Origin: Rhizobium sp. ACO-34A
GTDB taxonomy: Bacteria > Pseudomonadota > Alphaproteobacteria > Rhizobiales > Rhizobiaceae
Reading direction: 5' to 3'
Length of the DNA stretch: 64,000 nucleotides
NCBI GenBank assembly: GCA_002600635.1
Contig: CP021372.1
Coordinates: forward strand, 451,001 to 515,000
Below, in pieces: positions 1 through 64,000 of this stretch (position 1 is its first letter; each line of letters opens with the position of its first letter). The notes beneath the pieces are model-generated. The model was not told where the DNA came from. It saw only the letters and a program-made list of their open reading frames with translations, and ran no database searches. The translations under genes and the position numbers were made by a program.

Positions 1-1
1 T

Positions 2-136
2 GTTGCAAGCTGGTTTATTGTGAATGACGGCGTGCGATTTACCATCGTGCAATTCATTGTATTATTAGTGATCATGTTCGTGATAGGGGTGGCAGTGATT
101 TATTTCCCCAAGATTCGCAGGTTCTTTCACCGGTGA
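2..136 (+). CDS. C-terminal end of an unidentified membrane protein (partial)
   Basis: An open frame enters from the left edge and stops with TGA at 134-136, giving 44 residues. They contain one strongly hydrophobic stretch of about 20 residues followed by a basic tail (KIRRFFHR), as expected for a last transmembrane helix with a positive cytoplasmic end. Too little is present to name a family; a permease is a reasonable guess only. The gene is followed directly by a decayed IS21 element, so it may lie at an insertion boundary. Confidence 0.4.
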   Translation, partial: VASWFIVNDGVRFTIVQFIVLLVIMFVIGVAVIYFPKIRRFFHR

Positions 137-230
137 TTATTCAGACCCGGACCAGGAATTATGCTGAGTGATTTCAAAACTTTAAGGTTCTATTATCGGA
201 AACATCGTAGGCTGTGCACATGGTGGCCAA

Positions 231-1140
231 TCACTCTGGAACGGGATACCAACCCACAATAATGCTGACTTTCTTGGGGCATGTGATCGGGGGTCGTCGT
301 ATGCTTGCCATTACCACTGCAGGGGTGATGAGCAGCACGCCTTTGTGGAGGATCTCGATCGAACTGGTGATAATGTGGGCCTCGACCTGCTCGCGAGCGA
401 AGCGATAAGGCACGGAGTAGTAGTGCCGTTCCATCTCTACGTGGTAATTCAAGCCAGCACGTCGGATGGGTCATTCCGCAAACACATAGCGTTCCACAGG
501 AAATGGCCTAAAAGCGGGCCGGTCAAGCTCTTCGAGCAATTGGCGGCGCGAGACGCCAACCCGGCCCAGAACGCGTTTTTCTTTGAGGTCATGAAGCAAA
601 TCGGTGATCGCCGCATTGACCTCGGTCAGACTGTAGAAGGTAGGGTGGCAGAGGCGATCTAACAGCCACCGCTTGATGATACGGACCGCAGACTCCACCT
701 TGCCTTGTCACGTGGGCGTCTCGGCCGTGTGGGAAGTATGGCGGCTCCCATAGTGTGACGCCATGGCGCAATAGGTCCTATTGACCTGGGGATCGAAGTG
801 GCTTGGCTTAATGATCGCCACCTTGACATAGTTGGAAGCCAGCACGGCTGGCGGCCTACCGAAGAACTCCAGCGTGGATACGGCATTTAATCCAGTCGGG
901 AAGCGTTTCCGTCCGGTGCGTCGGCGCGGACGGAAGCTCCCAAGACCGCGACAAATAAACAGGTTTATCGTGGTTTGCCCGATAACCGGTCGACGACAAC
1001 GGTTACCGTGTCGCCGGCGGCATGCTCTTGCCGGATAATCACCGGCAGCTTCAGCGCCGAGCCGTCCGTGTTCTGGGGCAGTTCGATTCGATGCCGTAGT
1101 CGTCTGGGTTGGTTAAGGCACCCATGCCCCAGTTCCGTAA
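231..1140 (-). pseudogene. istA: Decayed IS21-family transposase IstA
   Basis: On the minus strand, pieces of IstA can be read in order in different frames: NPDDYG near 1115, RQEHAAGDT near 1050, VDRLSGKPR then LFVAVLGAS near 960-1000, EFFGRPPAVL near 870, DPQVNRTYCAMASHYG near 780, RPRRPRDKA near 730, KVESAVRIIKRWLLDRL near 690, and the C-terminal block HVEMERHYYSVPYRFAREQV near 430. At least three frame changes and a stop after GKPR break it. No istB follows on the left, so the element is truncated. It is inactive and marks the left edge of the catabolic island. Confidence 0.75.
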
Positions 1141-1149
1141 AAAGTCCTA

Positions 1150-1185
1150 TTGACTATATAGGGCATCAATTACATATGTAGTCAA
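1150..1185. promoter_or_regulatory. Promoter/operator element A, copy before the cyclase operon
   Basis: A 36-nt element starts with TTGACT and ends with AGTCAA, the two ends being inverted repeats (extendable to ATTGACTA/TAGTCAAT, 1149-1186). It lies about 20-55 nt before the ATG at 1205. TTGACT could serve as a -35 box, with an AT-rich TACATA as a weak -10. The same element, with identical spacing between its half-sites, occurs at 7184-7219 before the TRAP genes. This suggests a site bound by the IclR regulator of the cluster, but binding is inferred. Confidence 0.55.
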
Positions 1186-1204
1186 TCTTGAATGGAGGAA
1201 TCGT

Positions 1205-2026
1205 ATGACAACCGTTGCTCAACGCACAACCGATCCATACTCAGCGCTAGAATTCGTCGAACTCAGCCATGAATGGGGGCACGGCGTTCCTTCAATGCCC
1301 GGTACCCCGGATGTGGTGATGTATCGTTCGGTCAAGCACGCCCAGCATGGCGTCATGGCTACGCGTCTAAAAATGGGAATGCATACCGGCACCCACATGA
1401 ACGCTCCGATCCATCTCGTGCAGCGCGGCATCGATATGGCTAACGTGCCGCTTGACCGTTTCTTCGGCAATGGGGTCATTCTGTCTATTCCGAAGGCACG
1501 GTGGGAGTTGATTGAACCGGTTGAGTTTGAGGCGGCGAGTCCCGCCATCCAAAGCGGCGATTTCGTCGTCGTTGTCACCGGATGGCATCACCGCTATTCG
1601 GACAGTCTCAAATATTTCGGCGAATCGCCCGGGTTGTCGGAAGCAGCCGCCGACTGGCTGGTCGCCAAGGGTATCAGCGTTTTCGCCATAGATACGCCGC
1701 AGGTTGATCATCCCCTGGCGACGTCACTCGGCGCCCATCGGGGCGGCCCGATCATGAACCGGCTTCCCGCCCATTTTCAGCAAGAGACCGGTCTCGAACC
1801 GGCCACCACCCATTCCAACTGGAATGGCGCGCACAAGAAGTTGCTCGCCGCGGGAATTCCTACGATCGAGCAGGTGGGCGGCGATGTCGACAGTGTCCTG
1901 GGACAACGCGCCACGTTCCACGCCGCGCCCTGGAAAGGACGGTCGCTTGACGCCTGCCCGGTGCGCTTCGTGGCCATCTTTGACCCGGCGGGAGAGAGCC
2001 GCATAGAGCCCGGTTCCAATTCCTGA
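1205..2026 (+). CDS. Cyclase-family metal-dependent hydrolase (first copy)
   Basis: This 273-residue protein belongs to the cyclase/kynurenine-formamidase/isatin-hydrolase fold (PF04199). The hallmark HxGTHxDxPxH motif is present as HTGTHMNAPIH near residue 60, with Asn where the family normally has Asp. Members hydrolyse amide, lactone or cyclic-ketone bonds with a bound metal. A strong ribosome site (TGGAGGAATCGT) fixes the start. It is the first gene of the first arm of the island, 26 nt before a paralogue. The Asn change may alter metal binding or catalysis. The substrate is unknown. Confidence 0.8.
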   Translation: MTTVAQRTTDPYSALEFVELSHEWGHGVPSMPGTPDVVMYRSVKHAQHGVMATRLKMGMHTGTHMNAPIHLVQRGIDMANVPLDRFFGNGVILSIPKARWELIEPVEFEAASPAIQSGDFVVVVTGWHHRYSDSLKYFGESPGLSEAAADWLVAKGISVFAIDTPQVDHPLATSLGAHRGGPIMNRLPAHFQQETGLEPATTHSNWNGAHKKLLAAGIPTIEQVGGDVDSVLGQRATFHAAPWKGRSLDACPVRFVAIFDPAGESRIEPGSNS

Positions 2027-2052
2027 ATAAGCCTTCAAGAGAGAATCTAATT

Positions 2053-2832
2053 ATGCAGATTTACAATCTTTCCCATGCATGGGGGCATGGCATGCCCGAA
2101 TGGCCTTCCAGCCCGGGTGTCAATCTCACCGTCAAGAAATTCCATGCCAAGGACGGCGTTTACGAAACCGAGTTCGAGGGCATCATGCATCGCGGCACCC
2201 ACATGGACGCGCCGCTGCATGTCACAGAAAATACGCCCGATCTGACAGGATACCCGTTATGGCGTTTCTTCGGCACGGGTGTCGCCGTCTCCATTCCCAA
2301 GAAAAAATGGGAAGTGATCACCGCCGAGGATCTCGAGGCTGCCCGTCCGCAAATTCGCGAGGGTGACATCGTGATGATCAATACCGGCATGCATCACAAG
2401 ATGGCCGACACCGACGAATACTACGCCTATTCGCCCGGCATCTATCGCGAGGGCGCCCAATGGCTGGTCGATCGCAAGGTGAAACTGGTCGGTTATGATG
2501 TGCAGGCAAACGACCATCCCATGGCGACGAAGCTTGTCGACCACGGGCTTGGGCCTAGCCATCCGCATCTGATTGAGGAATACAAGGCCTATACCGGCCG
2601 CTGGCCACGCGAGGATTTTCCAGACTGGGAAGCAGGCCACAAAACCCTGATGGTCAAAGGGGGAATTCCCGGCGTCGAAAATATCGGAGGCGATCTCGAC
2701 CAGATCACGGGCAAACGTTGCACCTTCATGTGCTTTCCCTGGCGTTGGCCGGGCGGGGAGGGGTGCGGCGTGCGCATCCTGGCAGTGATCGATCCGGACC
2801 AGACATTCCGGTTCGAGCGGGGGGGACTGTGA
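2053..2832 (+). CDS. Cyclase-family metal-dependent hydrolase (second copy)
   Basis: This 259-residue paralogue of the preceding gene has the complete metal motif HRGTHMDAPLH near residue 55. The two proteins share the NLSHAWGHG/ELSHEWGHG start, the RFFG.GV block and an ENIGGD/EQVGGD block near the C-terminus, so they arose by duplication or form a functional pair. The gene ends 2 nt before the SDR start and is clearly in the same operon. The intact motif makes it the more likely active enzyme. It could open a lactone, lactam or cyclic diketone in the pathway; this is inference from the family. Confidence 0.82.
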   Translation: MQIYNLSHAWGHGMPEWPSSPGVNLTVKKFHAKDGVYETEFEGIMHRGTHMDAPLHVTENTPDLTGYPLWRFFGTGVAVSIPKKKWEVITAEDLEAARPQIREGDIVMINTGMHHKMADTDEYYAYSPGIYREGAQWLVDRKVKLVGYDVQANDHPMATKLVDHGLGPSHPHLIEEYKAYTGRWPREDFPDWEAGHKTLMVKGGIPGVENIGGDLDQITGKRCTFMCFPWRWPGGEGCGVRILAVIDPDQTFRFERGGL

Positions 2833-2834
2833 CT

Positions 2835-3650
2835 ATGTCGATACAGGAACTTCCCGTCATTCTTAGCAATCCGCTCTCGATGTTCGACTTGCAGGGCAAG
2901 GTAGCCGTCATCACCGGCGCCTCCGGCTCATTCGGCCGCGTCTGCGCACTGATGCTCGGCGCCCTCGGCGTCAAGCTTCTGCTCGTCTCGGGCAGTGCCA
3001 GCGAACTCGACGAGATGCTGGCCGAGGTGCGCGACAATCGCGGCGAGGCGGAGCCTTTCGTGCGCCGCCCCGACTCGGTCGAGGACGCGGACGCTATCCG
3101 GGACGCCGCGCTGGCTCGGTTCGGCCGCATCGATATGTTGGTGATCGCCTCGGGCTTCAACAAGGCAGGCTTCATTCAGGATCAAAGCCTTGAGGAATGG
3201 GAAGCCGTGATGGACGCCAACGTGCGCGGCGCCTGGCTTATGGCGAAGGCGATCGGCAGTTGGTGGATCGAAAATCAGGTGCGTGGCAAGATGTTGATGA
3301 TGTCTTCAGTGCGTGGCCGGCATGGCAATATCTCGGGCTACACCGCCTACTGCGCCTCAAAAGGTGCCAGTGACGCCCTGACCCGGGTTCTTGCGACCGA
3401 GTGGGCAAAACACGGTATCACCGTGAATTCAATTGCGCCGACCGTCTTTCGATCCAAGCTCACAGCCTGGATGTGGTCGGATGATCCCGTTGGGCAGGCC
3501 ACGCGCCAGCGCTCGCTCTCGCGCATTCCGCTTGGGCGACTGGGTGAAGCGGAAGATCTGGTGGGTATGGCACTTTATCTGCTTTCGCCAGCCTCCGATT
3601 TTTGCACCGGCCAAATTATGTACGTTGATGGTGGCTACACGGCAGGATGA
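2835..3650 (+). CDS. Short-chain dehydrogenase/reductase (SDR)
   Basis: The ATG at 2835, just after the previous stop, gives 271 residues. The classical SDR features are visible: the nucleotide site TGASGSFG near residue 27, the catalytic Ser in MMSSVRG, the YxxxK motif in YCASK, and the C-terminal VDGGYTAG. The usual NNAG is replaced by IASGFN. The protein would oxidise or reduce a hydroxyl/keto group with NAD(P)(H). It lies one nucleotide from the 3-hydroxyacyl-CoA dehydrogenase gene, so translation of the two is probably coupled. The substrate cannot be read from the sequence. Confidence 0.85.
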   Translation: MSIQELPVILSNPLSMFDLQGKVAVITGASGSFGRVCALMLGALGVKLLLVSGSASELDEMLAEVRDNRGEAEPFVRRPDSVEDADAIRDAALARFGRIDMLVIASGFNKAGFIQDQSLEEWEAVMDANVRGAWLMAKAIGSWWIENQVRGKMLMMSSVRGRHGNISGYTAYCASKGASDALTRVLATEWAKHGITVNSIAPTVFRSKLTAWMWSDDPVGQATRQRSLSRIPLGRLGEAEDLVGMALYLLSPASDFCTGQIMYVDGGYTAG

Positions 3651-3651
3651 C

Positions 3652-4578
3652 ATGACAGAATCGAAGGTCGCTATTATCGGCGCAGGGCTGATGGGTCATT
3701 CCATCGCACAACTTTTCGCGGCCGCCGGTGCGCGCGTGTCGCTGATGGACAGTCAGCCGGAGTCCCTGGCTGCCGCCGGTCCCGCCATGGCCCGTCTTTG
3801 CCAACAGATGGAAATTGACGAAGCCTGCCTTTCCACCCTGACCACGCATCACACGATCGCCGACGCCGTCTCCGAAGCGGATCTCGTCATTGAGGCGGTC
3901 CCGGAAAAGATCGAAATTAAGCGCCAGGTGTTTGCCGCTATCGAGGCCGATGCGCCAGGACGAGCCATTCTTGCCTCAAATACCTCCGTTATTCCGATCA
4001 CACGCATCGCCTCGGCGGTGACCGACCGGTCCCGGGTGTTCGGGGCGCATTTCTGGAACCCGCCATCTTTCGTGCCCTTGGTCGAAGTGGTGATGACCGA
4101 AGACAGCAATCCGGCTCTGGCCGATCGGTTGATGGCCATTTTGAGGGAGATCGGGCAGGAACCCGTCCTGGTACGCCGCGACATTCCCGGTTTCATCGGA
4201 AACCGATTGCAACATGCGATGAAGCGCGAAGCCATAGCGCTGGTCGCCGCCGGTGTCTGCGATGCCGAGACGGTCGATCAGGTGATCAAAATGGGTTTCG
4301 GGCCGAGACTGTCGGTACTGGGGACGCTGGAACAGTCCGATCTTGTTGGGCTCAACTTGACGCTGGACATTCATGAAGAATTGATCGCCGACCTCGACGT
4401 GACGCACGGCCCGCATCCCTATCTGCGCGCTCTCGTCGAGAAAGGTCATCTGGGAATGAAGACCGGTCAGGGTTTTTACGACTGGACCCCCGAGCGTTCG
4501 CAAGACGTACGCAACCGCCTCGCGGACTTCATGGCAGAGCGTCGACGGTTGCGACAGCAAAGAAACCAGTCAGGTTGA
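3652..4578 (+). CDS. 3-hydroxyacyl-CoA dehydrogenase family protein
   Basis: The 308-residue protein has the N-terminal NAD-binding site GAGLMGHSIAQLF at residues 10-22, the SNTSVIPI segment, the GAHFWNPP block carrying the catalytic His, and the C-terminal domain marker PGFIGNRL. It ends with the K.G.G..F.DW pattern typical of the family (TGQGFYDW). It should oxidise a 3-hydroxyacyl-CoA or a related beta-hydroxy acid with NAD. The ATG lies 1 nt after the SDR stop. It fits beta-oxidation-like processing of a CoA-activated intermediate. Confidence 0.87.
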   Translation: MTESKVAIIGAGLMGHSIAQLFAAAGARVSLMDSQPESLAAAGPAMARLCQQMEIDEACLSTLTTHHTIADAVSEADLVIEAVPEKIEIKRQVFAAIEADAPGRAILASNTSVIPITRIASAVTDRSRVFGAHFWNPPSFVPLVEVVMTEDSNPALADRLMAILREIGQEPVLVRRDIPGFIGNRLQHAMKREAIALVAAGVCDAETVDQVIKMGFGPRLSVLGTLEQSDLVGLNLTLDIHEELIADLDVTHGPHPYLRALVEKGHLGMKTGQGFYDWTPERSQDVRNRLADFMAERRRLRQQRNQSG

Positions 4579-4585
4579 ACGCGCG

Positions 4586-5884
4586 ATGGTAGATGAAACC
4601 CACGATCCGGCCCGGCGTTCCTGGGTGCGGAGCGCGCAGAACCACCGGGATTTTCCGCTGCAGAACCTGCCGCTTGGTATCTTCTTGCCGCCGTCGGGCG
4701 GTGCGCCGCGCGGCGGGATCGCGATTGGCGATCAGGTTTTGGATCTTGCAGAGACGCGCCTGCCGGGATCCGCCGCGGACCTCGCGGAGCTCTGCGCAGG
4801 ACGCGATCTCAATGCCTTGCTTGCGTTGGGAGCCGATGCCCGCCGCAGCTTGCGCCATGCGGTGTTCCGATTGCTGGCTGAAGGCCAAAATAGTCGCAGC
4901 ACTGCCGTGCTTCACCCTCAGATCAGCTGCCGGATGCAGGTGCCTGCAACGGTTGGCGACTACACCGATTTCTATGCCGGAATTCATCATGCCCGAAACG
5001 TCGGGAAGCAATTCCGACCTGACGCGCCACTTCTACCCAACTATCGCCATATCCCCATCGGCTATCATGGTCGTGCTTCGACATTAGGGGTGGGAGGCGA
5101 GGTCTACCGGCCCTCCGGCCAGACAATGAGACCGGGATCCCAGAGCCCGGTGTTTGGCCCAACCGCGGCGCTCGATTACGAGGTAGAACTGGGCTTCTGG
5201 GTCGGAGCGGGCAATCGGCAGGGAAGTTCGGTACCGATTAGCCGGGCCGGTGAACATCTGGCCGGGATCTCATTGCTGAATGATTGGTCCGCACGCGACA
5301 TCCAGCGCTGGGAATACCAGCCGCTCGGCCCGTTCCTCGCCAAGAGTTTCGCAACAACGCTGTCACCATGGATCGTCACGATGGAAGCACTGGCGCCCTT
5401 TCGGTGCGCGCAACCGCCACGTCCCGCGGAGGATCCTACGCTGCTACCTTACCTCAGCGATCCCGGTGATCTGAAGAGTGGCAGCTTTGCGCTGTCGATC
5501 GAAACCTTTTTTCAGAGCGTCGAGATGACGCGTCGTAATCAGCCTGCAATCCGCCTGGCGAGCGTTGGGATGGAGGCGCTTTACTGGACGCCCGCGCAGC
5601 TTCTCGCCCATCATACCAGCAACGGCTGCGCGCTGCGCCCGGGCGATCTATTGGGGTCGGGCACGATTTCCGGGCAGACGATTGAGAGTTACGGAAGTCT
5701 TCTCGAACTGACGCAGGATGGACGTGTGCCTATTACGTTGCCCGATGGGACCGCGCTTGGATATCTTCGTGACGGAGACACAATCGAACTGCGGGCTCAG
5801 GCGTCGGCCGAAGGCTTCGTATCCATCGGGTTCGGTGCCTGCCGCGCCACGGTGCAGCAAGCTATGTCAAATCTCGATTACTGA
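4586..5884 (+). CDS. fahA: Fumarylacetoacetase (fumarylacetoacetate hydrolase)
   Basis: At 432 residues this is a full-length eukaryotic/proteobacterial-type FAH with both the SH3-like N-terminal domain and the catalytic domain. Metal and catalytic residues sit in DYTDFYAGIHHA, DYEVELGFWVG and NDWSARDIQRWEY, followed by KSFATTLSPW. The enzyme class cleaves a C-C bond in beta-diketones, classically fumarylacetoacetate to fumarate and acetoacetate. No homogentisate dioxygenase or maleylacetoacetate isomerase lies nearby, so here it may act on another 1,3-diketo acid. It is the last gene of the first arm and ends 24 nt from the convergent IclR gene. Confidence 0.9.
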   Translation: MVDETHDPARRSWVRSAQNHRDFPLQNLPLGIFLPPSGGAPRGGIAIGDQVLDLAETRLPGSAADLAELCAGRDLNALLALGADARRSLRHAVFRLLAEGQNSRSTAVLHPQISCRMQVPATVGDYTDFYAGIHHARNVGKQFRPDAPLLPNYRHIPIGYHGRASTLGVGGEVYRPSGQTMRPGSQSPVFGPTAALDYEVELGFWVGAGNRQGSSVPISRAGEHLAGISLLNDWSARDIQRWEYQPLGPFLAKSFATTLSPWIVTMEALAPFRCAQPPRPAEDPTLLPYLSDPGDLKSGSFALSIETFFQSVEMTRRNQPAIRLASVGMEALYWTPAQLLAHHTSNGCALRPGDLLGSGTISGQTIESYGSLLELTQDGRVPITLPDGTALGYLRDGDTIELRAQASAEGFVSIGFGACRATVQQAMSNLDY

Positions 5885-5908
5885 GAGGGTCCCCTTCTTC
5901 ATTGCTGA

Positions 5909-6814
5909 TCAGCTGTCGCGGAAGCTCAGCACAGGCGTTTCTGGAAAAGTAATGGGCGTGGTCGTGGCGCGGTAACCTGTACGGTCGTTCACCCTATTGG
6001 CCGCAGCCTTGAGCGCGGCGATCGCCTGCTGGGCGCTGTGCCCGCCTTCGAACATCCCGACCCGCCCGACGATTGTTAGTATGAAAATCACCTCGCCAGT
6101 CGCGTTGAAGACCGGGGCCGCATAGGCCTCAATTCCCGGTGTATAGTCACCGCGCACATGGGTCAGACCTTTCTTGCGGATTTCTCCGGTCAGTATCAGG
6201 AAGGATTCTTCATCCAGAAGCTCACCAGAACTCGTCGGCTTGCGGCCCTCGCGCACAGCCTTGCGGAAGGCTGCGACAATCTCGGTATCCGGTTGATAGG
6301 CAAGCGCTGTGCGCCCCGACGCTGAATGCACCAAGGAGAACGTCGTGCCGATGCGCCCGACATGCGTAATTCTATCGCCGTTGCTGAACCAGTTGATCAT
6401 CATGGGTGGCAAATCGTTTGTGCTCAGCACTCCGACACACAGATCCGTCTCGTCGCGCAGGTTCCGTGCCGCATCGTTCACCACCTCGATCTCGGGACGC
6501 TGACCCATTGACAATAACCCCAGACGGACGCAGGCCGATCCCAAAAGGTAGCGAAGCGAGTTTGGTTCCTGTTCGATCAGACCCGTGTTTGCCAAGCTTA
6601 CAAGATAACGGCGCACGTTGCTCGGGGCCATATTGAGCTCGCGGGACAGTTCGCTCAGTGTCGCTGGCTTGCTGTAATTGGCCAAGGTGAAAAGAATCTG
6701 GGCGCCGATTTCCACCGATTGAATACCGACTTTGCGTCGCTCTTCATCATTCTCGCTATTCGACATATCCTTGGTCCTGTCATTTCCGGGCAGGGTCATC
6801 CTGCGGTAGGTCAT
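5909..6814 (-). CDS. IclR-family transcriptional regulator
   Basis: The protein has an N-terminal winged helix (ATLSELSRELNMAPSNVRRYL) and a C-terminal effector domain with GRTALAYQP and TPGIEAYAAPVFN. The chosen ATG (301 residues) overlaps the cupin stop codon as TGATG, suggesting translational coupling; a later ATG at 6766 (MSNSENDE, 285 residues) is a serious alternative with AGGA upstream. IclR proteins often control aromatic-acid pathways and bind pathway intermediates. The shared elements at 1150-1185 and 7184-7219 are the natural candidate operators. It most likely controls the whole island. Confidence 0.88.
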   Translation of the reverse strand: MTYRRMTLPGNDRTKDMSNSENDEERRKVGIQSVEIGAQILFTLANYSKPATLSELSRELNMAPSNVRRYLVSLANTGLIEQEPNSLRYLLGSACVRLGLLSMGQRPEIEVVNDAARNLRDETDLCVGVLSTNDLPPMMINWFSNGDRITHVGRIGTTFSLVHSASGRTALAYQPDTEIVAAFRKAVREGRKPTSSGELLDEESFLILTGEIRKKGLTHVRGDYTPGIEAYAAPVFNATGEVIFILTIVGRVGMFEGGHSAQQAIAALKAAANRVNDRTGYRATTTPITFPETPVLSFRDS

Positions 6815-7152
6815 CAGCTCACATCGAAGGTGAATACGAGCATCTCGCACGAATCGGCTCCGTTGTTCATCAGTGCCCGCGCTTCCCCTGCAGGGATATA
6901 GCAGCTGTCATGTGGCAAGAGTACATGATCCTCACCTGCGATCGTTACCGTGATCGTGCCTGACACCACAAAATAGATGCGGTCAACCCCCGACGCCGAA
7001 AGTTCAGCGCCTCCGTTTGCAGCAAATGTCGAAAACCCTAGTCCTGCTCGCTTTATCGGTCCGGCTCCCGAACCGTGAAGACGCAGCGCCGTCATGCCGA
7101 AATGACGTGGGGCTTCGTACGGCATTGCCGCATCAAATCGGGTGATGTGCAT
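6814..7152 (-). CDS. Small cupin-domain protein
   Basis: The protein is 112 residues long, a single cupin barrel. The core FVVSGTITVTIAGEDHVLLPHDSCYIPAG matches the cupin pattern, but the metal-binding His residues of motif 1 are not evident (VDRIYFVVSG lacks HxH). It may therefore bind a ligand or act as a non-metal isomerase or sensor. The start follows TGGATATTCCTCC on the reverse strand, giving a good GGAGG site. It is transcribed divergently from the TRAP genes and is coupled to the IclR gene downstream. The function is unknown. Confidence 0.75.
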   Translation of the reverse strand: MHITRFDAAMPYEAPRHFGMTALRLHGSGAGPIKRAGLGFSTFAANGGAELSASGVDRIYFVVSGTITVTIAGEDHVLLPHDSCYIPAGEARALMNNGADSCEMLVFTFDVS

Positions 7153-7183
7153 TGGATATTCCTCCTTTTCGAAGCTTGCTCTC

Positions 7184-7219
7184 TTGACTCTATAAATAAT
7201 TCATTTCATAAAAAGTCAA
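7184..7219. promoter_or_regulatory. Promoter/operator element B, between cupin and TRAP genes
   Basis: This is the second copy of the 36-nt element seen at 1150-1185. Both copies begin TTGACT, share TATA at positions 8-11 and CATA near the centre-right, and end AGTCAA, with the two half-sites exactly 30 nt apart start to start. The region separates the leftward cupin-iclR pair from the rightward dctP operon, so one site could control both directions. An IclR site is the simplest reading; binding has not been shown. Confidence 0.55.
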
Positions 7220-7300
7220 ATATGAAGTGATCGGAGATTGTCCCGCTGACGGTTGGCTCGAGGAGGAGTCACCGTCCGCGTGTTGAGGGAGGAAATCACA

Positions 7301-8302
7301 ATGAAACTTTCATCGGCTGTCCTTGGGCTTGGTCTAAGCCTCTTCGCGCCGTTGGCGCTGCATGCCGAACCCGCCACTTTGAAGCTCGCCTTCTTCGCGT
7401 CGTCGAAGGAAGTCAACTACGCAATGGTGATCAAGCCATGGGTAGATGCCGTGAATGCCGACCCCGCCAACGCGGTCAAGATCGAGGCGTTTCCCGACGG
7501 AGCGCTCGGCAAGAATATTCAGGCCCAGCCGCAGATGATCCTCGATGGTGTAGCCGACATCGCCTGGGTGAACCCCTCCCTCGTTCCGGGGCGATTCGCA
7601 AAAGATCAGGTTCTGGAACTGCCCGGGCTGGTCAAAAACATCGGCGACGGCATCAAGCTTTATTCAGGTCTGCTGGAACAGGGCTTGCTGCCGGGATATG
7701 ACGACTACAAGGTGATCGGCGCGTTCACTAATCCTCCCTACCACATCTTCTCGCGCAAGCCGATCGAGAGGCTGGAGGACCTTGCAGGACAGAAAGTGCG
7801 GATCGTCGGCCCGATGGTAGGTCAGACTGTCCAAAGCTTCGGCATGGTTCCGGTGCTGATGCCACCGCCCGAGGTCGTCGAGGCTATCGGCCGAGGCTCG
7901 ATTGACGCCGCGACGTTCGTGCCTGCCGCGCTGATCGACTTTGGTGCAGACCGTGTGACCACCACAGACTATCTTCTGCCGCTCGGCGCAGGCCCGCTCA
8001 CGCTGTTGATGAGTGCGCAGAAATACAAGGCCCTGTCGCCAGAGGCCAGGCAGGTCCTCGACAAGTATTCCGGTTCCTGGATTCAGGATCTCTATCTTCG
8101 CGAAGTCACTCGATATAATCAGGATGTGATTACCCGATTAAGGGCCGATCCAAAACGCAAGGTCATCGACGTCGCCAAGGATGATCAGCCCAAGATCGAC
8201 GCTACCTACCAGTCTGTCACCAGCGCCTGGGCAGCCCAATCATCCGAAAATGCGTCGCTTCTCGAAAAAGCTCGCGCCATCCTCGCGGCGAGCGGAAACT
8301 AA
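7301..8302 (+). CDS. dctP: TRAP transporter substrate-binding protein (DctP)
   Basis: The ATG at 7301, preceded by TTGAGGGAGGAAATCACA, gives 333 residues with a typical signal peptide (MKLSSAVLGLGLSLFAPLALHA, cleavage after HAE or LHA). The mature part shows the DctP pattern, including LEDLAGQKVRIVGP and the conserved region around QTVQSFGMVPVLMPPPEVVEAIGRG. It is a periplasmic receptor for a carboxylate substrate and works with the DctQ and DctM genes immediately downstream. An upstream in-frame start at 7253 is rejected because it would hide the signal peptide and lacks a ribosome site. Confidence 0.9.
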   Translation: MKLSSAVLGLGLSLFAPLALHAEPATLKLAFFASSKEVNYAMVIKPWVDAVNADPANAVKIEAFPDGALGKNIQAQPQMILDGVADIAWVNPSLVPGRFAKDQVLELPGLVKNIGDGIKLYSGLLEQGLLPGYDDYKVIGAFTNPPYHIFSRKPIERLEDLAGQKVRIVGPMVGQTVQSFGMVPVLMPPPEVVEAIGRGSIDAATFVPAALIDFGADRVTTTDYLLPLGAGPLTLLMSAQKYKALSPEARQVLDKYSGSWIQDLYLREVTRYNQDVITRLRADPKRKVIDVAKDDQPKIDATYQSVTSAWAAQSSENASLLEKARAILAASGN

Positions 8303-8304
8303 AA

Positions 8305-8802
8305 ATGCTTCGTTTGTCGGTTTTGATCGAACGCGCTGTAAACGCGCTGGCAGTGATTGGACTATCTATCCTGCTTTTCTACGCTGGAGCGGTGGTGCTT
8401 GACGCGCTGCTGCGCAGCTTTGCAAATGCGCCAATTGCGCTTGTGCGCGAAATCGCCGATCTCGTCATCGCGATCTCCGCCGCGAGTTGCCTGCCTCTGG
8501 TCATGTACAGACGCCATAACATCACGCTTCGCGTCCTTGAGGGTATTCTGCCAGCCCCCATCGTGCGCCGGGTCGATGTCTTTGCGCACTGTATTGTTTT
8601 TGTCGTCCTGCTCACCATGGCGTGGCAGTTCTTTATGTTCAGCGCAAAGACTGCCCGTGCAGGCGATGTGACCTGGCTTATGCAAATACCCAAGGCGCCG
8701 TTCTGGTATGTGGCCAGCAGCATCATCGCCTTTGCTGCGCTCGTTCAGGGCTGGGTTGTGCTGCATCCAGCCAATTCAGTCCCAGAGGACGCCGAAGTAT
8801 GA
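8305..8802 (+). CDS. dctQ: TRAP transporter small permease (DctQ)
   Basis: A 165-residue membrane protein with four predicted hydrophobic segments, matching the size and layout of DctQ. The sequence LVREIADLVIAISAASCLPLVMYRRHNI is the conserved family region. It starts 2 nt after the dctP stop and ends with an ATGA overlap with dctM, so the three TRAP genes are translationally linked. It forms the inner-membrane complex with DctM. Confidence 0.88.
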   Translation: MLRLSVLIERAVNALAVIGLSILLFYAGAVVLDALLRSFANAPIALVREIADLVIAISAASCLPLVMYRRHNITLRVLEGILPAPIVRRVDVFAHCIVFVVLLTMAWQFFMFSAKTARAGDVTWLMQIPKAPFWYVASSIIAFAALVQGWVVLHPANSVPEDAEV

Positions 8803-10097
8803 GCCCCGCGCTGATTGGAAGTCTGGGACTGCTGGCGCTGTTCGTTCTGGTCCTGCTACATATCCCGTTAGGGTTTGCCCTGGCGCTCGTGGGCATCGTC
8901 GCATTCGCGCTCCAGACCTCCTGGGGCCCGGCGCTGACATTCCTCGCCTCAGAGCCGGTGCAGGTTCTCGGCAGCGTCGATCTGGCCGCCGTTCCGATGT
9001 TCCTGATGATGGGCGCCTTCGTCTCGGGAGCCGGGTTCTCGAAGGATCTCTACACCGCAGCAGCGGCATTGCTCGGTCATCGCCGCGGTGGACTGGCCTA
9101 TGCCACACTGGGCGGCAGCGCCACGTTCGGGGCAATCTGCGGCTCATCACCAGCGACAGTGGCTACATTTACCCGGATCGCGCTGCCCGAAATGCTCAAG
9201 CGCGGCTATGAACCCGGTTTTTCCGGGGCCACCATCGCCGCAGGCGGCGCCTTGAAAGCCCTGATCCCACCTTCGCTCAGCATGATCCTTTATTGCGTCG
9301 TGGCGCAGGTCTATATCTTCGACATCTTTCTTGCCGCCGTCGTACCGGCGATCATGACGCTGGTGGCGAACTTCCTCGCTGTCTGGCTGATCGCACGACC
9401 CCTGAACTCACCAGCTCCCGCCGGACCGGCGATAACCCGCGAAGAAAAGATCGCCGCACTTTGGGCTGCGGGACCCGCTATCGGGTTGATCCTAGTGGTC
9501 TTCGTCGGACTTTATAGCGGCGTCTTTACCGTCAACGAGGCGGCAGCAGTTGCGGCGGTGCTATCTTTCCTGTGCTTGCTTTTTCGCCACGGCTTCGCTG
9601 TCGATCTGATTCTGCGCGCATTCATCGATACGGCGGCAGTCGCCGGGATGATCTATGTGGTGCTGATCGGTTCAGCAGTGTTCACCTATTTCATCTCGTT
9701 GGCTCACCTGCCCGAGATCATCGTCGGCAGTGTCACCGCGGTCGATCTTCCTCCGCTGATGATCATTGGAATGATCCTCGTCATTTATCTGGTTTTGGGC
9801 GCGGTATTCGACGAACTCGCGGCCATGGTGGTGACCGTGCCTTTCGCCCTGCCGGTAATCGTTCATCTGGGTTACGACCCGGTGTGGTGGGGCATCATTA
9901 ACGTCGTGATCGTGGAGCTTGGGCTGATCATCCCGCCTGTCGGCATGGTGGTGTTGATCGTGCACGGAATGCGTCCCGACATTTCCCTGCGCGCGCTTTA
10001 TCGCGGTGTTGCGGCGTTCGTCGTCGCGGATGCCATCGTGCTGGCGTTTCTGGTGTTTTTCCCCCGTCTTACAACCTGGCTACCCGGATTGTTCTAG
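8799..10097 (+). CDS. dctM: TRAP transporter large permease (DctM)
   Basis: The ATG inside the dctQ stop gives 432 residues, the usual length for DctM. It has about 12 hydrophobic segments and family blocks such as LMMGAFVSGAGFSKDLY, GGSATFGAICGSSPATVATF and IPPSLSMILY. The TRAP system imports an organic anion using the sodium gradient. The MFS gene starts 28 nt later, so the operon carries two uptake systems, presumably for related compounds or for import and efflux. Confidence 0.92.
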   Translation: MSPALIGSLGLLALFVLVLLHIPLGFALALVGIVAFALQTSWGPALTFLASEPVQVLGSVDLAAVPMFLMMGAFVSGAGFSKDLYTAAAALLGHRRGGLAYATLGGSATFGAICGSSPATVATFTRIALPEMLKRGYEPGFSGATIAAGGALKALIPPSLSMILYCVVAQVYIFDIFLAAVVPAIMTLVANFLAVWLIARPLNSPAPAGPAITREEKIAALWAAGPAIGLILVVFVGLYSGVFTVNEAAAVAAVLSFLCLLFRHGFAVDLILRAFIDTAAVAGMIYVVLIGSAVFTYFISLAHLPEIIVGSVTAVDLPPLMIIGMILVIYLVLGAVFDELAAMVVTVPFALPVIVHLGYDPVWWGIINVVIVELGLIIPPVGMVVLIVHGMRPDISLRALYRGVAAFVVADAIVLAFLVFFPRLTTWLPGLF

Positions 10098-10125
10098 GGT
10101 GTGTCCATAAAAAGGTGAATGAGAA

Positions 10126-11418
10126 ATGTCCGTCACATCGCATGTTTCCTCGGCTAACATCTCCTTGGGCGACGCGCTTCAGGACAAGCCTTTGCTACCG
10201 GCCATTTGGGTCTTGTGTCTCTCGTTCATCGTCGTGATGCTTGATGGCTACGACCTGTTATGCGTTTCGTTCGTGGCCAAGCCCATGGCGGACGCGCTGG
10301 GGACCGATGTCGCGCGTTTTGGTGCGGTCTTCGGCGCCGGCTACACCGGCGTCTTGATCGGAGGCATGTTTATCGGGCCTCTGGGCGATCGTCACGGTCG
10401 CAAGTCCATCCTGTTGTTGTCGGTCGCGCTGTTCGGTGCGTTTTCGCTCGCCCCCATATTCGACCTGCACTACGAGCGGTTGCTTGTATATCGCTTCGTC
10501 ACCGGACTTGGACTGGGTGGAGCCTTGCCTTGCGTGGCCGCCCTTACCGCGGAGACCGCGCCTCGCAAACGTCGCGGTCTGTTCGTCAGCCTGATGTATG
10601 GCGGCGTCGCTACAGGTGGGGTCGTTGGGGGATTTCTCGCGTCGCGACTTATTCCGCACTATGGCTGGGAAAGCGCCTTTTGGATCGGCGGCGCAGCGCC
10701 GTTGATACTTTTGCCGATCTTGTGGTTGCTTTTGCCGGAGACCATGCGCCAAGAAGCTCGTGGTGACCAGGGCCAGCAGGGTGGGCATTCGGCAGCTATC
10801 GACCGGGTCCGCGAATTGTTCCGGGGCGGTCGCGGCCCGTCGACGGTTTTTCTGTGGGGCGGGAGCTTTTTCGCGCTTATGAGTTTCGGAGCACTGGTAT
10901 CGTGGTTACCGGTGATGATCAGCCAGGTTGGTCTGGATCAGAAGCAGGCTATCCTTGGGCCTGTCATGGTCAACCTCGGCGGAATTCTCGGCACAATTCT
11001 TATCGGCATTCTGCTCAATCGTCTTGGCATGGCCTTGGCCGCCGCTGCAAATTTTCTAGCGGCTGCAGTGGGACTGGTCCTGTTCTCTCAGTTGCTTGGC
11101 CCGGGAAATCCAGCGTTTCCGGTGATTTTCTTTACCGGACTATTCCTGCTCGGTTCGGTCAATACCACCAACTCCATCATGGCCAGCTTTTATCCGGGCC
11201 ACATTCGCGCAACCGGTTCAGGATGGGGCTTGGGGATGGGCCGGATCGGCGGCATTATTGGGCCGGTAGCTGGCGGCTCGCTTTTGGCTCAGGGCCTGGC
11301 GGTTGACGTTGTCCTGATTGTCATTGGAATGGCGGCTGCTATGGCGGGTCTCTCCATGTTCGTCTTCGGCCTGACTTCTAAGAATTTATCATCGCAGGGA
11401 GGGCCAAATGGCGCCTGA
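10126..11418 (+). CDS. MFS transporter, aromatic acid:H+ symporter type (PcaK/AAHS-like)
   Basis: The 430-residue protein has 12 hydrophobic segments. The motif LDGYDLLCVSFVAKPMA in the first helix region and GPLGDRHGRKSILL in the first cytoplasmic loop are typical of the AAHS family (PcaK, BenK, MhpT), where the DGxD motif is functionally important. It probably imports an aromatic or alicyclic acid across the inner membrane. Its last codons overlap the CoA-transferase gene by 11 nt. This is the best single hint that the pathway substrate is an aromatic acid. Confidence 0.86.
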   Translation: MSVTSHVSSANISLGDALQDKPLLPAIWVLCLSFIVVMLDGYDLLCVSFVAKPMADALGTDVARFGAVFGAGYTGVLIGGMFIGPLGDRHGRKSILLLSVALFGAFSLAPIFDLHYERLLVYRFVTGLGLGGALPCVAALTAETAPRKRRGLFVSLMYGGVATGGVVGGFLASRLIPHYGWESAFWIGGAAPLILLPILWLLLPETMRQEARGDQGQQGGHSAAIDRVRELFRGGRGPSTVFLWGGSFFALMSFGALVSWLPVMISQVGLDQKQAILGPVMVNLGGILGTILIGILLNRLGMALAAAANFLAAAVGLVLFSQLLGPGNPAFPVIFFTGLFLLGSVNTTNSIMASFYPGHIRATGSGWGLGMGRIGGIIGPVAGGSLLAQGLAVDVVLIVIGMAAAMAGLSMFVFGLTSKNLSSQGGPNGA

Positions 11419-12325
11419 ACAACCAGTGGACGGTTTGTCTTTGCCCCGTCGCAAAAGCAAGGAAATCGGCCTTGAAGAGGCAGGCCGGATCATAGCCTCG
11501 GCCAAGACCCTTTCGCTGGCAGGGTCTCAGGTCGTCAATTCGCCAATGGCCCTGATCCGCGAAGCCATTCGAGCGGGCGCAACGCAACTGACAGTCATAC
11601 CGGCGATTGATGCGGCCATGGCCGTCGATCTGATGATAGCCGCCGGTATTATTGATACGCTGATCGTATCTTATGTCGGTTTCGAAACCCTGGGATTGGC
11701 GCCCGCCTTCCGGCAAGCTTGCGAAAATCGCCGCTTGACGATCATTGAGGCCGACGAACCGTTCATCGTCCACGGTACCCGCGCCGCCGCGGCCGGCCTA
11801 TCCTTTATTCCCATCCGTGGCGTCTACGAAGCCACGGATCTACCCAAACGCAATGATTGGATCAAAACCGTTATCGACCCCTACACGGGTGAAACGGTGA
11901 TGACCATTCCGCCCCTCAAATCCGACGTCTGTATCCTGCACGCCCAGGAAGTCGATGAGTATGGCAACGCTCAGCTATTGGGCGGCAACGGGCAGGAACT
12001 TGATAAGGCCAAGGCAGCTGAGACCGTGATAATCAGCGCCGAGCGCATCGTCTCGGTTGACCGCTCGCGGGCCGATCCGCGCAAAGTAACGATCCCCGGT
12101 CATCTGGTCAATGCGGTCGTGCATGTGCCGTTTGGCGCCCATCCGACCCTTTCGCCCAACTTCTATAAGAACGATGAAGCGCACATGAGGGCTTATGCAG
12201 ATCAGGTGCGAAAAGGTCAGGCCGAAGCGTACCTTCAGCAGTTCGTGCGCGGCCCAACGACGCACACCGGATACATCGAGACCGTCGGCTTGGATAACCT
12301 ATTCAAACTGATGCGAGAGGTGTGA
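11408..12325 (+). CDS. CoA-transferase family subunit A (GctA/IpdA-like)
   Basis: The 305-residue protein is the alpha subunit of a family I CoA-transferase (PF01144). The conserved pieces are GSQVVNSPMALIREAIRAG, IEADEPFIV, and AAGLSFIPIRGVYEATDL. The ribosome site GGGAGGGCCAA lies within the end of the MFS gene. Some members of this family are not transferases: IpdAB of steroid degradation hydrolyses a cyclic ketone in a CoA ester. Because the island also encodes its own CoA ligase, the hydrolase role is plausible here. It pairs with the next gene. Confidence 0.83.
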   Translation: MAPEQPVDGLSLPRRKSKEIGLEEAGRIIASAKTLSLAGSQVVNSPMALIREAIRAGATQLTVIPAIDAAMAVDLMIAAGIIDTLIVSYVGFETLGLAPAFRQACENRRLTIIEADEPFIVHGTRAAAAGLSFIPIRGVYEATDLPKRNDWIKTVIDPYTGETVMTIPPLKSDVCILHAQEVDEYGNAQLLGGNGQELDKAKAAETVIISAERIVSVDRSRADPRKVTIPGHLVNAVVHVPFGAHPTLSPNFYKNDEAHMRAYADQVRKGQAEAYLQQFVRGPTTHTGYIETVGLDNLFKLMREV

Positions 12326-12327
12326 TC

Positions 12328-13137
12328 ATGGCCGAAATTGCCAAACTCTGCAGCGACTCTTACTCGATGGCTGAGTTTCTTGCCGTCATCATGTCACGCG
12401 CCCTGGCGGAAAATGATGGGGAAGTCGGCGGTGTCGGTGCTGCGGCGACGATACCAATGGCAGCGGTGCGCTTGGCGACCCTGACGGTCGCGCCAAATAT
12501 CTACTGGTTTTGCGGCTCTAGCGGCGCATTCAACCCGTCCTTCGACCATCTTCCGATGACGTCGGCTGATCCGCGCGCCTTTTATGGCTGCGAAGCCACC
12601 CAGAAGATGCAGGACATCGTCGACATGGGCGGGCGCGGCGACTGGGGCTTCGGCTTTTCCGGAGGCATGCAGATCGACCGCCACGGCAACGCCAATCTGA
12701 TCGGTATCGGCCCGTATGACAATATGACGGTGCGGGGGCCTGGTACGGTGGGTCTCGCCTGGTCACGCCGCATCCGCACGTCGCACCTTTTTACCTGGCA
12801 TCATAACCGGAGTGTTTTCGTGGAACAGGTTGATCATGTCTCCGGTCCCGGTTGGGATCCCGACGCCAAAGCGACCGGTCTCCAGACGCGTGGACCACGA
12901 CACGTATTCACGCCTCTTTGCATCATGGATTTTGGTGGCGAAGGCTGCTCAATGCGCCTGATCAGCGTTCACCCGGGATATAGCAGCGAAGACGTCATAG
13001 CCCATACGGGCTTTGACCTGGACATCCCCGAACACATTCCCGAAACGCCTGAGCCTACGGACCATGAACTCTTCCTGCTGCGCAATCTGGTGGATCGTGG
13101 TGGTGTACTGAAAACCCTCCGGCTCAGTGTGGGCTAG
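12328..13137 (+). CDS. CoA-transferase family subunit B (GctB/IpdB-like)
   Basis: ATG at 12328, after GAGAGGTGTGATC, gives 269 residues; a GTG 6 nt earlier is less likely. The sequence follows the IpdB/GctB pattern: GEVGGVGAAATIPMAAVRLA near the start, QIDRHGNANLIGIG in the middle, FVEQVDHVSGPGWD, then MDFGGEGCSMRLISVHPGYS and a final P-T--EL-LLR region. It forms a heterodimer or heterotetramer with the preceding subunit. The resemblance to IpdB is judged by eye from motif order, so the exact reaction remains open. Confidence 0.83.
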   Translation: MAEIAKLCSDSYSMAEFLAVIMSRALAENDGEVGGVGAAATIPMAAVRLATLTVAPNIYWFCGSSGAFNPSFDHLPMTSADPRAFYGCEATQKMQDIVDMGGRGDWGFGFSGGMQIDRHGNANLIGIGPYDNMTVRGPGTVGLAWSRRIRTSHLFTWHHNRSVFVEQVDHVSGPGWDPDAKATGLQTRGPRHVFTPLCIMDFGGEGCSMRLISVHPGYSSEDVIAHTGFDLDIPEHIPETPEPTDHELFLLRNLVDRGGVLKTLRLSVG

Positions 13138-13182
13138 GATTCATGAACAAATCAACGGGCCAATGCCCGTCAAGGAGGTAGC

Positions 13183-14742
13183 ATGATGGTCATAGGTGAT
13201 CTGCTGCGCGTAAATGCGCGCCGTATTCCCGATCGGGAAGCGCTCGTCTGTGGTGACGAGCGGATCAATTGGGGGGATCTCGACCGTTCGGTGAACAAGC
13301 TGGCCAATGCCTTGCTGAGCGCAGGCATCAAAAGCGGCGATCGGGTCGCCTTTATCATGAGCAACTCAATAGACATCGTCCGGGTCTATTATGCGGTGGC
13401 CAAGATCGGAGCAATTTCGGTGCCGATCCTGCCTCGGTCGGTCGCGCGCGAAATTACCCACATTGTCAATGATGTGAAGGCCGTTTGCCTTATCGCTTCT
13501 GCGGATCAAAGCGCGGCCGTTCGTGATGCTCTGCCGGCTTTGGGCGACGTCCGTCTGGTTATCGGCGCCGGGGGCGACCATGGCCTTGAACAGGATTTGG
13601 CAGGTTTGACAGCGGACGCTAGCGACCAGGACCCACTGGTCGAGGTCGAGCCCACTTCCCTATATGCCATTCAATACACCAGCGGAACGACCGGACATCC
13701 CAAAGGATGCATGTTGCGACACGATCGGAAGGTCCTGTCGCGAATGAGCATGCTGACCCTCGTCAATTATACCGAACGTGATCGCGGCTTGATTTTCATG
13801 CCCTTAACCGCCTCTTTGGGCGCAGACATGTTGCATACTCATGTCCTGGCCGGCGCGACGACGATTCTCCTGCCGCGCTTCGATGCTGTCGAGATGCTGC
13901 AACTGGTCGAAGCAGAAAGAATCAGCGTTCTTTACGCCATGGAATCGACCTACGATCGCCTGATGGAAGCTGAAACCTTCGACACTACGGATTGGTCGGG
14001 CTTGCGCTACATGTTTGGGACTGGCGCTGGACACAATATCGGCCTGTGTGCCGAACGCTTTGCCACAGTGCCAAGTTTCAAAGCCAAGCTTTGGAACTCT
14101 TACGGTTGCACGGAAGGCGGCGGTTGGCTGACATTTGTCGGTTACGAGGAGGTGAGGGCAGCCATTCACGGCTCAGGTTCTCCAGTGGCGCTGAACACCA
14201 TTGGCCGAGAATGCCCGATGGCGCAGGTGGATTGCCTCGATGAGGATGGTGGAACTATGCCGACCGGTGAAGCGGGCGAAATGGTCCTCAGTTCGCCGTG
14301 GCTGTTTGCTGGCTACTGGGGCCTGCCGGACAAGACGGCGGAGGCCTTGCGCGGCAATCGCTATTTCACGGGTGACATCGCTCGGAAAGATGCGGATGGC
14401 TACATTCGATTGGAAGGGCGGTTGAAGGACATGATTAAAACCGGTGGCATCAATGTCTATCCCGCAGAAATCGAAATGGTGATGAAGGCACATGCCTCGA
14501 TACGCGAAGTCGCCGTCGTGGGCGTTCCCGATCCAGAATGGGGAGAGAGAGTCGTTGCCTGTGTCATTCCTGAACGCGGCTACAATTCCGAAGCTGTTCA
14601 GACGTATTGCAAAAGCGAATTGGCAGGGTTCAAGAACCCTAAATCCATCGTATTTTTCGATGACTTCCCGCGTGACGTGGTCGGCAAAATTCTCAAGAAA
14701 AAGCTGCGCGAAATGGTCATGGCCGACGGAGCGAAGACGTGA
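13183..14742 (+). CDS. Acyl-CoA synthetase (AMP-forming, ANL superfamily)
   Basis: The 519-residue enzyme shows all ANL motifs: the P-loop YTSGTTGHPKGCML near residue 165, the NSYGCTEGGG A5 region near residue 305, the hinge segment ending in RLKDMIKTGGINVYPAEIE near residue 420, and the C-terminal catalytic Lys in DVVGKILKKKLRE. It would activate a carboxylic acid to its CoA thioester through an acyl-adenylate. An excellent ribosome site (AAGGAGGTAGC) fixes the start. It probably commits the imported acid to the pathway. The substrate group (aromatic, alicyclic or fatty acid) cannot be told by eye. Confidence 0.9.
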   Translation: MMVIGDLLRVNARRIPDREALVCGDERINWGDLDRSVNKLANALLSAGIKSGDRVAFIMSNSIDIVRVYYAVAKIGAISVPILPRSVAREITHIVNDVKAVCLIASADQSAAVRDALPALGDVRLVIGAGGDHGLEQDLAGLTADASDQDPLVEVEPTSLYAIQYTSGTTGHPKGCMLRHDRKVLSRMSMLTLVNYTERDRGLIFMPLTASLGADMLHTHVLAGATTILLPRFDAVEMLQLVEAERISVLYAMESTYDRLMEAETFDTTDWSGLRYMFGTGAGHNIGLCAERFATVPSFKAKLWNSYGCTEGGGWLTFVGYEEVRAAIHGSGSPVALNTIGRECPMAQVDCLDEDGGTMPTGEAGEMVLSSPWLFAGYWGLPDKTAEALRGNRYFTGDIARKDADGYIRLEGRLKDMIKTGGINVYPAEIEMVMKAHASIREVAVVGVPDPEWGERVVACVIPERGYNSEAVQTYCKSELAGFKNPKSIVFFDDFPRDVVGKILKKKLREMVMADGAKT

Positions 14743-15692
14743 GCAAACCGGAAATCCTCACCGTGCCGGACGTGATTTACTCCACGCGTGAAGGGAGGGC
14801 GCTCCTGGCGGATATATACGTGCCTCAGGACGGCGTCCGGCAGAAACCGGCGATCATTTGGGTTCATGGCGGCGGGTGGCGCTTCGGCGATCGCAAACTT
14901 TCGCCCCACCTCGCCCGCTATTATGCCGAACGCGGTTTTGTTATGGTCAGCGTCGATTACCGCTTGAGCAAACAGGCTGTGTTTCCCGCCGCACTTGAAG
15001 ATATCAAAACTGCTGTGCGCTGGCTGAAGTCGGTCGCGGAACGGTATGCCGTTGATCCGGCGCGTATCGGCCTGTGGGGCGGATCCGCAGGCGGGCATCT
15101 GGCGGCGCTTTGCGCCACGTCAGGCCCAGGGAGTTTCGAGGGGCCAGCCGAAGACGGAGTAAGGGGCTTCGACAGTTGCGTCGCGGCGGTCGTGGATTGC
15201 TACGGCCCGACGGATTTTCTCCAAATCGATGCTCATCGCGATCCAGAGGGCAAGCCTTCCGAGGACGTGGAATCGATCCAATTGCCCAAGGGCGTATTAA
15301 GCGCTCAGGCCGACTCCCTTGAGTCAGCATTCGTCGGTGCACCGATCGAAACCGTTCCTGAGATCGTGCAGGCCGCCAATCCGATTGCTCATATCCGGCG
15401 CGAATCCGTCTTGCCACCATTTCTGATCGTCCATGGTCGTTGTGATACCGCGGTGCCGGTGCATCAAAGTGTCATTCTGTTTGAGGCCCTGAAAAATGTT
15501 GGCAATGACGCCACTCTTCTGCTGGTTGAAGGGCTCGGACACAGCTTTACAAACCGTAAAAGCCTCGACCAGCGGAGCTTCGCTTATGAACAGCGCGACC
15601 AATCCGGCACGAGGCGCCTACAGGGGCAGATATTTGAGACCATAGGCAACTGGTTCATCGACAAACTTATAATGATCGAGGAAAGCGAATGA
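14739..15692 (+). CDS. Alpha/beta hydrolase, esterase/lipase type (BD-FAE-like)
   Basis: The GTG at 14739 overlaps the ligase stop as GTGA. The 317-residue protein has the oxyanion motif WVHGGGWRFGDR, the nucleophile elbow GLWGGSAGGHLAAL (Ser near residue 114), a catalytic Asp in HGRCDTAVP and His in GLGHSF. It is similar to carboxylesterases of the HSL/BD-FAE group and has no signal peptide, so it acts in the cytoplasm. It may remove an ester group from the substrate or cleave a thioester. It overlaps the next gene by 4 nt. Confidence 0.85.
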   Translation: MSKPEILTVPDVIYSTREGRALLADIYVPQDGVRQKPAIIWVHGGGWRFGDRKLSPHLARYYAERGFVMVSVDYRLSKQAVFPAALEDIKTAVRWLKSVAERYAVDPARIGLWGGSAGGHLAALCATSGPGSFEGPAEDGVRGFDSCVAAVVDCYGPTDFLQIDAHRDPEGKPSEDVESIQLPKGVLSAQADSLESAFVGAPIETVPEIVQAANPIAHIRRESVLPPFLIVHGRCDTAVPVHQSVILFEALKNVGNDATLLLVEGLGHSFTNRKSLDQRSFAYEQRDQSGTRRLQGQIFETIGNWFIDKLIMIEESE

Positions 15693-16429
15693 GTGGACGA
15701 CCTCTTTCTTACCACGCGGATGGCCGCGATTTCGAGGGTGTCGTCGTCACCCCGTCCGCCCTCGACGAAGGCCCCGGCTTGTTGATGGTGCCCAACTGGC
15801 TGGGTGTGACGGAAAACGCGGTGGCTCGCGGAGAACGTTTCGCCGCTATAGGCTATCTGGTGCTTGTGGTCGATGTGTTCGGCGTCGACTCCCGTCCAGC
15901 CAATATGGAGGAGGCCGCGGTTCAGGCGGAAAACATCCGCGACCATCCGCAAACGACTCGGGACATAATGGCCGCCGCCGCCATGGCGCTTCAGGCTCAG
16001 TCAAGTTTACTGAAGTCGGCACCTCTTGCCACGATCGGCTTTTGTCTGGGAGGGGGTATCGCACTGGAGTATGCCCGTTCAGGAGCAAACCTTGCCGCCG
16101 CCGTGTCGGTTCATGGCGATCTGATCACGTCTCTACCGGCCGTCCAAGGGGAGGTAAAAGCCTCACTTCTCGCCCTTCACGGTAGTACGGATCCAATCTC
16201 CCCAAAAGCTCAAAGGGATGCATTCGAAGCTGAGATGACGCATGCGAGAGCAGACTGGCACCTGATGGTGTTCGGCGACCGTCGCCATGCGTTCACGGAT
16301 TTAGGCGCAGACAATGAGGTGGCCAAATATGATCGGTTTGCCGACGAATGGTCCTATTTTCTCTCTGACCGCTTCATAAAGGACGCGCTCGCACGGCGCG
16401 GGCTATCGTCTGGATGGGTTCTTGCTTAA
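15689..16429 (+). CDS. Dienelactone hydrolase family protein
   Basis: The 246-residue protein is a DLH-fold alpha/beta hydrolase with a cysteine nucleophile in TIGFCLGGGIAL near residue 116, an acid residue in LHGSTDPI and a His in DRRHAFTD. ATG overlaps the previous stop (ATGA). Classical dienelactone hydrolases open dienelactones in chlorocatechol pathways; the family is broad. It is the last gene of the island, and the island stops at the insertion-sequence zone 110 nt later. Confidence 0.87.
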   Translation: MSGRPLSYHADGRDFEGVVVTPSALDEGPGLLMVPNWLGVTENAVARGERFAAIGYLVLVVDVFGVDSRPANMEEAAVQAENIRDHPQTTRDIMAAAAMALQAQSSLLKSAPLATIGFCLGGGIALEYARSGANLAAAVSVHGDLITSLPAVQGEVKASLLALHGSTDPISPKAQRDAFEAEMTHARADWHLMVFGDRRHAFTDLGADNEVAKYDRFADEWSYFLSDRFIKDALARRGLSSGWVLA

Positions 16430-16450
16430 TTCAGAGCTCCGGCTGCGGGG

Positions 16451-16471
16451 AGGGGGCGGAGCCGTCCCCCT
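16451..16471 (+). terminator. Possible terminator after the catabolic operon
   Basis: The segment can form a GC-rich hairpin (AGGGGG paired with CCCCCT, with a short inner GG/CC stem). It lies 22 nt after the last stop codon of the island. A TTTTAT tract follows only some 20 nt downstream, so it is not a textbook intrinsic terminator. Confidence 0.3.
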
Positions 16472-16539
16472 TAGGGACGACGCATAGTTTTATCGGCTGA
16501 GACTGCATCCAAGTCGATGATTTCGTAAGCCCCCGGTGA

Positions 16540-17299
16540 GGCTTTCAATTACCCACATCGTCGGTTGGACGCGATTGAGATGCCGATTGCGATCTCGTGC
16601 AAGCGGGTCATGCCGCGCCAGACGACCATGTTTCCGGGAGGCGGTTCGTGGTTACGGGCGAGATAGCCCCCAAGTATGGCTATCTGCAGCAGATACTCTG
16701 CGAGCGTGTGCTGCTTGAGACGCTGTCGAGCTCGGGTCTCATCGATTTGGTCGAGGACCGTGATCTCAGCGGAGGGTTACGGCCAGGCTTGAATGCATCA
16801 GCACCCCGCACAAGGTCTGCACATTGGGCTGTCCAGCCTTGTAGCGCCCTGCGTTGATAGTCTTGGTAAAGCCGATTTTGCCGGGTTGAGCGCGGCTGTA
16901 GATGAACTCGGTCGTGTCCTGTAGGATCAGGATCGGACCTTCGCTCGCCGCCACGCGCGCCGCAGTCGCTGCGAAATGACCGGCGAGAATGCTATGGTCG
17001 GTCACACGCGGGTTGTCGAAGAAGCGATAGGCGGCCTTCGTGGCTGCCCAGTCGCCACAGACCGCTGGAAGTGGCTTGCCCGGCGCAGCTGACATCTGGT
17101 CCAGCAACCGCCGTAGCCGGCGGGCCAATCGCTTATCGGGTAGGGTTGCTGCAGAGAGTTTCTCACCCTGCCAGGCACTCTCGCTGGTGTCGGTTTCGCC
17201 TCGCATCGCTGACGCCTCCGTGATTCGGCGTCACAGACAGAATCACGGCAGATTCACACGGCGCAATAGCCCGGAAGACGATGTGGGTAATTGAAAGCC
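16540..17299 (-). mobile_element. Internally deleted IS4-type element with intact inverted repeats
   Basis: A 23-bp perfect inverted repeat bounds this segment: 16540-16562 on the left and 17277-17299 on the right (core GATGTGGGTAATTGAAAGCC). Between them the minus strand carries the two ends of one transposase with the middle missing. The element is about 760 bp, while full members with this transposase are roughly twice that. It may still be mobilised in trans by a complete copy. Confidence 0.7.
16549..17206 (-). pseudogene. IS4-family (Tn5-like) transposase, middle deleted
   Basis: The N-terminal part (17206 to about 16775) contains LPDKRLARRLRRLLDQM, ACGDWAATKAAYRFFDN-type sequence (here VCGDWAATKAAYRFFDNPRV) and ILQDTTEF with the first catalytic Asp. 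It runs to HSSLAVT and then stops. About 40 nt further the C-terminal end of the same family is readable (YLLQIAILGGYLARNHEPPPG, then VVWRGMTRLHEIAIGI) up to a TAA at 16549-16551. The catalytic core between them is gone, so it cannot be active. Confidence 0.75.
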
Positions 17300-17343
17300 G
17301 GGGAGGGCCGTCTTGCGATGACGGTCTTCTGACTGGCAGTCCT

Positions 17344-18378
17344 AGTGGTAACACTAGAGCATCGTTCGATTTAATCGACTCTCGGAGATTCCTTTGTTGT
17401 GGGATCTGTGATTCACTTTTCCGTGGAGGTGTCTCATGGGCAAGTTTCATTCATTGGATATTCGCGACCGTGTTGCGTCGATGGTTGACGGCGGCCAGTC
17501 GCGTCGGGCGGCGGCCCGACACTTCGGTGTCAGCGAGAGTGCGGCCATCAAGCTTTTGCAGCACCGCAGGGTGGCAGGAACGGTTGCGCCCTTGCGGCAG
17601 GGTCGCCCGCCTGGCAGCGGCAAGCTTTCTGCCTATCTGTCTTTTCTGATCGCCCAGGTCGAGGCGAAGCCGGACATGACGATGCCGGAACTCGCCGACA
17701 GGCTTGAAGACACGCATGGTGTTCGTGTTCCGGCATCGTCCTTGTCCCGCGTCCTGGTGGCGCAGGGGTTCACATATAAAAAAAGCGCTGATGGCATCGG
17801 AGCGCGCACGCGCGGCAGTGCGTCAGGATCGTGACGTCTGGATCACCAAGCGTCAGCCAAGAATGCGGCTTGAACCGCATCGTCTTGTCTTCATTGACGA
17901 AACATCCGTGAACACGAAAATGGTGCGGCTTCGTGGACGCTGCCCACGTGGCGAACGATTGCAGATGGATGCTCCATTCGGCCATTGGGGAACGCAGACT
18001 TTCATCGCCGCACTGCGCTGCCATGCTCTGACCGCCCCCTGGATCATTCAGCACCCCATGAACCGTGCCTCCTTCGACACGTATATCGAAACGCAACTTG
18101 CCCCAACGCTGTCGCCCGGCGACGTCGTCATTCTGGATAACCTCGCCGTTCACAAAAGTGCCAAAGCAGCCGAAGTCCTGAAGGAAAAAAGAGCCTGGTT
18201 CCTGTTTCTGCCGCCCTATTCACCCGATCTCAATCCCATCGAGATGGCTTTTGCAAAAATCAAAGCACACCTGCGAACCGCGGCAGCCAGAACCTTCGAC
18301 GCTCTCTCAGAAGCCCTTGGTTCAATCTGCAACCTCTTCAACAGAACCGAATGCTGGAACTATCTCAACGCGGCAGGC
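17344..18378 (+). mobile_element. IS630-family element, right end truncated
   Basis: The left boundary is placed near the sequence GGTAACACTAGAGCATCG, about 90 nt before the transposase; the exact end is uncertain. No matching inverted repeat is found on the right because transposase sequence switches directly into a serine-recombinase fragment at about 18378/18379. The element has therefore lost its right end by deletion or recombination. Confidence 0.6.
17436..18378 (+). pseudogene. IS630-family transposase, two-frame, 3' truncated
   Basis: The first frame (from ATG 17436) encodes an N-terminal helix-turn-helix (SRRAAARHFGVSESAAIKLL) and runs to 17834. The second frame continues the protein as ...RQDRDVWITKRQP with the DDE core: VFIDETSVNT (first Asp), VVILDNLAVHKS (second Asp) and LPPYSPDLNPIE (Glu). 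The switch is most likely at the A-run ATAAAAAAAGC near 17775-17783, a usual slippage signal in this family. After LNAAGY the frame enters foreign sequence, so the last few residues and the right repeat are missing. Confidence 0.75.
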
Positions 18379-18558
18379 TATCCGTTCATGGGGCCAGCCG
18401 AGAGCAACAGCTCGGTCCACAAGCCGATACTGAAGTTGGGTGCTCTCCTGATGATGGCGAACCTGCCCGGCAGAAGATTGTCGAATATAGATATAGGCCG
18501 TCTTGCTGCGGTGTGCGGTCGAAAGGCGGCCATCGTCGCTATCGACTCTGCTCAGCAT
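18379..18558 (-). pseudogene. Serine recombinase, N-terminal fragment
   Basis: On the minus strand an ATG at 18558 starts MLSRVDSDDGRLSTAHRSK, followed by TAYIYIRQSSAGQVRHHQES and VDRAVALGWPHERI. This is the beginning of the large serine recombinases (resolvase fold, catalytic Ser in RQSS), which normally continue for several hundred residues. Here the frame breaks into IS630 sequence at 18378. It is a dead fragment of an older mobile element together with the two small genes upstream. Confidence 0.65.
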
Positions 18559-18745
18559 GAGGGTTCGTCTCCATCAATCTGTTCGCTGGCCGCTTTCGCC
18601 ATAAAAGCGCGGCAATCACCTTGACGATCTGCGCCTTTCTTTCCTCCGAAAGGCTTTGCCAGGGACGCGGCAAATTCTTCATGCTGGACTGCTGCAGGGG
18701 TACTCGGGACGCTACACAAGACATTCTCGACTGCTGTCGTGTCAT
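18539..18745 (-). CDS. Small ORF accompanying the recombinase remnant
   Basis: A 68-residue frame contains LPRPWQSLSEERKAQIVKVIAALLWRK-type sequence (positions about 18560-18660). Small proteins with such a W-x-x-L-x-x-E-x-x basic helix commonly sit between the DUF5372-like gene and the recombinase in these elements. It overlaps the recombinase start by 20 nt. No known function; it may be a recombination accessory factor. It could also be non-functional along with its neighbours. Confidence 0.4.
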   Translation of the reverse strand: MTRQQSRMSCVASRVPLQQSSMKNLPRPWQSLSEERKAQIVKVIAALLWRKRPANRLMETNPHAEQSR

Positions 18746-19019
18746 CGCGAATCACCTCGGGCGTAGAAAGGACCAAGGTGCGGCGCAAATGGCGCATCAA
18801 TGTGAGCAAGGTGGCAACGTCGATACAAGGGATCGATATTGATCGCTCGCGGGTCTCCACCAGAGGCACAGAAAGATCGGTTTGATTGCGGCGGATTGAT
18901 CGATGGCGCCCATTTGGCAGCTTAACAACGATGAAGTCGCGACCGCGGGTCGTCTCAAGCGAAACTAGCTCAAAACGCTGCCCGTAAAGACCGTGACGAG
19001 GGTTTGTAATCGTGACGTG
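18552..19019 (-). pseudogene. DUF5372-like protein of a recombinase element, 5' truncated
   Basis: Read on the minus strand from about 19019: SHVTITNPRHGLYGQRFELVS, LETTRGRDFIVVKLPNG, RHRSIRRNQTDLSVPLVE and so on. The opening (HP-HGLYGQRFEL, then a -R-RSIP-xxTDL segment) is the pattern of the small DUF5372 proteins that precede serine recombinases in rhizobial and other mobile elements. No start codon is left because the segment joins IS21 istB sequence at about 19020-19047. It is a remnant. Confidence 0.5.
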
Positions 19020-19047
19020 AGATATATGCCCATCAAGAAGTGGGGTA

Positions 19048-19326
19048 TTCTGCGATGATCGGTTCTCCGATCATGTCGTGCCACTGAGCGACGGGGAGTT
19101 GCGCGGTGATAAGCGTTGATTTCCGGCGATAGCGTTCCTCGAAGATTTCCAGCAGGTGGAGTCGTTGTTGATCTGTGAGCGTGTGCGTTCCCCAGTCGTC
19201 GAGGATCAGCAACTGGACGCGGGCGAGCTTGTCGACCAGGCGGGGAAAGCGGCCGCCAAGCCGCCCGGCTCGATCATTCCATCCTCTACCTGCGTATGCC
19301 GCGTCTGTTCGAAGATGCCCACGCAT
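19048..19326 (-). pseudogene. istB: IS21-family IstB helper ATPase, fragment
   Basis: The minus strand encodes the C-terminal half of Ist[19 protein letters not shown] (Walker B-like DDWG), [30 protein letters not shown] and [13 protein letters not shown]. The frame is lost at about 19048, before the usual ILDRLVH end. The Walker A half is absent or shifted (a piece, [14 protein letters not shown], is seen in another frame near 19300). It belongs to a different IS21 copy from the istA remnant at the left, since the gene order does not fit a single split element. Confidence 0.7.
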
Positions 19327-20252
19327 CCGTGCAGTTCAAGGTTCATTAGCGCGAGGCCAGGGTCATGAGATAGGCAAGAGGGGAAAGCGGCGATGCTCCG
19401 TGATGACGATTGATGCTTGCTACAGCATATTAAGCTCGCCTGATTTTTCCTACCGTTGGATTCCCGCGAGATGCAAATGCAGTGGGCGAGAAGGTAGGTC
19501 AATTGGAGAGCTGCGCTAGGCAGCCCGATAGACTGACGCCGAGCAAGGCCGAGATATACAACAAGCATGCGGTCGCACCGAAAGCTGCGGAGAAGCGCGG
19601 GACGTCTGTGAAGGCGTCGTCGTCGGGCGGGGTGCGAGTTAATAGCGCCATCAAGGAAAACGGTCGATGGAAGTACAAGGGGCTGCGCTTGTGGAATAGC
19701 TTGGAACTTAACAGAACTCGTTGGTTTTCGTCAAAGTAACCAAGATGTGACGTTGGTATTTTTGTGGGTATTTTCGGAAGTGGATTCTCTGTAAATTATT
19801 GAAATATATGCTGTATAGGCAAAAATATGGTTGATGCCCCCGCAACCAATCTTCCCAAACAAAATCCATTTTATCGCTGGCGGCAAGACTTCATCTTCCC
19901 TGGCGATCATAGCTCCTGACGACCGATGTACGCAGTCCCGCAGCGTTCGAAGGAAGCAGCACAGCACCATACCTGCGTCGTGCACTGGAGAAGCGGCACT
20001 CCTGGAGCCGATCCTGGTCGAGGGATGTCAGTCGCAGGCCCACATGACGATGTCGCGTGTCCGGTAGATAAGCGGCGAGAAGACAACTTCTATGGCTTGG
20101 TCGGCTTCTTTGCGCATCAATGCTGCACGCGGCATTATCCCGGCCTCGAAGCGGGTTCCGTCCATCGGCATCCGCATCATGGGGTGCGGCACGCGACTAC
20201 CCGCCGTAGTTCAGCGGTGATTGAGCCCGCGGAGCAAGTGCAGCCTCAATCA
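19327..20252. other. Gene-poor decayed region
   Basis: No intact gene is supported here. Short frames do not resemble known families, except a possible TetR tail at 20028-20168 and a transposase-like scrap near 19830-19910 (NPFYRWRQDF in the plus direction). The long plus-strand frame that crosses this region into the enoyl-CoA hydratase is accidental upstream of about 20690. The region is best read as the end of the insertion-sequence graveyard. Confidence 0.5.
20028..20168 (-). pseudogene. Possible C-terminal remnant of a TetR-family regulator
   Basis: The minus strand reads RFEAGIMPRAALMRKEADQA then IEVVFSPLIYRTRDIVMW to a TGA at 20028-20030. The pattern D-A-(I/V)-E-x-(V/L)-F-x-P-L-I-Y-R is characteristic of the last helices of TetR regulators. 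No DNA-binding half is present upstream. The call rests on this one motif and is weak. Confidence 0.3.
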
Positions 20253-20633
20253 TTACATAGGGTCAAGTGTCGCGTCATAGCGACGCTGGCAGTCCTGGAT
20301 TGCTTCGATATTCTCGACGGTCCAGTCGAACAGGATCGCGAACGGCCCTTGCAGCGATTGCCCAAGCGGCGTCAGCGCATATTCGACGCCGAGCACGCGC
20401 CCATCCAGCACCCTGCGTCTCACCATGCCGTTGCGCTCAAGCTTTCGCAGCGTCTGGGTCAGCACGCGCTGGGTAACGCCATCGAGGCGGCGCTTGATCG
20501 CGTTGAAACGACGGGGCTCGCTGAGCACCGCCAGCACCATCATCGACCACTTGTCCGCGATCTGGTCGAGAATCACGCGACTCGGGCAGTCGGCACGGTA
20601 GATCGGGTCATTTTCACTGATCGGATCATCCAT
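20253..20633 (-). CDS. HxlR-family winged-helix regulator
   Basis: The 126-residue protein starts with a conserved Cys (YRADCPSR), then DQIADKWSMMVLAVLSEPRRFNAIKR and the recognition part GVTQRVLTQTLRKLERNGMV, and ends with TPLGQSL. This is the complete HxlR (DUF24) pattern, with the Cys in the position used for redox or electrophile sensing in several members. It is divergent from the enoyl-CoA hydratase gene 126 nt away, which is a likely target. Confidence 0.9.
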   Translation of the reverse strand: MDDPISENDPIYRADCPSRVILDQIADKWSMMVLAVLSEPRRFNAIKRRLDGVTQRVLTQTLRKLERNGMVRRRVLDGRVLGVEYALTPLGQSLQGPFAILFDWTVENIEAIQDCQRRYDATLDPM

Positions 20634-20759
20634 CGGTATCCTCCGGCATCCCTGGGATGTTTAAGGTGCGTAATTGACGCTAGGTATCCAATGAATACTT
20701 TTGAGTCAATGGCGCAGAACACCCGTGCCAGAGTTTCCCGAAGAACAGAGATTTTACGG

Positions 20760-21593
20760 ATGACAGACACAGATTTCGGCAAGATTCGAATTTCCCGGGC
20801 AGACGGCGTTGCGACGATCAAGATCGACAATCCGCTGGTAAACGTCCTTGATGTCCCCCTGATGAGCGAGATACGCCGCTTTCTTCTTTCCGTTCGCGAT
20901 GACCCGGACACGCGCGTACTGGTTTTCCAGAGCGCCGATCCGGAGTTCTTCATTGCCCATGTCGACATGACGTTGATCGATGAGCCGCACGCCTTCGACG
21001 AATTTGTCAGCAAGGCTCCGGAAGGCCTCAATCCGTTCCAGGCGTTCGGCGAACTGCTGCGGGAACAACCGCAGGTGACGATCGTCAAGCTTTCCGGGCT
21101 CGCGCGCGGCGGTGGCGCGGAATTCGTCGCGGCGGCCGACATGGCGTTTGCTGCGGAGGGGCGGGCAGGGCTTGCCCAATGCGAGGCGCTGATGGGCATC
21201 ACGCCCGGCGGCGGCGCCACCCAGTATCTGTCCGGCCGGATGACGCGCGGACGGGCGCTGGAGGTGATCTTGGGTGCCGATCTTATCGACGCGACGACGG
21301 CGGAGCGATACGGATGGATCAACCGGGCGCTGCCAGCCTCCGAGCTCGACCGTTTCGTCGAGCGGTTGGCGCGCAACATCGCCGCCTTGCCCGAAGGGGT
21401 CATCGCCGCGGCCAAGAAAGCGTTGCCTCCCGAAGACCTGCGGGATGGTTTTAAGCGCGAGCATGAGGCTTGGGCAGGATTATTCGAACTCCCTGCTGCC
21501 GAAAAGCTCATCCGCGGCGGACTGAGCGCAGGGGCGCAGACCAGGGATGGTGAGAGAAATCTGGAAAGCTTGCTCCGTGCATTGAAGGTGTGA
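20760..21593 (+). CDS. Enoyl-CoA hydratase/isomerase family protein
   Basis: The start at 20760 (MTDTDFGKIRISRADGVATI) gives 277 residues; in-frame ATGs at 20691 and 20706 are possible but would add an unusual N-terminus. Crotonase features are seen: IDNPLVNVLD, SADPEFFIAH, the oxyanion region KLSGLARGGGAEFVAAADMAFAAE, and GITPGGGATQYL. The glutamates used by true hydratases are not both obvious, so isomerase or hydrolase activity is possible. It sits alone, divergent from HxlR. Confidence 0.85.
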   Translation: MTDTDFGKIRISRADGVATIKIDNPLVNVLDVPLMSEIRRFLLSVRDDPDTRVLVFQSADPEFFIAHVDMTLIDEPHAFDEFVSKAPEGLNPFQAFGELLREQPQVTIVKLSGLARGGGAEFVAAADMAFAAEGRAGLAQCEALMGITPGGGATQYLSGRMTRGRALEVILGADLIDATTAERYGWINRALPASELDRFVERLARNIAALPEGVIAAAKKALPPEDLRDGFKREHEAWAGLFELPAAEKLIRGGLSAGAQTRDGERNLESLLRALKV

Positions 21594-21697
21594 GGGCTGA
21601 CCTACGAGAGAACAGCGAAACCGCTGCAGCGAGGTATTGCGTGGCGGTTTCGGTCTCTGGAGCGCGCGCATGCGTTACTGGAAGCGCCGGCGCCAAA

Positions 21698-23260
21698 TCA
21701 TGACCTCGTGCGCACCACTCGCCGCGGAAAGAGAACCTCTCCGGAAGATGTCTTCATTCCACTGACGGCGAGTGGAACATCATACCGCGCCGGGCACGAT
21801 ATTCCGAGTTTCGTATGCAGCCTGGAAGCTGTCTCAGGTAGGAACGGGAGCAAACAGCGAGCGACGATGGCGAGGCCGTAGACCTGTTCTGCCAGAGTAG
21901 CCCCAAGGCGGTCGGAAATTACTGATCGTTCCGCTCTGCCGAGTTCACCGGTCAAGACCTTGGCATCTGACCACGGTGCTTTGCGGGTAAACTCCCTGTT
22001 CGCGGACCCTAGATAGGAGAAAATCTCATTCAGGCCGAGATGAAGTTCGTAGTTGTCAAAGGAGTTCAGGACTTTTTCGGGAAGGCTGGCTGCTTCGCGA
22101 ACAAGAGCGCTGTCAGGAACCGCTGGCGTCATGCCGGAAAAGGATGATGCCAGCAACGTGAGAACCCGATTGAGAAGATTTCCAAGCTGTCCGCCAAGCT
22201 CTCCCGACCATGCGGCCTCGAGCCGTTCTTCGGAGAAATCTCCATCATCGGCGGAACGGATGTGGCGTAACAGGTAATAGCGCAATGCGTCCGGGGTCTT
22301 ATAGCCGTGCACAAGGCCATCGGCGTCGACGCCGTTGCCTGCAGATTTTCCGATTTTTCGCCCGTCTACAGTCAGGTAGCCGTGAACGAAGATCGATGAC
22401 GGGAGCGGCACTCCGGCAGACAGGAGTATCGCGGGCCAGTAAATCGCATGAAACTTTGAAATTCCCTTGCCGACAAAGTGGGTGCGCTCGCCTTGCCGTG
22501 CCCAGTATCGCCGGAACATGGTTTCGTCGGAGCCGTAACCAAGCCCTGTGATATAGTTCGCCAGAGCATCGAACCACACATAAATAACTTCGTCGCTGCC
22601 GGGCACCGGCACGCCCCAGCCGCGTGCCCTTTCAGCACTACGCGACACACTGATGTCCTGAAGTCCGTGCCGGAGCAGGGCAAGTATCTCATTTCGCCGG
22701 TGAACCGGAACGACCTTAAGTTCTTCTGTCTCGATCAGACGTCGAATGCGTTCACCATATCGGGATAGGCGGAAGAACCAGTTTTCCTCCTTCACGATCT
22801 CGAGCGGGACACCGTGCTCCGGGCATCTTCCGTCGTCCAGATCCGTAAGCTCGTAGAACTGCTCGCAGCCGACGCAATAGAAGCCTTCATAGCTCTTTCG
22901 ATAGAGGTCATCATTTTCGGCGCACGCTTTCCACAGCGAATGCACGCAGGCTATGTGCCTTGGATCTGAGGATGTGCGAACGAATGCATCGTTTGAAATG
23001 TGGAGGTTCCTGCCGAGCTGTTCGAAGCGGTCGGCATTCTCTCCCACGAAGTCGGCCACCGGACGTCCAGCTGTTTCCGCGGCGCGAACGTTTTTCAGAC
23101 TGTTGTCATCCGTACCGCACTGAAATCTGACGTCTTTGCCGAGAAGTCGGGCATGGCGGGCATAAGCATCGGCCTGCACGAGTTCGAGCGCAAAACCAAC
23201 ATGCGGCGCGGCATTAACATATGGAATCGAGGTGGTGATGTAAGTCGTCGTGCTGTCCAT
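21698..23260 (-). CDS. metG: Methionyl-tRNA synthetase (accessory type)
   Basis: The ATG at 23260 with AAGGATATCCCG upstream gives 520 residues. Class I features: the HIGH-type site is APHVGF, GTDDNS stands for GTDEHG, a zinc knuckle is seen in CVGCEQF...RCPEHG, the WFDALANYITGLGY segment is typical of MetRS, and the KMSKS loop is KIGKS in GRKIGKSAGN. No C-terminal tRNA-binding domain is present. A chromosomal copy is expected elsewhere, so this may be an extra enzyme with different inhibitor or substrate tolerance. A Met-rich leader and terminator lie immediately upstream. Confidence 0.92.
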   Translation of the reverse strand: MDSTTTYITTSIPYVNAAPHVGFALELVQADAYARHARLLGKDVRFQCGTDDNSLKNVRAAETAGRPVADFVGENADRFEQLGRNLHISNDAFVRTSSDPRHIACVHSLWKACAENDDLYRKSYEGFYCVGCEQFYELTDLDDGRCPEHGVPLEIVKEENWFFRLSRYGERIRRLIETEELKVVPVHRRNEILALLRHGLQDISVSRSAERARGWGVPVPGSDEVIYVWFDALANYITGLGYGSDETMFRRYWARQGERTHFVGKGISKFHAIYWPAILLSAGVPLPSSIFVHGYLTVDGRKIGKSAGNGVDADGLVHGYKTPDALRYYLLRHIRSADDGDFSEERLEAAWSGELGGQLGNLLNRVLTLLASSFSGMTPAVPDSALVREAASLPEKVLNSFDNYELHLGLNEIFSYLGSANREFTRKAPWSDAKVLTGELGRAERSVISDRLGATLAEQVYGLAIVARCLLPFLPETASRLHTKLGISCPARYDVPLAVSGMKTSSGEVLFPRRVVRTRS

Positions 23261-23310
23261 CGGGATATCCTTGGGAAGGTTCAATGTCCCTCAAGGCGGA
23301 TCGACCAATG

Positions 23311-23333
23311 AAAAAACCGCCTCAAGGGCGGTC
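23311..23333 (-). terminator. Leader terminator before metG
   Basis: In the minus direction the RNA reads GACCGCC, loop CUUGA, GGCGG then UUUUUU. The stem is 6 bp and the U-run has six residues, so it is a standard intrinsic terminator. It lies 50 nt upstream of the metG start and after a tiny ORF, which is the place of an attenuator rather than of a gene-end terminator. Confidence 0.75.
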
Positions 23334-23366
23334 TAAAGTGCATTACAAGCGCACAAATCCGCCACG

Positions 23367-23414
23367 CTAGGAGCGCGGCATCATCATCGTGGCGTTGGCG
23401 AGGCTTCTGTTCAT
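23367..23414 (-). CDS. metG leader peptide MNRSLANATMMMPRS
   Basis: A 15-residue ORF read leftward with three adjacent Met codons near its end, then PRS and TAG. Region 2 of the attenuator begins directly at the stop codon. The ribosome site is weak (GATGATAGCACTGACAAC before the ATG), which lowers confidence that this exact start is used. A longer in-frame reading exists, but the compact form matches known leader peptides. Its likely function is to sense Met-tRNA supply through ribosome position. Confidence 0.6.
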   Translation of the reverse strand: MNRSLANATMMMPRS

Positions 23415-23541
23415 GTTGTCAGTGCTATCATCCGGTCGCGCGTGAAACAAGCCCGCATTGAGGGGCGCCTCCAAATCATGTCGCTGTTGGTTCGTACGCA
23501 ACAGATCGCCGTTTCGATCCATCGAAGTAAGCTTTGGATCG

Positions 23542-24555
23542 TCAGGGAACGAATGCCTGGAGACATTCGGTGACGAAACGGGCCATTTCCTCCGCGAGTT
23601 CCTTATCTTCCGGAGACCCTGAAAAGCCTCCATGCGGCATTGCCTCGAACACATGCAGTTCAACCGGAGCTCCCACGCGTCGCAGCTTGCGATGCAATCT
23701 CACCGCATTGGAGAGGAAAAGGTCACGCGTTCCGCTCTGCAGGAATATCGGCGGAAACTCGGCCGACATCTCTCCGAAAAGCGGGGATAGATATGGATGC
23801 GATAGGTCCGCGCCATCCGCATAAAGCAGATTGTTCGGCATAAGGGAATTGGGTAGCACGACATCGATGGTCCGGTTGGTTTGGAAACTGTCGCCCGATT
23901 CCGTCAGATCCAATTCCGGAGACAACAATACGACGCCTGCCGGAAACTGCAGCCCTTCGTCGCGTGCGCGCAGTATGGTGGAGAGGGCAAGATTGCCACC
24001 GGCCGAGCGACCGCCAAGCACGACGCGATCGGCCCCATAGTGATCGATCACGTGCCGATACACCTCGATGCAGTCGTCGAGCGCTGCCGGATAGGGATGA
24101 TCCGGTGGCATCCGGTAGTCGATACCGTAACAGGTCATCCCGAGCCGGTTTGCCTGCAGCCGTGTGCCCTCACGACAGGCATCGCCACCTCCGAATACGA
24201 GCGCGCCGCCATGCAGGTCGATGAAAACGCAATCTCGGAGCCGTGGACTTTCTGGTAACGCGACATGCACAGTTGCCGTGCCCAGGCGCCGCGTCTCGAT
24301 CCCGATGCTTGTCTCATTCGCTGTTGCATTGAGAGCAGCGGCGTAATGGAGCTCGGCTGCGTCCTGCAACTGACGCCAAGCTGCCCGGTCGTTTGGCGCC
24401 GGTAACGGGTAAAGCGCGTTGAATGGTGTGCCATCATCCTGGACCGCAGCGCGCAGCATGGCCTGCGCTTCGGGACTGATGGACGCTGGAACAGGAATGA
24501 TCCGTTCGCCAACGCGCACTCCTTCCACGGGGACGAGGTCCTGTTTGTTCCTCAT
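23542..24555 (-). CDS. Alpha/beta hydrolase of the hormone-sensitive-lipase family
   Basis: ATG 24555 follows GGAGGGCCCGT and gives 337 residues. The oxyanion motif is DLHGGALVFGGG, the nucleophile elbow is LGGRSAGGNLAL (GxSxG with Ser near residue 175), and Asp and His are expected in SGTRDLF and AMPHGGF. No signal peptide, so it is cytoplasmic. It is transcribed towards the metG attenuator but ends about 130 nt before it, so metG probably has its own promoter. It may form an operon with the cupin gene upstream. Confidence 0.85.
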   Translation of the reverse strand: MRNKQDLVPVEGVRVGERIIPVPASISPEAQAMLRAAVQDDGTPFNALYPLPAPNDRAAWRQLQDAAELHYAAALNATANETSIGIETRRLGTATVHVALPESPRLRDCVFIDLHGGALVFGGGDACREGTRLQANRLGMTCYGIDYRMPPDHPYPAALDDCIEVYRHVIDHYGADRVVLGGRSAGGNLALSTILRARDEGLQFPAGVVLLSPELDLTESGDSFQTNRTIDVVLPNSLMPNNLLYADGADLSHPYLSPLFGEMSAEFPPIFLQSGTRDLFLSNAVRLHRKLRRVGAPVELHVFEAMPHGGFSGSPEDKELAEEMARFVTECLQAFVP

Positions 24556-24661
24556 ACGGGCCCTCCGGTTCACAAGTGGTCTGGCGTGCAACTGCCCGAC
24601 CCAACGTAGACGGCCCGCGCCGACGGACGCAACGGTAGGTCGTCAGGATCGGTCGTCCACA

Positions 24662-25030
24662 TCATGGCGAGTCCGATGGTGAGGGTTCTGGCTGCTGCCA
24701 ATGTGGATATGTCACATAGGCGGTCACTGCACCCGTCTCATGAGAACGGATAGTTACCTTGTCGCCTTTTTGCATTGCAATGATTTCGCCGGGCCCCGCT
24801 GTCAGCAACCCATGCGCGTCGCTGACAGTTATGCTTCCTTCCAAGACAATCATCGTGTCGTGGACGGCCATGATTTCCTCGATAATCTGGTCTGGGCCGT
24901 AGCGCCCGAACCCAATGGTGACTGGCCCGCCGTGGCGCTGGTCGAGCAGGTTGCCCGTGAAGATGTCACCTTCCTGCCCCGGCGAACGTTCAAACACCGC
25001 GTCGGCAATGGTGAATTTGTAAACGGGCAC
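24662..25030 (-). CDS. Cupin-domain protein
   Basis: The GTG at 25030, with AGGAAACA before it, gives 122 residues. A cupin core is present: MAVHDTMIVLEGSITVSDAHG, LTAGPGEIIAMQKGDKVTIRSH. One His of the usual metal set is seen (VHD), and the arrangement resembles the small EutQ-like cupins. A start further upstream at 25069 (also GTG) is less likely. Its role is unknown; it is close to two hydrolases on the same strand. Confidence 0.7.
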   Translation of the reverse strand: MPVYKFTIADAVFERSPGQEGDIFTGNLLDQRHGGPVTIGFGRYGPDQIIEEIMAVHDTMIVLEGSITVSDAHGLLTAGPGEIIAMQKGDKVTIRSHETGAVTAYVTYPHWQQPEPSPSDSP

Positions 25031-25114
25031 GGACTGTTTCCTGAAGATTGGAACCGAGCGAGAGACCACCGCGCGGCTTTTGGATGACGCGGTGGTCCTG
25101 ATTGATAGACGCTG

Positions 25115-26101
25115 CTATTTGGCGATGAAAGCCAGGATATCCTCGTTCAGAACATCCGCGTTGACCGTTAACATGCCATGCGAGTAACCGGGATAAGTCT
25201 TCAACACGCCATTCTTGAGCAGCTGGACCGCTTTCGAAGCCGACGCGGCGATCGGAACGACCTGGTCGTCCTCGCCGTGCAGCACCAGCGTCGGTACGGT
25301 GATGGCCTTCAGGTCCTCTGTCTGGTCGGTTTCCGAAAACGCCTTGATGCCGTCGTAATGTGCCTTGGCGCTTCCCATCATGCCCTGCCGCCACCAGTTC
25401 TGGATCACGCCTTCATGGACCGTCGAACCCTCGCGATTGAACCCATAGAACGGACCGGCGGGAACGTCTCGGAAGAATTGGGCGCGGTTTCCGGCCAGTG
25501 CCGACCGGAAGCTGTCAAAGACCTCGATCGGTGTGCCCTCGGGGTTGCTGTCGGTCTTCAGCATCAGCGGGGGAATGGCGGCGACCAGAACGGCCTTGGC
25601 CACACGGCCGGCCGGTTCGCCGTGCCGCGCCACATATCGCGCGACTTCGCCGCCGCCGGTGGAATGGCCAACGTGAACCGCGTTCCGCAGGTCCAGGGCC
25701 TGGGCTACGGTAAAAGCGTCGGCTGCGTAATGGTCGATGTCATGACCTTCGGCAACCTGCTCCGAACGGCCGTGCCCGCGCCGGTCATGTGCGATCACGC
25801 GAAATCCCTTCGACAGGAAGAAAAGCATCTGCGCGTCCCAGTCGTCGGACGAAAGAGGCCAGCCGTGGTGAAACATAATTGGCTGTGCATCCTTGGGACC
25901 CCAGTCCTTGTAGAAAATCCGTACACCGTCGTCAGTGGTTACAAAGCTCATGGTCAGCGCTCCTTCTGATAGCTTGATTGTGATAGATTCGCTGGCGCGC
26001 ACGATGCCCGGCGAAAATGTGAAACTTGCAGCAAGGGTGGCTGCCGAGACGAGAGCATCGCGGCGACTAAGCGGCAAGTTCGGACTTAAGATACGAGACA
26101 T
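25115..26101 (-). CDS. Alpha/beta hydrolase, non-heme chloroperoxidase type, with Tat signal
   Basis: The 328-residue protein starts with a twin-arginine signal (LSRRDALVSAATLAASF) ending near ASES, so it is probably exported folded. The body is the perhydrolase/chloroperoxidase type: FHHGWPLSSDDWD, HDRRGHGRS, the nucleophile GHSTGGGEVARYVARHG, an Asp in HGEDDQVVP and His in YPGYSHGM. Cytoplasmic homologues begin at MSFVTTDDGVRIFYKDWG, corresponding to the internal Met near 25950. The ATG at 26101 has AGGAGAACACATCA upstream. The physiological substrate is unknown. Confidence 0.87.
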   Translation of the reverse strand: MSRILSPNLPLSRRDALVSAATLAASFTFSPGIVRASESITIKLSEGALTMSFVTTDDGVRIFYKDWGPKDAQPIMFHHGWPLSSDDWDAQMLFFLSKGFRVIAHDRRGHGRSEQVAEGHDIDHYAADAFTVAQALDLRNAVHVGHSTGGGEVARYVARHGEPAGRVAKAVLVAAIPPLMLKTDSNPEGTPIEVFDSFRSALAGNRAQFFRDVPAGPFYGFNREGSTVHEGVIQNWWRQGMMGSAKAHYDGIKAFSETDQTEDLKAITVPTLVLHGEDDQVVPIAASASKAVQLLKNGVLKTYPGYSHGMLTVNADVLNEDILAFIAK

Positions 26102-26889
26102 TGATGTGTTCTCCTGGCTTGATCAAATGCGGGCGGCTTTGGCAGAACAACTCTTGCCTTATTCCTGTTGCTGCGTTGGTGAGAACGACCGGGACGTACG
26201 GCGAGAGAGACCGGTGTTCCTCCTGCGGGAATTCGGGTTTGCAGGCCTGCTGGAGGACCTGCTTCCAAGCGGCGTCGGCACATTTGATGGCAGTTCGAGA
26301 GGCGGCTCGATAGGCCACGTTCGTGCAAAGCTGTGTCGCTGAAAGCGGAACGCCAAACGGATTTGGCTCTCTCGTCAATTCAGCGGGGCCGCCAGGCAGA
26401 ATTCATCGTCGCAGATCAGATACGGGCGCGGCGCTCAATATCTGTGTATGTTCTCGGCTGGATCGAGCCAGATTTTCGTAGCTCAATCCACAATCTATAC
26501 GCGACAAAAGTAAGGCGAACGTATCCACGATATATGCTCGACGTCGCGTCGGGTGGTGCTCAGATCGTCAACTTATTCTTCTCCGTGAACGTTCTTCCAA
26601 GGTTGACCTGATACGAGATAGTGAGTTGCGGTGCGCGCGCTTGAACATCAATTATGTACGGGATTGCACGCAAAACTTGCATCCGCCACTGCGGAAAAGG
26701 GAACGGATTGTATAGGACTTTCGAGCCGTCGGCGGGTTATCCCGGCGGCTAGCGTTTACCCTCCGGCGCCTTGTTCGGCCTCGGGCAAACAATATGATAT
26801 CACCTCTCCGGCACACTCGGCCTGGGTCACTTGGCCGGAAGCAGTTTACAAACTCGGTATCGTGAACAACGGAAACGGAAAGAGAAGCA
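26102..26889. other. Intergenic region between divergent genes
   Basis: About 790 nt without a supportable gene. Short frames on both strands resemble nothing recognisable. It must hold the promoters of the leftward hydrolase (ribosome site AGGAGA at 26110) and the rightward TetR gene. No clear palindrome was found by eye. Confidence 0.4.
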
Positions 26890-27483
26890 ATGCCTCCGAG
26901 AACGCGAGCCAAAATGGTTGAAGAGACTCGTGCAAAGCTCTTGACTGCAGCTCGGGTGGCTTTCGCCAAATACGGTTATGCTGCCGCCTCGATGGACGAC
27001 ATGACTGCAGACGCTGGGCTGACCCGCGGTGCGCTTTACCACAACTTCGGCGACAAGCGTGGACTGTTCGCCGCAGTGGTGGACGAGATCGATAGCGCGA
27101 TGGCAGAAAGCGCAATGGAAGCCGGGAATGCGGCTGGAGGAGGATGGTCAGGACTGGTTGCCGAAGGGGCAGCCTATATCGAGATGGCGCTTCAACCTGA
27201 CGTGCAGCGCATTGTCTTGTTGGACGGCCCTTCCGTTCTCGGGGATCCATCTCAGTGGCCAAGCCAAGGGCGATGCCTCCAGGCGACAATATCGACGCTG
27301 CGGGATTTGGCGCATGACGGCCAAGTCAGGTCGGTCGATATCGAGGCCCTCGCACGCCTGCTCAACGGCGCTGCCCTCACCGGGGCCATTTGGGTCGCGG
27401 CCAGTTCGGATCCACACATCACGCTTCCAAAGGCTATCGCGGCATTCGAATGCCTTGCTTCTGGCTGCCTGACCAACCGGTAG
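26890..27483 (+). CDS. TetR-family transcriptional regulator
   Basis: The 197-residue protein has the TetR DNA-binding domain in its first 60 residues: ETRAKLLTAARVAFAKYGYAAASMDDMTADAGLTRGALYHNF, followed by DKRGLFAAVV. The C-terminal ligand domain ends with LLNGAALTGAIWVAAS. A pair of 15-bp palindromes at 27573-27613, directly downstream and before the Rid gene, is the likely operator. The gene would repress the Rid gene and perhaps itself. Confidence 0.9.
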   Translation: MPPRTRAKMVEETRAKLLTAARVAFAKYGYAAASMDDMTADAGLTRGALYHNFGDKRGLFAAVVDEIDSAMAESAMEAGNAAGGGWSGLVAEGAAYIEMALQPDVQRIVLLDGPSVLGDPSQWPSQGRCLQATISTLRDLAHDGQVRSVDIEALARLLNGAALTGAIWVAASSDPHITLPKAIAAFECLASGCLTNR

Positions 27484-27568
27484 AGCCAGTTCCAGGTTAA
27501 TGGGATCGATAAGCGTGTCACCGTGATGAGCTAATCCCTTCGCGCTGCCTCCGCAACTTTGGCGACCA

Positions 27569-27613
27569 TTGACATACGCGACGTATGCTACCATTTGACA
27601 TACGTCGCGTATG
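27569..27613. promoter_or_regulatory. Twin palindromic operator before the Rid gene
   Basis: Two 15-bp sites, CATACGCGACGTATG (27573-27587) and CATACGTCGCGTATG (27599-27613), are exact reverse complements of each other and each is an imperfect palindrome. Their centres are 26 nt apart, and each is preceded by TTGA. TTGACA at 27569 and 27595 overlaps them as a possible -35 box. This is how TetR repressors usually sit on a promoter, and a TetR gene ends 90 nt upstream. Confidence 0.7.
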
Positions 27614-27653
27614 TTGTCGCGGCTATCCAATTTCCAATCTAGAGGAACGAGCC

Positions 27654-28055
27654 ATGGCTAAGGCTGAAGTTTTCGTTACACCCGGGTACGGACCTAAACT
27701 GCGTGATCTCCTTCACTATTCACAAGCGCTGAAGATTGGTGATCGTGTTGAGATCTCCGGGCAAGGCGGCTGGAACGACGATTTGGAGATCCCTGATACA
27801 ATCGAGGCAGAGATCGAGCAGGCGTTTCAGAATGTCGAGCGCACGTTGGCTACAGCCGGCGCGAGCTGGAAGGACGTGGTTCACGTCAATTCCTATCACG
27901 TGGGCGGCTTTCCGCCGGTCGTGAACGAGATTATCAGCCGTCTCTATCGTGAGTATATGCCAGATCGACCACCAATCTGGACTCAGACTGGTGTCGAGGC
28001 GTTGGGACTTCCAACAATGCGTATCGAAATTCGCGTGACGGCAATCCTCGGCTGA
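27654..28055 (+). CDS. Rid-family (RidA/YjgF/UK114) protein
   Basis: The 133-residue protein starts after TCTAGAGGAACGAGCC. It shows the family layout with SQALKIGDRVEISGQGGW, QAFQNVERTLATAGASWKDVV and the C-terminal RPPIWTQTGVEALGLPTMRIEIRVTAI. The arginine of the catalytic site of RidA (in the xxxxR(I/V)E(I/V)xxxA context) is retained as MRIEIRVTA. Members deaminate reactive enamine/imine intermediates or degrade related compounds. It is probably controlled by the twin palindrome upstream. Confidence 0.88.
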   Translation: MAKAEVFVTPGYGPKLRDLLHYSQALKIGDRVEISGQGGWNDDLEIPDTIEAEIEQAFQNVERTLATAGASWKDVVHVNSYHVGGFPPVVNEIISRLYREYMPDRPPIWTQTGVEALGLPTMRIEIRVTAILG

Positions 28056-28318
28056 TATCTCGTCTCGGATGCGCCGGTCTTTTCTGGATCTGCTTCACGG
28101 TGGTAAGCGTATCTATCCAGGATGCCGCGATGGACGGTGGGAAAGCCTGCTGTCCGTCGCATAGCTTATCGCGCTTGATAGATCAAATACCTGAGAAGAG
28201 ATCCCGGATGCCGTTCGCCGCCGCTGGATTGCGCGTCAGCCTAAATACCGCCCCCTGTCTTGCCAAGCGCGCGACGAAGCCATCGATTTTTTTCTTCCCC
28301 AGCAGAAAGCGACTGAGT

Positions 28319-29200
28319 TCACCGCTGCAGATCAGCCACCGGCGCGCTGCCGAACATGCTCTTGTACTCGCGGCTGAACTGCGACGGGCTTTTATAACCC
28401 ACCTCATACGCCACGCGCGACACATTGGTGCTCCCGCCGGCAAGGAGCTTTCGCGCCTCCAGCAAACGGATATGGCGTTGAAACGCGAGTGGACTGAACC
28501 CGGTGACTTCCTTGAAATGTCTGTGAAAGCTCGTGACGCTCATGTGGGAAAAGGCCGCCAGCTCAGGAATATTGACAGGTTCGCTATGATGGGACGCGAG
28601 CCAATCGGCCGCCGCTTTGAGCTGCCGAAAACGGGCGTTTCTCTGGTTGACCTGTCGGAGCGTGTCGCCCATCGAGCTTTGAAGCAGGCGGTAATAAAGC
28701 TCGAACTCGTAATGTGGCGCCAATGCGCCGATATCGTCAGGCGCTTTCAGTAGCCAGACGAGGCGAGCAAATGCGTCACCGACGGGTCCGTCCACGCTGC
28801 CGGCGGCAACCGCGCATGTCCAGCGGCCTTCACGCCTGGGGATATCGAGCATGGCGCGCGTCAAGATATCGGCATCAAGACGAAGGCTGATGCCGACATA
28901 AGGGAAATGGGGCTTGGCGCCGGTCAATTGGTGGCTGTAGGGCAGTCCAAAGGACGATACCGCGCAAGCGCCTGTTACCAGTTCGAACCGATTGGCGCCC
29001 ATGATCAAGACTTTGGTTCCGCGCAACACCGCATAGAACATGGGTTCGAACACGGCTGGAGTGGGTGACGTGGCCCTTGTGCTTGTCCAAATCGTCAAGC
29101 GCGGAATGGAGGTGGGAACGCCGACAGTACCCGCGTGTGCAGAAACAAACGGAGCAACGGCGTTCAGCAGAAGTGTCGATGGCTTCGCGGGGTCGAACAT
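28319..29200 (-). CDS. AraC-family transcriptional regulator
   Basis: ATG 29200 (MFDPAKPS) is preferred to earlier in-frame starts and gives 293 residues. The N-terminal half is the AraC_N cupin-like type (PFVSAHAGTVGVPTSIPRLTIW), and the C-terminus has two HTH motifs: NIPELAAFSHMSVTSFHRHFKEVTG and VSRVAYEVGYKSPSQFSREY. It is divergent from an SDR gene 176 nt away, a very common pair in which the regulator activates the SDR. Confidence 0.9.
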   Translation of the reverse strand: MFDPAKPSTLLLNAVAPFVSAHAGTVGVPTSIPRLTIWTSTRATSPTPAVFEPMFYAVLRGTKVLIMGANRFELVTGACAVSSFGLPYSHQLTGAKPHFPYVGISLRLDADILTRAMLDIPRREGRWTCAVAAGSVDGPVGDAFARLVWLLKAPDDIGALAPHYEFELYYRLLQSSMGDTLRQVNQRNARFRQLKAAADWLASHHSEPVNIPELAAFSHMSVTSFHRHFKEVTGFSPLAFQRHIRLLEARKLLAGGSTNVSRVAYEVGYKSPSQFSREYKSMFGSAPVADLQR

Positions 29201-29376
29201 GAGTACAGCATGTAGTGATCTGGCAGGATCAGGCAAGTGTCTGGGACGATCGGGAAAGTTGTCTGTGTCGCAACGGCCTATCTTGAAGCTCAAAGAGGAG
29301 CCTGCAGGAGAAACCGGTACCGAGAAATGGGCCTCGAACCGGCACCAAGGCAACAGGACTGGAAAAGGATATGATC

Positions 29377-30117
29377 ATGCAGGAACTGGCTGGAAAGAAT
29401 GCGCTCGTGACCGGTGGGTCGCGCGGCATCGGCGAGGCGATTGCGATTGCGCTGTCCGAGAAGGGTGCAAACGTCGCGATAACGTACGAGCGATCCGTAG
29501 AGAGCGCGGAGCGACTTGTCCGGACTATCGAAGGGAATGGCGGCAAGGCAATCGCGATACAGGCCGACAGCGCGGATCCTTCGGCCATCCAACGGTCAGT
29601 GGACGAAACCGTCCGTGCGCTGGGCGGTCTCGACATTCTCGTTAACAATGCGGCGATCGCGCGATATAACACGATTGCGGATTTCACGGTCGAAGATATC
29701 GACGCACTGCTTGCCGTTAACGTACGCGGGCCGGTTCTGGCTGCAAAGGCCGCAATTCCCTACTTCAAGAAAGGTGGGCGCATCATTACCATCGGATCGG
29801 CGGGCGCAGATCGCATCGCAGGAATACCTGGCACGGTCTATTACATGACCAAAGGCGCGCTCCAGGCATTTAACCGCGGCCTTGCGCGCGAATTAGGCCC
29901 CCGAGACATAACGGTCAATCTCGTGCAGCCGGGATCGACAAACACGGACTCGAATCCGGAGACGGGCGAGTTTGCCGACTACCAGCGCAGTCTCAGCGCA
30001 CTCGGTCGCTTCAATCAGCCGCAGGATGTTGCGGCTGCAGTTGCTTTCCTGGCGACACCGGCCGCCCGGCAGATTACCGGCACCATCCTTACTGTGGACG
30101 GCGGCGCTCTCGCGTAG
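29377..30117 (+). CDS. SDR-family oxidoreductase (FabG-like)
   Basis: Start at ATG 29377 is favoured because AAGGA lies 8 nt before it; ATG 29371 has almost no spacing. The 246-residue enzyme has TGGSRGIGEAIA, NNAAIARY, the catalytic Ser in TIGSAG, YYMTKGAL (YxxxK) and the C-terminal TVDGGALA. It is a cytoplasmic NAD(P)-dependent oxidoreductase of unknown substrate, divergent from the AraC regulator. Confidence 0.87.
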   Translation: MQELAGKNALVTGGSRGIGEAIAIALSEKGANVAITYERSVESAERLVRTIEGNGGKAIAIQADSADPSAIQRSVDETVRALGGLDILVNNAAIARYNTIADFTVEDIDALLAVNVRGPVLAAKAAIPYFKKGGRIITIGSAGADRIAGIPGTVYYMTKGALQAFNRGLARELGPRDITVNLVQPGSTNTDSNPETGEFADYQRSLSALGRFNQPQDVAAAVAFLATPAARQITGTILTVDGGALA

Positions 30118-30340
30118 TCCTTGGTGACGGCTGTGGTTGCTCGACTGCAATCAGGCGACCATCGTTTCGCCCATAGCGGACCAGCCGTATAAGTCGCGTT
30201 CCTCTTTTCGCGACAGAGTTTTGCCGATGCAGCGACTATTCGAGCCAGCGCCGCAACGATACCAAACTCGGTGAGAAGCGGGTCGACCAAGCAAGGCTGT
30301 TGTCGGCCGTTCCAACACAAGAGACTGGGGATGCGCGTGC

Positions 30341-32100
30341 ATGGCTGAAGCGAGCTTGGGGCAAACGATTGGACCGGCGATTGTCCTGATGGGGGCGGCC
30401 GTGGTCGCGGTGCCCCTGTTTCGGCGGCTAGGCCTGGGCTCGGTTCTCGGGTATTTCGCGGCCGGTGTGCTGGTGGGGCCATCCGTGATCGGTTTTTTTA
30501 CTGACGCCCCGTCCATCCTGCATTTTTCCGAACTCGGCGTGGTGATGTTCCTGTTCGTCATCGGGCTGGAACTGCGACCGTACAAGCTATGGGCCATGCG
30601 CGGCCAGATCTTCGGGCTCGGCCTCGTGCAGGTTGCGGCGGCGACTGCTGTCCTGTCCTTGGCGGGCACGCTGATCTTCGGCCTGCCTGCTACGGTCGCC
30701 TTCGTCGCAGGCGCGGGCTTCGTGCTCTCCTCAACGGCCGTAATCATGTCGGTGCTGCAGGATCGCGGGGAGATTTCCAGCCCGGAGGGGCAGAAATCCG
30801 TGTCCATCCTTCTCTTCGAAGACCTGATGATCGTGCCGCTTCTGGCGATCGTCTCCTTCCTGTCACCACTGTCGCAGGGTCACTCGGGTGGCTGGACGTT
30901 CTGATGGCGCTCGGCGCGCTGCTCGTTCTTCTCGGGGTATCGAAATGGGGGCTGAACCCGTTTTTCGCCCTCCTGGCGCGGGCAAGGACCCGCGAGGTGA
31001 TGACGGCGGGTGCGCTGCTGGTGGTGCTGGGAGCGTCACTGCTGATGGCCGGCGCTGGGCTTTCCATGGCCATGGGCGCCTTCCTTGCAGGTGTGATGCT
31101 GTCGAGTTCCAGCTACAGGCACCAGATCGAAAGCGATATCGAGCCGTTTCGCGGCCTGCTGATGGGCCTGTTCTTCATGGCCGTCGGTATGTCGCTGGAC
31201 CTTGCCGTGGTGGCCGCCGAATGGGGGCTTCTGCTGGCCATGCTGGTCGCCTTCATCATAGCGAAGGGCGCAGCCGTGTATGCGGTTGCCCGCCTGTTCG
31301 GCGGTTCCAGCCACCAGGCCCTGCATCGTACCTCGATGTTCCTGCAGGGCGGTGAGTTCGCTTTCGTGCTCTATGCCGCCGCAACCGCCGGCGGCGTGAT
31401 CGATCCACGCGAAAATGCGCTGTTCACGACCGTCATCATTTTCTCCATGGCGCTGACGCCGCTGCTGATGATCGCCGCAGACCGTCTACTGCGCAGCGAG
31501 GCGTCGATGGAGGGTGTCGAGGCGGCGTGTGATCTCAGTGGAAGGGTGCTCATCATCGGCTTCGGCCGTTTCGGCCAGATTGCTTCGCAACTGCTTCTGT
31601 CGAAGGGCGTCAACCTTTCCGTCATCGACATGAACCCCGACCGTATCCGTGAAGCGGGATGCTTCGGTTTCAAGGTGTTTTTCGGCGACGGCACGCGTCT
31701 CGACACGCTGCACCATTCCGGCGCCGGTTCGGCCGAGGCCTTGCTGATCTGCATCGACGATCCGAAGGCCGCCCTGCAGATCGTGGAACTGGCACAACAT
31801 GAATTCCCGCAGGCCAAGATTCTGGTGCGCAGCTATGATCGCGGCCATGCCGTGGACCTGATCCGCGCCGGCGTCGACTACCAGATCCGCGAAACGGTCG
31901 AATCCGCCTACAGGATGGGGGTGGAAGGCCTGCGCGCCCTGGGTTATGCCGAGCTTGACGTGGCGGAGGCGGCAGAGGACGTTCGTCGGCGGGACCATGA
32001 GCGGCTGTCCGAACAGGTGCAGGGAGACGCCATGTCCGGCATGGATCACCTGCATCTCGGACCCGTTCCCGAGCCGCTGAGCGGTGTGGCAGCGAAGTAG
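30341..32100 (+). pseudogene. KefB/KefC-type monovalent cation:proton antiporter, frameshifted
   Basis: Two overlapping frames together give one antiporter. The first (30341-30904) has GYFAAGVLVGPSVIGFF, FSELGVVMFLFVIGLEL and STAVIMSVLQDRGE. The second begins to match at about GWLDVLMALGALL (30890) and continues with SSSYRHQIESDIEPFRGLL, FLQGGEFAFVLY, and a C-terminal TrkA-N/RCK domain starting GRVLIIGFGRFGQIASQLL. The change needs one missing base between about 30860 and 30900. It could be a real loss of function or a sequencing error. Full length would be about 585 residues. Confidence 0.8.
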
Positions 32101-32113
32101 CGGAAGCCGTACG

Positions 32114-33112
32114 ATGAAGACATCGAGGATTGCGATAGCAGGTTTCGGCGGCGTGGGGCGGGCAACGGCAAGCCTGCTTTTGTCACGGCGGGAGCGTTAT
32201 CGCGAAGTTTATGGCGCGGATATGCGGCTCGTGGCCGTCTGCGGATCCCGGTCCGGTGTAAAAAGCGCGGCCGGACTGGAAGAAGAGCAACTCTCCAAGC
32301 TCGAAGACGGGCTCTCGGGCCCGGCCTTCATCGAGGAGAGTGGGGCCGATATTCTGATCGAGGCAGGGCCGAGCGATTTCCGCACCGGGGGGCCGGGGCT
32401 TGCCTATCTTCGTTCGTCGCTCTCGGCCGGGCGTGACACGATCGTCATATCGAAGGGCGCGCTGGTTCATAGCGGGCGGGAACTGCGGGAACTTGCCCGA
32501 GGTTCCGGCGCCCTGTTGAAACTCAGCGGTGCCGCTTCCGCTGCCCTGCCGACGATCGATCTGGTCGAGCATAGTCTCAAAGGCTGCGAGGTGCTCGAAG
32601 TCGAGGGCATTCTGAATGCCACTACCAATTACCTGCTCGATGCCATGACGACACGTGGAATCGGCTTCGATGAGGCATTGCGGGAGGCACAGCTCGGCGG
32701 TTTCGCCGAGGCTGATCCACGCAATGACACGGAAGGCTGGGATACGGCTTGCAAGCTGCTGATCCTCGCCAATTTCGGGCTTGGAGCTGACCTTACGATG
32801 AACGATCTGACCGTCGAGGGGATCCAGTCCGTCTCCGCTGAACGGATCGAGACCTGGCGCGGGCAGGGGCTTGTTCCGAAACTCGTCGGCCGCATTTCGT
32901 GCGGGAATGGCGCAATCCGCGCCGAGGTCGGCATCAGGACATATCCACTTGCCGATCCCTTCGCCAACATTCGCGGCAAGGACAAGGCGATCCGCATTGT
33001 GACTGATGCGATGGGCGAGACGTTCGCGATCGGGTCCGGAAAAGAGCCGCTTGCGACGGCCGCCGCAGCGTTGAAGGATCTGGAACATATTCTGGCGGTA
33101 AGGATGGCCTGA
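32114..33112 (+). CDS. Homoserine dehydrogenase family protein (short form)
   Basis: The 332-residue protein has an N-terminal NAD(P) site IAGFGGVGRATASLLL, the substrate region GILNATTNYLLDAM, and the signature EADPRNDTEGWDTACKLLIL. There is no ACT regulatory domain, so it is the short, feedback-free type. It starts 14 nt after the antiporter stop. A normal threonine-pathway enzyme should also exist on the chromosome. Here a role in catabolism of a hydroxy amino acid is possible but unproven. Confidence 0.83.
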   Translation: MKTSRIAIAGFGGVGRATASLLLSRRERYREVYGADMRLVAVCGSRSGVKSAAGLEEEQLSKLEDGLSGPAFIEESGADILIEAGPSDFRTGGPGLAYLRSSLSAGRDTIVISKGALVHSGRELRELARGSGALLKLSGAASAALPTIDLVEHSLKGCEVLEVEGILNATTNYLLDAMTTRGIGFDEALREAQLGGFAEADPRNDTEGWDTACKLLILANFGLGADLTMNDLTVEGIQSVSAERIETWRGQGLVPKLVGRISCGNGAIRAEVGIRTYPLADPFANIRGKDKAIRIVTDAMGETFAIGSGKEPLATAAAALKDLEHILAVRMA

Positions 33113-33177
33113 AATCGGTCTATACAGCCATCGCGACCACTCAAGGCAAGAGGTCCCTCACGGGAAAGGAACAGCGC

Positions 33178-34134
33178 ATGAAAGCTGCAGTCTATGACAA
33201 CCCCGGTCCGCCGACAGTCTTGAGGTATGCTGATGTGCCCGATCCCGTCTGTGGGCCGCAGGACGTGCTGATTGCCGTCGAGGCGATTTCGATTGAGGGC
33301 GGCGACTTGATCAACCGGCGCTCGACACCGCAGCGATCCCCCTGGATCGTCGGTTATGCCGCTGCTGGCACGATTGTCGCGGTCGGCGAAAATGTCACGG
33401 ACCGGACGGTCGGCCAAAGGGTGACGGCCTTTGACATGCAGGGATCGCATGCCGAACTATGGTCCGTGCCCGCCTCTCGCACATGGTTGATCCCAAACGA
33501 CGTCGACATGGCGCAGGCCGCGGCGCTGCCGATCTCCTTCGGGACGGCCCGCCACTGTGTCATCACCAGGGGCAGGCTAAACGAAGGCGAGACAGTGCTG
33601 ATCCAGGCCGCCGCTGGTGGCGTTGGTCTGGCGGCCATTCAGCTGGCGCGTCAAGCGGGGGCGACGGTCATTGCGGTCGCCGGTGGTCGCGAACGACAAG
33701 CGCGTTTGACCGCACTTGGCGCCGCGCATGTCATCGATCGATTTGAGCAGGATGTCGTCGGGGAAGCCCGTCGCTTGACCGATGACAGGGGAGTTGATCT
33801 CGTGATCGACCCCGTTGGATCGACCTTGCAAGCCTCTCTTTCCGCGCTTGCCGTCGAGGGACGTCTCGTCTTCGTCGGAAACGCCGGCGGTGGTGGTCTC
33901 GACGTCGATCTCTGGTCGCCCATGCAGAACAATCAAACGCTTCACGGCGTTTTCATGGGGTCACTGTTCGAACGGCCTGCCGTGCATCGGACGGTTGACG
34001 AACTTCTGGAGGCCACTGCGAAAAGGCGGCTGGATGTGGTCATCGATCAGGTCTTTCCGCTTCGAGAGGCAGCAAAAGCTCATGAATATGCCGAAACGGC
34101 AAAGCCGTTAGGCCGCGTTGTGATGACACCCTGA
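33178..34134 (+). CDS. Zinc-independent MDR, NADPH:quinone oxidoreductase type
   Basis: The 318-residue protein starts after GGGAAAGGAACAGCGC. It has the MDR layout: GYAAAGTIVAVGENV in the GroES-like half, then IQAAAGGVGLAAIQLARQAGATVIAVAG and VDLVIDPVG in the Rossmann half. The zinc-binding cysteines of true alcohol dehydrogenases are absent. It probably reduces quinones or enones with NADPH. The LysR gene converges from the right. Confidence 0.88.
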   Translation: MKAAVYDNPGPPTVLRYADVPDPVCGPQDVLIAVEAISIEGGDLINRRSTPQRSPWIVGYAAAGTIVAVGENVTDRTVGQRVTAFDMQGSHAELWSVPASRTWLIPNDVDMAQAAALPISFGTARHCVITRGRLNEGETVLIQAAAGGVGLAAIQLARQAGATVIAVAGGRERQARLTALGAAHVIDRFEQDVVGEARRLTDDRGVDLVIDPVGSTLQASLSALAVEGRLVFVGNAGGGGLDVDLWSPMQNNQTLHGVFMGSLFERPAVHRTVDELLEATAKRRLDVVIDQVFPLREAAKAHEYAETAKPLGRVVMTP

Positions 34135-34246
34135 CGCGGAGGCGGCGGCAATTGACCGCTGACGGCCTTCCACTCAAAGCATCTCTTAGTCAGATGGCTG
34201 GCCATCGTATCGGCCCGAAACAATTCCGATCGGCCGCGTGATGCCG

Positions 34247-35140
34247 TTAGTCGGGTTTGTCGCTTCCCTGCCCGCGGCCATCGAAACACTCGATCAGCAT
34301 TTCGGTCAGAACGCGGACCTTTCTCGAAGGGTGCTGTCCCGGCGGCCGCACGACGAAGATCCCGGCCGGCGGCGGCGGATGATTTTTCATGACCGTCACC
34401 AATGCCCCGGAATCCAGATAGGCCCGGGTGAGGCCGTCGGGGAGCGCGGCGATACCCAATCCGGCCACGGCAGCGGCGACGAGAGCAGCCCCGTTGTCAG
34501 CCTTGAATCGGCCCTGCGGGCGAACGGTGACGATCTTTTCGCCATCCATCACCTGCCACGTTTCCATTCCCTGCATCAGCGCCTGATGCGTGACGAGCTC
34601 CTCCGGTGTTTCCGGGGAGCCATGGACTTTGATATAAGCCGGGCTCGCGACGTAGTTTCCGTATAGCGGACCAACGCGTCTCGCGATCAGGTTGGAATCC
34701 TGAAGTGTGCCGACCCGGATCGCGCAATCAAACCCTTCCGCAATCAGGTCCACGAAACGGTCGCTATAGCTGGTCTGGATCTGTAGTTGCGGATGGCGCA
34801 ATGCCATGTCCGCGAGAACAGATGCGAAGTGGGTGGGGCCGAAGGAAAGGGGTGCGGCAATTCTCAGTCGACCGGTCAGCTCCCCGGCGGGCAGGATCGT
34901 GTCTCTGGCGACATCGATCTCGGCGCTGACCCTGGCGGCATAATCCCGGAAAGTGGCGCCCGCTTCCGTCAGGGAAGCCCCACGTGTCGACCTTGCAAGC
35001 AACTGGACGCCAAGCTCGGCCTCAAGCCTTACGAGCCGTCGGCTCACCATCGACTTGGAGACGCCCAGCCGAAGCGCAGCAGATGTCACTCCGCCCGCAT
35101 CCGCAACCTCGACAAACGTCCGCAGATCTTCGATGTCCAT
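34247..35140 (-). CDS. LysR-family transcriptional regulator (copy 1)
   Basis: Starting at MDIEDLRTF (35140), 297 residues. HTH region: ITSAALRLGVSKSMVSRRLVRLEAELGVQLLARSTRG (read GGVTSAA...). The effector domain ends with the YP-PPAGIFVVRPPGQHPS-RKVRVLTEML block. It is a close paralogue of the genes at 37222 and 40236. It is divergent from the isochorismatase-type hydrolase 152 nt away, the likely target. Confidence 0.9.
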   Translation of the reverse strand: MDIEDLRTFVEVADAGGVTSAALRLGVSKSMVSRRLVRLEAELGVQLLARSTRGASLTEAGATFRDYAARVSAEIDVARDTILPAGELTGRLRIAAPLSFGPTHFASVLADMALRHPQLQIQTSYSDRFVDLIAEGFDCAIRVGTLQDSNLIARRVGPLYGNYVASPAYIKVHGSPETPEELVTHQALMQGMETWQVMDGEKIVTVRPQGRFKADNGAALVAAAVAGLGIAALPDGLTRAYLDSGALVTVMKNHPPPPAGIFVVRPPGQHPSRKVRVLTEMLIECFDGRGQGSDKPD

Positions 35141-35292
35141 GCTGCGTTCCTCGTTCCGCGACACTGTTCGGCACAAACGATGACTACCGCATCGAAATCG
35201 GGAATGACAAGGTTCTTTCGCAGACGGCGCCTCGGAGGGCGTTCGCCCCTCCAGCAGTGTGTCTCAATCAACCGCCAACATAGGATACAAGT

Positions 35293-35955
35293 ATGACCTT
35301 CCGTAACGGCCTTGACTCACTTCTTCGTCCCGAAGACTCCGTTCTCGTCCTGATTGATCATCAGCCCTATCAGCTCGCAAACCTGAACAGTCACGATCCG
35401 CAAGCTGTGGTCAACAGCACGACCGCGTTGGCGAAGCTGGCAAAAGCCTTCGACGTTCCGACCATTCTTACCAGCGTGATCGCGGATCGAGGCGGACTTC
35501 TCTTCAAGCAGATCACCGATGTATTTCCGGACCAGAAGGTCATCGATCGTACCTGGGTAAACACCTGGCAGGATGAAAATGTTGTGAACGTCGTCAAGGC
35601 GACCGGCCGCAAGCAACTGATTATTGCTGGCCTGTGGACCGAGGTTTGTGTCGCAATGCCCGTCATCCAGGCAGCCGGCGAAGGCTGGGACGTGACCGTA
35701 ATCACCGATGCGTCGGGCGGAATTTCGAAGGAGTCTCACGAAGTTGCGGTCCAGCGTATGATCGCGGCTGGCGCGAACCCGATGACCGTGATGGCGCTCG
35801 CTGGCGAATGGCAGCGCGATTGGGCGCGCACCGGGCATGTCGAGCAACTGACCGAGATTCTCATCCAGCACTTTGCTGGCAGCGGCATCGCATATCTGTG
35901 GGAACAGCAGCTTCTCAACACGCCCGTACAGGCGGCCAGCAAGGCCGGTCTGTAA
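35293..35955 (+). CDS. Isochorismatase-family (YcaC-like) hydrolase
   Basis: The 220-residue protein has LVLIDHQPYQLANLNSHD (catalytic Asp near residue 21), TILTSVIADRGG, and the nucleophile region IIAGLWTEVCVAMPVIQA with Cys near residue 118 followed by DVTVITDASGG. These are the Asp-Cys elements of the isochorismatase-like cysteine hydrolases; YcaC-type members act on amides or are uncharacterised. RBS AGGATACAAGT. It probably answers to the divergent LysR gene. A relic of its first codons appears again at 41308. Confidence 0.88.
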   Translation: MTFRNGLDSLLRPEDSVLVLIDHQPYQLANLNSHDPQAVVNSTTALAKLAKAFDVPTILTSVIADRGGLLFKQITDVFPDQKVIDRTWVNTWQDENVVNVVKATGRKQLIIAGLWTEVCVAMPVIQAAGEGWDVTVITDASGGISKESHEVAVQRMIAAGANPMTVMALAGEWQRDWARTGHVEQLTEILIQHFAGSGIAYLWEQQLLNTPVQAASKAGL

Positions 35956-36153
35956 AAGTCGGCCGGGATGGCGGAATCTCGAATTGACGTCGCCGCGAAG
36001 GCCCTCCAGTCGAGCCTCGCCATCCCCACTCAAGCATGTTCGCACAGACGCCGAAAGTGCCTGCGCCCATCGTGATGCCGGCTATTCGAGGGCGGAGATG
36101 AAACTGGCCTCGTAGGTGCGGCGACAGACCTTTGAAATTTGGAAGGACCAAGC

Positions 36154-37185
36154 ATGGAAATCGGTATCGACAGTTTTGCAGCCATCCTTCCTGATCCGAA
36201 AACGGGCAGGCTCCCGTCGCCGACGGATCGCATGGCCGAACTCATCGAGGAGGTCGTCGTCGCAGATCGCGTCGGCCTCGATATCTTCGGTATCGGCGAG
36301 CATCATCGGAGTGAGTTTCTCGATTCCGCTCCGACTATCATTCTGGCCGCGGCCGCGGCCCGCACGACCCGGATCCGGTTGACGAGTGCTGTAACTGTTC
36401 TGAGCGCAGCCGATCCGGTTCGAGTATTCCAGGAGTTTGCGACCCTCGACCTGATTTCCAAAGGTCGGGCCGAACTTGTGGTCGGCCGGGGATCCTTCAT
36501 CGAGGCCTATCCGCTATTCGGCCTGGATACGCGCCACTATGACGAGCTCTTCGCCGAAAAGCTCGACCTGTTTCTCAAGCTCGGGGAAGCGACCGATATC
36601 ACTTGGGAAGGCCGCTTCCGGCCGCAGCTCAAAGGCCAAGGCGTCTTTCCGCGTCCACATCAATCGCGGCTCCCCGTATGGATCGGCGCCGGCGGTTCGC
36701 CAGAATCCTTCGCGCGCGCCGGTGCACTCGGCCTTCCCTTGATGGTGGCGATCATCGGCGGCAGCTTCGAGCGCTTCCGACCACTTGTCGATCTATATCG
36801 CGAAACCGGCCAACGCGCCGGGCATGATCCCGAAAAGCTCAGGGTGGGCGTCCACGCCATGGGCTTTGTCGGCGAGAGCGATTTGGCTGCGAAGGATGCC
36901 TTTTTTCCCGGGTGGGCCCATCTGACGACGAAGATAGGTCGTGAGCGCGGCTGGTCGCCGCCCACGCGCCAGCAGTTCGAGATCATGGCGGGTCCTGACG
37001 GCGCATTCCTTGTCGGCGATCCGAAAACCGTCGCCGCCAAGATGTTGCGGGCAAGCGAGACGCTTGGCGGGCTCTCGCGCATCACCTTTCAAATGAGTAC
37101 CGCGTCGCTCGAGACGGAAGCGATGAAGCAGTCGATCGAACTCTTGGGCACCGAGGTCGCGCCGATCATCAGGGCGAGGCGATAG
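36154..37185 (+). CDS. LLM-class (luciferase-like) flavin oxidoreductase
   Basis: ATG 36154 after GGAAGGACCAAGC gives 343 residues. Family features: MEIGIDSFAAILPD start, DIFGIGEHHRSEFLDSAPTIILAAAA, RLTSAVTVLSAADPVRVFQEFATLDLIS, and RPHQSRLPVWIGAGGSPESFARAGALGLPL. These bind FMN/F420 and oxidise a small substrate using a reduced flavin. It lies between two LysR genes, 199 nt after the isochorismatase-like gene, and only 36 nt before the next LysR gene. Confidence 0.88.
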   Translation: MEIGIDSFAAILPDPKTGRLPSPTDRMAELIEEVVVADRVGLDIFGIGEHHRSEFLDSAPTIILAAAAARTTRIRLTSAVTVLSAADPVRVFQEFATLDLISKGRAELVVGRGSFIEAYPLFGLDTRHYDELFAEKLDLFLKLGEATDITWEGRFRPQLKGQGVFPRPHQSRLPVWIGAGGSPESFARAGALGLPLMVAIIGGSFERFRPLVDLYRETGQRAGHDPEKLRVGVHAMGFVGESDLAAKDAFFPGWAHLTTKIGRERGWSPPTRQQFEIMAGPDGAFLVGDPKTVAAKMLRASETLGGLSRITFQMSTASLETEAMKQSIELLGTEVAPIIRARR

Positions 37186-37221
37186 GACGGGTATCGACCG
37201 TGTCGCAAGGAGGCATGCCAC

Positions 37222-38151
37222 ATGGACATCGAAGATCTTCGGATATTCGTGGAGGTCGCCGACGCAGGGGGGATTACCTCGGCTGCGCGCCGATTGGGGG
37301 TCTCCAAGTCTATGGTCAGCCGCGGCCTAACCAGGATCGAGGGTGCGCTCGGGACCCAGCTTCTTGCACGAACGACGCGGGGCGCTGGCCTGACGGAGGC
37401 CGGAGTGCTGTTTCGGGACTATGCGGCAAGGGTTTGCGCCGAGATCGACATTGCGCGCGAGGCGATCCTGCCGGAAGGTGACTTGCGTGGACGGTTCCGG
37501 GTGGCCGTTCCGCTCACATCGGGTCCGGTCCATTTCGCCCCTGTTCTCGCAAAGATGGCGCGCCACCACCCGCTGCTTCAGATACAAGCCGATTACAGCG
37601 ACCGGTTCGCCGACTTGATCGTCGACGGGTTCGATTGTGCGATCCGTGTCGGCGCTCTTCGTGATTCGAACCTGATGGCAAAACGCGTCGGCCAGATCTA
37701 CGGCAAGCTGGTGGCGAGCCCGGATTATATCAGATTGCATGGCTCGCCGGAGACGCCGGAAGACATCGCATCACACCAGGCTTTGATCGGTGCGGAGACC
37801 TGGAGATTCATGGATGGCGAGAGGATCATCACTGTACAGCCGCAGGGCCGCTTCAGGACGGACAACGGTATGGCGCTTGCGAGCGCCGCCGCTGAAGGGC
37901 TTGGCATCGCCTGGCTCCCTGATTGTGTCACCCGTGAATATCTTGCCTCCGGAGCGCTTGTTCCGATCATGACCCGCTATCCACTACCGGTCGGCGGGGT
38001 CTATGTCGTGCGGCCTCCCAGCCCGCATCCATCCCGAAAGGTGCGGGTCCTGTCGGAGTTGCTGATCGAATCCTTTGAGAAAGACGCCCATCTTTGGGTG
38101 TCGAGATGTGATGCCGCGACAGCGTGTTCCGCTTTCCGCGACACAGCGTAG
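37222..38151 (+). CDS. LysR-family transcriptional regulator (copy 2)
   Basis: The 309-residue protein starts MDIEDLRIFVEVADAGG after AAGGAGGCATGCCAC. HTH: ITSAARRLGVSKSMVSRGLTRIEGALG. The C-terminal block YPLPVGGVYVVRPPSPHPSRKVRVLSELLIESF matches the same region of the two neighbouring LysR paralogues, showing a shared origin. Unlike those two it is co-directional with the upstream oxidoreductase gene and has about 15 extra C-terminal residues. Confidence 0.9.
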   Translation: MDIEDLRIFVEVADAGGITSAARRLGVSKSMVSRGLTRIEGALGTQLLARTTRGAGLTEAGVLFRDYAARVCAEIDIAREAILPEGDLRGRFRVAVPLTSGPVHFAPVLAKMARHHPLLQIQADYSDRFADLIVDGFDCAIRVGALRDSNLMAKRVGQIYGKLVASPDYIRLHGSPETPEDIASHQALIGAETWRFMDGERIITVQPQGRFRTDNGMALASAAAEGLGIAWLPDCVTREYLASGALVPIMTRYPLPVGGVYVVRPPSPHPSRKVRVLSELLIESFEKDAHLWVSRCDAATACSAFRDTA

Positions 38152-38276
38152 CGTTCCCTGCAGCTAGTCGCGGGTCCTGTCGCTTTCTAGTTTCCGTGGC
38201 AGCTTTGGCCGATCGGGTCGCAGGACGAAGCGGTAGCCCGGCGTGGCAATCTTGCAGACTGAAGAGGAGAAGATGC

Positions 38277-39212
38277 ATGAGTTGGAACCCCGCAATCGCA
38301 CCAGCCTGTCCTGATGAGGTCGGCCTGGATGCGATCGACACCCTCATCATTCCACGTTCGCGCGACCTCGGTGGCTTTGAAGTTCGGCGCGCCCTGCCTG
38401 CGCCGAAGCGGCAAATGGTGGGACCGTTCATCTTCTTCGATCAGGTCGGACCCGCAGAGCTGCTGACTGGACAGGGCATCGATGTGAGGCCGCACCCGCA
38501 TATTGGCCTCGGCACCGTCACCTATCTCTATCGTGGCGAATTCCATCACCGCGACAGCACTGGTGCCGACCAGATCATTCGCCCCGGAGCGCTGAACTGG
38601 ATGGTCGCGGGCCGGGGTGTCTCACATTCCGAGCGTACCACGCCAGAGGGCCGCAGCGGGCCGCAAAGCCTGCTGGGGATACAGACCTGGGTGGCGCTTC
38701 CCGACAGCCATGAAGATATGGCGCCGATGTTCGAACATCATGGAACTCAGGCGCTGCCCGTGATCGAGGATCGCGGTGTCACGGTTCGGCTTATCCTGGG
38801 AATCGCCTATGGCAAGGTCGCTCCTGCGACGATGTTTTCCGAGACCTTCTATGCCGATGTCACGCTGGAAGCAGGTGCCCGCCTGCCCATGCCGGACGAT
38901 CACGAGGATCGTGGGATCTATATCGTCGAAGGCTCTATCTCGATCGCCGGCCAGGATTTCGAAGCGCCGCAGATGATGGTGTTTCGTCCCGGTGACAGGA
39001 TCACGGTGACCGCTGGCGACCAAGGTGCAAGGCTTATGGTGCTTGGCGGCGCGACACTTTCAGGACCACGCTATATCTGGTGGAACTTCGTCGCCTCCTC
39101 GAAGGAGCGTATCGAAGAGGCCAAGGCCGAATGGCGTGCCGAGAACTGGGGGAAAGGGCGTTTCGATCTCCCGATTGACGACAGGGACGAGCACATTCCC
39201 TTGCCTGATTGA
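38277..39212 (+). CDS. Pirin-family protein
   Basis: ATG 38277 after GAAGAGGAGAAGATGC gives 311 residues. Pirin markers are visible: VRRALPAPKRQMVGPFIFFDQVGP, RPHPHIGLGTVTYLYRGEFHHRDS with the metal-binding His residues (HPHIGL), and NWMVAGRGVSHSERT. The C-terminal cupin ends with GPRYIWWNFVASSKERIEEAK. Pirins bind iron and some have quercetin dioxygenase activity. It may be regulated by the LysR gene just upstream. Confidence 0.92.
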   Translation: MSWNPAIAPACPDEVGLDAIDTLIIPRSRDLGGFEVRRALPAPKRQMVGPFIFFDQVGPAELLTGQGIDVRPHPHIGLGTVTYLYRGEFHHRDSTGADQIIRPGALNWMVAGRGVSHSERTTPEGRSGPQSLLGIQTWVALPDSHEDMAPMFEHHGTQALPVIEDRGVTVRLILGIAYGKVAPATMFSETFYADVTLEAGARLPMPDDHEDRGIYIVEGSISIAGQDFEAPQMMVFRPGDRITVTAGDQGARLMVLGGATLSGPRYIWWNFVASSKERIEEAKAEWRAENWGKGRFDLPIDDRDEHIPLPD

Positions 39213-39300
39213 GTTTTGCCGATCGGCTTCAATTAAAAGGCCAATCGTGGATGGGGCGGATCGGCAGATTAAACATAGGATTGATGATGGAGGAAATACG

Positions 39301-39588
39301 TTGAGCGAAGAGGTTGAACGGGAAGATGGCGCGTCCAAGGGACGCTACCGGATCGTCGTTGATGGGCACGAAGCCGAGATGACATACAGTCGTGCGGGGC
39401 AGAAGCTGATCATCATCGACCACACGGATGTTCCGGCTGCGTTGCGTGGCCGGAAAATCGGCGAGCAATTGGTCCGCCGGGCGGTCGAGGATGCCCGGCG
39501 CGAAGGCATTACGATCATCCCGCTTTGCCCATTCGCGAAAGCGCAGATCGGACGCCATGCGGAATGGCAGGATGTCTTGAGAAAGTGA
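39301..39588 (+). CDS. Small GNAT-type N-acetyltransferase (YjdJ-like)
   Basis: A TTG at 39301 is the best start because GATGGAGG lies 8 nt before it, giving 95 residues. The frame shows the minimal GNAT fold of about 95 residues: IVVDGHEAEMTYSRAGQKLIIIDHTDVPAALRGRKIGEQLVRRAVEDARREG with the acetyl-CoA loop (R-G-R-K-I-G), then IIPLCPFAKAQIGRH. Such small proteins are usual for this family. It follows the pirin gene and may be in its operon. Confidence 0.8.
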   Translation: MSEEVEREDGASKGRYRIVVDGHEAEMTYSRAGQKLIIIDHTDVPAALRGRKIGEQLVRRAVEDARREGITIIPLCPFAKAQIGRHAEWQDVLRK

Positions 39589-39700
39589 AAAATTCTGCTG
39601 ATGGAACCTGAGCCGGCCATAAGGAATGTTATGCGGAAGAGCACCTACAGGTTTCAGTAGGCAAGGCAGGCCCTTCAAGCTGCCGCCGGAGAGATGAACA

Positions 39701-40042
39701 ATGGCCGAAAACACTCCTGAACTAACTTTGGCAGAGCGCCAGATCGCCGAGGTCATCAGTCGCACCGACAAGGCTCTTGCTGCCGCGGTCTCCTGTGCTC
39801 TGGAAGAGGCGACCAGAAGGGCGCTCGAGGAAATGCGAGCAATTGGCCAGGAAGACGCTGCACCGGCATTGCAATATCTTGCGGCAGTCGTTCATCAGAG
39901 AATGTATTGTCTCATGTGTGGTGCAGACCCGGATACTTTCGAAGGGGGCAATCCCGAAATTGCCTATCACGTTATCCGCAACGCCCAGAATATCGCCAGG
40001 CACTATTGGTCCGCTGACTTCGAGCCTTATCCAGCGAAATAG
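39701..40042 (+). CDS. Hypothetical protein
   Basis: A 113-residue protein with ATG after CCGGAGAGATGAACA. It is acidic and mostly helical; a CLMCGAD motif and a HVIRNAQNIARHYW segment are the only notable parts. A single CxxC pair could bind metal. No family is recognised. It is followed by about 190 nt without genes and then the convergent LysR gene. Confidence 0.6.
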   Translation: MAENTPELTLAERQIAEVISRTDKALAAAVSCALEEATRRALEEMRAIGQEDAAPALQYLAAVVHQRMYCLMCGADPDTFEGGNPEIAYHVIRNAQNIARHYWSADFEPYPAK

Positions 40043-40235
40043 CGCTGGATTATTCATCGACACCCAGTATCGCGCAGTTGTTGCGTCGGTGGTCCCTTAA
40101 ATTGCTGATGAGCTTGGCGATAAGAGAAAGCCCATTCGTGATCGCTGATCCGAGAACCTGATTTAACTTCAGGGAAGCGATCTATTTTGCGAAGCCACAG
40201 AGTTTGAGAGAACCGGTCTACCTGCAAGCTTGCCG

Positions 40236-41162
40236 TCACACACAAGGTGATCGTTCGTCTTGCCTGCCGAGGCCTGCCGCACCGTCCTTGACGGCCGCGG
40301 TTCCGAAACGTTCGATGAGCATTTCAGTCAGAATCCTCACCTTTCGTGAGGGCTGCTGGCCGGGTGGCCTTACGACGAAGATGCCGGCTGGCGGAATCGG
40401 ATAGCGGGTCATGATTGGCACCAATGCGCCCGAACGAATATGATCCGCGACAAGCGGTTCCGGCAGGTAGCCGATCCCAATACCATCCAGAGCGGCAGAT
40501 ACGAGCGATATTCCGCTATCAGCGACAAAGCGTCCCTGGGGACGCACCGTAACGATCCTGTCGCCGTCCATGAATTGCCACATCTCGTTGTCCCGCATGA
40601 CGACTTGATGATTTACGATCTCGTCCGGTGTTACCGGAGCACCGTGAACTTCGATGTATTCAGGACTCGCAACCAGAATGCCGAAGATCGACCCGACACG
40701 TCTCGCGACCAGGACAGAATCTTGAAGATGGCCAAGCCGAATGGCGCAGTCGAAACCCTCTCCGACGAGATCGACGAAACGATCGGTATAGGAAGAGAGG
40801 ATTTGCAGTTGCGGATGTCTGCGCGCCATTTGAGAGAGGATGGGAGCAAAATGTGTCGGGCCAAAAGAAAGCGGTGCAGCGACACGTAACCGGCCGCGAA
40901 GATCTCCTGAGGGAAGAGTGGCGTCCCTTGCAACATCAAACTCATTGCAGATTCTTGCCGCGTGCTCGCGAAACGTCGCGCCAGCTTCGGTCAAGGAGGC
41001 GCCGCGCGTCGTTCGCGCGAGCAATTGAACGCCCAGAAATTGCTCAAGCCGAGCAAGCCGTCGGCTGACGAGCGATTTGGAAACGCCAAGTCGGCGCGCT
41101 GCCTGCGTGACGCCGGAGGCGTCGGCGACTTCCACGAAGGTGCGAAGTTCCTCGATATCCAT
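40236..41162 (-). CDS. LysR-family transcriptional regulator (copy 3)
   Basis: From MDIEELRTFVEVADASG (41162), 308 residues. HTH: VTQAARRLGVSKSLVSRRLARLEQFLG. The C-terminal YPIPPAGIFVVRPPGQQPSRKVRILTEMLIERFG closely matches copies 1 and 2. Its upstream 145 nt resemble those of copy 1 (CGACAC, then GGCA and GATGACCTACCG-like blocks in the same order), and a relic of the isochorismatase start lies beyond, so the regulator-target unit was duplicated. Confidence 0.9.
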   Translation of the reverse strand: MDIEELRTFVEVADASGVTQAARRLGVSKSLVSRRLARLEQFLGVQLLARTTRGASLTEAGATFREHAARICNEFDVARDATLPSGDLRGRLRVAAPLSFGPTHFAPILSQMARRHPQLQILSSYTDRFVDLVGEGFDCAIRLGHLQDSVLVARRVGSIFGILVASPEYIEVHGAPVTPDEIVNHQVVMRDNEMWQFMDGDRIVTVRPQGRFVADSGISLVSAALDGIGIGYLPEPLVADHIRSGALVPIMTRYPIPPAGIFVVRPPGQQPSRKVRILTEMLIERFGTAAVKDGAAGLGRQDERSPCV

Positions 41163-41307
41163 TGGCGTTTCCTTTTCGGCGACACGGTGTGGCATTTTGA
41201 TGACCTACCGTAGCTGAAATTGCAATGGCACTCTCCACCCAGACACTGTCACAAGAGGTCTTTTCTTCCGACGAGTCGGCCCTCAGCGACGGCATACGAG
41301 GATAGTC

Positions 41308-41391
41308 ATGACCTTTCGCGACGGCTTCGGTTCGCGTCTTCGTCCATCGCATGCATCCGTAAGGCGCCGGCTTCCACTTGGCCGCAGTTGA
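41308..41391 (+). pseudogene. Relic of an isochorismatase-type gene start
   Basis: ATG 41308 starts MTFRDGFGSRLRPSHAS and stops after 27 residues. The intact gene at 35293 starts MTFRNGLDSLLRPEDS, so 7 to 8 of the first 12 residues agree, and the position relative to the divergent LysR gene (145 versus 152 nt) is the same. The rest of the gene is missing and is replaced by the upstream region of the amidohydrolase gene. Confidence 0.55.
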
Positions 41392-41416
41392 TAAAAATCA
41401 GTCGAACGAGGATAAA

Positions 41417-43222
41417 ATGACCAGGAGAATATTCATTGCATTTGTGACGATCTTTTCTTTCTCCGCGGTTCAGGCGCAGACAACGCAGGAACAGACCGGC
41501 GCTGACCTGATCGTTTTCAATGCAAGGATCTTTACCGGCAACCGAGCTCAGCCCGAAGCTTCGGCTGTGGCGGTCAAAAAAGGCCGCATTTATTCCGTCG
41601 GCTCCGATGTGGACATTCTCGGTCTGAAGAATTCCAAAACCGAGATTGTCGATGCTCGCAGCCGCAGACTGATCCCGGGCATCATCGATGCCCATATCCA
41701 TGTCCTCAACGATCTGGCCTATAACTACAATGTTCGATGGGATGGGGTCCCGACGCTGCGTGAGGCGTTGACGATGCTGAGCGAGCAGGCCGCACGCACG
41801 CCAGAGGGTCAATGGGTCAAGGTCATCGGAGGCTGGTCCCCCTATCAGTTTGAGGAGAACCGTTTTCCGACACTGGACGAATTGCGCGAAGCCGTGCCCG
41901 ATCGTCCCATGATTGTGCAATATGCCTATAACCAAGCCTTCTTGAACAAGCAGGCGATGGAGACATTTGGAGTGGGCACCGATCGGTTCCCAAAGGTGCC
42001 GGACATCGAATTCGAAAAGGACAGCAGCGGCAATCCCACCGGTGTGGTCCACGGATACACATGGTTGTTTCTTGCTTTGGAAGCCATGGTGCCGCAGCCC
42101 ACGTTCGACGAACAGGTGAGTTCGTTGATTTATAGCATTCACGGTCTGAACCAGTTCGGCGTGACCTCAATCGTCGATAACGGCGGCAGGTGGCCTTATC
42201 CGGAGGCTCAGGCGAGGGTAGCGGTGCTTGCGCAAGATAACCGCCTCAATGTGCGCATGCCCTTTGTGGACTTGCAGCTCGGCGACGGTGGGCCGGTAAA
42301 TATGGTGGATCTGGAAATCGAGGCGATCACGAAAACAGCGCCGATAAGTCCGGGACAGAACCTGCACCCCAACCTGGCACACGGCCATGAATATCGGGGT
42401 GCCGGTGAGGTTCTGAGCGGTGAAGTGCACGATCATGAGAACTTCGACCGCCCGGCGGTCATCATCGAGCCTGAGAAGATGCGGCGCTTCGTCGAGCAGG
42501 ATGTAAGTAAGCTGGTCCAGCGGCGCATCCCGTTCCGCATGCACGTCAGCTACAACGAGAACATCTCGCCCTTTCTCGACGCTCTGGAGAAGGTGAACGA
42601 AACGATCCCGCTCGATGGCCTGAAATGGAGTCTCGAGCACGCTGAGACCATCAGCCCGGAAAACATCGCCCGGGTGAAAAAGCTGGGCGGCGGAATTGCC
42701 CTGGACGCCAAGATGGCACTGCACGGCGATGGTTTCATCAAGACCTATGGTCGCGAGAAGGCGTTGGAAACACCGCATCTGCGCATGCTCGTCGACAGCG
42801 GCATGCCGCTGGCCATGACCACCGATGCCTTCCGGGCAGCGACGTACAATCCATGGGTCGCTTTAAGCTGGATGGTGTCCGGGAAGTCGGTGTCCGGATC
42901 CGAAGTTCTCGCCAGTGACAATCGCCTGTCACGCACCGAGGCGCTGAGACTTTTCACCAGCGGGCCAGCCTGGTTCATGAATGCAGAAGCCGAGCTAGGC
43001 GTAATCGCCCCCGGAAATCTGGCAGACTTCGCCGTTCTCGACAGGGATTACTTCGCCGTGCCGGAAGATCAGATCAAATCCGTCTCTTCTGTGCTCACCG
43101 TCATGGACGGAAAGATAGTCTACGGCGCACAGGACTATAGCGCTCTATCGCCAAAACTACCCGACATCCTTCCGGCTTGGTCACCCGTTAAATACTTCGG
43201 CAGCTATCATGGGGAAAAATGA
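41417..43222 (+). CDS. Amidohydrolase family protein with signal peptide (YtcJ-like)
   Basis: ATG 41417 after GAGGATAAA gives 601 residues with a signal peptide (MTRRIFIAFVTIFSFSAVQA). The amidohydrolase layout is clear: ADLIVFNARIFTGNR, a metal HxH in IIDAHIHVLND, the middle metal region around HMHVSYNE, and the C-terminal LAMTTDAFRA and GVIAPGNLADFAVLDRDYF. It is exported to the periplasm, unusual but known for this branch. It may act on an extracellular amide or lactam, or on an imported substrate of the porin at 44030. Confidence 0.85.
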   Translation: MTRRIFIAFVTIFSFSAVQAQTTQEQTGADLIVFNARIFTGNRAQPEASAVAVKKGRIYSVGSDVDILGLKNSKTEIVDARSRRLIPGIIDAHIHVLNDLAYNYNVRWDGVPTLREALTMLSEQAARTPEGQWVKVIGGWSPYQFEENRFPTLDELREAVPDRPMIVQYAYNQAFLNKQAMETFGVGTDRFPKVPDIEFEKDSSGNPTGVVHGYTWLFLALEAMVPQPTFDEQVSSLIYSIHGLNQFGVTSIVDNGGRWPYPEAQARVAVLAQDNRLNVRMPFVDLQLGDGGPVNMVDLEIEAITKTAPISPGQNLHPNLAHGHEYRGAGEVLSGEVHDHENFDRPAVIIEPEKMRRFVEQDVSKLVQRRIPFRMHVSYNENISPFLDALEKVNETIPLDGLKWSLEHAETISPENIARVKKLGGGIALDAKMALHGDGFIKTYGREKALETPHLRMLVDSGMPLAMTTDAFRAATYNPWVALSWMVSGKSVSGSEVLASDNRLSRTEALRLFTSGPAWFMNAEAELGVIAPGNLADFAVLDRDYFAVPEDQIKSVSSVLTVMDGKIVYGAQDYSALSPKLPDILPAWSPVKYFGSYHGEK

Positions 43223-43387
43223 GGCCAGCGGATGGGCTCTCCCCGCCTTCCCTGGAAGCTCACTGGACTGCGGTTTCGCTGCCCGGCTCTAGCGAACCCC
43301 CTGCCTGCTTTGACAGTGATCTTCCAATACCCCCCGTCGAAAACAACGCGCGTCAAGGGGGCTGTCGCTACATTGAGGATAACAAGA

Positions 43388-43846
43388 ATGGCTGACTTTG
43401 ACTTCCCCGAGAAGAACATATCATCGCTCTTCGCGGACGTGCGCGGACATCACGTTGCGATCCGTGTGCCCGACCGGGACACCGCCATTCAATGGTATCG
43501 GGATAAGCTCGACTGGCGCGTCGTCCACACGTGGGCTTATGGTGACCAACAGCTCGCCTTTCTCGCGCCGCCAGAAGACGATCGGTTCATGGTCGAACTG
43601 CTTGCCGGTGGCGACCCGGGTCCGCACCCGCTGCCGCCATACAAGGGTCTGGCCGATAGCTTGAGATACGCTGGGTACCATCATTTCTGCCTGACCGTTG
43701 CCGATATAGAAGCCACGATGGACGAGTTGCGCCGCCGCGCCGTCAATATCCTCGCCGAACCGTTTCAGGTCGACGAGATCAGCCGCAAGATCGCTTTCGT
43801 CGCCGATCCTTTCGGGAACGTGATTGAATTGGCCGAAGTCATCTAG
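43388..43846 (+). CDS. VOC-superfamily (glyoxalase/bleomycin-resistance) protein
   Basis: The 152-residue protein has two betaalphabetabetabeta modules: GHHVAIRVPDRDTAIQWYRDKLDWRVV and GYHHFCLTVADIEATMDELRRRAV, ending with FVADPFGNVIELAEV. Metal ligands are H (GHHVA), E (FMVELL), H (YHHFC) and E (NVIELAE). Members are glyoxalases, dioxygenases or epimerases. It follows the amidohydrolase, with 165 nt between. Confidence 0.82.
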   Translation: MADFDFPEKNISSLFADVRGHHVAIRVPDRDTAIQWYRDKLDWRVVHTWAYGDQQLAFLAPPEDDRFMVELLAGGDPGPHPLPPYKGLADSLRYAGYHHFCLTVADIEATMDELRRRAVNILAEPFQVDEISRKIAFVADPFGNVIELAEVI

Positions 43847-44029
43847 CATCGCACATGCGCATAGCCTCGCGGACGAAGCCAAAACGATTTCACCATAAAC
43901 GCGCTGCGTGACGGAATCCCACTTTCGGCCAGCCGACACGCAACAGGGATGGCGGTGAGCACCCCATGCTCTGCCTAGTCAGTGATGGCCGGCCTCGATC
44001 ACCCAAAAAGCCGGACATAGGAGGTGTTC

Positions 44030-45535
44030 ATGTGGCGAAAGCTGAATAGAGAACAGATGATCGGCCAACAGAGATGTGTCACCTCGCGTCTTTCAACAGC
44101 GCTCAGCCTTCGGTTCGTATCCACGGCACGGTTACGCCTGCTTTCGCTTGCCGCCCTTGCCTTTGCTCAATCGGGCTACCAGTCGGCCCTGGCGGCGGAC
44201 GATTTTATCCCGGAGCAGAAGAGACCCACGGTAAAAGCCGACCGGTCGCAGGAGGACTGGTCGCTTCTCGCGGATCCGAAACTGCGGACTCAGCCCTTGG
44301 ATGGTCTCAAATACGTTCCGCTGTTTCCCGCCAATCCCGAAAGCTACATCTCGTCAGGGCTCAATCTACGCGAAATCTTCGAAGTCAGTGATGCACCGGC
44401 TTTCGGAACCGTGCGTGCGAACCCCAGAGATTCCTATTGGTTACAGAGGGCGCAGTTCCATATCGACGTTCACCTGAACGAAAACTGGCAACTGTTCACG
44501 CAATTCGAGGATGTACGCGCGTTCGACAAGACGGTGGTCGGCCCTAACGACGCAAACCGATTTGATCTTCGGCAAGCATTCATCGGCTATACGCAGGAGA
44601 CTGACGCCGGAACGTTCAGGGCAAGGGTCGGTCGCCAGGACTTTGCGTTTGACCTGGAGCGGTTCGTTTCTACGCGCGATGGGCCGAATGTCCGTCAGTC
44701 TTTCGATGCAGTCTGGGCCGGATGGGAGACGGATGCATGGCGCTTCTATGGTCTTGTCAGCCAGCCTGTTCAGTATCGCGATGATGATCCTTTCGATGAT
44801 CGGTCAAACAACGATGTGCTGTTCAGTGGCGCGCGCGCTGAGTGGCAGCTCTCCCCGGATATCGAAGCCTCCTCCTATTATGCGCTTTATCAGCGCAAGG
44901 ACGCCTCTTTTCTCGCTGCGTCGGGTGAGGAGGACAGGCATATGCTCAATATCCGGACGGCTGGCAAATATGCTGGTTTCGACTGGGATGCGGAAGCGAT
45001 GGGACAGGTTGGCAAGGTCGGCCCAGCCAATATCCTGGCCTGGGCCGTGGGTGCGAGGACCGGCTACACCTTGGAGGATCTCACTTGGTCACCACGGATC
45101 GGTCTGCAGTTCGATGTGGCATCGGGCGACCGAGCCGCAACTGACGGCACGCTCGGCACATTCAATCCGTTGTTTCCGAATGGCTTCTACTTCTCGCTCG
45201 GCGGTCATACCGGATACGCCAACCTCGTTCACATCAAACCATCGGTCACCATTCAGCCGGCGGAAGACCTGACCCTGATGGCCGGGGTCGGATTGCTCTG
45301 GCGCCAGACGACACAGGACGCCATCTACACCCTGCCAAGTGTTCCCGTCGCTGGCACAGCGGGTAAGGGGCCGGCATGGACCGGAGCGTATCTGCAGATC
45401 AAGGCCGACTATCGCTTCAATCCCAATCTCACGGGGTCGCTGGAGGCTGTTCATTACCAGGTCGGATCGGCGCTCGAAGCTGTGGGCGGCCGCGACAGCA
45501 ATTACTTCAGGGCAGAGCTGAAGCTGGTCTGGTAA
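44030..45535 (+). CDS. Outer-membrane porin, alginate-export (AlgE) family
   Basis: ATG 44030 after GGAGGTGTTC gives 501 residues, with a long N-terminal signal (cleavage near SALAAD). The barrel pattern of alternating residues and RAQFHIDVHLNENWQLFTQFEDVRAFDK, GRQDFAFDLERFVSTRDGPNVRQSFDAVWAG, with a C-terminal aromatic end (ELKLVW) identify the alginate-export family of substrate-specific porins. It presumably brings a substrate for the amidohydrolase or VOC genes upstream into the periplasm. Confidence 0.88.
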   Translation: MWRKLNREQMIGQQRCVTSRLSTALSLRFVSTARLRLLSLAALAFAQSGYQSALAADDFIPEQKRPTVKADRSQEDWSLLADPKLRTQPLDGLKYVPLFPANPESYISSGLNLREIFEVSDAPAFGTVRANPRDSYWLQRAQFHIDVHLNENWQLFTQFEDVRAFDKTVVGPNDANRFDLRQAFIGYTQETDAGTFRARVGRQDFAFDLERFVSTRDGPNVRQSFDAVWAGWETDAWRFYGLVSQPVQYRDDDPFDDRSNNDVLFSGARAEWQLSPDIEASSYYALYQRKDASFLAASGEEDRHMLNIRTAGKYAGFDWDAEAMGQVGKVGPANILAWAVGARTGYTLEDLTWSPRIGLQFDVASGDRAATDGTLGTFNPLFPNGFYFSLGGHTGYANLVHIKPSVTIQPAEDLTLMAGVGLLWRQTTQDAIYTLPSVPVAGTAGKGPAWTGAYLQIKADYRFNPNLTGSLEAVHYQVGSALEAVGGRDSNYFRAELKLVW

Positions 45536-45732
45536 CAATGCCGACGCTACTGCGTTCGCCGACGAAGAAAATCACCGATTGAAGCGGCGACCAGGCTCCC
45601 GAGTTTCTCGCACAAGAACCTTCATATTCTCAGCCACAGCTCTCGGCAGTGCCAGGAAATTTGATGTTACTGTCGACTTGCGACTGCGGTCGTTCCAACG
45701 GGATCTGGTCATATCGGCCAGACAGTTGCTGG

Positions 45733-47655
45733 TCATGGGTTGTGCTGACCAATTTCAGCCTGCAACGCGCCCGAGGCCCGTTCGCTGTTCCGCTCTTTGT
45801 CCTTATCATCCAGCCGATATGTCGGTCTGGCGAAGGCAATGGCGTTTTCGCGGAAGCGATCGTGGATCAGAGCGTAGGCGCGTCGGCGGATCATGGATTG
45901 CAGGTCACCTGGTCTCAGCGTCATGCCGAAGCTCAGGTCGATGCCGTATTCACCGAAGCGTTCCACGCCCTTCAGCTTCAGAGTCTCAATGATGTGAGGG
46001 GAAAATTCCGGGTCGCTGCGAAGTTCCTCGGCGATTGCCCGGGTCACGGCTTTTACCATCTGAAGATCGGTGTCGTAATCGACGGAAATCACGAATTTCA
46101 CGATGGACCAGTCGCGACTCATGTTCTCGACGGCGCCGAGTTGGCCGAAGGGAACAGTGAAGACCGGGCCGCGATGATGCCTGAGACGCACGGAACGGAG
46201 GCTGAAGCTCTCGACGGTTCCCTTGTAGCTATTCGCCTGAATGTATTCACCGACGCGAAACGCGTCGTCGAGCATGTAGAAGACGCCGCTGATCACGTCG
46301 CGTACGAGGGTCTGCGAACCGAATCCCAAGGCGACACCGAAGATCCCTGCCCCGGCGATCAGGGGCGCGATGTCTACGCCGAGTTCGGCGAGCGCCAGCA
46401 TGCCGGCCAGAACGAGAAACAGCACGGCGAGCGCGTTGCGCAACAGCGGCAGCAGCGTCCGCAGTCGCGCCTGGCGAGCGAGATAAGCACCATCGCCGGG
46501 CAAAGTGCTGGTGGCGGTGCTCAGTTTTCTGTCGATGATATTCTTTGCGAGCTGCCAGAGACAGTCGATCACCAGAAGCACGACGATACTTTTCAGGAAA
46601 CCGTTGAACAGCCCGGAGAACCAGGAGTTTCTACGCGTGAAGGCATCGGTGTTGAAGTGCCAGACCAGTGCAAGCCAGCCGATGGCGAGTGCGATGACGA
46701 GCGCCCTTCCCGCCCTGGTCGTCAGCACCCGTCGCGGATCGCCAGCTGGAAACGGGATGAGGCTCGCTGCGGCGTGGCCTGCCGCATCGAGAAGGCCCGG
46801 CAGTAGCGACAGGTAGAGTGCCAGCCAGAACAGGCCTTGCAGATCGAGCGCCCATAGTAGCCACAGAATGATGAGATAAAGCGTCAGGCCATGCCGGTAG
46901 CCGATGGCCAGATCGAGCCACCACCACGTTACGAGAATAGCCACAAGCAGCAGCACGAGCGAAAGACAGTAGGATATCGCTTGGCTCGTCGCTGGATCCA
47001 CGCCCAACGGGCCGCCGAGGAGAGAAAGCGCTATGGCGAGCAGGATCGTTGCAAGCATCAGCCGGGCTGGCCCGCGGATCTTCATCCGGACGGCGAAGGC
47101 ATGATTGACGAGAACAGCGCCGAAACGGTAGGCGGCAAATGATATCAGGAAGGCGAGGAGGATGAGTCGGGCCGATGTCGGCCAGTCGCGGGCGAAATAG
47201 CCTGTTACCGCCAGCGCGAAAAACAGCAGCGTCGGTATGGCCTGTGCCAGCGGACCCGCGTCGGAAAGCCGCCTGCGGCTTAACCATTGCACCATGGCAC
47301 CGATGATGACTGCGCCGACAAGTAGCAGGAACGGGCAGACATCGTCATGCGCGGCGGTTTCCCGCCAGATGCGCTCGCCGGTTGCGGCGATCTCCGGGAG
47401 AATGTGAGGAACGGCGGAAATCATCTGCTCGATGCGGCCGCGCGTGAAGATTTCCCAGTCTTCAAGGGCAAACGTGATGCTTGCGGCCGGCACCGGAGTT
47501 TCGGAATGGCGCTGCCGAAGCCAGGATTTCAGCTCGGGGTCATCGAGCAGGTTGAGGAGGGTCGCGATCTTGCCGTCCGGCATGGGCGGTGACTGCTGGG
47601 CGAGTGCAGCCGATGCGACAAGCACGGTTATCAGGACCAGAAGCAATCTGCGCAT
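45733..47655 (-). CDS. Mechanosensitive ion channel, MscS family (large form)
   Basis: The 640-residue protein has a signal peptide (MRRLLLVLITVLVASAALAQ), a periplasmic region of about 100 residues and roughly ten transmembrane segments. The MscS pore helix and beta domain follow in GAGIFGVALGFGSQTLVRDVISGVFYMLDDAFRVGEYI and VPFGQLGAVENMSRDW. It opens upon membrane tension to release solutes. Its gene follows the giant regulator by 61 nt on the same strand, so the two may be one operon. Confidence 0.92.
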   Translation of the reverse strand: MRRLLLVLITVLVASAALAQQSPPMPDGKIATLLNLLDDPELKSWLRQRHSETPVPAASITFALEDWEIFTRGRIEQMISAVPHILPEIAATGERIWRETAAHDDVCPFLLLVGAVIIGAMVQWLSRRRLSDAGPLAQAIPTLLFFALAVTGYFARDWPTSARLILLAFLISFAAYRFGAVLVNHAFAVRMKIRGPARLMLATILLAIALSLLGGPLGVDPATSQAISYCLSLVLLLVAILVTWWWLDLAIGYRHGLTLYLIILWLLWALDLQGLFWLALYLSLLPGLLDAAGHAAASLIPFPAGDPRRVLTTRAGRALVIALAIGWLALVWHFNTDAFTRRNSWFSGLFNGFLKSIVVLLVIDCLWQLAKNIIDRKLSTATSTLPGDGAYLARQARLRTLLPLLRNALAVLFLVLAGMLALAELGVDIAPLIAGAGIFGVALGFGSQTLVRDVISGVFYMLDDAFRVGEYIQANSYKGTVESFSLRSVRLRHHRGPVFTVPFGQLGAVENMSRDWSIVKFVISVDYDTDLQMVKAVTRAIAEELRSDPEFSPHIIETLKLKGVERFGEYGIDLSFGMTLRPGDLQSMIRRRAYALIHDRFRENAIAFARPTYRLDDKDKERNSERASGALQAEIGQHNP

Positions 47656-47716
47656 GCCTCTCCCCTCGCCACTCTTGGCAATCGCTGCCCGGCGCCTCGA
47701 TGGCGGGTGACGGGTG

Positions 47717-50629
47717 TCATTCCTTGATCCGATGGTTTTCGGGGATCGCTGGTCCGTCGGCAGATGCCGGTTCCACTAGTCTCAGACGGTTTACGGAGAT
47801 CGAGCCATGTTCCTCGATCAGGCGGGCGATCTGACGACCGTCCGCGAACGTCTTGCCGCGCGGGCTGGCCGCCAGTCCTTTCGTCCAGCATTCGACGGCG
47901 GCTTCCATGCGGCCACGCGAGCGATGCCATTCGCCATGACGCAACAGAAGGCGCATCTCCCAGAAAAGGCTGGTCTGCAGCCGCGCCAGTTCCAGCCCCT
48001 CGCGGAATGCCGCTTCCGCGGCGTGATCGTCATGGGCCATGAGTTCTGCGCGGCAGAGATGATAGGCGCTGCCGCACCAGCCGATGGTATCCCGGGTCAA
48101 CGTCGCAAGCGGAGCCAGTGTGTCGAGCGCCGCCTGACGTTGCGATACGGCGGCGAGCATGCGGGCGCGCTCGGACAGGATGAGCGGATGGAACGGCTTG
48201 TAGCGGGCCTTGCCGAGCAGCATCAGGCCGCGATCGATGTCTCGCATGCCCTCCTCGAATGCGCCTGCGCGCGCCCGGCACATACCCTTCAGGCTGAAGG
48301 CGAAACCGGAATGGCTGTCGAGGAAATAGGCTGAGGCACGCTCGCTGACCTCTTCCGCCAATATCAATGCCTGATGGTATTCTCCCGCGAGGAAAAGCGT
48401 TGTCCCCTGCCAGATCAGCGCTTCGCACAGCGGCAGCGCCTTTTCCAGCATGCGGGCCTCGGTCGCGGCGGTGATGGCGCCATCGAGGCCTTCCGACAGC
48501 GCCCCCTGCATCCAGCGGGCATTGGCGCGGATTGCGCGTGAGGCCGAGCGACGGTCGAAACCGGTCAAGAGAACGAATGCGAGGCGCTGGGCGTCGGTTT
48601 CGCTATCCAGAAAGCGGTCGAAATGATCGCACGCGCCGGCGAGATCGCCGATATGATGAAGGGTGGTTCCGAGCATCCAGTCGGACATCACCCGCGCATC
48701 GACATCGTGATGAGCCTTCGCCAGCGACGCATGCCGCACGGCAAGCCGCCGCGCCTCGCAGTAGTCGGGATCGCGTATCTGGAAGGTCCATAGCGCCACG
48801 AGAGACGAAAAGATCTGCGGGAGGTCGCCGATCTTTTCCGCGAATTCGAGCGTGCGGAGCCACGTCTGAAAGGTTTCGTCGGTCAGACCCTCGGTGAAAT
48901 AGATGCTGGCCGCAAGGGCCGCCTGCACCTGGAGGCGCTCGGATGTCGGGTCCTCATCGGGATCATAGACCTGTAGCACCGCGGCCATCCAGCGGCGGCA
49001 TTCCGCAAGCAGCGACATGCCGAAGAGCAGCGGCGCGGCCGACGCGGCGAGATGCGCTGCCAGTTGCCGTCGCGCCGGTGTATCGAGCGTCCAGGCAAGG
49101 CCTGTCCGGATATTGTCGATCTCGATGGCGAACTGGGCGACGAAGGTTTCTGCGGGCAGACGGAGCTTCGCTTCCAAGAGTGCTGCGGCGAAGAATTCAG
49201 CATGGGCAAGACGCGTGCGATCGAACTCTTCGTTTTCCTGCAATTTGGCAAGGCCGTGGCTGCGGACGATTTCCAGCAACCGGAAGCGGGCGTCGTCGCC
49301 GGGTTCGATCACCACCAGTGACTTCAACACCAGCCCGGCAAGGGCTTCGGCATGGGCAACGGGATCGTCGGCCCCGACGACCTTTGCGGAAGCCTCGGCA
49401 GTGAAGCCGCCGGAGAAGACGGAGAGCGATCGCAGGAGCCGTTGCTCGGTCGGGTCCAAAAGGTCGTAACTCCAGTCGAGTGCATTCAGGATAGTGCGAT
49501 GGCGCAGCGGTGCGCCGCGCCGTTCGCCTCCGGCAAGGCGCATGTGCTGGCCGATCAGACCGGCCAGGCCCGCGAGCGGGAAGGCATCCAGCCGGGCGGC
49601 GGCGAATTCTATAGCGAGAGGAATACCGTCGAGATCGGCGCAGATCCGCGCGACCGTCGAGGCGTCGGCATCGCCGACTTCGAAATCGGAAAGATGAGCG
49701 GCAGCCCGTTCGATGAAAAGTTCCGCTGCCGGAAAGGCGAGCGCGTCGCGGATGGTGGTGACGTCAGGTGGCGGAACCGGCAAGGCCTCCAGCCGATAGC
49801 TTTGCTCGCCATCGACCCGGAGCGGCTCGCGGCTCGTCGCCAGCACCCGAAGGTCTGGCAATGACCGCAGCAGAACGACGATCGCATTCGCCGCCGCCTC
49901 GATCAGATGCTCGCAATTGTCTATGAGAAGCAGCAGACGTTGTCCCTGCAATTGTTCGATCAGGGAGGCGAGACTGACCTCTCTTGTGAGGTCGAGGCGG
50001 AGAACCGAGGCGATCGCCGTCGGGATCAGGTCGCCGTCGTCGATTGGAGAAAGATCGACGAAAGCGGCTTCTTCATCGCCGTGCGAATCCGCCAGCGAAT
50101 GGGCGTAGGCCAGCGCGCAGGAGGTCTTGCCGATCCCGGCGGAGCCGACGAGGGTCACCAGCCGGCCCTGCCGCATGCGAAGGCCGATCTGCTTCAACGC
50201 TTCGGAACGGCCCAGCAGTCGGGTCAACTGGTGAGGCAGGCCGATCGCACTCGGGCGGGGCAATGGGAGGCTCGAGTTTTTCGCTGTTCCGCCGTGGCTC
50301 ACCGGTGCGATGAAGCGATATCCGCGGCCGGGCATGTTGACGATGTAGCGGGCACCTTCCTTGCCGTCGCGAAGCACCCGGCGTAAGGCCGCGACGTGCA
50401 CGGAGATATTGGCCTCGACGACGAAGGTGTCGGGCCAGACGGCATCGATGATGTCGCGCTTGGTGACGATCGTGCCGGCGCGACCGATCAGGACAAGAAG
50501 GATATCCAGAGCCCGGCTGCCGACGGCAAGCGGGACGTCCCCTTCCATCAACAGGCGTTGACCAGGGATCAGACGAAAGGGGCCGAACAGAACCTCGTCG
50601 CTACCTGTTGTCTGGTTTTTCACAAGCAC
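47717..50629 (-). CDS. Winged-helix regulator fused to STAND-type ATPase and TPR-like domain
   Basis: The 970-residue protein begins with an OmpR/CadC-like winged helix (residues 15-110; SRALDILLVLIGRAG, ISVHVAALRRVLRDG, YRFIAPVS). A nucleotide-binding domain follows with Walker A VGSAGIGKTS (162-170), Walker B LLLLIDNCEHL near 237 and a TSREPL sensor. The C-terminal half is helical and likely TPR-like. No transmembrane helix is seen. It resembles AfsR/MalT-type STAND regulators and may sense a ligand before binding DNA. Confidence 0.9.
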   Translation of the reverse strand: MLVKNQTTGSDEVLFGPFRLIPGQRLLMEGDVPLAVGSRALDILLVLIGRAGTIVTKRDIIDAVWPDTFVVEANISVHVAALRRVLRDGKEGARYIVNMPGRGYRFIAPVSHGGTAKNSSLPLPRPSAIGLPHQLTRLLGRSEALKQIGLRMRQGRLVTLVGSAGIGKTSCALAYAHSLADSHGDEEAAFVDLSPIDDGDLIPTAIASVLRLDLTREVSLASLIEQLQGQRLLLLIDNCEHLIEAAANAIVVLLRSLPDLRVLATSREPLRVDGEQSYRLEALPVPPPDVTTIRDALAFPAAELFIERAAAHLSDFEVGDADASTVARICADLDGIPLAIEFAAARLDAFPLAGLAGLIGQHMRLAGGERRGAPLRHRTILNALDWSYDLLDPTEQRLLRSLSVFSGGFTAEASAKVVGADDPVAHAEALAGLVLKSLVVIEPGDDARFRLLEIVRSHGLAKLQENEEFDRTRLAHAEFFAAALLEAKLRLPAETFVAQFAIEIDNIRTGLAWTLDTPARRQLAAHLAASAAPLLFGMSLLAECRRWMAAVLQVYDPDEDPTSERLQVQAALAASIYFTEGLTDETFQTWLRTLEFAEKIGDLPQIFSSLVALWTFQIRDPDYCEARRLAVRHASLAKAHHDVDARVMSDWMLGTTLHHIGDLAGACDHFDRFLDSETDAQRLAFVLLTGFDRRSASRAIRANARWMQGALSEGLDGAITAATEARMLEKALPLCEALIWQGTTLFLAGEYHQALILAEEVSERASAYFLDSHSGFAFSLKGMCRARAGAFEEGMRDIDRGLMLLGKARYKPFHPLILSERARMLAAVSQRQAALDTLAPLATLTRDTIGWCGSAYHLCRAELMAHDDHAAEAAFREGLELARLQTSLFWEMRLLLRHGEWHRSRGRMEAAVECWTKGLAASPRGKTFADGRQIARLIEEHGSISVNRLRLVEPASADGPAIPENHRIKE

Positions 50630-50765
50630 GTCCTCGCAAGGCCTGGGGCGTATTGGCTTGGGTCATGGTCTGGATCAGGGGGATCGGCATGCTGCCGCGA
50701 ATGTATACGGCCCGCTTGCCATTTGCCACCATGATCGCCAGGAGCGCATGGGCCGCCTGCCGCTC

Positions 50766-52301
50766 TTACCATGAAGTCGTCAGGCGCACGGTAAAGACGT
50801 CGGTGCTGTCCTGCTGTTCCGCGACCTGGGCGGCATAGGGGTTCCAGATATGCTGGTAGCTGCCGATCAGGCGAACCGCCGGTGTGATCGCGAGATTATA
50901 GAAGATCTCCATGCCCTTCTCGTCTTCCACCTCTTCCGTTCCGGCCGTCAGCGTCTTGATGGCGTCCTTCAATTTCGGGCTGAAGGCATTGTAGTAGAAG
51001 CCGATGCCGAAGCTGTCATAGGGGCGGCTGTCCAAAAGACCGTGGCCGAACAGGCCGAGGCTCGCATAACGCGTGATCGGGTTGGTATCTTCCGGCGCAA
51101 AGCCGACGCGGCCGAAAACGCCGAGACCGCTGATCACCTGGCCGTTCTTCATGCGGCTGCGCAGCGACGGGCCAGCGTCCGTGACGTAGAGATATTGCGA
51201 GAAATTGGCGATGGCGAACCAGCTCTCGTCCTTGTAGTTGGCCGGCAGGCCTTCAGCCGTCGCGCCGCCGAGCAGGGTCTCGACCGCGTGAGGAACCTGC
51301 GAACGCGTCAGCCCGGTGAAGGGATCGTCGAGGTCCAGCTTGGGCTTGTTCGACCAGTTGAAGGCGGGAGAGAACTGCCCGGGCAGACCTGCGATGTCAT
51401 AACTGGCGATGGCCATGAGGTAGAGATTGACCTTGTCGAAGGCATCGTCGGCGAAGTTGTCGGATTGCGAATTGGGATCGAGCACACCGCCGGCGAGTGC
51501 AAGCCAATGGGTTGGCGTATAGACGCCGAGCGCCGCCCAGGCCGTCGGATTGTAGAAATTCGGCGTCATCGGGCTCTTGTTGAAATTGAAATTGGCAAAA
51601 TAGTATTTGTAGCTGTCGGAGAACATCGTCTCGTCGGGAATGTAGATGTCGCTGATCTTGCCGGCGACGACGGCGACCTGCGGGCTGAGCGCCTGCGTGA
51701 TGAAATACTCCGACGGCAGGGTGTTCTCGTCGAGGAAGGGACCGGGCAGCACGAGCCCGGTATATTGCGGCACGCTCGCGCCGCCGGTCAGGGTGTCCTC
51801 GGCCTTGTCTCCATAGCGCGATTGCAGGCTGAAATGCAGAAGGCCACCATCCCACAGGCCGGCGCGGCCGGTGTCGATGTTTACCGCCAGCTGGGAATTG
51901 TGGACGAAGCTGCCGCCCTCTTCGAGGCCGCCCGAAATGCTCTGATAGGTGCTCGTCGTATAGAGGTCGACAAACAGGCCGCGCCGTGCCCAATCGGTGC
52001 GCACCCCGCCCCAATCGCCGGTAAGCTGGGTCCGCTCGGTGATATCGCCGGTCACGGTTCCGGGCAGGCCGAAGGCGGGCGCGTTGTTGAAGAAGGCGAC
52101 GACCGCAGGCGCGAGATTGACGAGGGAGAGGCTCTCGCTCTCGACCGGTCCCCAGCGTTCATCGAAATTCTGGATCGCCGGCTGGGAACCACCCTCGCCG
52201 CCTTTCAGGTTCTCGAAGCTTGAGAAGTTTCCCTCGGCCAGTGCTGGCGAGGCAAGAAGAAGGGCGTTACCTGCCAAAGCCAATCGTAATAGATGCCTCA
52301 T
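50766..52301 (-). CDS. Carbohydrate-selective porin, OprB family
   Basis: The 511-residue protein has a signal peptide (MRHLLRLALAGNALLLASPALA). The OprB hallmark LTGDWGGVRTDWARRG follows near residue 100, then alternating barrel strands and a C-terminal aromatic residue (RLTTSW). OprB porins pass sugars and other small solutes across the outer membrane. It lies 136 nt upstream of the giant regulator on the same strand, so the regulator may control it. Confidence 0.92.
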   Translation of the reverse strand: MRHLLRLALAGNALLLASPALAEGNFSSFENLKGGEGGSQPAIQNFDERWGPVESESLSLVNLAPAVVAFFNNAPAFGLPGTVTGDITERTQLTGDWGGVRTDWARRGLFVDLYTTSTYQSISGGLEEGGSFVHNSQLAVNIDTGRAGLWDGGLLHFSLQSRYGDKAEDTLTGGASVPQYTGLVLPGPFLDENTLPSEYFITQALSPQVAVVAGKISDIYIPDETMFSDSYKYYFANFNFNKSPMTPNFYNPTAWAALGVYTPTHWLALAGGVLDPNSQSDNFADDAFDKVNLYLMAIASYDIAGLPGQFSPAFNWSNKPKLDLDDPFTGLTRSQVPHAVETLLGGATAEGLPANYKDESWFAIANFSQYLYVTDAGPSLRSRMKNGQVISGLGVFGRVGFAPEDTNPITRYASLGLFGHGLLDSRPYDSFGIGFYYNAFSPKLKDAIKTLTAGTEEVEDEKGMEIFYNLAITPAVRLIGSYQHIWNPYAAQVAEQQDSTDVFTVRLTTSW

Positions 52302-52605
52302 GATGCCGTCCCCGACGCAAGATCAATGCAGAAGTCGTAGCGGCCCCCGGCTTCATGGCCGAATGAAAGGGGCCAAAGACCTGCAAAAAGATGCAAATCG
52401 GTTGTTCCGGCCAATCCGGGGTGATGCGACGGGTGCGCAGGGTCAACAAGCGGCAGCGGAGTCGCAAAACGCCCCTGTGATGCGGTTCTGATTTGCCGGG
52501 ATTTGGGGATCTTTGTCGGAATTTATTCGACCGTTCCGGGTTCTACCGCCTTCAATGCTGCCGTCTGCCGGTCGTGGGACCGGCGCTGTTGGAGCTGAGG
52601 CGAAC
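52302..52605. other. Divergent promoter region
   Basis: 304 nt between the leftward porin and the rightward CaiB-type gene. No ORF is supported and no clear palindrome is visible. It should carry both promoters. A tract of GATGCAAATC and an RBS-like TTGGAGCTGAGG near 52590 are the only features seen. Confidence 0.4.
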
Positions 52606-54189
52606 ATGATCGACAACCCTTTGCAGCGTAAGGCCTATGATCTGGTGGCGAGCGCCCTTCCCTTCTCCATCGACCCGGCGAAGGTGACCGTGAAGCCCGG
52701 GGTTTCCTATACGAGAAGCCCGATCAAGGCGCATGATCTGGCGGCCGGCATCATGGCGGCCTTCGGCTCGGTGGTCGAACGCCTCGGGGCGATCCGTGGC
52801 CTGCCGGAACAGACGATGGAACTCGATCGCAGGCTCTCCGGCCTGCTGATGAATTCCGCCCAGCTGCAATATCTCAACGGCTACGGAACGCTGATCGACA
52901 GTTGGCCGATCGGCCCGGACAACGGTTGCTACGAGACCCGTGACGGCCGCCACGTGATGATGATCGGCCTGCATCCGCATCTGCGCGATGCGCTCCTTTC
53001 CTTCTTCGACTGCGCCAACACGGCGGAGGCCATTCAGCGCGCGGTGATCCGTCACGATGCGCAGGCGCTGGAAGATGAAGTCAACGCGCGCCACCTGCCG
53101 CTCGGCATCGTCCGCTCCCCAGCGGAATGGGCGAGCCATCCCCAGGGTGCCGCGACGCGCGCCCGCACGCCGGTCGATATCACCGGCTTTGCCTCTGAAG
53201 GCGGCCGCCGGCTCGGAGCGGCGAAGAGCCGTCCGCTGGAAGGGGTACGTGTCCTCGAACTCACGCACCTCGTGGCTGGTCCGACCATCGGGCGCCTGCT
53301 TGCCGAACAGGGGGCGGAGGTGATCAAGGTTCAGCCGCCGATCGGCGACTGGGTCTATCCGCTCTGGCTCGATGTAAACTGGGGCAAGAAGAACATCCTG
53401 CTCGACATCAAGGGCAGCTATGGCAAGGCGCGTTTCGCCCGCCTGCTCGGCGAGGCGGACGTGCTGGTCAGCAGCCTGCGCCCCGGCGCGCTGGATGGAC
53501 TCGGCCTGACCAAGGAGGCGTTGGGAGACATCAATCCGGGGCTGGTACTGGCCAATGCATCCTATGCGCTGCCCGATACCCCCTGGCACGAGAGGCGCGG
53601 CTTCGAGCAGATCGCGCAGGCCGTGACCGGCGTCATGCATATCCAGTCCGAGGGACTGCCCGCCCCTACCCTGATCTCGGTGCTGATGAACGACTATCTC
53701 ACCGGCTATCTCGGCGCTATCGGCGTCGTCGCCGCCCTCAGCGAGCGCGAGCAGAAGGGCGGCACCTATGTGGTCGATGCGGCGCTCACGCGCTGCTCGA
53801 CGATGGCTACCGATTTCGTCGAGCCGGTGGATGCCGAACCCTATGAGCCGGTGACCATGAAGGACCTGATCGATTTCGCCGTCGATCAGGACACGCCGCT
53901 CGGCCATTTCACCCGGCTTCGCTCCGCCGCATCTTTCAGCCACACGCCTTCGGCACTGACGCTGCCACCGGGCATGCCGGGCCGGGATCCGGACGATACC
54001 GCCTGGGGTTTCCTGGACAATGGACCGAGCTTCGAAACGCTGCCGCACCTGCCCTCCCGCTTCGCCCGCGAGGGGCTCATTCGCAACTTCATCTCGACCC
54101 ATGGGATCGAAGATCGCGGTGACGGCGGCGGACTGGTCAGCCTCGCTTCGAAATCGCTGTTCGCGCTGGCGCTCGCGACGCGTTTATGA
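52606..54189 (+). CDS. CaiB/BaiF-type CoA-transferase with apparent domain permutation
   Basis: ATG 52606 after GGAGCTGAGGCGAAC gives 527 residues, longer than the usual 390-420. From about residue 215 the sequence is a standard family III CoA-transferase N-terminus (LEGVRVLELTHLVAGPTIGRLLAEQGAEVIKV, then LDIKGSYGKARFARLLGEADVL). Residues 45-190 resemble the middle and C-terminal parts of such proteins (GIMAAFGSVV, DGRHVMMIGLHPHL, LPLGIVRSPAEW). The order is therefore swapped or a degenerate repeat precedes the catalytic domain. Substrate unknown. Confidence 0.8.
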   Translation: MIDNPLQRKAYDLVASALPFSIDPAKVTVKPGVSYTRSPIKAHDLAAGIMAAFGSVVERLGAIRGLPEQTMELDRRLSGLLMNSAQLQYLNGYGTLIDSWPIGPDNGCYETRDGRHVMMIGLHPHLRDALLSFFDCANTAEAIQRAVIRHDAQALEDEVNARHLPLGIVRSPAEWASHPQGAATRARTPVDITGFASEGGRRLGAAKSRPLEGVRVLELTHLVAGPTIGRLLAEQGAEVIKVQPPIGDWVYPLWLDVNWGKKNILLDIKGSYGKARFARLLGEADVLVSSLRPGALDGLGLTKEALGDINPGLVLANASYALPDTPWHERRGFEQIAQAVTGVMHIQSEGLPAPTLISVLMNDYLTGYLGAIGVVAALSEREQKGGTYVVDAALTRCSTMATDFVEPVDAEPYEPVTMKDLIDFAVDQDTPLGHFTRLRSAASFSHTPSALTLPPGMPGRDPDDTAWGFLDNGPSFETLPHLPSRFAREGLIRNFISTHGIEDRGDGGGLVSLASKSLFALALATRL

Positions 54190-54265
54190 CTAATATTCAA
54201 TAAGCAGGGGGTCTCCACCCCGATCTTTCTGAAAGATCGTGGTTCATTCGGAAGGGACGAAACGG

Positions 54266-55246
54266 ATGTCTGCACCTCTCAAGGCGCTCCTTCTTGTAGT
54301 ATGCCTCGCCCTGCTTGCGGGCGCACTCTGGTTCGCGACAAGGCCCCAGCCGTTGATCGTCCAGGGCGAGGTCTCTGCCGATAGAGTTGATGTCAGCCCC
54401 CGGGTTTCGGGTCGCATCGCTGATCTCGGTGCAGATGTCGGCGATACCGTGAAAAAATCCGACATCCTCGCCCAGCTCGAAAGCCCTCAGCTCGTCGCCG
54501 CAATGCATGCGACGGAAGCCGCCCTTGCCGTGGCCGAGGCCGATCTGGAGCGGGTGAACAGCACGCGGCCTGAGGTGATTGCGGCGCGCAGGGCCGAAGT
54601 CGACGCGGCGCAGGCGGATGTCGTTCTCTATCAGACGGAGCGAATGCGACAGGAACGGCTTCTGAGTTCGGCGGCTGCGCCCCAGGCCAGCGTCGACCAG
54701 TCGACCCGCAATCTCGAGGCGGCGCTTCGCAAGCGGGAGTCCGCCCAGGCCAATCTCGATCTTGCAGTTGCCGGTTCGAGCAGGGAAGAAAGGGCGCTGG
54801 CAGCCGCCAAGGTGGCGCAGGCCCGGGCCACGCTGGAACAGCAGCGCACCGACATTGCCGAACTGACGATCCGCGCGCCGATCGCGGGTCAGGTGACGAC
54901 CCGGATCGCCGAACGCGGTGAGAATTTCTCCGCCGGATCACCTTTGTTTTCGCTCGTCGATATCGACCATCCCTGGTTCACCTTCAACCTGCGAGAGGAT
55001 CTGCTGAAGGGACTGAAGGTCGCCGACCGGTTTATGGTCAGGGTGCCCGCGCTGCACGATGCGCGGATCGAGGTGGCCGTAACCGTCATCAACGCGCAGG
55101 GCCAGTATGCGACATGGCGCGCGACCCGTGCCACAGGCGATTTCGACCTGCGCACCTTCGAGGTGCGAGCTATGCCTGTTGCGCCGGTCGAAGGCTTGCG
55201 GCCGGGCATGAGCGCCATCGCTGCATGGTCGGAAGGCGCGCACTGA
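54266..55246 (+). CDS. HlyD/EmrA-type membrane-fusion protein
   Basis: ATG 54266 gives 326 residues; the GTG at 54239 is less likely because GAAGGGACGAAACGG lies just before 54266. One N-terminal transmembrane segment (LLLVVCLALLAGALWF), then a lipoyl-like part (VSADRVDVSPRVSGRIADLGADVGDTVKKSD), a long coiled coil at about residues 90-190, and a second barrel half starting IRAPIAGQVTTRIAERGENF. It links an inner-membrane pump to the outer side. It is the first of three exporter genes. Confidence 0.9.
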   Translation: MSAPLKALLLVVCLALLAGALWFATRPQPLIVQGEVSADRVDVSPRVSGRIADLGADVGDTVKKSDILAQLESPQLVAAMHATEAALAVAEADLERVNSTRPEVIAARRAEVDAAQADVVLYQTERMRQERLLSSAAAPQASVDQSTRNLEAALRKRESAQANLDLAVAGSSREERALAAAKVAQARATLEQQRTDIAELTIRAPIAGQVTTRIAERGENFSAGSPLFSLVDIDHPWFTFNLREDLLKGLKVADRFMVRVPALHDARIEVAVTVINAQGQYATWRATRATGDFDLRTFEVRAMPVAPVEGLRPGMSAIAAWSEGAH

Positions 55247-56462
55247 TGGGCGCGCGGGCGGTCATCCGGCCCGGCTTCGGTCTTGTCTTCCTGCGCGAGG
55301 CCCGGCAGTTTCGCAAACGACCGTTCCTGCCGTTTCTCACCATCGTGCTGCCCTTGCTGCTGATGCTCGTGCTGTCGGTCATCTTCAGCGCGGGACTGGC
55401 TACGCGGCTTCCGATCGCGGTGCTCGATCTCGATGGTAGCGACCTTTCCCGCAGTATCGTGCGGACAGTGGATGCCACTCCCGACACGGCAGTTGCCGGG
55501 CACGTCGCCGATCTCGGTGAGGGACGCCGCCTGATCGTGACCGGCAAGGTTCGCGGACTGCTGATGCTGCCGGAAAATCTCGAACGGGACGTGTTCGCCG
55601 GGCGACGGCCCGAGGTTGTGTTTTTCTACAATACCCAGACCATGACCGCCGGCAATCTGGTACTTCGTGGCGTCAACGCTGCGCTCGCAGCGGTTGAAGG
55701 CGGTATCCGGCTGTCGCTCAGAACGGCTCGGGGGAGCCGATGGACGTCGCGCAGGCGTCGCTCGCGCCGATCCCGGTGCAGGTGAACCCGCTCTTCAATC
55801 CGACACTGAACTATACTCACTTCCTGCTTGCGGCCCTCCTCCCGGCGGTGCTGCAGATCGCCATCGTCACCAGCATGGCCTATTCGATCGGCCGCGATTT
55901 CGAAACCCGCCATCGGCTGCGGGTGCTGGAAAGGCTGGGCGGCGGGCTCTGGCCTGCCCTGACGGGCAAGCTTGTGCCATTCATGCTGGTCTTTCTTGTG
56001 GTCCTCGGCGTTTCCGATCTCGCACTCTTCACCGTTTTCGAACTGCCGTTGCGGGGAGCGAGGGCGCTCCTGCTGGCCGCTGGACTGTTGTTCATCCTTG
56101 CCAACCAGTTGATCGGCATTCTGCTCGGCCTCGTGCTCAGGCCAACGGCTACGGCCGTCAGCATGGCGACACTTCTGACGGCGCCGGCGTTCGGTTTTAT
56201 GGGGATCGGATTTCCAAGGATCGGCATGAACGCCTTCGCCTATCACTGGGGCGACATCATTCCCGGCACCTGGTATCTGATGGCGCGGATCGACCAGACC
56301 ATCCGGGGCACTCCGGTAGAATTATCGACGCGCCCTGTCGCGGTGCTCGCCGCCATGGTTCTCATATTCGGGTTTCTTGTCGTGTTTCGTCTGCAGGTGA
56401 TCCGTGCGGAGAACAGGCGTAGGCGACTGGATACCCACAGACCAGCGGAGACCGCCGGATGA
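55246..56462 (+). pseudogene. ABC-2 type permease, frameshifted
   Basis: The first frame starts with ATG overlapping the HlyD stop (TGATG) and gives the N-terminal ABC-2 pattern (FLTIVLPLLLMLVLSVIFSAGLATRLPIAVLDLDGSD) up to SLRTARG; it then ends in SRWTSRRRR. The second frame restarts exactly there (MDVAQASLAPIPVQVNPLFNPTLNYTHFLLAALLPAVLQ) and runs to 56462. Adding one G to the G5 run near 55730 restores one 405-residue protein. It may be a true frameshift, a slippery site, or a sequencing error. Confidence 0.75.
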
Positions 56463-57619
56463 ATGCCGTGGCCACCGTCACAACGCTTGAACTGCAGCGT
56501 ATCTTCAGCCTGCGGCCGGCCTTTTCCGTGTTGGTGCTGGCAATCGTCATCTATTCGGTCTTTTATCCGCAGCCCTATCGCGGCGAGACCCTGCGTGACG
56601 TGCCAATCGCTGTCGTCGATCTCGACGGGACAGACAGCAGCCGGCAATTCGCCCGCCGGCTTGATGCTTCGTCGGATGTCATGGTCACTGCTGTGCTGCC
56701 GGATTTTGCAGCCGGCGAACGTGCCGTTCAGACGCGCGAGGTCTACGGTATCCTCGTGCTGCCGCGGCATTTCGAGCGCGATCTTCTGCATGGGCGTTCC
56801 TCGCCCGTGGCCTTCTACGCGGATGCAAGCTATTTCCTCATCTATTCGCGAATGACGGGTGCGGTCACGACGCTGGCGAAAACGATGGGCGCGGAGATCG
56901 AGACGCGGCGGCTTGTGTCTGCCGGGGTCGATCCGGCGCTCTCGGCGGCGGCATCCGATCCGATGCCATTGATCGCCATCGCGCTCTTCAACCCGCAAGG
57001 GGGCTACGCCACCTATATCCTGCCGGCGGCGCTGGTCCTCCTCCTGCAGCAGACACTGCTGATCGGCGTCGGGCTGCTCGGAACGATGGAGGACGAGCGC
57101 TCCCGCGCTCTCGCCAAAAGGGCCGGACCGTTGTCGCGAGTGTCGGGCAAACTGCTCGCCTATTTCATCGTCGAGACGCCGGTCTTCGCCTTCTACCTCG
57201 TCGCCCTGCCCTATCTTTACGGGATACCGAGGCTCGGCAGCATCACCGCAATCGCAGCCATCTCCATTCCGTTCGTCGCCGCCGTCGCAGGACTTGGCAT
57301 GATCGTCGCGAGAGTTCTACGAAACCCGGTCACCGTACAATTGGTGTTCGCGGGGATCGGCATGCCTTTCCTCTTCCTGTCCGGGTTCTCCTGGCCTGCC
57401 GAGGCCATCCCCGAACCACTTGGCCTGATTGCACTTGCGGTTCCCAGCACCACGGCAATCAACGCGATCATCGAGGTGGCCCAGCTCGGGGCGTCCGTTG
57501 CTGACGTGGCCGATCAGCTTTTGGTTCTTGCCGCACTGGCGGTTGTTTATCTCGGGCTTGCATGGGGACTGGAGAGAGGCCTGAACCGTGTCGGTTCCAT
57601 GGAACGCCCGATCACCTGA
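56459..57619 (+). CDS. ABC-2 type permease (second subunit)
   Basis: Starts with an ATGA overlap with the preceding permease and has 386 residues. It shares the DVPIAVVDLDGTDSSRQFARRLDASSDV region and six transmembrane segments, with a central large periplasmic loop, like YhhJ/YbhR permeases. Together with HlyD and the first permease it would form an export complex. No ATPase gene is present in the operon, so the ATPase must come from elsewhere, or the set is driven differently. Confidence 0.88.
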   Translation: MNAVATVTTLELQRIFSLRPAFSVLVLAIVIYSVFYPQPYRGETLRDVPIAVVDLDGTDSSRQFARRLDASSDVMVTAVLPDFAAGERAVQTREVYGILVLPRHFERDLLHGRSSPVAFYADASYFLIYSRMTGAVTTLAKTMGAEIETRRLVSAGVDPALSAAASDPMPLIAIALFNPQGGYATYILPAALVLLLQQTLLIGVGLLGTMEDERSRALAKRAGPLSRVSGKLLAYFIVETPVFAFYLVALPYLYGIPRLGSITAIAAISIPFVAAVAGLGMIVARVLRNPVTVQLVFAGIGMPFLFLSGFSWPAEAIPEPLGLIALAVPSTTAINAIIEVAQLGASVADVADQLLVLAALAVVYLGLAWGLERGLNRVGSMERPIT

Positions 57620-57864
57620 AGATGACAGACCCTCACGGCTTGCTCCAGGCACCTCCATCCGCAGGATGAAGCCGGTGTCAGTGGTGAATATGCGCAACAG
57701 ACGCAAATTCTCATCCCGTTCAGTGGTTTGTCAGCAACGCCAAACATAAGTACGAATATGGTCGTGAGCGACGCGATTGCTTGTCGTGCACGGGGGTGCG
57801 AGCCAGAGCTTCCCGATTTTGAGAAACGGTCGAAACGAAAGGGGTGAGTGTGAAGGAAAAGCTG

Positions 57865-58566
57865 ATGCGGGTTGAACCCCTGGTGCTTGCCATGCTGGCC
57901 TGCCTCGCGGGAGGGCTGTTCCTGTTCGAACGGCTTACGAGCGAGGTCCTGGAAGGCGAGACCCTTCAATTCGATCAATCCATCCTGCTCGCCCTGAGAC
58001 GTTCCGGCGATCTGTCCGTTCCGATCGGCCCAGCCTGGCTGGCGCATGCGGTCGATGATATCACAGCGCTTGGCGGAGTGACGGTTTTGACGCTGGTGAC
58101 GCTGCTCGTGACGGCCTACCTGCTGTTCGACCGTCGTGCCCGGACCGCCCTTTTTGTTCTCCTGTCCGTGCTGACGGGCTGGCTTGCCAGCACGAGCCTG
58201 AAGCTTCTGGTCGCGCGGCCGCGCCCGGACGTTGTTCCGCATCTTGTCGATGTGACGGATTTCAGTTTTCCAAGTGGCCATGCCATGGTCTCGGCAGTCA
58301 CCTACCTGACCCTTGGAGCCCTATTGGCGCGTATCCAGATCTACCGTTCCGCGCGGGTTTTCGTTATGGGTGCGGGTGTTTTTCTCACCCTGATTGTCGG
58401 CATGAGCAGGGTCTTTCTCGGAGTCCACTACCCCACTGATGTTCTTGCCGGATGGTGCGCTGGGGCGATTTGGGCGCTTGGGTGCTGGATGCTGTTGAGA
58501 TTTCTGGGTGATGCCAGCCGAAACCGCAATGGATCCGGTATCGGCCAGCCAAGCGGCGAGGAGTGA
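57865..58566 (+). CDS. PAP2-family membrane phosphatase
   Basis: ATG 57865 is chosen because AAGGA lies 7 nt before it (233 residues); GTGs at 57844 and 57850 would add seven or five residues. Motifs are complete: KLLVARPRPD, FPSGHAM and SRVFLGVHYPTDVLAGW, the three signatures of the PAP2 phosphatases, spread over six transmembrane segments. Substrates are usually lipid phosphates or undecaprenyl pyrophosphate. It sits directly before a two-component system, which may regulate it. Confidence 0.88.
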   Translation: MRVEPLVLAMLACLAGGLFLFERLTSEVLEGETLQFDQSILLALRRSGDLSVPIGPAWLAHAVDDITALGGVTVLTLVTLLVTAYLLFDRRARTALFVLLSVLTGWLASTSLKLLVARPRPDVVPHLVDVTDFSFPSGHAMVSAVTYLTLGALLARIQIYRSARVFVMGAGVFLTLIVGMSRVFLGVHYPTDVLAGWCAGAIWALGCWMLLRFLGDASRNRNGSGIGQPSGEE

Positions 58567-58574
58567 GATTTTTC

Positions 58575-59234
58575 TTGCGCATACTCCTGATTGAAGATGA
58601 CGGAATTATCGGTGAAGCCGTGCGGGACCACACCGCAGCCGCAAGCCACGCCGTGGATTGGGTTCAGTCTCTCGCCGATGGCAAGGCGGCGGTGGAGGTT
58701 GTTCACTATGGGCTGATCCTTCTTGATCTCCAGCTTCCTGACGGGAATGGCATCGGCTTCCTCGAAACCTTGCGGGCGAGTGGCGATCACACGCCGGTCA
58801 TTATTCTGACCGCGCGCGACCAGATCTCCGACCGTATCGCCGGCTTGAACGCCGGCGCGGACGATTATCTCGTGAAGCCGTTCAACCTCGGTGAGCTGGA
58901 AGCACGAATTCTTGCCGTGACGCGCCGATACGAGGGCAAGCCGCAGACGGTCGTCCATATCTCGGACATCGAGATCGACAGGGCCTCCCACGGAATCGTC
59001 GTTGCCGGAGAGAGCGTCGCGCTTACCCATCGGGAATGGGCTGTCCTCGATCTTCTCATCGCCCGGCCCGGAACGATCGTCACCAAGGCGAGAATTGAGG
59101 AGGCCTTGTATGCCTTCGGGACGGAGGTCGAGAGCAACACGGTCGAGGTCTACATCAGCAGGCTTCGCAAGAAGATCGGCAAAGACAGGATCAGGACGGC
59201 GCGTGGCCTTGGCTACATTCTGGAGGGAGAATGA
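58575..59234 (+). CDS. OmpR-family response regulator
   Basis: The receiver domain begins at the TTG 58575 (LRILLIEDDG, the canonical start of these proteins), 219 residues; a GTG at 58563 also exists. The phospho-acceptor Asp is in LLDLQLPDGNG near residue 51, followed by the conserved Thr (LTARD) and Lys in VKPFNLGELEARI. The C-terminal winged helix carries LTHREWAVLDLLIARPG and the GYILEGE end. It overlaps the sensor kinase gene by 4 nt. Confidence 0.9.
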   Translation: MRILLIEDDGIIGEAVRDHTAAASHAVDWVQSLADGKAAVEVVHYGLILLDLQLPDGNGIGFLETLRASGDHTPVIILTARDQISDRIAGLNAGADDYLVKPFNLGELEARILAVTRRYEGKPQTVVHISDIEIDRASHGIVVAGESVALTHREWAVLDLLIARPGTIVTKARIEEALYAFGTEVESNTVEVYISRLRKKIGKDRIRTARGLGYILEGE

Positions 59235-60565
59235 AGAAAGGACGCAGCATTGTCCGGCCGCTGATGCTTTCGCTTATCGGAGCGCTTGTCGTCGTCTGGC
59301 TCGGCGCGATCGGCCTGAGCATTCTGGTGATGCGGGAAGAGTTCGACGAGATTTTCGACAGCGCATTGAAGGAAGCCGGCGAACGTCTGCTGGCCATCGT
59401 CGCGGAAGAAATGCACCCCGATGTGCTGAACTCTGCAGAAAGCGGCCGCGTGTTCTCCAGTACAGGGCGTCGGCAATATATCGTCTATCAGGTTCGCCAC
59501 GCGGATGGCCGCGTCATCTATCGCTCGAAGGACGCACCGGAGCAGCCATTCGACGCTCCCTTGAAGGTTGGGTTCCACGACACCGGGAAATATCGTGTAT
59601 TTACCGCTGCCACCCCTGACGAAAAGCTGTTTCTACAGGCGGCGGATGATTTCGGCCACAGGCGGGAAGCCGTGATCGAAAGTGCTGCCACCATGCTGTG
59701 GCCGCTCGTCGTGCTCATTCCGTTCAGTCTTCTCGTCATGTGGCTGATTGCCCGAAGAGCGGTGACGCCGATCAATGCGCTTCGGAAGTCGATTTCAGAA
59801 AGGGACCACGGCAACCTGTCGCCGGTTGAAACCGAGACGCTGCCGAATGAGCTGCGCCCGATCGCATCCTCGGTCAATCTGCTGCTGCAGCGACTGCGCT
59901 CTGCGCTCGATGCCGAACGGGAGTTTACGGCGAACAGCGCACATGAACTGCGCACGCCGATTGCCGGCGCTCTGGCGCAGACGCAGAGGCTTCTGGCGCA
60001 ATTGCCGGACGGCAGCCTGAAGGCGAGAACCCGAAACATCGAGGCCGCCCTCACCAAGCTTGGGCGGATTTCCGAGAAGCTGCTGCAGCTGGCGCGCGCG
60101 GATGCCGGTCTTGGAGCCACAGAGACGAAAACCGATCTGCTCAAGGTTCTCGACCTGATCGTTCGCGATTTTCAGCGCAGTGCCGAAACGTCCAACCGGA
60201 TCGACTATATCGTCGCGCCGTCCGCATCTCTTGTAAGAAACGTCGATATCGATGCTTTCGGGATCGTGATGCGCAATCTGATCGAAAATGCCACTATTCA
60301 CGGCGAGCCGAACGGGCCGATCAAGGTTTGGGTCGATGAAGACAGCGCCATCCGCGTTATCAGCAACGGCCCAGTGGTTGCCGAAGCCGATCTCGCTGCG
60401 TTTAAGCAAAGGTTTCACCGCGGAGATGCCAAGCGTAAAGGCGCCGGACTTGGCTTACCGATTGCCGACAAGATCGTGCGGCAGATGGGTGGAACCCTGC
60501 AGCTTCACTCGCCCGTACCCGGAAGCGATCAGGGCTTCGAGGCTCGAATAATCCTGCCCGGCTAG
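59231..60565 (+). CDS. Sensor histidine kinase
   Basis: The 444-residue protein has two transmembrane segments (residues about 12-32 and 155-175) with a periplasmic sensor loop between, and a HAMP-like linker. The phospho-accepting His is in NSAHELRTPIAGALAQTQRL near residue 238. The ATPase has the N box RNLIENATIHG and a GAGLGLPIADKIVRQMGG G box. The partner is the response regulator just upstream. Confidence 0.92.
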   Translation: MKKGRSIVRPLMLSLIGALVVVWLGAIGLSILVMREEFDEIFDSALKEAGERLLAIVAEEMHPDVLNSAESGRVFSSTGRRQYIVYQVRHADGRVIYRSKDAPEQPFDAPLKVGFHDTGKYRVFTAATPDEKLFLQAADDFGHRREAVIESAATMLWPLVVLIPFSLLVMWLIARRAVTPINALRKSISERDHGNLSPVETETLPNELRPIASSVNLLLQRLRSALDAEREFTANSAHELRTPIAGALAQTQRLLAQLPDGSLKARTRNIEAALTKLGRISEKLLQLARADAGLGATETKTDLLKVLDLIVRDFQRSAETSNRIDYIVAPSASLVRNVDIDAFGIVMRNLIENATIHGEPNGPIKVWVDEDSAIRVISNGPVVAEADLAAFKQRFHRGDAKRKGAGLGLPIADKIVRQMGGTLQLHSPVPGSDQGFEARIILPG

Positions 60566-60673
60566 GTGTTTCAGCAAGGGTGCCCATACGCTTAATGAAG
60601 CAGACCCTTTCAGGTGTCTGTCAGCTTACCGGCCTAACGAGTTCGCATCATCGTTCAAAACGGTTCTGCGAAT

Positions 60674-61261
60674 TTGCCCAAGCTTACGAAATTCTTCTGG
60701 CGTAGAACCTTCCGGTTCGCCTCGATCGTAGTTGTCGCCGTTGGCCTCACTCTGGGTGGCTATCTCGGCTACCTCCAATGGAGCGGCAATTTCCACACGG
60801 TTGTCGAGGGACAACTCTACCGCTCGGCCCAGCCATCCGCATCACAGATTGCCGATTATGTGCAGCGCTACGGCATCAAGACCATCATCAATCTGCGCGG
60901 GCAGAACGAGCAGGCGGATTGGTACAATGCGGAAATCGCCATGGCAAAACAGGTCGGCATCCGTCATGTCGACTTCCGCATGTCGGCCCGCAGGATCGTG
61001 ACGCGTGAGAGCGCGGACAACCTTATCACTATCATGAAGAACGCGCCGAAACCGATCCTCATCCATTGTCAGGCGGGTGCGGATCGAAGCGGGATCGTGG
61101 CCGCGATCTACAGTAAGGCAATCGCCGGAGTGGCCAAGGAAACGGCAGAAAAACAGTTGTCGATCTTCTTCGGCCATGTCGGCATCCCCTATCTCTCGTC
61201 CACCTTCGCGATGGACCAGAGCTGGGAGATGCTGGAGAAGCAACTGAAGACCGACGGTTAG
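60674..61261 (+). CDS. Dual-specificity/tyrosine phosphatase, membrane-anchored
   Basis: From a TTG at 60674 (no better start in frame) 195 residues. A single transmembrane segment lies at residues 12-35, followed by FHTVVEGQLYRSAQPSASQI and INLRGQNEQADWYNAE. The CX5R signature is HCQAGADRSG near residue 132, the cysteine phosphatase P-loop. The sequence is of the type that dephosphorylates tyrosine residues or phosphoinositides at the membrane. It is close to a PAP2 phosphatase and a two-component system. Confidence 0.86.
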   Translation: MPKLTKFFWRRTFRFASIVVVAVGLTLGGYLGYLQWSGNFHTVVEGQLYRSAQPSASQIADYVQRYGIKTIINLRGQNEQADWYNAEIAMAKQVGIRHVDFRMSARRIVTRESADNLITIMKNAPKPILIHCQAGADRSGIVAAIYSKAIAGVAKETAEKQLSIFFGHVGIPYLSSTFAMDQSWEMLEKQLKTDG

Positions 61262-61386
61262 GCCCTCCCCTCCTCTACCGCAGCAGTAATCATCCGCATA
61301 TCGGATATGCCTCAGTCCTCTCTTCCCGTTCAGGCAAGTGTCAGGAAACTGCGTCAGTGGTTTCAATCTCAACCGGGATTGGCATC

Positions 61387-61596
61387 ATGAACGCAAGGCA
61401 AGCGACAAATCAGATCATCAGGGCCATCGAGGATGGAGATATCGAAAAGGCGGACCGTCTTTTCGTAAGTGCCCTTCATCTAGCCAGGAGCGGTGAGCTT
61501 GAAGAGTGGCATACGCCATCTGTCAGGCTACTGCTGGCGCTGGCCCCGGTCTTGGGCATCCTTGTCTATTGGTGTGGTTTCTATCTGACACGGTAG
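61387..61596 (+). CDS. Small membrane-anchored protein
   Basis: ATG 61387 gives 69 residues: a charged helical first part (NARQATNQIIRAIEDGDIEKADRLFVSALHLARSG) and one C-terminal transmembrane helix (LLLALAPVLGILVYWCGFYL). No family is recognised. It may be tail-anchored. It lies 125 nt after the phosphatase gene. Confidence 0.5.
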   Translation: MNARQATNQIIRAIEDGDIEKADRLFVSALHLARSGELEEWHTPSVRLLLALAPVLGILVYWCGFYLTR

Positions 61597-62210
61597 GAAC
61601 CGGCGACGAGTGGGTTTGCTCATAGATCAGGACAACCGATCTCCAATGTGTGCGGCATCCTCAGGCTGCTGCTGCAACCGCAAACCGGTTGCATAACTTC
61701 TGGTCCTGGCTCTCATCCTCGGCTGGAAGGCGGCCCGTATGTGGGCCGCCTGATCGGCAGGGGCTGTATTTCGGTTTGCCAGCGCGTTAGGCCCCTCCCC
61801 GCTACCGTGTGTTGACGGACCTTGACGCGGCATTTTCCGCTTGAGCCTCGCGTCCGAAAATCCCGAATTGGAATCAAGATGGAGCTGTGAGATTTACTGG
61901 CTAAAGATATGTGAGTCGCGGCTGGCTATGGTGTCAGCTTGACCGGGAGGCCGCTTTGCAACCTGAACCGAGTCAGTTTTCCGTCTGATTCACAGTAAAT
62001 GATATACCGGGAACGGCTGGATCAGATGACCGCTAACCCACAGATTCAGAAAGAAGAATCTGATCCAGATGGTTTTCTCGCTTCCATGTCGTTAACCATT
62101 CATTAACCTAAAAGCGCTTGCCCGGAAATCAGAATCGGCGCTATCTGACAGTGGCGAAACTTTGTTGGTTTCGCGAAAAATATCGCCACTGGCAGGAAAC
62201 GGGTTTTGAG
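61597..62210. other. Upstream region of repABC
   Basis: 614 nt without a supported gene. Its right half becomes AT-rich (GTTAACCATTCATTAACC at 62091-62108). No parS sequence of the GTT-N4-GC-N4-AAC type was found here by eye. An 11-bp inverted repeat is described separately. Confidence 0.5.
62017..62068. promoter_or_regulatory. Inverted repeat upstream of repA
   Basis: CTGGATCAGAT at 62017-62027 is repeated in inverse form as ATCTGATCCAG at 62058-62068, separated by 30 nt; GATTC and GAATC flank the centre. The repeat is 140 nt before the repA start. It may be an operator bound by RepA/RepB or part of the promoter control. Function is inferred from position only. Confidence 0.5.
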
Positions 62211-63425
62211 ATGGCGAAGGCCGCAGCAAAAGAAGCACCTGTATTTGAAGGGTTGACCGCCTTGATGGAGCGTCATGCCGACGCCCTTTCCAGCCAGCTT
62301 CAGGCCCATCATCTCAAGGTCTTCCCGCCGACCGCCGAAAAGGGCATTCGCACGTTCGGACCGTCCGAAGCGGCAAAGCTGCTTGGCGTCGGCGAATCCT
62401 ATCTGCGGCAGACTGCTTCGGAAATGCCGGAATTGAATGTCAGCGTCAGCCCGGGCGGCAGACGGACCTTCTCGATTGATGATATCCATGCGATCCGCAA
62501 GCATATGGATCAGGTCGGCCGCGGAAATCGTCGCTACCTTCCGCATCGTCGTGGAGATGAGCAACTCCAGGTCATCTCGGTGATGAATTTCAAGGGCGGG
62601 TCCGGCAAGACGACGACCGCCGCGCATCTGGCTCAATATCTCGCGATGCGTGGATATCGCATTCTTGCAATCGATCTCGACCCCCAGGCCAGCCTTTCCG
62701 CACTTTTCGGCAGCCAGCCCGAGACCGACGTCGGGCCGAATGAGACGCTGTATGGTGCGATCCGTTACGACGACGAACAGGTGCCGATCGAGCAGGTTGT
62801 TCGTGGAACCTATATTCCCGACCTTCACCTCATTCCCGGCAATCTCGAACTGATGGAGTTCGAGCACGACACGCCGCGCGCGCTGATGAAGCGCAAGGAG
62901 GGCGACACGCTTTTTTATGGTCGGATCAGCCAGGTTATCGAGGATATCGCCGATAACTACGACGTTGTCGTGATCGACTGCCCTCCCCAGCTCGGTTATC
63001 TCACGCTTTCGGCACTCACGGCCGCAACCTCGATCCTTGTCACGGTTCATCCCCAGATGCTGGACGTGATGTCCATGAACCAGTTTCTGGCAATGACATC
63101 TAACCTTCTGCGGGAGATCGAGAATGCCGGGGCGCATTTCAAATTCAACTGGATGCGTTATCTGATCACCCGGTTCGAACCCAGCGACGGGCCGCAGAAC
63201 CAGATGGTGGGCTATCTGCGATCGATCTTCGGTGAAAACGTCCTCAACTTCCCGATGCTGAAAACGACTGCGGTGTCGGATGCCGGTTTGACAAACCAGA
63301 CCCTCTTCGAGGTCGAGCGGGGCCAGTTCACGCGTTCGACCTACGATCGAGCCTTGGAGGCGATGAATGCCGTCAATGACGAGATCGAGAGTTTGATCAA
63401 GAAAGCATGGGGTAGACCCGCATGA
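62211..63425 (+). CDS. repA: Plasmid partitioning protein RepA (ParA-type ATPase)
   Basis: ATG 62211 with AGGAAACGGGTTTTGAG before it gives 404 residues, the normal RepA length; earlier starts at 62118 and 62151 are less likely. It has an N-terminal DNA-binding part (PSEAAKLLGVGESYLRQTAS), the deviant Walker A NFKGGSGKTTTAAHLA near residue 127, and VVVIDCPPQLGYLTL. RepA represses repABC and segregates the plasmid with RepB. The stop overlaps repB as ATGA. Confidence 0.95.
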   Translation: MAKAAAKEAPVFEGLTALMERHADALSSQLQAHHLKVFPPTAEKGIRTFGPSEAAKLLGVGESYLRQTASEMPELNVSVSPGGRRTFSIDDIHAIRKHMDQVGRGNRRYLPHRRGDEQLQVISVMNFKGGSGKTTTAAHLAQYLAMRGYRILAIDLDPQASLSALFGSQPETDVGPNETLYGAIRYDDEQVPIEQVVRGTYIPDLHLIPGNLELMEFEHDTPRALMKRKEGDTLFYGRISQVIEDIADNYDVVVIDCPPQLGYLTLSALTAATSILVTVHPQMLDVMSMNQFLAMTSNLLREIENAGAHFKFNWMRYLITRFEPSDGPQNQMVGYLRSIFGENVLNFPMLKTTAVSDAGLTNQTLFEVERGQFTRSTYDRALEAMNAVNDEIESLIKKAWGRPA

Positions 63426-64000
63426 GCCGCAAGCATATCCTCGGTGTCACGACGAATGCTCCGGACACCCCGGCGTCTGATAGCCGGCAGGTGAAGAACC
63501 GTTCCATGCCGCTTCTCGGAGTGGCGCGGAAGGAACGTGATCCATCGACGAAACTGACCGCGAACATTGGCAACGCGCTGCGGGAGCAGAATGATCGTCT
63601 TGGCCGGGCCGAGGAGATTGAGCGCCGCTTGGCTGAAGGTCAGGCGGTGGTCGAACTGGACCCGTCGGTGATCGAGCCATCGTTTATTCGGGATCGCATG
63701 CCGGGTGATATCGACGGACTGCTTGCTTCGATCCGGGAACAGGGACAGCAGGTTCCGATTTTGGTGCGCCCTCACCCGAATGACCCGGCCCGATATCAGG
63801 TTGCCTTCGGCCATCGGCGTCTACGCGCCGTTGCTGAACTGGGACTAGCTGTCCGGGCCGTGGTGCGCGACCTGACGGACGAGCAGCTGGTCGTGGCACA
63901 GGGCCAGGAGAACAACGAGCGCGAAGACCTCACCTTCATCGAAAAAGCACGCTTCGCGCATCGCCTGAACAGGCAGTTTCCGCGCGAGATCGTGATTGCC
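63422..64000 (+). CDS. repB: Plasmid partitioning protein RepB (ParB-type), partial
   Basis: ATG 63422 overlaps the repA stop and the frame continues past the right edge (193 codons present). Visible: MSRKHILGV start, DPSVIEPSFIRDRMPGD and the ParB-domain core LLASIREQGQQVPILVRPHP, VAFGHRRLRAVAELG and QGQENNEREDLTFIEKARFA. It binds parS sites and loads RepA. The C-terminal part and repC are expected to the right, beyond the window. Confidence 0.95.
   Translation, partial: MSRKHILGVTTNAPDTPASDSRQVKNRSMPLLGVARKERDPSTKLTANIGNALREQNDRLGRAEEIERRLAEGQAVVELDPSVIEPSFIRDRMPGDIDGLLASIREQGQQVPILVRPHPNDPARYQVAFGHRRLRAVAELGLAVRAVVRDLTDEQLVVAQGQENNEREDLTFIEKARFAHRLNRQFPREIVIA

Follow-up and report, generated by a model that had tools for sequence, protein, structure and literature searches.

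On the minus strand of the window, the 64-kb stretch of DNA from Rhizobium sp. ACO-34A analyzed in this study, we found a gene (21698..23260) encoding an accessory methionyl-tRNA synthetase (MetRS) of 520 amino acids. The protein matched PF09334 and TIGR00398 (361 bits vs. a cut-off of 336), and its closest solved structure is 4dlp. It exhibits a class I core, with HVGF in place of the HIGH motif of the housekeeping enzyme and KIGKS in place of the KMSKS motif of the closest solved relative; some other MetRS share HxGF or KIGKS. The genome also carries a second, housekeeping metG, the product of which is 39% identical to the accessory enzyme and gives a stronger TIGR00398 match. When we looked for a Met-run leader upstream of the housekeeping gene, it was absent, and these data agree with the sequence-only reading of this DNA made earlier, in which the gene of the window had been called accessory. 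No tRNA genes were found within the window and the tRNA genes at 28 loci amounted to one tRNA-Ala.

The ATG of the accessory metG (23260, minus strand) lies downstream of a leader ORF and a terminator, and direct reading indicated a Shine-Dalgarno motif (AAGGA, 23268..23272) in front of it. The leader ORF (MNRSLANATMMMPRS*, 23367..23414, minus strand) comprises 15 codons, from the ATG at 23414 to a TAG at 23369-23367. Three Met codons in a row (23379..23387) occupy codons -6 to -4, counted from the stop. Stem 1:2 (GCCGCGCU/AGCGUGGC, 23361..23379) overlaps the Pro-Arg-Ser-stop codons, and the core of region 2 (GGCGG, 23359..23363) pairs with region 3 as antiterminator. According to alignment and folding, region 3 (GACCGCC, 23327..23333) constitutes the 5' arm of the terminator and its CCGCC the 3' arm of the antiterminator. 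The intrinsic terminator 3:4 (23311..23334) involves a stem (23334-23314) and a T6 tract (23316-23311). It is followed by region 5 (CCGCCTTGAGGG, 23288..23299), which is complementary to the terminator loop and the 3' arm (4:5 helix). All these elements are located on the minus strand.

For comparison with relatives, we used the best 80 of 228 matches, of which 79 loci were kept; 32 of them (L003-L034) belong to rhizobia and related genera. Their MetRS are 67-89% identical to that of the window and the leader was present upstream in 32/32. Together with the window they form a close set of 33 leaders, and pairing percentages were calculated from its 32 distinct rows. None of the 33 leaders lacks the ORF, the terminator or either of the alternative pairings. 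ORF length was 15-17 codons throughout, and each of the three run positions is Met in 32 of the 33 leaders. One codon interrupts the run in L018 (Val), L023 (Val) and L030 (Thr), and in L010 the run consists of four Met. Peptide residues apart from MMM(P/L)RS are poorly kept, and codons -7 to -12 vary. The three adjacent AUG of a 15-codon minus-strand leader, as described before, are present in the sequence and the run is retained among its relatives.

The stems were similarly well conserved. Paired cells amounted to 99.6% for 1:2, 99.4% for 2:3 and 100% for 3:4, the latter among cells with letters on both sides. The predicted terminator with U6 ahead of metG and the alternative pairing of region 2 with the terminator stem were both confirmed by these values. 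In contrast, the pause hairpin that had been drawn around the AUG codons (GCCACG..CGTGGC) is not conserved; by eye, it was recognized only in the leaders of the window and its closest relatives, and we dropped it as the 1:2 stem. The stem conserved among the 33 leaders (CCGCGCU/AGCGUGG) lies directly 3' of the Met codons. In the true register 99.5% of the pairs were formed vs. at most 58.5% in slid versions, a comparison that excludes a register error only. Since the stem arms hardly vary, covariation in the close set did not rise above that of shuffles (one pair changed on both sides; 188/500 shuffles were as high), and coordinated stem changes were seen, by eye and folding, only between diverged groups. 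The alignment of homologous upstream regions suggested in the sequence-only reading had thus one positive outcome, conserved Met codons, and one negative, no covariation above shuffles in the close set. As both the Met codons and the stems are conserved among homologues, the attenuator reading survived this comparison.

Short ORFs are common, and the terminator-like sites of the window are not enriched (4 found vs. 4.2 expected), as one might expect if a chance ORF preceded an ordinary terminator belonging to the upstream gene. However, a short ORF that has three Met codons side by side in frame and a terminator behind it occurs exactly once in the 64-kb window, and a first-order Markov simulation of 200 sequences of 64 kb, scanned on both strands, did not produce this arrangement at all. 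As stronger proof that the leader is real than this simulation, we consider its conservation. Mean pairwise column identity per 25-nt bin was 0.60-0.93 between the leader ATG and the metG start, 0.48 in the promoter stretch and 0.02-0.33 upstream of -50, so that a conserved block stands amid diverged flanks. Moreover, the layout recurs ahead of diverged MetRS genes (see below). Because of this conservation the chance explanation is already refuted, and we regard its remaining probability as practically negligible.

To model the switch, transcripts were cut before region 4 and folded with the ribosome-covered bases blocked; the footprint was assumed to end 12 nt beyond the first nucleotide of the codon in the A site. 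Here, we found that the mean probability of the antiterminator 2:3 was 0.86-0.92 with the A-site at codons -7 to -3 and 0.69 at -2. It dropped to 0.00 with the ribosome at -1 or at the stop and was 0.13-0.15 at -12 to -8. The Met run (-6 to -4) falls inside this permissive stall window (-7 to -2). With the ribosome on the first Met position, 2:3 reached at least 0.72 in 32/33 leaders (0.32 in L018), and with the ribosome at the stop it was 0.00 in 33/33. Without a ribosome 2:3 did not exceed 0.14 in 27/33 leaders; the exceptions were L023 (0.25), L004, L005, L011 and L029 (0.39-0.46) and L015 (0.85). In the untranslated state region 3 stays paired upstream in L022 (0.66), L029 (0.52) and L015 (0.81).

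We then shuffled the stretch between the Met run and region 3 in nine leaders (150 shuffles each). The switch amplitude was matched by 0/150 shuffles in the window, L087, L121, L122 and L123 and by 1/150 in L124. It was not special compared with shuffles in L022 (14/150), L015 (19/150) and L029 (4/150). In the folding model, the diverged leaders L085, L087, L121, L122, L123 and L124 behaved like the close set. Residual pairing with the ribosome at the stop was 0.41 in L125 and 0.34 in L087 and L085, and L122, L124 and L125 have weak U tracts behind the terminator. When the full leader was folded at equilibrium (window, L087), the terminator won even with the ribosome on the Met codons, and therefore the model needs co-transcriptional kinetics. 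The order of transcription also matters in known attenuators.

The RNAalifold consensus favors a helix of the terminator loop and the 3' arm with region 5 (CCGCCUUGAGGG at 23299-23288). This 4:5 pairing reached 91.8% of cells, but a single pair fails to form in 22/32 rows. In four sequences both partners of one pair are changed; however, slid versions of the helix score covariation as high. We tested 14 alphaproteobacterial leaders, eight of the 33 close ones and six others, and in 13 of them the 4:5 duplex was stronger than that of shuffles (p-values of 0.000-0.023; exception L026 with 0.057). In both actinobacterial leaders (L122, L123) it was not stronger than shuffles. Region 5 is able to stack on the 2:3 helix, and our guess is that it might hold the RNA in its readthrough form or leave the start site of metG accessible.

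A promoter scan for the best pair of TTG and a second hexamer at a distance of 16-18 nt (5-8 of 12 matches, no shuffled control) returned for the window TTGTTT (23450-23445), a 17-nt spacer and TAGCAC (23427-23422) on the minus strand (23422..23450), 7 nt upstream of the leader ATG. The best promoter-like pair ends 5-7 nt ahead of the leader ATG with a spacer of 17 in 31/33 close leaders, the exceptions being L016 (3 nt) and L029 (11 nt). Similar spacing was seen by eye in L087, L122 and L123. Since such a gap has no room for a Shine-Dalgarno ribosome-binding site, the leader ORF is probably leaderless. For comparison, the 5' end of the rnTrpL RNA of S. meliloti is described as the trpL ATG in the accessible text of PMC7298713.

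Among 394 genomes of the window's family, which its relatives indicate to be Rhizobiaceae, the accessory MetRS was detected (E ≤ 1e-150) in seven, and a Met-run leader was present in 7/7. Four of the 394 genomes (G000, G297, G229, G354) were leader-positive by model R1 with 89-98 bits, whereas the next match had 32 bits; three of these four are most likely the genomes of L003, L015 and L029. The other three of the seven family genomes are represented by L085-L087, whose MetRS are 52-53% identical to that of the window. Their leader peptides are MTSLPINALSCMMMPLSIREADPFA (L085, L086) and MTCLPLNTLSRMMMPLSIREADPFA (L087), and their stems are CCGCUCUC/GAGAAGCGG, GAAGCGG/CCGCUUC and GCCGCUUC/GAGGCGGC. 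In another family of the order, L121 (51% identity) has the leader MPTHPASSSRFTMMPLSQIEVARVVV and the stem GAGGUGG/CCGCCUC. In the order search, 3/397 genomes were found (the window's genome, G297 and G430), and the class search (1/385) and the phylum search (1/398) each returned the window's own genome. In these searches with the window's MetRS, scoring was limited as a rule to the top three candidates of each genome.

On plasmids, 45 records contained a MetRS match, and the six full-length loci read (L089, L122-L125, L127) all carry a Met-run leader. A plasmid copy of Streptomyces sp. NBC_01558 (leader MITPSRQHRMMPRTRGC, MetRS 48% identical) and one of Embleya sp. NBC_00896 (leader MITRSFQMMPRRRGC, 46%) switch in the folding model. 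The stop codon of the L124 leader is shifted, L126 and L090 are MetRS fragments without gene start, and the plasmid records H3, H7 and H8 contain a DNA match to the leader. Overall, identity of the accessory MetRS is 51-53% in diverged alphaproteobacteria and 46-48% in Streptomyces and Embleya, and in every full-length case read MetRS is the downstream gene. In the diverged leaders L085, L086, L087, L121, L122 and L123 the layout is kept with different stem sequences; all of them except L086 were folded, and each of these five switches. The likeness between diverged groups is one of layout, as the stems differ strongly in sequence. Searches of viral contigs for the accessory MetRS were negative, and 15 phage records matched, all with less than 60% identity.

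Kin of the Streptomyces type are common, since the best 120 clusters of a protein search were 70-99% identical and, where named, mostly from Streptomyces. In a quick tree of 59 rows, the alphaproteobacterial leader-bearing proteins form a group of 25 rows (support 90) and the actinobacterial MetRS one of 10 rows (support 100), for two of which upstream DNA was at hand. Both groups join at an SH-aLRT of 96 with L036 (Gemmatimonadota) and L045 (Armatimonadota) as sister, but several long branches render the deeper nodes uncertain. The leader either spread along with its gene or had more than one origin. Among the 47 distant loci (L035-L081), a Met-run ORF was found at L036 and L045 only. These ORFs (MCMM.., ..GMMMSR..) precede strong terminators, and L045 contains an inverted pair of 10 nt without mismatch (GTCTGGTCTG/CAGACCAGAC). 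Since no clear switch emerged when they were folded, we do not count the two loci as attenuators.

Several copies appear damaged. In L006 (Pararhizobium polonicum), metG has an in-frame stop at codon 161 behind an intact leader. The R. johnstonii TP60 plasmid pRlX3 carries an orphan, partly decayed leader (..TIMMPRT*, L088:3983-4086) with no MetRS annotated behind it. The R. leguminosarum and R. indigoferae hits H33-H45 on 13 plasmids are accessory MetRS fragments (25-27% of the length, 71% identity) and probably remnants of gene loss. On plasmids of Rhizobium sp. T1473 and T1470 (H7, H8, H49, H50), the leader lies about 3 kb from a MetRS part starting at residue 88, as if something had been inserted between them. 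The patchy presence (7/394), the plasmid copies, the decayed copies (L006, L090) and the orphan leader (L088) look like gain and loss under changing selection.

Taken together, the locus combines a leader ORF with a cognate codon run, mutually exclusive 1:2, 2:3 and 3:4 stems and a terminator before the gene, and we are confident that the accessory MetRS is controlled by a methionine-specific transcription attenuator of the ribosome-mediated type. From these elements we infer leaderless translation, ribosome stalling and induction. RNA polymerase would start at the leader AUG or within a few bases, and a ribosome would load onto the leaderless 5' end. As long as Met-tRNA suffices, this ribosome should reach the stop and cover region 2, so that the 3:4 terminator forms. 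When elongator Met-tRNA is short, the ribosome would stall on the AUG run and mask region 1, region 2 would pair with region 3, the terminator would fail and metG would be read. In the folding model a stall at the run does free region 2 and a ribosome at the stop hides it (weakly in L018). A shortage of charged methionine tRNA probably induces the accessory metG. In untranslated RNA, most sequences are unlikely to adopt 2:3, and termination would be expected; therefore, very severe starvation, when initiator fMet-tRNA is also gone, should shut metG again. That methionine starvation also limits initiation is awkward for any Met sensor.

Initiator and elongator Met-tRNA are charged by the same enzyme, and any stall within the permissive window (-7 to -2) would do. 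The switch might consequently sense initiation or a general slowing of ribosomes (antibiotic, stress) as a translation-coupled attenuator in which the AUG codons are incidental. The sequence comparison argues against this: positions -6 to -4 are each Met in 32/33 leaders while -7 to -12 vary, Met runs recur in diverged leaders in which the other residues are different, and a MetRS lies downstream in each full-length case read. We consider this explanation improbable. Very improbable is, in our view, that the main product is a short terminated RNA or peptide acting in trans, like rnTrpL/peTrpL of Sinorhizobium, with a secondary cis switch. The leaderless layout and the terminated RNA of about 100 nt do resemble trpL as described in the accessible text of PMC7298713, and the decayed leader on the R. 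johnstonii plasmid stands without MetRS. However, high R1 scores were confined to four genomes of 394, all with accessory metG, and the peptide is poorly kept outside MMM(P/L)RS.

An attenuator controlling the synthetase of its own amino acid has precedents. Vecchione and Sello reportedly described for Streptomyces trpRS1/trpS2 an indolmycin-resistant auxiliary TrpRS with an attenuator. As there, the gene of an accessory synthetase follows a terminator switch and a leader peptide in which codons for the cognate amino acid form a run; the locus described here differs in that it involves Met instead of Trp, that sensing is entangled with initiation and that region 5 is added. E. coli pheST is likewise a synthetase gene under a cognate attenuator, but it encodes the housekeeping enzyme and uses Phe codons. 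Met T boxes and SAM riboswitches also exert methionine-related control by termination, but they sense tRNA or SAM directly and lack the leader peptide found here. No Rfam family reached threshold in the window, with no match to a T box or SAM aptamer. RF00624 (P9) scored 26.4 bits (threshold 43) and is similar in layout only, having codon run, stem and terminator in the same order but AUU (Ile) codons. The consensus of this family, "Pseudomonas sRNA P9," begins with AUUAUUAUU, followed by stem and terminator, and itself resembles an attenuator with Ile codons more than a free sRNA.

To our knowledge, methionine has so far been missing among codon-run attenuators. Our literature search, with subscription papers mostly outside its coverage, found no methionine-run attenuator either. 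In its accessible text, a 2005 survey of Actinobacteria reports no conserved RNA structures before methionine operons and lists a candidate attenuator upstream of S. avermitilis trpS2 (PMC1262725), and metG is unmentioned in the accessible main text of two other surveys (PMC1273637, PMC2965389). A close rhizobial case is S. meliloti trpLE(G), the leader RNA of which starts at the AUG, encodes a 14-aa leader peptide and chooses between terminator and antiterminator (PMC7298713). The present leader resembles it in this choice and in its putative AUG start, but trpLE(G) has Trp codons and a biosynthetic operon. We rate methionine as a new amino-acid specificity of a known attenuation mechanism.

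As to the role of the spare enzyme, the genome of the window holds this second MetRS beside the housekeeping one, and it is most likely an insurance copy for an inhibited main MetRS or for scarce methionine. By analogy with the Streptomyces accessory TrpRS, an inhibitor-proof spare would be the most attractive reading, but relief of methionine shortage is equally consistent with the data. Literature searches for a link of the accessory MetRS to self-resistance or MetRS2 found none, and the accessible text of PMC7916415 names no natural MetRS inhibitor. As a tentative and rather doubtful extension, the HxGF-type accessory MetRS of Alphaproteobacteria and Actinomycetota might be a family of inducible insurance against a natural inhibitor of the housekeeping MetRS. 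A separate Met-codon attenuator would control each copy and, since its tRNA family also serves start codons, would respond in two directions, switching the gene on when Met-tRNA is partly lost and off when the loss is severe; region 5 would lock the readthrough form.

Methionine is perhaps absent among codon-run attenuators because its tRNA family also starts translation. A repeatedly kept Met attenuator would show that methionine sensing can work and would provide a natural reporter of Met-tRNA charging. The patchy, often plasmid-borne occurrence of the spare enzyme is a hint that MetRS, a current drug target, is repeatedly attacked in soil, and hence a hint at natural inhibitors of it.
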